Source: a virus. From it: 20,007 nucleotides of DNA. Position numbers and translations under genes: made by a program. The stretch is from the IMG/VR virus record IMGVR_UViG_3300007539_000322, positions 1-20,007 of that record. The stretch is one strand, 5' to 3'. This document shows positions 1 through 20,007 of this stretch, piece after piece; positions within the stretch are counted from its first letter, which is position 1; every line of letters begins with the position of its first letter. Below the pieces are notes generated by a model. It saw nothing but the letters and a program-made list of their open reading frames with translations. It ran no database searches and had not been told where the DNA came from.

Positions 1-60
1 AAACGCTACGCCCCCAAGCGGGTCGAACAGGCCATAAGGTTATCTGTCAAATGAATTTTA

Positions 61-90
61 ACAAAAAAAAGCGCGGCCCGCAAGCCGCGC
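61..90 (-). terminator. Rho-independent terminator after the scaffold gene
   Basis: A 7-bp perfect GC stem (GCGCGGC at 71-77 pairs with GCCGCGC at 84-90) with a 6-nt loop is followed, on the minus strand, by a run of eight T residues (63-70 read in reverse). It starts 7 bases after the TAA stop of the scaffold-like gene. Polarity is clear because only the minus-strand side carries the T-run. It would end or attenuate the leftward packaging transcript before the next gene, which lies outside the window and is probably the capsid. Confidence 0.9.
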
Positions 91-96
91 TATTAT

Positions 97-900
97 TTAG
101 ATAGCAGAGTAATCTTGCGTGCCGTAAACTTGCTCGAACATCTTCTCAACTTTTGCCCGGAAAGCTGGGTCAGTCTGGTACTCTGGCTTGCCTACCATTG
201 CATTCAATTCCTCTTTAGACGGCGCGCCGTCTACCGGGGTCATGTCTACAGGAATAGGACGGTCGCCGTAGTAACTGCGCACCTTTTGCAAAGCCTTTAG
301 ACCTTGCGCGGTGCCGCCCATAATCTTAAACTCTTCAAAGTCACCTTCTGACCAAACACCCTTGCGCACCAAACCCTGCGCCCAATCTGTCATCGACTTA
401 ATAGTCGCATCAGCATTCGGGCCAAGCTTTGTAAGCTCTTCCTGATAAGAGATTTCAGCGCCCTCTTCTTCCTGTTGTGCCATAGAAATAAAGCTATTCG
501 CCAACTCGTCAAACGCACTCTGGCTAATACCATTTTCCTTCGCCCAATCTCGATATGTCGAGAGAAGCGGGTCATCGTCAGGGATGCTTGCATCCTTAAA
601 TAACTTATCATCATACGCCTCCGGGGCTTTGTGCTTGCCCTGCGAAAACTTCTTTTGCAGTTCGTTGTAGGACTTGACCAAGTTTTCTAAGTCTGGGCCA
701 TCGTCCTCATTCCAAAATTTATCTGGATACCATTCGGGCTTCGCAAACTCTACCTCTTCATCCTCATTAGCAACAGTAACATCGTCTAACGATGCTGGCC
801 CTGCCTCTGGCTGGATGTGGGAGATTGTGCTTTCTTCCGGCTGCTGGTTATCCTCTGCCTCAACTTGCGCTTGGGCCATCAGTCCATCTGGTTCGTTCAT
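97..900 (-). CDS. Capsid assembly scaffold-like protein
   Basis: The product is 267 aa and very acidic in its N-terminal third (a run of D/E around an aromatic FAKPEWYPDKFW segment), followed by a mostly helical, charged middle and C-terminus. This composition and the position two genes after the portal match the scaffolding proteins of T7-like podoviruses, which guide procapsid assembly and then leave the shell. The start is the ATG at 900, which overlaps the upstream stop as ATGA and sits behind a GAGCGAGG-type Shine-Dalgarno. An in-frame extension to 999 is open but lies inside the upstream gene and has a different, basic composition. The gene ends just before a strong terminator. The scaffold function rests on context and composition, not on a motif. 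Confidence 0.7.
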   Translation of the reverse strand: MNEPDGLMAQAQVEAEDNQQPEESTISHIQPEAGPASLDDVTVANEDEEVEFAKPEWYPDKFWNEDDGPDLENLVKSYNELQKKFSQGKHKAPEAYDDKLFKDASIPDDDPLLSTYRDWAKENGISQSAFDELANSFISMAQQEEEGAEISYQEELTKLGPNADATIKSMTDWAQGLVRKGVWSEGDFEEFKIMGGTAQGLKALQKVRSYYGDRPIPVDMTPVDGAPSKEELNAMVGKPEYQTDPAFRAKVEKMFEQVYGTQDYSAI

Positions 901-1166
901 AACTGCCTCGCTCTCTGCATGCGCTTTTCTATTTCGCGCACTAGTGAATTTTGCCCCTCTCTGGCAAACCCGTGGGAAGCATCTTCCCCCGGATACCAAG
1001 TGGGCTGCTCAATCGTCAGTGAGCGAAGGTGTGTTAGTAATTGTTGCCCATCCTCACTGCCGTACACGCGCAAATATAACCTGTCTATGTCGTCTTGGTT
1101 ATCTTGCTGTGTCAAACGTGCTTGCGGCTCTACTGTCCGCAAGCTATCCCAACCCTCTTCAATCAT
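897..1166 (-). CDS. Bbp19-like phage structural protein
   Basis: This 89-aa protein contains the block RLYLRVYGSEDGQQLL near residues 29-44 and FAREGQNSLVREIEKRM near residues 67-83. That pattern (a VFGS/TxxG start, then an EGxR/N-type helix) is what I recall for the Bbp19 family of Bordetella phage BPP-1 and related podoviruses, a small head-associated protein. It starts one base after the portal stop (TAG-C-ATG) behind an AGAGGAA Shine-Dalgarno inside the portal 3' end. It ends as ATGA into the scaffold gene, so portal, this gene and scaffold are translationally linked. The family call is from memory of the motif. The role in the virion is not visible in the sequence. Confidence 0.6.
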   Translation of the reverse strand: MIEEGWDSLRTVEPQARLTQQDNQDDIDRLYLRVYGSEDGQQLLTHLRSLTIEQPTWYPGEDASHGFAREGQNSLVREIEKRMQRARQL

Positions 1167-1167
1167 G

Positions 1168-2709
1168 CTATTCCTCTATTGCTTGCCCGGCTTGCATCGC
1201 CATCTGCGCCGCTTGCATCTGCGCCATCTGCTCTGCCATCTGTTGGCGCTCTTCTGGTGAAGTGCGTAGCTCTGCCGGTATGCCCATCTTGTCAGCCACA
1301 TGGTCTGCAATAGCGCCAGTGCGCACAGCCATTTGGCCATCTTGTCCAAGTGATGCGGATAACTGCACCCATTGCATTATCTTCTCAATGCCGCCCATGT
1401 TCTGCGCTTGCGCGATAGGCGACACCGGCTGCACCTTAACCTCTAGCCCGTTTACCTTTAGCGGCATTTCAATCATGCCGCGCTCATCCATTACCGCAAG
1501 AATGCGAGAGACAACCGGGATCATGGTTTCTGTGATTAGACGACCAAACGAACTGCCCATATTGCTGGCTAGCTCAGATATCTTTGCCGACACTTCTGTA
1601 GCCGACCGCGCAGACATATTGTCTGGCGGTAGCGTGTCGTCCATCATAATCTTTTTAATATTCATGCGTAGGTCGTTGATAATAATCTGCGACACGTTAA
1701 AGTCACCAGAACGCGGCAACATGCGCAAACTCTCACCCTGTGGCCCACCGTTACGCGCAACTGGGATAATAGCACCCGGCGCAATGCGTATAGTCTGCGG
1801 GTTTAGCACGCCATCATCTGCCGCTGTGTATACGCCAGCGATAGACAGGCTAGCGTTTTTAAGCAGTAGCTCTAGCGTTTTGTTCAGCGTCTTAATGTCA
1901 GCGATAGCGGTGACCAGTGGGCCACGCCCATACACCTCACCGGCTACCTTCATATAACGCGCCACAACCCAAGGGCTGGACTTCATGGTGCGCTCTACAA
2001 TGGCTTCCTTGCCTTCTTTCTCGATAACATAATAATTGTATTCGCCCGTGTCTAAGTCTAAGCAAGTAGCCTCGACTAGCTCTATCTCTTCGGTAGGCTT
2101 GTCGTCAATCATACGCTGTAGCTTGGCTGATATCTCCGCGTCATCCCAGTGTTGCGTAATAGCTTCTGCCTTCATGCGCATACGGCGATAGACGTTATCG
2201 ACCTTACCGTGCGCGCCTTCCTCGATGCACACTAGATATTGAGGCACGGCGGTGAACCGGATGGGAGTGATGTCATCACCGGGTTGGATAAGCATCACCG
2301 CCGTACCAACTGCTAAGTCCATGAGAAACTCACCCATAGACAAATCAAAATTAGTTTGCCGCAACAGCGCAAACATCTTGTCGCTGTAAATATCTAGCGC
2401 GGCCTGTGCTTCAATACGGCGCTCTATAGGAATGTCTGGCCCCGGCTCTAGGCGGCACCAATTAGATTGTGGCGGGAATAAGCCAGACTGAATACGGTTG
2501 GCAAAGCGCTGCGTGGAATTGATAGCGGTGCTATCAAACACGCGCGCCATTTTGTTTTGGCCGGGTGACCCGCCGCCCTCATAATAGCCGTCATACAGGT
2601 TGCGTTGTGGCAACGCGAACTCATAACAATCTTCATATATCTGGCGCCAGTTATCCTTACGGCGTTGTGCCAAGTCGTGGCGCTTCAATATCTGCTGTGG
2701 GGTCATCAT
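1168..2709 (-). CDS. Portal protein (podovirus head-tail connector)
   Basis: The 513-aa product has the characteristic podovirus head-tail connector N-terminus: WRQIYEDCYEFALPQ around residue 22, then DSTAINSTQRFANRIQSGL and a PPQSNWCRLEPG block near residues 79-91. Family members form the dodecameric ring at one capsid vertex through which DNA is packaged and ejected, and their usual size is about 500-550 aa, as here. The C-terminal 45 residues are rich in Q, M and A and are predicted helical, like the portal barrel or crown. The start is the ATG at 2709, which overlaps the previous stop as ATGA. A second ATG follows directly at 2706. A long antisense frame opposite this gene (674-1957) is a shadow. 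Confidence 0.93.
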   Translation of the reverse strand: MMTPQQILKRHDLAQRRKDNWRQIYEDCYEFALPQRNLYDGYYEGGGSPGQNKMARVFDSTAINSTQRFANRIQSGLFPPQSNWCRLEPGPDIPIERRIEAQAALDIYSDKMFALLRQTNFDLSMGEFLMDLAVGTAVMLIQPGDDITPIRFTAVPQYLVCIEEGAHGKVDNVYRRMRMKAEAITQHWDDAEISAKLQRMIDDKPTEEIELVEATCLDLDTGEYNYYVIEKEGKEAIVERTMKSSPWVVARYMKVAGEVYGRGPLVTAIADIKTLNKTLELLLKNASLSIAGVYTAADDGVLNPQTIRIAPGAIIPVARNGGPQGESLRMLPRSGDFNVSQIIINDLRMNIKKIMMDDTLPPDNMSARSATEVSAKISELASNMGSSFGRLITETMIPVVSRILAVMDERGMIEMPLKVNGLEVKVQPVSPIAQAQNMGGIEKIMQWVQLSASLGQDGQMAVRTGAIADHVADKMGIPAELRTSPEERQQMAEQMAQMQAAQMAMQAGQAIEE

Positions 2710-2972
2710 GATTTTTTGTGCCTATTCGCAAAGTTACGCGCTGCTTCTTTAGAGCCAAAGCCCCATGCCCTTAGTGCCAACCCAAGGCGTGTTGGCTTGC
2801 CGTCCTTTTTCTCCGCGCCCTTCATGCCAGCAAAGCGTGCGGCAAAAGAAACACGGCGCGGGTTAGTGCCTTTCTTTACCGGGCGCTTTAGGTTAGCACC
2901 TTCGGTTTTCTTAAAGTGTTCGCGTCCGGCCTCGCTCAAACCGCCCTTGGGGTTCTTATGTACTTTTCGCAC
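2706..2972 (-). CDS. DUF6321-like small basic phage protein
   Basis: This 88-aa basic protein has NPKGGLSEAGREHFKKTEGANLKRPVK near the N-terminus and KPTRLGLALRAWGFGSKEAARNFANR near the C-terminus. Both blocks match the pattern I know for DUF6321 proteins of cyanophages and other marine phages (KGGLTxxGRxxF..EGANLKPGVK and GKPTRLALSAxAWG). The function is unknown. The start must be the GTG at 2972 or later, because an in-frame TGA lies four codons upstream. The Shine-Dalgarno is weak, consistent with coupling to the preceding gene, whose stop lies 17 bases inside this one. The gene ends as ATGA into the portal. The high Lys/Arg content suggests contact with DNA or RNA, but that is inference. 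Confidence 0.75.
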   Translation of the reverse strand: MRKVHKNPKGGLSEAGREHFKKTEGANLKRPVKKGTNPRRVSFAARFAGMKGAEKKDGKPTRLGLALRAWGFGSKEAARNFANRHKKS

Positions 2973-3132
2973 GGGCGGCTCTCATGTTGTCAATAAGGTT
3001 AGGATATGGACGGCCAGCCTTTGCAGCGGCACGCTGTGCGCTACGCTTTTGCGCTGGCGACAAACCCTTGGACTTACCTAGCCCCTTGGGGCGTTTCTTT
3101 TCCCATACGGCCTTTGGTTTCTTGTCAGCCAT
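2956..3132 (-). CDS. Small basic protein (58 aa), conserved marine-phage type
   Basis: This short gene encodes 58 aa, starting MADKKPKAVWEKKRPKGLG and ending PYPNLIDNMRAARAKST, with about a third Lys plus Arg. It starts at ATG 3132 behind an AGAGGA Shine-Dalgarno 8 bases away. It overlaps the upstream gene by 8 bases and runs 17 bases into the DUF6321-like gene. The middle (GLSPAQKRSAQRAAAKAGRPYPN) is helical, ending in a conserved-looking RPYPN segment that I associate with small phage proteins of unknown role. A nucleic-acid-associated role near the portal is plausible. It is called real because of its Shine-Dalgarno, its overlaps and its coding-like composition. Confidence 0.65.
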   Translation of the reverse strand: MADKKPKAVWEKKRPKGLGKSKGLSPAQKRSAQRAAAKAGRPYPNLIDNMRAARAKST

Positions 3133-3268
3133 TCTTATTATCCTCTGCCATTTTTGCTTTCATGCGCTGGTAGAACTTCCACATCTTCTGGCCAGTGGTT
3201 TCTGTTGGCGTGCCTTTCTGGCCCTTGTATTGTTTACCAAGGCCAATTTTATCAGCTATTTTTGCCAT
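3125..3268 (-). CDS. Small protein (47 aa), unknown function
   Basis: This gene encodes 47 aa, starting MAKIADKIGLGKQYKGQKG and ending with a helical KMWKFYQRMKAKMAEDN stretch. It starts at ATG 3268, inside the last 17 bases of the upstream gene, and ends 8 bases into the next one. The Shine-Dalgarno is a weak AAGAAG, so translation probably depends on ribosomes arriving from upstream. I do not recognise a family. Its composition (Lys-rich, with one aromatic-basic helix) resembles its neighbours in this run of tiny genes. Confidence 0.55.
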   Translation of the reverse strand: MAKIADKIGLGKQYKGQKGTPTETTGQKMWKFYQRMKAKMAEDNKNG

Positions 3269-3416
3269 AAGATTTCTTCTTTGCCATTTTTGTTTTCATG
3301 GATGCGCCAGCTACACGACCGCCAGTTTGCTTGGCGTATTCTTTCGCCGCGCTCATGCCAGCCTTTGTGTACGCAAATGTGCGCGCCTTACCGTCTTTAG
3401 AAACTACCTTCGGCAT
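3252..3416 (-). CDS. Small basic protein (54 aa) with YTKAGM motif
   Basis: This gene encodes 54 aa, starting MPKVVSKDGKARTFAYTKAGM and ending in a Lys-rich tail (KTKMAKKKSYGKNS). The pattern FxYTKAGMxAAKxYAKxTG is one I have seen in small proteins of marine podoviruses, always without a known function. The ATG at 3416 overlaps the upstream TAA as TAATG and follows a strong AGGAG Shine-Dalgarno. The gene overlaps the following one by 17 bases. A structural or DNA-condensing role is possible but not shown. Confidence 0.65.
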   Translation of the reverse strand: MPKVVSKDGKARTFAYTKAGMSAAKEYAKQTGGRVAGASMKTKMAKKKSYGKNS

Positions 3417-3643
3417 TACCCTGCTCCTAATGTTGTTTGTTCGCCTTCACCACCGCCTAAACGACCGCCGCCAAGCAACGACCTACGCCCTGCTCGGCGC
3501 GACCTAAGAGAAGCCGCTTGCGCACGCTGTTCGCGTGATGCGCCTTGTGGCGCGGCCTCTACCTCTGGCTCTGGCACAGCTACTGGTGCCGGTGCCGACT
3601 TCTTTTTGCGCGAACCCATGATTGCGCCTACTACGCCGCCCAT
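3416..3643 (-). CDS. Small MG-start virion-type protein, paralogue 1
   Basis: The 75-aa product has three parts: a short glycine-rich hydrophobic start (MGGVVGAIMG), a Pro/Ala/Glu linker (residues 17-37), and an arginine-rich then glycine-rich C-terminus (SLRSRRAGRRSLLGGGRLGGG, ending TTLGAG). The adjacent upstream gene encodes a protein of almost the same length and plan, so the two look like tandem paralogues. Similar MG-start proteins with an RR-G-R-(S/M)-LL segment and a final TLG are common beside terminase and portal genes in podoviruses. Their function is not established. Start and stop both use TAATG overlaps (3643 and 3416). Confidence 0.65.
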   Translation of the reverse strand: MGGVVGAIMGSRKKKSAPAPVAVPEPEVEAAPQGASREQRAQAASLRSRRAGRRSLLGGGRLGGGEGEQTTLGAG

Positions 3644-3873
3644 TACACGCCCCCACCTAGTGTTGATTGAATGCCTGTCTCAGCGTTTTGACGCGCTGTG
3701 CTTAATAACATGCGCTTGCCGCCTGTACGGCGCGCACGCTGACGCGCAGATATAGCACGCATCTTCTGCTGCTCATCTGCCTCAAGGCGCTCTTCTTGGC
3801 GCTGTTGTGCCGCCGCGATTTCTGGATCTGGTGGTGGTGGTTTCGGAGTTTTAGGGGATAGCAAGCCGCCCAT
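3643..3873 (-). CDS. Small MG-start virion-type protein, paralogue 2
   Basis: The 76-aa product begins MGGLLSPKTPKPPPPDPE, continues as a charged helix (residues 19-45, AAAQQRQEERLEADEQQKMRA-like) and ends RRTGGKRMLLSTARQN...STLGGGV. It shares its layout with the next gene: MGG start, proline-rich linker, double-Arg block, a (S/M)LL pair and a terminal TLG. A head or tail accessory role is inferred from its position between the gp13-like gene and the portal. It starts at ATG 3873, overlapping the upstream TAA as TAATG, and ends the same way at 3643. Confidence 0.65.
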   Translation of the reverse strand: MGGLLSPKTPKPPPPDPEIAAAQQRQEERLEADEQQKMRAISARQRARRTGGKRMLLSTARQNAETGIQSTLGGGV

Positions 3874-4334
3874 TAAAAATACCTCGCAAACATAAAATAA
3901 TCTTGACCGACAGGCCCATACTTTAGCATGCGACCTTCGTTAGTGAATTTTACCGCAGATGCCCACCTAACTGCAAACGAATTATCAACTTCGACTGTCA
4001 TCTGCAATCGGTGTAATTGCAAGTCGATAGCAATGTGATTAAAGTAGCGCATGGCTGTGCGTGTAGCTGATATCGGCACGCGCTCAAACTGATATGATGT
4101 AAGCAACCAGACTTCGGCGTTGCCCGGCCATAGCTTGATAGCCCCGAATGAGCAAATCATTTCGCCCTGATGCAATACCGTATAGGCATGCTCCTGTTGT
4201 TGGTACATCTTTAGCAGCGCTTCGTAATTAGGCACATCGTCAAATGGCTTCTTGTCAAACTCTCGCAAGTCCATATTGTACGGGTGCGCCCAGTGAAATG
4301 GCACTATAGTTGCGTCTTTGTTGCTAGAAAACAT
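3873..4334 (-). CDS. gp13-like protein with GNAT acetyltransferase fold
   Basis: This 153-aa protein shows a GNAT-like pattern: a strand with HQGEMICSFGAIKLWPG (residues ~55-71), WLLTSYQFERVP (~76-87), then a helix and LHRLQMTVEVDNSFAVRWASAVKFTNEGRM (~107-136), which matches the late GNAT strands that end in a GF-type turn. T7 gp13-like proteins (DUF2833) have this shape and affect virion morphogenesis; the gene beside the terminase fits that family. The acetyl-CoA pyrophosphate loop (Q/RxxGxG/A) is not clearly present, so enzymatic activity is doubtful. The ATG at 4334 lies 11 bases inside the terminase gene. The end is TAATG into the next gene. Confidence 0.7.
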   Translation of the reverse strand: MFSSNKDATIVPFHWAHPYNMDLREFDKKPFDDVPNYEALLKMYQQQEHAYTVLHQGEMICSFGAIKLWPGNAEVWLLTSYQFERVPISATRTAMRYFNHIAIDLQLHRLQMTVEVDNSFAVRWASAVKFTNEGRMLKYGPVGQDYFMFARYF

Positions 4335-5874
4335 CGAAGTCCATCTTGGCTGTCATCTGCTTAAACTGGCCGCTTGCGTGGCTGTTGCGCGTTAGCTTGC
4401 GATGCTCAGACCCCATCATCAGGTAGCCGTAAGCATCGCCAACGTGCGAATGCTCATTCTTGTTTGGCGCATCCTTGAACCGCTCCTGACCGCCGCCCAT
4501 CGCAACGCGCTTAAAGTGATAGCCGCCGGCAAGCGATTTGCGGGTGCGCGTGCAGCTACGGTCTACGATAATGCCGGGCTTGCCGTCTATCAGCCGGTTC
4601 ATTGGCGCAGCACCAGCCTCACGGCGCACCATAAAGTCGTTTGACGCGGTAGGCTGTGCGCGCAAGCCTAGCGTGCGCATATGCTCAAACGCGGTAACCT
4701 CGAATATCTCATCACGCTTTGCACCAGCCGGGTCACCCCAGATAAACACCTCGCTCTTAGGAAAGCGCGTATTGATGTCCGCCATCAGGTGATGGCAGAA
4801 CCGCTCTAGGCCCATATCAAACGCAACAAGCTCATGCACAACATGCCAACGCCCGTTGTTCATCTTCTGACCAAACACGGCGGCAGGGGTCAAACCAAAG
4901 TCAAGCCCAATATGCACAGGCCAACCCGGCTCTATCTCCACATCGCTGGACATAATGCTATCGCTAAACTCCGGCCACACGGCTTTGCCGTCTTGCACAT
5001 AAACATATTGCCCAGCCGCGTAGCACTGGATCCAATCCAAGTGCTTACCGGCTAACTGCTGCTCATAGTAACCGCCGGGCAAGTTGTTTACGTTTTCGGC
5101 GTTAGGGTTGTTAATCCAATACTTGTTAGCCGCAAAGATGTTGTGTTCGTGTTCCTTAGTAGCCTCTATAACGCCGCCGGGTTGTTTGTAAAACCTCCAC
5201 GGGTACTTGCCCTTGATAGGCTCTTTCTCCGCTAGGCGATGCCACCAATGGTCGTCCGACATTGGGTTGGTTGACATCCACACGCCACGCCAAGGGCAAC
5301 CGCCGTGGCGCTTTGTCGGGTAACGACCAACACGCGATGTAAGGCCATCGACTACCGCCTTGGGGAGTTCGCGCGCTTCGTCTATGAACCCCCCGGTCAG
5401 TTCCAGCGACAACAGCTTGCGCACGTCTTTGGGCTGGTCGAGCGCTAAAAAGATAACCTCGCAATCAAGCCCCGGCGTGTCGTCACGCGGCGGCAGCTTG
5501 ATGTGATGCGTGATAGGCGGCGACCAGCGCATCTGCCCCCAAGTGTTTTCTGGGAATATCTCTTGCCATGTCTTAATGGTCGTTGTGCGCAGTTCGGGAT
5601 AGCTGTTTCTGATTACGGCAAAACGCGTATATCTTACATTGTCCACTGGCGAAGGTGGTTGCTTTACAGCACGCAACATTACCTCGGCCAGCGAGGCATA
5701 TGTCTTTCCAGAGCCTACTGGCCCAAGTAGACCCCGCACAAAACTGTTGTCGTTTAAAAAATCCCATACGGTCGGGCTTTCGCTAAAATCTAAGTTAAGG
5801 CCATTCAGCACCTCGGTGGTCGGCTGCTTGGTTCTGCGCCGCGACCTGTCTGTCGCTCTAGTCGCTCTCGCCAT
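4324..5874 (-). CDS. terL: Terminase large subunit (ATPase-nuclease)
   Basis: This 516-aa protein is the packaging motor. Numbering from an optional TTG one codon upstream, the Walker A loop is GPVGSGKT at ~52-59 and the Walker B is GGFIDE at ~162-167, with Asp166 and the catalytic Glu167. STN at ~202-204 fits the coupling motif. The RNase H-like nuclease domain follows, with acidic residues at D326 (GLDFG), D382 (WGDPAG) and D481 (HVGDAYG). Length and order match podovirus large terminases. The ATG at 5874 is preferred because GGAG lies 6 bases upstream; TTG at 5877 would leave only 3. It starts 17 bases inside the upstream zinc-ribbon gene. Confidence 0.96.
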   Translation of the reverse strand: MARATRATDRSRRRTKQPTTEVLNGLNLDFSESPTVWDFLNDNSFVRGLLGPVGSGKTYASLAEVMLRAVKQPPSPVDNVRYTRFAVIRNSYPELRTTTIKTWQEIFPENTWGQMRWSPPITHHIKLPPRDDTPGLDCEVIFLALDQPKDVRKLLSLELTGGFIDEARELPKAVVDGLTSRVGRYPTKRHGGCPWRGVWMSTNPMSDDHWWHRLAEKEPIKGKYPWRFYKQPGGVIEATKEHEHNIFAANKYWINNPNAENVNNLPGGYYEQQLAGKHLDWIQCYAAGQYVYVQDGKAVWPEFSDSIMSSDVEIEPGWPVHIGLDFGLTPAAVFGQKMNNGRWHVVHELVAFDMGLERFCHHLMADINTRFPKSEVFIWGDPAGAKRDEIFEVTAFEHMRTLGLRAQPTASNDFMVRREAGAAPMNRLIDGKPGIIVDRSCTRTRKSLAGGYHFKRVAMGGGQERFKDAPNKNEHSHVGDAYGYLMMGSEHRKLTRNSHASGQFKQMTAKMDFDVF

Positions 5875-6091
5875 CAAAGTCTCCGGGAATATACGTTACT
5901 ATCATCATGCCCTCTGTCACATCGGTCATGCTCTCATCAATATCCAGCAGCACGCCCTTGCAACTAGAGCAAACAACTTGCTGTGTCTCAGCGTAACACC
6001 GGCCACGCGTTTCCTCGCCGCAATGGTCGCAGATAACGTAGTCAGAAAAAAACCGCACAAAATTATTGTGCGTCATCTTCGTCACTGACAT
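5858..6091 (-). CDS. Zinc-ribbon miniprotein between terminase subunits
   Basis: The 77-aa product has a two-CxxC ribbon: CDHC at ~21-24 and CSSC at ~41-44, separated by 16 residues, then an acidic C-terminus (LDIDESMTDVTEG...DFDGESD). This geometry suggests a single zinc site. No catalytic motif is visible. It lies between the small and large terminase genes, so an accessory role in packaging or late gene control is possible. The ATG at 6091 follows GAGG by 6 bases and overlaps the small terminase by 29 bases. An internal ATG at 6076 has a poorer Shine-Dalgarno. Confidence 0.7.
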   Translation of the reverse strand: MSVTKMTHNNFVRFFSDYVICDHCGEETRGRCYAETQQVVCSSCKGVLLDIDESMTDVTEGMMIVTYIPGDFDGESD

Positions 6092-6476
6092 CCTTCACCT
6101 CATAGGTTGTGGTTTGCGGCCCGGTCACGTTGATGCCGATCATGCTAGGGCGTTGGTCATCGCTGTTCGGCTCTAACAAACCGCGATGCTTTGCTAGCAA
6201 GCGCAACGCCGACAGCTTGTCGTGCATCTCTACCTCGATGGTGTTACCGTGCTGGTTTGGCGTTACCTTCACCTTTTTGATGCTACGCCGTGCGCGCTCT
6301 GGCAACTGGTCAGATGGCGTAAGCTGCACCTGACCCATAGCATCCCAGCTAATGACATCCGTAGCCTCGCCAGCCGCGATAGCCTCTAGCTCTTGCACCA
6401 CCGCCTCGCGCCGGTCAGTGTCTTGGCTAGCTAGCGCCGCACGCTGTTGCCTAGTTGTCAGGGGCTTCTTGGACAC
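6063..6476 (-). CDS. terS: Terminase small subunit
   Basis: The 137-aa product contains the terminase_2-type motif MHDKLSALRLLAKHRGLLEPN near residues 84-104, the conserved HDK(L)xALxLLxKHxGL block of phage small terminases. The N-terminus is basic and helical (KKPLTTRQQRAALAS), suitable for DNA binding. The small subunit recognises the packaging site and loads the large subunit, encoded just downstream. The start is set at GTG 6476, because GGGAGG sits 5 bases upstream. An in-frame ATG at 6497 has only a poor Shine-Dalgarno. The gene overlaps the preceding one by 26 bases and the following one by 29. Confidence 0.85.
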   Translation of the reverse strand: MSKKPLTTRQQRAALASQDTDRREAVVQELEAIAAGEATDVISWDAMGQVQLTPSDQLPERARRSIKKVKVTPNQHGNTIEVEMHDKLSALRLLAKHRGLLEPNSDDQRPSMIGINVTGPQTTTYEVKDVSDEDDAQ

Positions 6477-6723
6477 ACTTGCCTCCCGTCCACGCATAAC
6501 CCGCAATGTCTACCCAACTATCCATGTGGTCGGGCGTCTCCATCAAACGCGCTAGCTTCACCTGTACCATCATCATGGCCACCTGTTCTGCGGTGACCTC
6601 AGTACCTAATGTAATCGACCACTGCGCGGCTATGCGCTCATGGTTAATGTATACGTTGCCGTAATTCTTGCCACGGTCGGCGACCGCGTTTTTCGCCTCG
6701 TCTAATATATCCACAATCCTCAC
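6451..6723 (-). CDS. DUF6378-like protein
   Basis: The 90-aa protein reads ILDEAKNAVADRGKNYGNV, NHERIAAQWS, then EQVAMMMVQVKLARL and HMDSWVDIAGYAW. This matches the DUF6378 pattern (DRxxxYGxxxxNHxRIAxLW, a middle ALMMxxxKxAR helix, and a final DSWVDIAGY), found in many phages and of unknown function. The helical, histidine- and aspartate-containing core has been compared to MazG-type all-alpha folds, but I cannot confirm that here. The start is GTG 6723, which overlaps the upstream TGA as GTGA and follows GGAG by 8 bases. A longer frame upstream is open but lies inside the zinc-ribbon gene. Confidence 0.75.
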   Translation of the reverse strand: MRIVDILDEAKNAVADRGKNYGNVYINHERIAAQWSITLGTEVTAEQVAMMMVQVKLARLMETPDHMDSWVDIAGYAWTGGKCVQEAPDN

Positions 6724-6962
6724 CCTACTATCTCCAAGCCACACGCTTCGCATTTCATCTCGCCGCCCAACTCTGTCTGGCACTTAGGACACTGCCCATT
6801 GGCCATGAGCTTTGCCATAGACCCGTCACCCGTAGCATACGCCACCGGCACATGCTCTGTGCAAGGGCAAGCGCAGTTCTTGCAACGGCAATGCTCCGCA
6901 TCTTCCCAATCGAACTCCTCGCACCCGCAATCGGCGCATCTGCGTACCTCGTCATATGTCAA
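6720..6962 (-). CDS. Cysteine-rich zinc-binding miniprotein
   Basis: This 80-aa protein has twelve cysteines: an N-terminal cluster (CADCGC, then CRCKNCACPC, residues ~9-34) and a C-terminal pair (CPKC ~58-61 and CEAC ~70-73). It could bind two or three zinc ions. The C-terminal half looks like a classic zinc ribbon. The start is a TTG at 6962 with GGGAG 7 bases upstream; no ATG or GTG lies before the first cysteine in this frame. An overlapping ATG frame starting at 6955 is rejected because it lacks the cysteine pattern and the GTGA junction. It sits first or second in the packaging operon. Confidence 0.65.
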   Translation of the reverse strand: MTYDEVRRCADCGCEEFDWEDAEHCRCKNCACPCTEHVPVAYATGDGSMAKLMANGQCPKCQTELGGEMKCEACGLEIVG

Positions 6963-7110
6963 TGCCTAACTCCCTCAATGTTGGTGTTTCTACATTATCA
7001 TCGTCTTGCTCTTCTACGCAATAGCGATCACCGCACCAGTAGCATTCCCACAGGTCTGCGGCCTCGTCATATAGCTGGTGATGGTCGGCTCCGCAGCTAG
7101 GGCAAGTCAT
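6952..7110 (-). CDS. Zinc-ribbon miniprotein (52 aa)
   Basis: This gene encodes 52 aa, beginning MTCPSCGADHHQLYDEAAD and continuing WECYWCGDRYCVEE, then an acidic tail (QDDDNVETPTLREL). CPSC and CYWC, 17 residues apart, form a plausible single-zinc ribbon. It is the first gene after the G-rich gap in the packaging block, and it runs 11 bases into the next cysteine-rich gene. No clear Shine-Dalgarno precedes the ATG at 7110, which could mean a leaderless or weakly translated message. It is shorter than typical gene-calling cut-offs but has a clean motif. Confidence 0.65.
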   Translation of the reverse strand: MTCPSCGADHHQLYDEAADLWECYWCGDRYCVEEQDDDNVETPTLRELGIDI

Positions 7111-7236
7111 ACGTCAGAACCGAGGAAAATTTTGTGTGAGCCCCCCATAGACTACTGGCCGGGGGCGGGGGGCAAGGGGTCGCCTCTGTGGCCGGCGGCT
7201 TATGTGTGACCAACGCCTGCGCTGTACAAAAGCAAA
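7111..7236. other. G-rich gene-free gap with short direct repeats
   Basis: This 126-base gap separates the replication and packaging modules. On the plus strand it has the runs GGGGG, GGGGGG and GGGG at 7161-7179 and CCCCCC at 7141-7146. TGGCCGG occurs at 7156-7162 and 7189-7195, and TGTGTGA at 7133-7139 and 7203-7209. I see no convincing -35/-10 pair and no U-tract terminator. The setting upstream of the terminase genes would suit a packaging-start or promoter region, but this is inference. Confidence 0.5.
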
Positions 7237-7911
7237 TCAACCTTTGTTCTCCTGTACATCAAAGTAACGCACGATATCTGCTAGCGCAGGCACCCCTGCC
7301 CTTCGCTCTATGGCTTGGTCACACACAGCCAGCGTGGCAGCGCGTACATCGTCAGCAGATACCTCACGCAATGCCAGTCGCCGAGCGTGTGCTATCTCAT
7401 TATCATACAGCCGCACCTGTCCTGTCGCCTGTTGGACGGCACGCAGATAGGCATGGCACAGCTCACCAGCATGCGCGTCACCGACTGATTGTGCATCCCC
7501 CAGACCCCCTATCTCTTTGCTAGTATCATCTTCTTGGTCTGCGCGTAGCTGTAGCGCTTTGGCGGTGTGTATATCTTCATAAGTTGGCAATGGCTCATCA
7601 CCCTTCCACAACACTTGATACCTGTTTGTTTTCCACCCGCTGGCTGTCTCTTGGTAGTCCTTTGGGTTTAGCTGTCGCACATAGTTGCCAGCCTTCAAAC
7701 GCTTCATCGCTTCCAGAATGCTCTTTCTTTCCGCATAGCCGCTCACTGAGCACAGGGTATCGAGCGATGGCCAGCATACCCCAGCACGATTAACAAACGC
7801 ACACAGCGCGCCCAGAACGCGAAACTCACGCTCTTTTAGTTTGCGGTCACCACACGCACGCATTGGCATGACACTGTACGGGCGCTTATTCTCAGAAAGG
7901 GATGTCGTCAT
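7237..7911 (-). CDS. Winged-helix replication protein
   Basis: The 224-aa product has an N-terminal winged-helix domain (residues ~20-103): LKEREFRVLGALCAF, then WPSLDTLCSVSGYAERKSILEAMKRL and a wing KTNRYQVLW. This is the pattern of helix-turn-helix replication-initiator proteins in phages, where a region like this recognises origin DNA and helps load the helicase. The C-terminal half is helical and ends PALADIVRYFDVQENKG. It lies last in the leftward replication operon, after the primase-helicase and the SSB-tail protein. The ATG at 7911 is 20 bases inside the upstream gene, with AAGGA 9 bases before it. A transcription-regulator role is the main alternative. Confidence 0.65.
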   Translation of the reverse strand: MTTSLSENKRPYSVMPMRACGDRKLKEREFRVLGALCAFVNRAGVCWPSLDTLCSVSGYAERKSILEAMKRLKAGNYVRQLNPKDYQETASGWKTNRYQVLWKGDEPLPTYEDIHTAKALQLRADQEDDTSKEIGGLGDAQSVGDAHAGELCHAYLRAVQQATGQVRLYDNEIAHARRLALREVSADDVRAATLAVCDQAIERRAGVPALADIVRYFDVQENKG

Positions 7912-8473
7912 CGAGCTTGTCCTTTAATGTTGGTTTAACGTCACTCACCACAGCACCGGGGAACGTGTCCTTCACCTGTACGGCTAGCGTGTTCTGCTCT
8001 GACCACTTGGCCAGTATCACCGCCGCCTCTTGCACACAATACACCAGCGCGTCAGGCATGTCGTTCTTGATGTGCGTCACGGCCTGTTCATCACGCGCTA
8101 TCGCAACCACCTTGCCATCAGCATGCGCAGTCCACACATCCATGCCTATCTCTTTACCGCCTAGCGCGGTGGCTTCCTTCTCCAACGCCGCATAAGCACG
8201 CAGTGTCACAGCCACATGATGTTCTACATCTACAGCCGCATCACGGTGGATGGCATCGTTGAGCTTGTCCATCTGCTGCCAGAACCTATCCCGCAGTTCT
8301 GGCGACACAAGGTTGGGCAATCTCTCCACACCCCATCGCCTTTCATAATCAGACACAACCCTGTCATATTCCGTGAGGTAGTTTTGTATCTTGCGATAGG
8401 TTGCCTCACTTGTCACCTTGGTTCCCATCATTCGCCTCAGTGCTGTAGCATCAGGCTTCTTTACTTTTCTCAT
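7892..8473 (-). CDS. Replication-module protein with SSB-like DDDIPF tail
   Basis: The 193-aa product is mostly helical and charged at the start (basic MRKVKKPD, then a long helix-rich region), with strands around DVWTAHADGKVVAIARDEQ. It ends in KLDDDIPF, the same acidic-hydrophobic tail that bacterial SSB uses to dock partner proteins. I do not recognise the body as an OB fold. The start is ATG 8473, with AAAGGG close upstream; an open extension to 8542 reads through a repeat-rich segment and looks spurious. It lies between the primase-helicase and the winged-helix protein. A replisome-binding or ssDNA-binding role is likely but not proven. Confidence 0.6.
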   Translation of the reverse strand: MRKVKKPDATALRRMMGTKVTSEATYRKIQNYLTEYDRVVSDYERRWGVERLPNLVSPELRDRFWQQMDKLNDAIHRDAAVDVEHHVAVTLRAYAALEKEATALGGKEIGMDVWTAHADGKVVAIARDEQAVTHIKNDMPDALVYCVQEAAVILAKWSEQNTLAVQVKDTFPGAVVSDVKPTLKDKLDDDIPF

Positions 8474-8496
8474 CCCTTTACCCTTTCTGCGTGCTG

Positions 8497-8594
8497 TGCG
8501 TGCGTGCGTGCGATAACCATAGGGATTATCGCACAACACCACGCGTGCGACTTCAGCGTGCGACCGTGCGATTTAAGGTTTTTACAGTCGCACG
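8497..8594. repeat. CGTGCGA iteron-like cluster and 9-bp palindrome
   Basis: Within the gap between two replication genes, CGTGCGA occurs at 8507-8513, 8544-8550, 8557-8563 and 8565-8571, and its inverse TCGCACG at 8588-8594. A 9-bp perfect inverted repeat, GTGCGATAA (8508-8516) with TTATCGCAC (8526-8534), has a 9-nt spacer. A (TGCG)4 tract covers 8497-8512. Two more inverse copies, at 8644-8650 and 8710-8716, lie just inside the primase-helicase gene. The clustering suggests initiator-binding iterons or an operator. On the minus strand, TGCGATAAT also resembles an extended -10 element. Confidence 0.6.
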
Positions 8595-8599
8595 TTTCC

Positions 8600-10405
8600 T
8601 TATAACTCTTTGTATTCCCACACATAGCTTCCCTCTATCACAATCGCACGCTTTGTCTGTAACGCATCCCTTGCATCTCTGCGCCTTGAACGGGTCGAAT
8701 CGGGTGTTTTCGCACGGTGTTTGTCGTGCCACGCTGTCACCGGCACGCGTTCTTGGCCTAGTTCGACAGACAGATTACGCAGTGCTTGCAGGGCTATCTT
8801 CTGCGGCTCTGTCAGCTTCGCACTACGCTGCTTCTTCTCTGGCATGTCTGCCTGTGTCATCACCACGCTAACATCATCTATCAGCGCCACCGGGGTCATC
8901 GTAAACGCTACGTCTGGCATTGGCTCTGCATCCTTCTGCTTCTCTGTCGCCAGCGTTACCGTCTCTTCCAGCTTGCTTACCTTGATGCTTGTATCCACCG
9001 CCCCCAACAGCGCCGTAGACCCACGCATGCCTCTGGCCGCGTCCTTGCCAGAATGGTGAATGGCCACCACCGCGCATTCGCAGTGGCGCTTTACTATCTC
9101 GCACGCATCCACAAACAGACCCATGTCGGTTGCGCTGTTCTCATCACCGCCGAGCAAGGCGCGCGCTACAGTATCCACAAACACCGCGCTGAACTTGGTA
9201 TCTAGGTTGTCTATCGTGCGCAGTAGGCGCTCCACATCGTCAGGTTCGCGGAACCTCACCGCTGTGGGCAGAACATAGAACGGCACATCCGCTGTTAGCT
9301 TGTGATGCGCTTGCCATGCCTTGATACGCTTACCCAGACCGCCAACACCCTCGCCAGCTATGTACAGCACTGCGCCACGTTGCACAGCGTTATCGTGCCA
9401 CGCCTTGCCATAAGCCACCGACAGCGCCATGTCTATCGCTAGGAATGATTTACCAGCCCCCGGCTCACCGTATAGCACGCTAAACCCGTGCTTAGTTAGC
9501 AACCCATCCACCAGCCACTCCACCGGCGGCATGTTGCGCAGATAGTGTACATCATACACATCAAACACATCGGGGCGCTCTTCTTGTACGTTATCCTGTA
9601 CGTCCGGGGCGTCCGACAGCACCGGGGTCGCGGCAGCTATCTCAGCCAGACGGTCACGCGTACCGCCAGCGACCATCCAATCGTAAACGTCTTGCTTATC
9701 TGTCAGGCCCGGTATCGTGACCAGCTTCACCGCCTTTGCCACAGGGTATAAATTTGATACCACCACTTCAGCGTGGCGTGTGCCAGCCGCATCGGCGTCA
9801 GGCAACACAATCACGTTACGCCCGGCAAACCATTTATTTAGATCCGCCGACCAGTTCTTTGCGCCGCCATGGTTGGTGGTCGCAACGAAGCCTTGGCTGA
9901 TTAGTAGCTGCGCACACTTCTCGCCTTCCACTACCCATATTGGCGCTTCCTTGTCTGCCATGATGCCCGGCAGATTATACGGCACCGGGGTAACGTCCTT
10001 GACGTTCCATACCCAGCCGCCCTTGCCGTCTGGTCTGCGCTGCCGGAATGTCTTTGGCTCGTATCTGACAACCTGATAGATGCACTCGCCATGCTCATCT
10101 ATATAATCGTATGCCTTTGACATGTACCGCGCCGGCTGTATCTTCTGTTGCACTTGCTTGGCTATGCCAAACTGCTTTTCCAGTATCTCCGGAAGACTGC
10201 GTAGCTGGGCGCCCTCGTTCACGCGCACCATGTCTATGACCCCGCCGCCTTCGTTAGCCTCGAAGTCGAACCATGTGCCTTTGCGCAAGTCTACACTGCG
10301 CGACCCGTGCGTACCCCAGCGCAGTTCATGGCCACGCTTTTCTTTTGGTTCGCCCCAGTAGTGCCGCGCTATCTGTTCTATATATGCTGCTATATTCTGT
10401 GTCAT
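8600..10405 (-). CDS. Primase-helicase with Toprim and RepA-type ATPase
   Basis: This 601-aa protein joins three parts. The N-terminus (residues 1-90) resembles the primase Zn-domain fold (WFDFEANEGGGVIDMV) but lacks zinc-binding cysteines. A Toprim domain follows, with the catalytic E160 (VVEGEK) and D203/D205 (LPDADAAG). The C-terminal hexameric helicase-type ATPase has Walker A GEPGAGKS (313-320), Walker B ending FVD411, and AIHHSGK (449-454), typical of RepA-like replicative helicases (AAA_25). It would prime and unwind DNA at the replication fork. The start is ATG 10405, with AGAGGG 6 bases upstream. The 3' part contains two copies of the nearby iteron-like heptamer. Function is clear; the polymerase is not in this window. 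Confidence 0.92.
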   Translation of the reverse strand: MTQNIAAYIEQIARHYWGEPKEKRGHELRWGTHGSRSVDLRKGTWFDFEANEGGGVIDMVRVNEGAQLRSLPEILEKQFGIAKQVQQKIQPARYMSKAYDYIDEHGECIYQVVRYEPKTFRQRRPDGKGGWVWNVKDVTPVPYNLPGIMADKEAPIWVVEGEKCAQLLISQGFVATTNHGGAKNWSADLNKWFAGRNVIVLPDADAAGTRHAEVVVSNLYPVAKAVKLVTIPGLTDKQDVYDWMVAGGTRDRLAEIAAATPVLSDAPDVQDNVQEERPDVFDVYDVHYLRNMPPVEWLVDGLLTKHGFSVLYGEPGAGKSFLAIDMALSVAYGKAWHDNAVQRGAVLYIAGEGVGGLGKRIKAWQAHHKLTADVPFYVLPTAVRFREPDDVERLLRTIDNLDTKFSAVFVDTVARALLGGDENSATDMGLFVDACEIVKRHCECAVVAIHHSGKDAARGMRGSTALLGAVDTSIKVSKLEETVTLATEKQKDAEPMPDVAFTMTPVALIDDVSVVMTQADMPEKKQRSAKLTEPQKIALQALRNLSVELGQERVPVTAWHDKHRAKTPDSTRSRRRDARDALQTKRAIVIEGSYVWEYKEL

Positions 10406-10431
10406 CTCATTCCCTCTTCCCCTTTGGAAAT

Positions 10432-10471
10432 GGTAGGGCGCTGGCAAAGGGAGGAAACCCAGCGCCCTACC
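10432..10471. other. Perfect 13-bp hairpin before the primase-helicase gene
   Basis: GGTAGGGCGCTGG (10432-10444) and CCAGCGCCCTACC (10459-10471) form a perfect 13-bp inverted repeat with a 14-nt loop, filling the gap between the ssDNA-binding-like gene and the primase-helicase. There is no T-run on the minus side, so it is not a standard terminator. On the transcript, loop bases CCCTTTG (10451 to 10445) can pair with CAAAGGG (10426 to 10420), next to the primase Shine-Dalgarno. RNA processing, partial termination or translational control are the candidate roles. Confidence 0.7.
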
Positions 10472-10476
10472 AACTG

Positions 10477-11094
10477 CTAGAACAGTTCAGCGCCACTCGC
10501 GGCTGGCTGTTCCACAGGCGCAGCCGGCGTTTCTGCCGGTGCGCTAGGTGCTTCCGCACCATCAAATGCCGATGGACGCTCTGTCCACTGGCTGATTTCC
10601 CACACCGGCACCTTGAAGCGCTGCTCACCCTGCGGTGTGTTGACTGTCGCGGTCTGTGTCGCGGTGACCTTCATCACAGGACACAGACCGGGGTTGTTTG
10701 CACGTTCAGCCTCGTATTGATTGTGTAGCTGGTCGAACGCAGACTGCACCATCTTCGACTGACTGCTAAACTCACGCAAGCCTATCTCGCGGTTTACCAG
10801 CTTAACACGAAACGCAGACTTGTGGTCTGGTGTCGGCTTGTCTGGCATGCGCTCACCCAGCTTGACCATGTGGAAGTCCGGGCGGTTAGCAACAAACGCC
10901 ATATAGCCGACCTCAATGTTTTCCATGTCAATCGCTACCTCGAACGGCAGTTTCATTTCGATGCTCTCGCGCACCCATTCGCCGTTCACGTTCTCGCTTT
11001 CAACCCGGTAGAACTCACCCACCTTTGCGTCAAACTTAATAATAGGCGTGATGTTACCACCGCCGCCGCCTTCATTTGCTAAACCAAGTGCCAT
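10477..11094 (-). CDS. Putative ssDNA-binding protein
   Basis: The 205-aa product starts with a glycine-rich MALGLANEGGGGGNITPIIKFDAKVGEFYRV segment. This phrasing (GGNxxPxxKxNAKxGxxYR) is found in phage proteins annotated as ssDNA-binding or recombination-associated. Its middle is strand-rich (VGYMAFVANRPDFHMVKLG, SAFRVKLVNREIGLREFSS). The tail is a disordered Ala/Pro/Glu linker of about 30 residues ending SGAELF, like the flexible acidic tails of SSB proteins. It lies directly upstream of the primase-helicase and behind an AAGGA Shine-Dalgarno. An SSB or annealing role fits the replication module and the phage YqaJ exonuclease, but this rests on layout and pattern. Confidence 0.6.
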   Translation of the reverse strand: MALGLANEGGGGGNITPIIKFDAKVGEFYRVESENVNGEWVRESIEMKLPFEVAIDMENIEVGYMAFVANRPDFHMVKLGERMPDKPTPDHKSAFRVKLVNREIGLREFSSQSKMVQSAFDQLHNQYEAERANNPGLCPVMKVTATQTATVNTPQGEQRFKVPVWEISQWTERPSAFDGAEAPSAPAETPAAPVEQPAASGAELF

Positions 11095-11139
11095 TTCATT
11101 TTCCTTTACACTTTACTGACCAGTAGCGCTGGCCTCGCA

Positions 11140-11334
11140 TTACCCGTTGGGCAATCTGTTTGAGCTACGCCGCTTCATTGCAATGCGTGCTGTGTGCGCA
11201 GATATAACAGAACTACGCCACTTTGGGTTGCGCCATTTGTTTGTGTCACGGTCTGGCACCACAAACAACGCCTCACGCTGCTTCTTTAAATGCGCGGCGA
11301 ACTCTTCCACGCTCATATCAATCGCTAGTTTCAT
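11140..11334 (-). CDS. Small basic protein of unknown function
   Basis: This 64-aa protein starts MKLAIDMSVEEFAAHLKKQRE and ends with an Arg/Ser-rich SAHTARIAMKRRSSNRLPNG. The N-terminal segment may be a small helical domain; nothing in the rest is recognisable. The ATG at 11334 lies 17 bases inside the nuclease gene, with GGGAG about 10 bases upstream. Overlap and operon position support a real gene. No family call is offered. Confidence 0.5.
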   Translation of the reverse strand: MKLAIDMSVEEFAAHLKKQREALFVVPDRDTNKWRNPKWRSSVISAHTARIAMKRRSSNRLPNG

Positions 11335-11755
11335 TGCACATCAACTCCCTTGCTACCATGCAGAAATCGTCAAACGTCATTTCGACTGCATACTTCCAAT
11401 CGTAACCGTCACCCATCTGGCGCTCAAACGTGGCTAGCATTGCCAGCGCCTCGATAGGTACGCGCCAACGCTCCGGCAGTCTATCGAATTTATAGACCAG
11501 CGCCGGTATCTTCCCGGCCTTGGTCGCCGCCACGCAAACCTGATCCCAATGGCTGGGCGAGGCAAACGTGCTACCCTGCCGGTATCGTTTGCATTCTATT
11601 ACAAAGGGGAAAGCGTCATCCTCACAGGTCAGGTCAGGCAAGCCAGCCTCAGCCCATTGGTCTAGCACCCTGCGAAACTCTAGCCCAAGCGCATCGTGCA
11701 GCCTGTTCTTCACATCACGCTCAAACGATGCGCCCTTGTTGCGTGAGTTAACCAT
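11318..11755 (-). CDS. PD-(D/E)XK nuclease, Holliday junction resolvase-like
   Basis: The 145-aa product has the PD-(D/E)XK layout: KGASFERDVKNRL with E12 in helix 1, GLPDLTC with D41, and FVIECKRY with E54 and K56. The FERDV-helix, then PDL, then ECK order is that of archaeal-type Holliday junction resolvases and related phage nucleases. It lies second in the early leftward operon, before the primase-helicase, so a role in resolving branched replication or recombination DNA is likely. Sequence alone does not tell a resolvase from another nuclease of the fold. The ATG at 11755 overlaps the regulator gene by 8 bases, with a weak GGCGG Shine-Dalgarno. Confidence 0.8.
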   Translation of the reverse strand: MVNSRNKGASFERDVKNRLHDALGLEFRRVLDQWAEAGLPDLTCEDDAFPFVIECKRYRQGSTFASPSHWDQVCVAATKAGKIPALVYKFDRLPERWRVPIEALAMLATFERQMGDGYDWKYAVEMTFDDFCMVARELMCNETSD

Positions 11756-11942
11756 TGCGTGCCGCCGCTATCACACGGTCTAAGTCAGACCCGTCTTTGG
11801 TCAGGCGCTTTTCTAATTCTTGCGCCAGAATTTCATCGGCCAGTGATGCCATTGAGCGGTGCGCAGACTGTTCGACCGCGTCCTTAAGCATCAGCACGGT
11901 CTTGGTTCTGAGCCGCAATAATGTTGGTTTTGTGTTTGCCAT
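11748..11942 (-). CDS. Ribbon-helix-helix (Arc/CopG-like) regulator
   Basis: The 64-aa protein has a ribbon-helix-helix plan: a strand TLLRLRTKT (residues 7-15), helix VLMLKDAVEQSAHRS and helix MASLADEILAQELEKRL. Such proteins dimerise, insert the paired strand into the DNA major groove and bind short repeats. It is the first gene of the leftward operon and faces the divergent control region, which holds 11-bp-spaced repeats, so autoregulation is likely. It has an AGGG Shine-Dalgarno 7 bases before ATG 11942. The fold call is by pattern; its DNA target is inferred from position. Confidence 0.7.
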   Translation of the reverse strand: MANTKPTLLRLRTKTVLMLKDAVEQSAHRSMASLADEILAQELEKRLTKDGSDLDRVIAAARNG

Positions 11943-12001
11943 GATATCGCCCTGATATTTTTTTGCTATCTGTGCTTTACATTATGATAGCAGTGTGATA
12001 T
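11942..12001. promoter_or_regulatory. Leftward half of the divergent control region
   Basis: TGATAT occurs at 11942-11947 and 11953-11958, 11 bases apart, and again at 11996-12001. An inverted repeat, TGCTATC (11964-11970) with GATAGCA (11986-11992), has a 15-nt spacer and covers the rightward -35 box. On the minus strand, CATAAT (11982-11987) and TATTAT (12002-12007) are -10 candidates, but I find no good -35 for either. It probably holds the leftward promoter and regulator binding sites. Confidence 0.45.
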
Positions 12002-12006
12002 ATAAT
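11976..12006 (+). promoter_or_regulatory. Rightward early promoter
   Basis: A perfect -10 hexamer TATAAT sits at 12001-12006. Upstream, TTTACA at 11976-11981 matches -35 at five of six positions, with a 19-base spacer that is longer than the usual 17. It is the only strong sigma70-type -10 in the divergent region and would start transcripts near 12013, just before the repeats at 12008-12034. It drives the genes from 12056 rightwards. Confidence 0.6.
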
Positions 12007-12007
12007 A

Positions 12008-12034
12008 GTTGACGGCACGTTGACCGTTAGTTGA
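12008..12034 (+). repeat. Three GTTGA direct repeats at 11-bp spacing (operator candidate)
   Basis: GTTGAC at 12008, GTTGAC at 12019 and GTTGAT at 12030 recur exactly every 11 bases, which is one helical turn. They cover the predicted transcription start and the leader of the rightward operon. Helically phased direct repeats are the sort of site that RHH repressors bind cooperatively, and an RHH gene faces this region. Confidence 0.6.
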
Positions 12035-12055
12035 TTAACCAAAAGGGAGTTAAAA

Positions 12056-12316
12056 ATGACAGTTTCAATAACCAGAGATGACCGCAACGTAACGTATTGG
12101 GGTACAGAAGGTTGTGATATCTGCGAATTTATCGGGGTAGAAAACAAATATCGCGTTGTTAAAAGCCCCGGCGCAATTTCGGGATGGAACATTGAGGTTC
12201 AGGTTGAGCGTAAGCGTAAGGATGGCTCATTGGTTTGGGCGCACGTTGATAGCCACCACCACTACCGCCGCTATAACGAAGCACGTTCATTTGTAGAAGA
12301 AAGGGTGTGGGCTTAA
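12056..12316 (+). CDS. Unknown early protein, 86 aa
   Basis: The product starts MTVSITRDDRNVTYWGTEG and is strand-rich, with one CDIC pair (residues ~20-23), a segment GAISGWNIEVQVERKRKDGSLVW and a run of histidines (DSHHHYRRYNEARSF). I do not recognise a family. It is the first gene after the rightward promoter, with GGGAG 6-7 bases before ATG 12056. First genes of early phage operons often encode host-takeover or regulatory proteins, but nothing here shows that. Confidence 0.7.
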   Translation: MTVSITRDDRNVTYWGTEGCDICEFIGVENKYRVVKSPGAISGWNIEVQVERKRKDGSLVWAHVDSHHHYRRYNEARSFVEERVWA

Positions 12317-12343
12317 CAGCCCCGCCCAGAAGGGAACAACACA

Positions 12344-12967
12344 ATGAAATTCATCGTCTACTACCGCGTATCAACGCAGCGTCAAGGCCAATCCGGCCTT
12401 GGCCTTGAGGCACAGAAGCACGCTTGTGCGCATTATGATATTGTCGCAGAATACACAGAGGTGGAAAGCGGCAAGAAGTCCAACCGCCCGGAGCTATCCA
12501 AGGCACTGGCACACGCCAAAGACATTGGCGCAACCCTGCTTATCGCTAAGCTCGACCGTCTGGCGCGTAACGTGCATTTTATCACCGGCTTGCTTGAGGC
12601 TGGCGTGCCTATCACTTGCGCTGATATGCCAGAGGCAGACCGCACGTTTCTACAAATCATGGCAGTGTTTTCTGAACGCGAGGGGCGCGTCATCTCAGAA
12701 CGCACCAAAGCCGCACTAGCCGCTGCCAAGCGCCGGGGCGTAAAGCTCGGCTCACCAAACCCAGCCAAGGGCGGGTCAGTGACCGGCGCACAGCGCGCTA
12801 ACGCCACCGCACAGGTAGCGCCGCAAGCTATGCCCATCATTAACGCATTGCGCAAGGCCGGTCAGAGCCTACGCGCCATCGCATCCGCTCTCAATGAAGA
12901 GCAGATACCAACCGCAATGGGCGGTCAGTGGCACGCATCCAGCGTGCGTAATCTCATCAATGCATAA
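12344..12967 (+). CDS. Serine recombinase (resolvase/invertase type)
   Basis: This 207-aa protein is a small serine recombinase. The catalytic serine is S10 in YYRVST, with R8 nearby. The arginines of the LDRLAR motif are R72 and R75. The long E-helix ends with EREGRVISERTKAALAAAKRRG (~111-132). The C-terminus (LRKAGQSLRAIASALNEEQIPTAMGGQWHASSVRNLI) is a compact helix-turn-helix DNA-binding domain, as in resolvases and invertases, and lacks the large domain of phage serine integrases. It cuts and rejoins DNA at short paired sites. No paired recombination site was seen in this window, so its substrate is unknown. It lies in the early rightward operon with AAGGGA upstream. Confidence 0.9.
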   Translation: MKFIVYYRVSTQRQGQSGLGLEAQKHACAHYDIVAEYTEVESGKKSNRPELSKALAHAKDIGATLLIAKLDRLARNVHFITGLLEAGVPITCADMPEADRTFLQIMAVFSEREGRVISERTKAALAAAKRRGVKLGSPNPAKGGSVTGAQRANATAQVAPQAMPIINALRKAGQSLRAIASALNEEQIPTAMGGQWHASSVRNLINA

Positions 12968-12978
12968 GGGGGAATATT

Positions 12979-13248
12979 ATGCGGTTATTTAAACATCAGA
13001 CAACTTGTCCACAATGTGGCAGAAAAGCAAAAAAACACACCGAAAGCTGGTGGGAAAAACATCTTGGGGAATACAAGGGCAATCTGCAAATCATCAATCG
13101 CCGCGAAACTTGGGGTGGCGACACGTTAACCTTGTGGGATGGCGAAACATACGAGATGTATGCTGGAAACTTTTGCCGCAACAAATGCGCTATAGCATAC
13201 GCGAACCAAACCATTGACCGCGTTAGGGAACGCGTTGGGAGAAAGTGA
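12979..13248 (+). CDS. Zinc-finger protein, 89 aa
   Basis: The product has TCPQCGRKAKKH (C10, C13, with H20) near its N-terminus and NFCRNKCAIAYANQ (C66, C70) near the C-terminus, a likely four-ligand zinc site with the two halves 50 residues apart. The middle (WWEKHLGEYKGNLQIINRRETWGGDTLTLWDGETYEMY) is strand-rich. It has GGGGGA 5 bases before ATG 12979 and its TGA overlaps the next gene as TGATG. The function is unknown. Confidence 0.75.
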   Translation: MRLFKHQTTCPQCGRKAKKHTESWWEKHLGEYKGNLQIINRRETWGGDTLTLWDGETYEMYAGNFCRNKCAIAYANQTIDRVRERVGRK

Positions 13249-13373
13249 TGCAGAAAGTCGCAGGAATGTTATTTATGTATGCGCTTCTCAGCCTGTGGGT
13301 CATGGGCTGGGTGGACATCTTCGGGCCACAATATACGTGGTGGAATTTAATTTATCTTATGGGAGTAAACTAA
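13248..13373 (+). CDS. Tiny single-span membrane protein (41 aa)
   Basis: This gene encodes 41 aa: MQKVAGMLFMYALLSLWVMGW (residues 1-21), then VDIFGPQYTWWNLIYLMGVN. Residues ~4-21 form one membrane-spanning helix, and the C-terminal part is aromatic. It links its neighbours with a TGATG overlap at 13246-13250 and a TAATG overlap at 13371-13375. The two overlaps and the membrane helix argue that this short frame is coding. The alternative is the longer frame running through it in phase with the exonuclease, which has a poor start and a poor N-terminus. Confidence 0.65.
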   Translation: MQKVAGMLFMYALLSLWVMGWVDIFGPQYTWWNLIYLMGVN

Positions 13374-14341
13374 TGGTCGGAAAACTAACACCTGACAACA
13401 TGCTATCAGCCTCGCGTATCGCGCAGTTGATGGGTCAATCACCATACGCAACGCAAAACGAATTGCTTGCTGAGTTTATAGACCGTGACGCTGGCAAAGA
13501 GCCAGAGCCATGGGAAGGCAACGAACTTACACGCTGGGGCGATATCCATGAAGGCGCAGTTATTGCAGAAACGTCACGGCGCCTTGGCCTTGTCGATGTG
13601 CAAGCAGACTTTGAGCAAGCGTTCTTCCATGACAAGCTGCGCATCGCGGCATCGCTGGACGGCATGGCCACAGGCACGCGCATGGTGAAAGAGGATTACG
13701 CGCAGGGCATTATCATCCCCGGCGTTGCAAACGCATTCTCAACAGCCGACAAAAAATTGTTGCTGGAAATCAAGACAACACAGCAAGCGCCAGAGGACTT
13801 GCCACCACCACATCGCGGCGTGCTACAGCTACAGGCGCAGATGATGTGCGCTGGTGCAGACATGGGCGCGGTGTGTGTACTCTATCGCGGCTCAACCCTG
13901 CGCATCTTCCTGTACCACGCTGACGCTGGCGTACAGGCACGCATTGCACAGGCCATCGAAGAGTTCGAGCAACGCCGCCAAGACATTGACTGGTATCCGC
14001 TGATGAACCCAGCCGATGGCAACGTAGCCTACAGCCGGGTAGATGATGTGGCACAGCCTTTGGACGTATCAGGCGGCGAGGTTCAAGATGCTATCGAGGC
14101 TTTGCTTGAGGCGAAGCGCGCTAAAAAAGAATGCGATGAGGTTATCGCTGACGCAGAGACAGTGATAAAAGATTTTATGGGAAACCATGAAGAGGCAAAC
14201 ACCGTGGTAGATGGCAAGCGTGTTATCGTTAAGTGGGGCATGCGCAACATGAAAGCCACGCCTGAGAAGGTAGTGCCAGCAAAGCCAGCCATGCGGGTGC
14301 GTCAGAATGCTTTGACCGTGAAGGAGTTGGGTGATGCGTAA
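13373..14341 (+). CDS. YqaJ-like viral recombinase/exonuclease
   Basis: This 322-aa protein has the YqaJ/lambda-exonuclease-type PD-(D/E)XK core: RWGDIHEG with E60, AASLDG with D96, and LLEIKTT with E132 and K134. The N-terminus (MLSASRIAQLMGQSPYATQNELLAEFI) is the usual start motif, and the C-terminal third is helical. Such 5'-3' exonucleases make 3' overhangs for phage recombination, working with a ssDNA-annealing protein. The ATG at 13373 is preferred over an in-frame start at 13214, because GGGAG lies 7 bases upstream and the stop of the tiny gene overlaps as TAATG. It ends 8 bases into the methyltransferase gene. Confidence 0.9.
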   Translation: MVGKLTPDNMLSASRIAQLMGQSPYATQNELLAEFIDRDAGKEPEPWEGNELTRWGDIHEGAVIAETSRRLGLVDVQADFEQAFFHDKLRIAASLDGMATGTRMVKEDYAQGIIIPGVANAFSTADKKLLLEIKTTQQAPEDLPPPHRGVLQLQAQMMCAGADMGAVCVLYRGSTLRIFLYHADAGVQARIAQAIEEFEQRRQDIDWYPLMNPADGNVAYSRVDDVAQPLDVSGGEVQDAIEALLEAKRAKKECDEVIADAETVIKDFMGNHEEANTVVDGKRVIVKWGMRNMKATPEKVVPAKPAMRVRQNALTVKELGDA

Positions 14342-14981
14342 AATGGTGCATGGAGATTGCTTTGAGCAATTTAAAAACATACAGGACGATACCTTTGATG
14401 TTGTTTTAACATCGCCCCCATATAACAGAAAAAGAAACGACAAGTATGAGCATCACAAAGACGTTACAAACGACTATTTTTCTTTTCTGCAAAAATCAAT
14501 AAAGGAATGCTTGCGAGTTTGCAGTGGCAATGTTTTCTTTAACATTCAAAAAAATAGTTACAACAGAAGTGATGTTCATAAAGTTATGGGTGCGTTTGCC
14601 AGTGAAATAATAGAGGTAATTGTGTGGCATAAGAGCAACCCAATGCCAAACCCTCATGTTATAAATGCTTATGAGTATATTTTAGTTTTGTCGAAAGCCA
14701 ACAAGTCCTTGAAGGCAAATAAAACATATACACTAAACCACTTCACAACCCCGGTATATTCATCAAACCCATATAAAAAAATACACCGGGCTGTTATGCA
14801 CCCAGAGGCGTGCGCTTTTATCTTGCAAAATTTTTGCTCTGAAAACGATTATGTTTTTGACCCGTTTGCTGGCACAGGAACAACTGGCGTTGAGGCAATA
14901 AAGCTAGGTATGAATTTTTACGGCGTTGAGTTAAGCGAAGAATATTTCGATATAGCAAACAAAAGGATTAGCAATGTATAG
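14334..14981 (+). CDS. DNA methyltransferase (beta class, N6-Ade or N4-Cyt)
   Basis: The 215-aa product has TSPPY at residues 26-30 (motif IV) and DPFAGTGTTG at 176-185 (motif I, AdoMet binding). The order IV before I marks a beta-class amino-methyltransferase acting on adenine N6 or cytosine N4. The central part between them is short, so the target recognition domain is small. No restriction enzyme lies next to it, so it is probably an orphan that alters phage or host DNA. Its DNA is much richer in A+T than both neighbours (18 of 60 G+C at 14521-14580, against 32 of 60 at 13561-13620), suggesting recent transfer. The ATG at 14334 has GGAG 7 bases upstream; a GTG at 14331 is too close. Confidence 0.92.
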   Translation: MRKMVHGDCFEQFKNIQDDTFDVVLTSPPYNRKRNDKYEHHKDVTNDYFSFLQKSIKECLRVCSGNVFFNIQKNSYNRSDVHKVMGAFASEIIEVIVWHKSNPMPNPHVINAYEYILVLSKANKSLKANKTYTLNHFTTPVYSSNPYKKIHRAVMHPEACAFILQNFCSENDYVFDPFAGTGTTGVEAIKLGMNFYGVELSEEYFDIANKRISNV

Positions 14982-15192
14982 GATCACACCAGCCCAGCAT
15001 CGCGTTTTAAGCGCCATACAGACGCTATCTGAGGCGCAAGGGTATGTTCCTAGCTACACACAGCTAGCGGCAACCCTGAACGTCTCTAAGCAAGCTATAG
15101 GAAAGCACGTTGAAATCATGTGCGACCGGGGCATATTGCGAAAAACCTACGGCCAGCGCCATACACTGGAGATAGTACGGGGCGCGCAATAG
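14974..15192 (+). CDS. LexA-type winged-helix DNA-binding protein
   Basis: The 72-aa protein is a bare LexA N-terminal-like domain: TPAQHRVLSAIQTLSEAQGYVPSYTQLAATLNVSKQAIGKHVEIMCDRGILRK, with the PSYTQLA helix and the SKQAIGKHVE recognition helix typical of the family. There is no S24 peptidase domain, so it would not self-cleave. A regulator of the operon or of host SOS-type genes is a natural guess. The ATG at 14974 lies 8 bases inside the methyltransferase gene, with AAGGA 6 bases upstream. Its base composition returns to that of the surrounding phage genes. Confidence 0.8.
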   Translation: MYRITPAQHRVLSAIQTLSEAQGYVPSYTQLAATLNVSKQAIGKHVEIMCDRGILRKTYGQRHTLEIVRGAQ

Positions 15193-15214
15193 CGCCCCTT
15201 ACTTTTTCTTTTGC
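15179..15214 (+). terminator. Terminator at the convergent gene ends
   Basis: GGGGCGC (15179-15185) pairs with GCGCCCC (15192-15198) over a 6-nt loop and is followed on the plus strand by the T-rich TTACTTTTTCTTTT. The TAG stop of the winged-helix gene lies within the hairpin, and the T-tract is the antisense of the last Lys codons of the holin gene. Minus-strand transcripts meet no T-run after the hairpin, so it mainly ends rightward transcription. Confidence 0.85.
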
Positions 15215-15561
15215 TGGATAGTCTCAGCTAACCCACCACCGAAGTAGAAGCCGACAATCAAAAGCATAATCTCGCCTATCCAGAAATCACCCAGTATAGC
15301 CTTGACCCCTTCGATGTCACCCTTACCAGCAAGGGTCATGCCAAGCGTAATCGCAAAGCACAGTATAAAGGTAAACGTAAACATCAGCGCAATGTAACGC
15401 TGCGCCAGCTTGAATGGCTGGTATGCAGTAAGCAAGTCTGACTTGGCCTTGCTAACCGCAGCCACCTCTTCTTCGGTGCTGGTGTGCATGTCATCAATCA
15501 AGTCCATGCCTTTTTTAATAACATCACCCGACCCAAGTATCTTACCTAAAATTGCAATCAT
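15199..15561 (-). CDS. 3TM-type holin (GTA_holin_3TM-like)
   Basis: The 120-aa product has KAKSDLLTAYQPFKLAQRYIALMFTFTFILCFA (residues 38-70) and DFWIGEIMLLIVGFYFGGGLAET (92-114). These phrases match the holin family first described in gene transfer agents and marine alphaproteobacterial phages. Two strong membrane helices (57-77 and 93-111) are clear; a third, the weakly hydrophobic N-terminus (IAILGKILG), is possible. It would form membrane holes to release the endolysin encoded two genes upstream in the same operon. The ATG at 15561 overlaps the previous stop as ATGA. The stop lies beside the terminator of the facing operon. Confidence 0.85.
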   Translation of the reverse strand: MIAILGKILGSGDVIKKGMDLIDDMHTSTEEEVAAVSKAKSDLLTAYQPFKLAQRYIALMFTFTFILCFAITLGMTLAGKGDIEGVKAILGDFWIGEIMLLIVGFYFGGGLAETIQQKKK

Positions 15562-15851
15562 TTTCTCATTCCCATTGCCAATTTAATTCTAGCCAAATCT
15601 ATCTCAATATCATGCACCCTAGCAATCGTATCTTGCACCGATTGCGGTGGCTCAAAGTCATCAATCCACTGGTCGTTTTCTTCTACCTCTGCCATCGTCA
15701 GTTCAAGGTTGTGTTCTAAAAACGCTATGCGCTCGACCAACCCAAAGTAAACCCACACACTAACAGCCGTAAAAGCAATCATGGAAATCAGATTGCGTAG
15801 CGGTATCGTAATCTCGCTAGCCTCGTTTAATTTTGTTGCTGCCTGTTTCAT
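15558..15851 (-). CDS. Membrane plus coiled-coil lysis-region protein
   Basis: The 97-aa product has a membrane helix at residues ~20-39 (NLISMIAFTAVSVWVYFGLV) and then a charged, heptad-like helical tail (ERIAFLEHNLELTMAEVEEN, later DIEIDLARIKLAMG). One span plus a coiled coil is the plan of an inner-membrane spanin, and it lies between endolysin and holin. However, no matching outer-membrane lipoprotein was found, so a spanin call is only a suggestion. The ATG at 15851 follows the endolysin TAG directly (TAGATG). Confidence 0.65.
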   Translation of the reverse strand: MKQAATKLNEASEITIPLRNLISMIAFTAVSVWVYFGLVERIAFLEHNLELTMAEVEENDQWIDDFEPPQSVQDTIARVHDIEIDLARIKLAMGMRK

Positions 15852-16223
15852 CTAGTAGCTCCACACGTTAGACCGGGGCGGCTTGGTGTATGTGTCCAAG
15901 TGCAAGAAACGATTGCGCCCAGACTGTGCCACGCCTATGCCGGTAAAGCCTAGCTCGAACGCTAGGCGCATAATGTTGTATGCGTCAGCCCCGCCGCACG
16001 CGATATCTACAGCCAGCCCCATCGTGTGTATGCCCGGCCTGTCCTTCTCAGCCTCGACCGGGTGTGTCTCATGGCGGTAGCCGCTGGTCACGGTCATGGC
16101 TTTGCCGTGCGCTGTGCGTAGCGCTTGCAGCTTTTCCATGAAGCTAGCTTGCATGTCGCACTTGCCGCTGTGGCTGCATGTAAACTCAGCCTCGCTAAAG
16201 TTTGGATAGTTATCCCAATTCAT
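15852..16223 (-). CDS. Endolysin, M15-family peptidase
   Basis: This 123-aa protein is a single M15A peptidase domain: TSGYRH with R50, IHTMGLAVD giving the HxxxxxxD zinc pair (H66, D73), and FLHLD with the third zinc ligand H108 and D110. The family cuts peptide cross-links or stems in peptidoglycan (D-Ala-D-Ala type). It has no signal peptide, so it relies on a holin, and a holin gene lies two genes downstream. The small size is usual for phage M15 lysins. The ATG at 16223 overlaps the preceding stop as ATGA, with GAGGT about 5 bases upstream. Confidence 0.9.
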   Translation of the reverse strand: MNWDNYPNFSEAEFTCSHSGKCDMQASFMEKLQALRTAHGKAMTVTSGYRHETHPVEAEKDRPGIHTMGLAVDIACGGADAYNIMRLAFELGFTGIGVAQSGRNRFLHLDTYTKPPRSNVWSY

Positions 16224-16639
16224 GTTTCACCTCTCACAACCGCCAGCGCATTGCGCCAACTATCTATCTCAACGTCCGGGTCGTCAAACCGGCGCGCTCT
16301 AATGCGCTTGCTAACTGTGCCAACGCAATCCAGCGCTGTGAATATCACCTTGCGCCGGTCAATAGCTACTGACGCTATTATATCATACGCGCCGCGCTCT
16401 GCCTTCTTTTTAGTTAGCCCCATGCCATAGTTAAAATGATAGCATGGCGTGCGCCCGTCAGCTTCTGGCAATATGTTGCGCGACTTCACCTGTATGCGCA
16501 GATAGCCAGCATCATCCCAAGCCAGTAGGTCTATCTTATCTTGTTGCGCCATAGCCGCGCCCATAATACCCGGCATGCTCAACACTGCGGCACAAGCGAT
16601 GTGTTCGCCTATCAGCCCCGTCCTTGTTTCACCAGACAC
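16220..16639 (-). CDS. QxK-type PD-(D/E)XK nuclease, homing-like
   Basis: The 139-aa product (from GTG) has GLIGEHIACAAV with E12, DKIDLLAW with D37, and LRIQVKSR with Q50 and K52. This E...D...QVK layout is that of the PD-(D/E)XK family first known from group I intron homing endonucleases (I-Ssp6803I type), where Gln replaces the usual Glu. It sits inside the lysis operon, an odd place for a nuclease, with no intron signature seen around it. The start is GTG 16639, which overlaps the upstream stop as TAGTG with AAGGGG 5 bases upstream. A GTG at 16669 gives ten more residues but no better start signal. Confidence 0.75.
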   Translation of the reverse strand: MSGETRTGLIGEHIACAAVLSMPGIMGAAMAQQDKIDLLAWDDAGYLRIQVKSRNILPEADGRTPCYHFNYGMGLTKKKAERGAYDIIASVAIDRRKVIFTALDCVGTVSKRIRARRFDDPDVEIDSWRNALAVVRGET

Positions 16640-17079
16640 TATAGCCCCTTCAGGTAGACCATCCACCACACAAGCATGGCAAGCCCTACAAACCCTGCGA
16701 TGATAAGAAGGGCTATTGTTATGACTTCGATTATTTGTCTATTGCGCTTGCGCTGGGCAGCGATAGCCGCCTGTCTATTCTTGCGCGCTACCGCCTGATA
16801 GTTTAGCCAATCTGTCCACAAGTTGGGCCTCCCGTGCCAGATCATTAGCTGCTTTAGCTCTTCTTCTTGTTGCTTGAGCTTTTCCAGATGCATAAATTCT
16901 TCGAGGTCGCCAGACGCAAAGGGGCTGCGCTTTTTCTTTTCTGCCTTGCGGCGCAAATCCTCAGTCGCGTTGACGTATGTGGCGACTTTGTCTGCGCAGT
17001 CTGCAATCTCGCGCCCGTTCTGCACAAATTGCTTGACCACCTGAAAAGCGGCGTTGGCGGCAGCAAGCTCGGCAAGCAT
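16639..17079 (-). CDS. Tail-anchored membrane protein, conserved unknown
   Basis: The 146-aa product has a soluble N-terminal region, MLAELAAANAAFQVVKQFVQNG, a lysine-rich stretch (DLRRKAEKKKRSPF, ~41-54), then DLEEFMHLEKLKQQEEELKQLMIWHGRPNLW and one C-terminal membrane helix (~117-140). I recall similar proteins, with an AELAAANAAF start and an MIWxGRPxLW motif, near the lysis or tail genes of marine phages. They have no agreed function. It starts at ATG 17079, three bases after the stop of the tiny membrane gene, and ends as TAGTG into the nuclease gene. Confidence 0.7.
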   Translation of the reverse strand: MLAELAAANAAFQVVKQFVQNGREIADCADKVATYVNATEDLRRKAEKKKRSPFASGDLEEFMHLEKLKQQEEELKQLMIWHGRPNLWTDWLNYQAVARKNRQAAIAAQRKRNRQIIEVITIALLIIAGFVGLAMLVWWMVYLKGL

Positions 17080-17082
17080 TGG

Positions 17083-17232
17083 CTATTTACCTTTGTACAA
17101 GTTCCAGAGTTTCCAGCAAACATATGCAATGGACAGCACGCCAAGCACCAGTGTGACCCACTGGTTAAGGCCGGGTAACCAAAGCGGTGCGCTGACGCCG
17201 CCCGTTGCTATGATTAGGTCATCTGGCTTCAT
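17083..17232 (-). CDS. Small single-span membrane protein (49 aa)
   Basis: This gene encodes 49 aa: MKPDDLIIATGGVSAPLWLPG, then a membrane helix NQWVTLVLGVLSIAYVCW (residues ~23-40) and a basic KLWNLYKGK end. It starts at ATG 17232, two bases after the preceding stop, with GAGG 7 bases upstream. Size, one span and position ahead of the lysis genes are like small pinholin- or holin-type proteins, but a similar conserved small gene is common in marine phages with unknown role. Confidence 0.65.
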   Translation of the reverse strand: MKPDDLIIATGGVSAPLWLPGLNQWVTLVLGVLSIAYVCWKLWNLYKGK

Positions 17233-17234
17233 CT

Positions 17235-17783
17235 CTATACCTCATCAGGCCAGTCGTTGATAGGTGCGTTACCAGTGGCATTGCCATCGCTATCCACTGG
17301 CGTATCATGCAGGGCTAGAAAGGCGCTGTGAGAGTTCACAGCATCAATAGCCGCCTCAATGGTGTTAGAGGCAGTACGCACAGCCGCACGATATGTCAGC
17401 GTTGCGCTAGGCACAGTGTAGCCAGAAACCTCTGCCGCCTTCACTACCATCCAGTCAGTCGGGGCTAGCAAGTTGTTAGCACGTTCCTTTGTGATGTTCT
17501 TCCAGACGCTCTTCAGCCCCAGCGTTACTAGCTGGTTGCCGTCTGCGTCTAGGATAGCATTGCCATCGTCATCGACTTCGTTCACATCGTTGATGTTCTT
17601 GGCGGTCTTAGCATCCCACCAGAAGCGGTTATCGTATGGCGCTGGGTCAGCTTCCCAGACTAGCCCTGCGGCAGTCTTTTCTGCGTCTGACCAGCTACCC
17701 CATGAGGCAGGGTGCTGTACCCCGTTATTGTCTGTCCAAGCCTTACCAGCGCGGATAGTTTTATGTCCGTATTTCCATGCCAT
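17235..17783 (-). CDS. Tail-fibre chaperone-like protein
   Basis: The 182-aa product starts MAWKYGHKTIRAGKAWTDNNGVQ and has an SWSDAEKTAAGLVWEADPAPYDNRFWW block, which is the kind of N-terminus seen in phage proteins encoded just after tail fibres. The segment KERANNLLAPTDWMVVKAAE near residues 99-118 is like the (L)LxxTDWxxxR/K helix of tail-fibre assembly proteins (Tfa/DUF4376-like). The last third is a helical then acidic tail. It lies directly downstream of the fibre gene with a strong AGGAG Shine-Dalgarno, so help with fibre folding is the best guess. A fibre-tip role is the alternative. Confidence 0.65.
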   Translation of the reverse strand: MAWKYGHKTIRAGKAWTDNNGVQHPASWGSWSDAEKTAAGLVWEADPAPYDNRFWWDAKTAKNINDVNEVDDDGNAILDADGNQLVTLGLKSVWKNITKERANNLLAPTDWMVVKAAEVSGYTVPSATLTYRAAVRTASNTIEAAIDAVNSHSAFLALHDTPVDSDGNATGNAPINDWPDEV

Positions 17784-17792
17784 CTCTATCTC

Positions 17793-20007
17793 CTATCGGG
17801 CGTTGGCGTTCTTGAATGGGGCTTCTGCAAATGCAAGGAATATGTATGTGCCGCCTGATGCGTTGGATGCCCCAGTTAATGTTCTTAACTTAAATCCATT
17901 TGACAAGAAATCAAAATACAAAGTAGTTCCTTCTGCATCCGCTTGGCTAGCAAGAAGATACTTATCTACTGGATTATGAGGGTCGCGAATGTTATCTTGG
18001 AGTGTCCAATCATTTGCACTATCAGTACGCTTCACCATAATCCATGACGGACGAAATCCTAGGTGTACATAGACCCCATCTGTCGAGCCGTTGCCCGTGT
18101 ATGAGCCTATCTTGCTGTAGCCTTCAACCGAGTGGAACGCATAGCAGATGATGCGACCACCAGAGCCGTTTACTTCTCCCGCAGAGCCAATGTTAATTAC
18201 AGTGTTAGACGCAATACTGCCTTGCCAAATGTTGGGGTCATAAACACTTGCAGAAGTTGAGTTGAGAGCAAGGTATCTTACACCCGCACCAAGCCCGTTT
18301 ATGTTGTAATAAACACGCCATTGACCTGTTGTGTCACGATTTTTGAAGAAGGCTATCATTGGCTTTTGAGACAATCCATGCCCTACTGTAGCGGCAGAAC
18401 CTGTGCCAGTATAACCCACCACACTAAAGCCCGCATCTGTATTTGCGCTGACTGTGCTGGTGATAGACCCGTCTGTATTGCTGACCGCAGTACCGCCAGC
18501 CAGCCAGTTCCATGCGGCAAGGGTTCTGCCACTGCCATTTGCCGAACTGTCTGTACCTAACGTAAAACCATCGCTGTCAAATGTTTTTAGCAAAGTTGTT
18601 GCAGTAAATTCTTGGTCTGTGGTGTTTGAAAATAGCTGTCTGTTGCCACCTCTAACACTATCGTTGAGAACATGATTATCTGCTATGCTTCTTGTTTTAA
18701 GCCAGACCCAATCAGGCTGGAAACCAACACCAGTGATTGCACGGTCATCAACACCATCACCAGTATAAAGCACAGTATTGAAATAATCATCTGGCGCAGT
18801 GATGGTAGGCGTAGGCAGATTGCCAGTGGTCAGCGCAAGGTAGCCCGAAGGTGGCGCATAGTAGAAGTCACCCACGCCATTGTCATCAGTGTTGCCCTGC
18901 GGTGTTTCATTGCCAGCGAAGGAACTGTCCTGACCAAAGTTGGCACTTAACCCTGTAGTTGGATTGCCTCTGGTAAACAAAATTAAGAAAAATTCACCCC
19001 CACCAACAGATGTCAATGAATGATTACCAGTACCTAGCAAAGTGTTGTTCTTGTAAAAAGATACTTGGTCATTATCAATGTCCATTGCGACACCAATAAT
19101 GTCTCCAGCAGAAAATGAAAACCCACTGTTTGAGCCTGTTTGGGCAACACCATCAATAATCACACACCTAGAAGAGGAGCTTGTGTTGTCCAAATTTATC
19201 ATTGTAATGCCAGAAACATTGCCATTTTGGTTGGACGATGAAGGAGCGTACACATAAGAACCCACACCTATTTGAGTTCCATTTGTGCTTAAATCATCAA
19301 GCCTGACTTCAGCGTACCACTTACCACTTGCCACACCAAAGCTACCATAGCTTGTTTGGAAGAGTGTATTTGTTGTCTGAACTACCTTTAAGTTGCCCTC
19401 GGAAAAAACTGGAACTGTACCACCTGCCAGTGGGTTCATCACAGCAAAGTTACCGCCAGTCACAGGAGCATCTATCACGACATCCGTATTGTTCAGGGCG
19501 TTGGGTGTCCAGTTGTTGCTGTTGCCAGAGGTATCGCCGAAGAAGGTGGCATCTCTCGTATCGGCAAAGGCTAGATATATATAGCTTCCGCCAGAGGTGT
19601 TTATAGTGTTTCCAGAACCTTGAATGGTAAATCCATCGCTATCAAAATCCAAAACATTGGCGGATGGGGTTGCTTCTGCGTCAGATGTGTTTGCCGTTAA
19701 AAGTTTGTTTACAGTATTTACAGGTGAGCGAGTGTTATCATAAATCGCCCAATCTTCTGCGGCATTTGTTTTCTTAATCATAATCCAAGCTGGCTTGAAG
19801 CCCAGCCCCGTGATGCTGTTCCCAGCCGCCCCTGTGCCAGTATAGCTAGAACACTTCGAGTAGCCTGAGACCGAGTGGAAACAATAGGCTATCATTGTTG
19901 CGCTAGGAACTTGCAAAGCGGAAGATGAATAAAAAACTGTTGATGTTGGCTCACCTCCCCAAAGTCCTGAACTTGTTGTGGTGGCGTTAGTTCCATTTAA
20001 CAGCAAA
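17793..20007 (-). CDS. Tail fibre/spike protein with DUF7483-like repeats and SPRY-like domain (5' end cut off)
   Basis: The last 737 codons of a large gene that runs off the right edge are visible (the first codon here is a Leu TTG inside the gene). The YTGxGxxxxxxxxGxxxxPxW repeat (the Trp is missing in the third copy) occurs at about residues 55-75, 414-434, 532-552 and 636-656, and FHSV(S/E)GYSK precedes the first and last. Around residues 220-360 is a SPRY/concanavalin-like beta-sandwich (GKWYAEVRL, GDIIGVAMDIDNDQVSFYKNN). Such repeats, often annotated DUF7483, build receptor-binding fibres of marine phages. It probably binds the host surface. The repeats could allow domain exchange by recombination. 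Confidence 0.8.
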   Translation of the reverse strand, partial: LLLNGTNATTTSSGLWGGEPTSTVFYSSSALQVPSATMIAYCFHSVSGYSKCSSYTGTGAAGNSITGLGFKPAWIMIKKTNAAEDWAIYDNTRSPVNTVNKLLTANTSDAEATPSANVLDFDSDGFTIQGSGNTINTSGGSYIYLAFADTRDATFFGDTSGNSNNWTPNALNNTDVVIDAPVTGGNFAVMNPLAGGTVPVFSEGNLKVVQTTNTLFQTSYGSFGVASGKWYAEVRLDDLSTNGTQIGVGSYVYAPSSSNQNGNVSGITMINLDNTSSSSRCVIIDGVAQTGSNSGFSFSAGDIIGVAMDIDNDQVSFYKNNTLLGTGNHSLTSVGGGEFFLILFTRGNPTTGLSANFGQDSSFAGNETPQGNTDDNGVGDFYYAPPSGYLALTTGNLPTPTITAPDDYFNTVLYTGDGVDDRAITGVGFQPDWVWLKTRSIADNHVLNDSVRGGNRQLFSNTTDQEFTATTLLKTFDSDGFTLGTDSSANGSGRTLAAWNWLAGGTAVSNTDGSITSTVSANTDAGFSVVGYTGTGSAATVGHGLSQKPMIAFFKNRDTTGQWRVYYNINGLGAGVRYLALNSTSASVYDPNIWQGSIASNTVINIGSAGEVNGSGGRIICYAFHSVEGYSKIGSYTGNGSTDGVYVHLGFRPSWIMVKRTDSANDWTLQDNIRDPHNPVDKYLLASQADAEGTTLYFDFLSNGFKLRTLTGASNASGGTYIFLAFAEAPFKNANAR

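Follow-up and report, generated by a model that had tools for sequence, protein, structure and literature searches.

SaPI Rep and Cch2 bind iterons that lie directly downstream of their own genes via a C-terminal domain (PMC7581432), and the pri-rep-ori module of PICIs likewise contains iterons (PMC6092414). The initiator of the PLE satellites of Vibrio cholerae has one conserved domain and one modular, DNA-binding domain that is exchanged and varies in concert with the origin; the phage nuclease Odn is named as the pressure behind this swapping (PMC8263062). In the plasmid pRN1 the primase-helicase ends in a winged helix and its gene is directly followed by the origin stem-loop, the alpha protein of P4 presents a Toprim part together with iterons, and iterons plus hairpins recur in the origin of RSF1010 (PMC4234260). 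Given the precedents of SaPI Rep/Cch2, PICIs, PLE and pRN1, the overall plan of the locus analyzed here is already known. In the open-access literature we found no description of free-living phages that combine this plan with a RepA/Twinkle-type helicase and with such a range of naturally swapped specificities. P4 alpha combines primase, helicase and origin recognition in one protein, uses an SF3 helicase, and recognizes an origin located away from the DNA adjoining its gene. To our knowledge, the RepA/Twinkle class of RecA helicases is not known to read origins itself. In this study we propose, with a probability of roughly 80%, that a cluster of short repeats is the iteron origin of a tailed phage and that the adjoining primase-helicase is its own initiator, the specificity of which is modular.

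The window analyzed comprises 20,007 nucleotides (IMG/VR record IMGVR_UViG_3300007539_000322) and matches the 32,639-base IMG/VR phage record G001 from position 5 of the latter, the first 16 kb compared being nearly identical. The heptamer CGTGCGA is present ten times on both strands of the window, whereas dinucleotide shuffles average 3.28 copies and reach nine at most. It shows the strongest clustering of all 7-mers in the window, with seven of the ten copies inside 210 bp (8507-8716). The seven-copy cluster of the original prediction, four copies direct and three inverse, is thus real, with positions and strands as claimed. All genes near the cluster are on the minus strand, the primase-helicase gene being located upstream of it. 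Five copies occupy the gap between the stop codon of this gene (8600) and the ATG of the next one (8473), confirming their predicted position between two genes, and two are embedded in the 3' end of the primase-helicase gene (Table 1). The predicted 9-bp palindrome sharing the repeat core was recovered as an inverted repeat with 9-nt arms and a 9-nt spacer (GTGCGATAA/TTATCGCAC at 8508-8516/8526-8534), the right arm of which holds GTGCGA on the minus strand. The genome-wide motif count called for beforehand was made in four relatives of 32-35 kb. Each genome has 9-12 copies of CGTGCGA, of which 6-7 form one unique cluster and the remainder is scattered, while the reversed control pattern has 13-15 copies per genome. 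As is typical for an iteron origin, the short-repeat cluster exceeds chance, occupies a single site per genome and adjoins a replication gene. The A+T content of the gap is not striking (at most 64% in 50-bp windows, at 8575-8625) and its centre is formed by the palindrome instead. The gap DNA has no similarity to cultured phages. GC skew drops almost steadily along the genome and says nothing on the origin, since the genes run mostly in one direction.

Table 1. Coordinates (window numbering) of the repeat cluster and the surrounding features; roles are proposed.
Feature	Position	Strand	Basis or remark
Putative iteron CGTGCGA	8507..8513	+	exact count
Putative iteron core GTGCGA, eighth 6-base partial site, right arm of the palindrome	8529..8534	-	
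Putative iteron CGTGCGA	8544..8550	+	exact count
Putative iteron CGTGCGA	8557..8563	+	exact count
Putative iteron CGTGCGA	8565..8571	+	exact count
Putative iteron CGTGCGA	8588..8594	-	exact count
Putative iteron CGTGCGA, within the 3' end of the primase-helicase coding sequence	8644..8650	-	exact count
Putative iteron CGTGCGA, within the 3' end of the primase-helicase coding sequence	8710..8716	-	exact count
Palindrome/hairpin, iterons in its arms and CCTATGG at its centre (minus strand, 8517-8523)	8508..8534	.	
Proposed primase-helicase-initiator gene	8600..10447	-	Toprim-like part, RecA-fold helicase, C-terminal winged helix
Winged-helix domain at the C-terminus (residues 547-611), putative binder of the iterons	8615..8809	-	AlphaFold2
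Recognition helix alpha-3 (residues 586-598), candidate determinant of specificity	8654..8692	-	motif covariation
Next gene, for a 193-aa protein without known family that has an SSB-type tail (LDDDIPF)	7892..8473	-	does not track motif
HTH_36 (RepO-like) protein, candidate binder of the original prediction	7237..7911	-	Pfam, PHROG
Exchange cassette: winged-helix codons and iteron gap	8485..8900	-	edges inferred from relatives

The arrangement recurs among related viruses. A scan of viral contigs with four family members yielded 92 non-identical loci covering the gene end and the gap, and in 86 of these a repeat array is present around the primase-helicase stop codon. The motif is lineage-specific (GTGCGAT, GTGTGAT, GGTTATA, ATCGGAA, GTCGGGT, GGTCGCA, CCGGACA and others), whereas the position of the array, the spacing of its sites and the central palindrome are kept across lineages. 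Arrays comprise 5-11 sites and all repeat copies within one array share one motif. The array is missing in a distant sister group with 38-41% identity to the family of the window (L205, L207, L215, L217 and L221) and in the single locus L078, while every other lineage has one; the arrangement is therefore not universal. In the former group the next gene nearly abuts the primase-helicase gene, and the origin of these phages must either lie elsewhere or work differently. Two further loci (L140, 4417-4540, and L154) encode a primase-helicase with an unrelated-looking C-terminus and carry a GCGGACA array with a differing palindrome centre (GCTTTATATAAGC).

The primase-helicase counts 615 amino acids when read from a TTG, an ATG at 10405 being the likelier start. 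Its single Pfam match is AAA_25 (4e-41), it matches primase/helicase families of PHROG, and RSF1010 RepA (1g8y, E 5e-9) is the only sequence-profile match in the PDB. Foldseek returned Twinkle and T7 gp4 as top matches, with RepA also found, at a low overall TM. The RecA-fold hexameric core of the RSF1010 RepA family (1g8y/1nlf/1olo) is thus recovered by both profile and fold. Upstream of the RecA helicase, an invariant VEGE (173-176) and a DxD (217/219) are found as in Toprim primase-helicases, which, judging from known Toprim signatures, we take to fit a Toprim primase; Pfam gave no match to a Toprim domain. The AlphaFold2 model predicts a C-terminal winged helix (pLDDT mostly 90-95) with the order helix-strand-helix-helix followed by a two-strand wing (helices 547-563, 570-580 and 586-598; wing strands 602-605/608-611). 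No relatives of the protein were found in bacterial genomes, and the nearest relative in a cultured phage is 29.5% identical over 87%. A scan with the C-terminal domain alone gave 17 loci with 81-100% identity, mostly on contigs already known for these primase-helicases, so that an occurrence of the domain in other proteins, e.g., nuclease fusions, was rejected.

The product of the next gene ends in a conserved LDDDIPF that resembles the C-terminal tail of SSB. It has no fold match in the PDB, and AlphaFold2 models it with moderate confidence (74) as mostly helices plus a small alpha/beta part. The scanned proteins include none of a DNA polymerase family, and the phage therefore probably uses the host polymerase. 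Elsewhere in the window, an oppositely transcribed block (12344-14981) contains a serine resolvase/invertase, a YqaJ/RecE-like exonuclease and a lone N6/N4 DNA methylase, and 17793-20006 encodes the final part of a long tail-type protein that contains a SPRY domain and several DUF7483 repeats and that is complete, at 1132 amino acids, in L279.

Four other explanations of the cluster were weighed. The one that survives best, though we consider it improbable, is an operator array through which the winged helix of the primase-helicase or another regulator would control the downstream SSB-tail gene, without origin function. The end of the array is close to the start codon of that gene and the palindrome arms form head-to-head sites as in an operator, yet the gap contains neither a sigma-70-like promoter match nor a terminator match, T-tract included. 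In addition, two sites are within coding sequence, the determinant of specificity is located on a replicative primase-helicase and not on a repressor, and the 5-11 sites exceed the usual number in operators. The original prediction favored initiator iterons over an operator; its first part stands as the best-supported reading, while an operator, in a gap that has no sigma-70-like promoter match, may still be a side role. Operator and origin roles of the array may coexist.

The covariation between protein and motif was analyzed with tests that treat related sequences as units, so that all permutation values serve as guides and not as true probabilities: a 10-residue-window scan of the entire primase-helicase identified about 583-593 as the best predictor of the motif (partial r 0.42 versus a permutation maximum of 0.31, with a seed-free k-mer measure of the gap, whole-protein identity as the given and 300 permutations represented by their best window each); with pooled motifs, obtained from hand-chosen seeds, alpha-3 identity predicts motif similarity given the rest of the domain (partial 0.50, 0 of 2000 permutations), whereas the domain without alpha-3 adds nothing (partial -0.09); and for automatic 8-mer motifs the correlation with the domain is modest (partial 0.22, 1 of 500 permutations), the pooled-motif and seed-free correlations being stronger. 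This covariation strongly supports recognition, and at the level of sequence comparison it is very probable that the C-terminal winged-helix domain reads the repeats.

Two other candidates for the binder were rejected. The 193-aa protein is nearly identical between phages with different motifs, and none of its 10-residue windows predicts the motif significantly (0.18; null 95% 0.21). The HTH_36 protein had been placed beside the cluster by the original prediction, but it is not an immediate neighbor, as the 193-aa gene intervenes. It could bind the iterons and recruit the primase-helicase given its DNA-binding fold, its weak PHROG matches to replication initiators and the presence of its gene in the window's own lineage. 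However, it is absent from most array-bearing lineages: out of 15 long records of relatives, ten gave no match, and nine of these ten belong to lineages with an array, the tenth being of the array-less L205 type. Since the motif follows the C-terminus of the primase-helicase instead, its assignment as binder is probably wrong, and we give this explanation very little weight.

The same C-terminus appears to have been exchanged between relatives. In sister phages the DNA identity falls from >0.9 to 0.4-0.5 from about -300, counted from the stop codon, and returns to >0.9 near +115, at the start of the next gene. The replaced block thus covers the last ~95 codons plus the gap (~420 bp), and domain and motif change together. 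This is well-illustrated by L061/L145, with 99% identity in the core, 95% in the next gene and 41% in the C-terminal domain (GGTTATA versus ATCGGAA), and by L055/L056, where these values are 99, 94 and 29% (GGTCGCA versus ACCCGAC). Conversely, GTGTGAT is paired with (G)KRRDAR/NRRDAR helices in three core backgrounds (L095; L018/L019/L156; L177), and the TPEQRNTAR helix is paired with GTCGGKT in the L044/L053 and L056 backgrounds. Mapped onto the core tree, the motif labels require 19 changes where 14 would be the minimum, and starred branches put both GTGTGAT and GTCGGKT in three or more separate positions each. Each motif type of the L049-core clade was found again in several metagenomes, making chimeric assembly unlikely. 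Most likely, as far as these comparisons can tell, related viruses have repeatedly exchanged the C-terminal tail and the matching repeats as one short block.

As domain and array are adjacent, part of their co-inheritance could be linkage. Replacement by adjacency alone, without any recognition, would suit the contiguity of domain and gap and an exchanged block that spans both, but it leaves the single motif throughout each array unexplained. Moreover, the next gene is equally close and does not track the motif, alpha-3 alone predicts the motif inside the domain while the remainder does not, and outside the helix the domain of L095 is only 31-39% identical to those of the other GTGTGAT-sharing loci (L018, L019, L156 and L177), the range across the three core backgrounds being 31-42%. 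Linkage as the entire explanation is therefore highly unlikely.

A palindrome with a CCTA(T/A)GG-like (CCTA(N)GG-like) centre is kept in 24 of the 26 motif classes compared to 1.5 expected from shuffles, by a pattern that was written after the sequences had been seen, and is positioned about +52 to +81 after the primase-helicase stop codon. As single-stranded DNA, the hairpins of the window (z -4.5) and of three other loci fold better than shuffles (z -3.7 to -6.2). The minus-strand hairpin could in principle also make palindrome and repeats an attenuator, terminator or processing signal in the RNA of the replication operon, but this is hardly credible: the repeats face both ways and vary in step with a DNA-binding helix, and neither an Rfam match above the gathering score nor a T-tract terminator was found.

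Based on the observed array, its recurrence, the predicted fold, the covariation and the exchange, we infer how binding, loading, melting and priming would proceed at a proposed origin that the primase-helicase itself would read. The C-terminal winged helix would insert alpha-3 into iterons of 6-7 bp and several primase-helicase molecules would assemble over the array. This would load the RecA-fold hexamer beside the palindrome with its conserved CCTA(T/A)GG centre, and there the strands would separate, perhaps into a hairpin. Primers may be made by the Toprim part, a host polymerase would take over extension, and the SSB-tailed 193-aa neighbor may cover single strands. Specificity would be modular: the domain moves with its iterons as a cassette of ~420 bp.

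Compared to the described systems, this locus resembles SaPI Rep-ori and SCCmec Cch2 of staphylococcal islands in having an initiator helicase and a C-terminal DNA-binding domain (both predicted here) and putative iterons directly downstream. The position directly downstream agrees with SaPI-type C-terminal recognition and the specificity is correlated with the motif, binding itself being a prediction. The helicases of SaPI Rep and Cch2 are of the DUF927 or D5/Primase_Cterm type, combined with AEP-type primases in SaPIs, whereas the protein of the window has AAA_25 as only Pfam match, RecA-fold matches and a Toprim-like primase. Since the helicase family differs, it is not a member of the SaPI Rep family, though it would work like SaPI Rep-ori; unlike a SaPI, the phage also has its own portal and terminase. 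P4 alpha is similar by description, one protein bringing together a Toprim primase, a helicase and iteron recognition, but the helicase of the window is RecA-fold and not SF3. In the case of RSF1010, RepA is matched by the helicase part in profile and fold, yet recognition, unwinding and priming are divided over three separate proteins (RepA/RepB'/RepC), which in the window phage would be domains of one protein. PLE share the swapping of the initiator DNA-binding domain together with the origin, but PLE RepA (RepA_N, iterons) is not a primase-helicase. ORF904 of the archaeal plasmid pRN1 likewise joins primase and helicase, carries its winged helix at the C-terminus and has the origin stem-loop downstream of its gene; it differs by its AEP primase, its SF3 helicase and the lack of iterons.

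In summary, we lean towards the view that this uncultivated phage lineage has a self-contained primase-helicase-initiator of the RepA/Twinkle type, the origin specificity of which has been diversified by swaps of a ~420-bp cassette into about 15 specificities, probably as an escape from interference or incompatibility with co-infecting phages or satellites. Origin recognition, unwinding and probably priming would then be joined in one polypeptide with a RecA-fold helicase. About 25 recognition-helix sequences paired with DNA motifs form a natural set from which a winged-helix code may be read and tested. That near-identical phages have repeatedly and recently exchanged their origin specificity suggests that the identity of the origin is under selection, for which PLE satellites under origin-directed nuclease attack are a precedent (PMC8263062) and which would be testable here in free-living phages.
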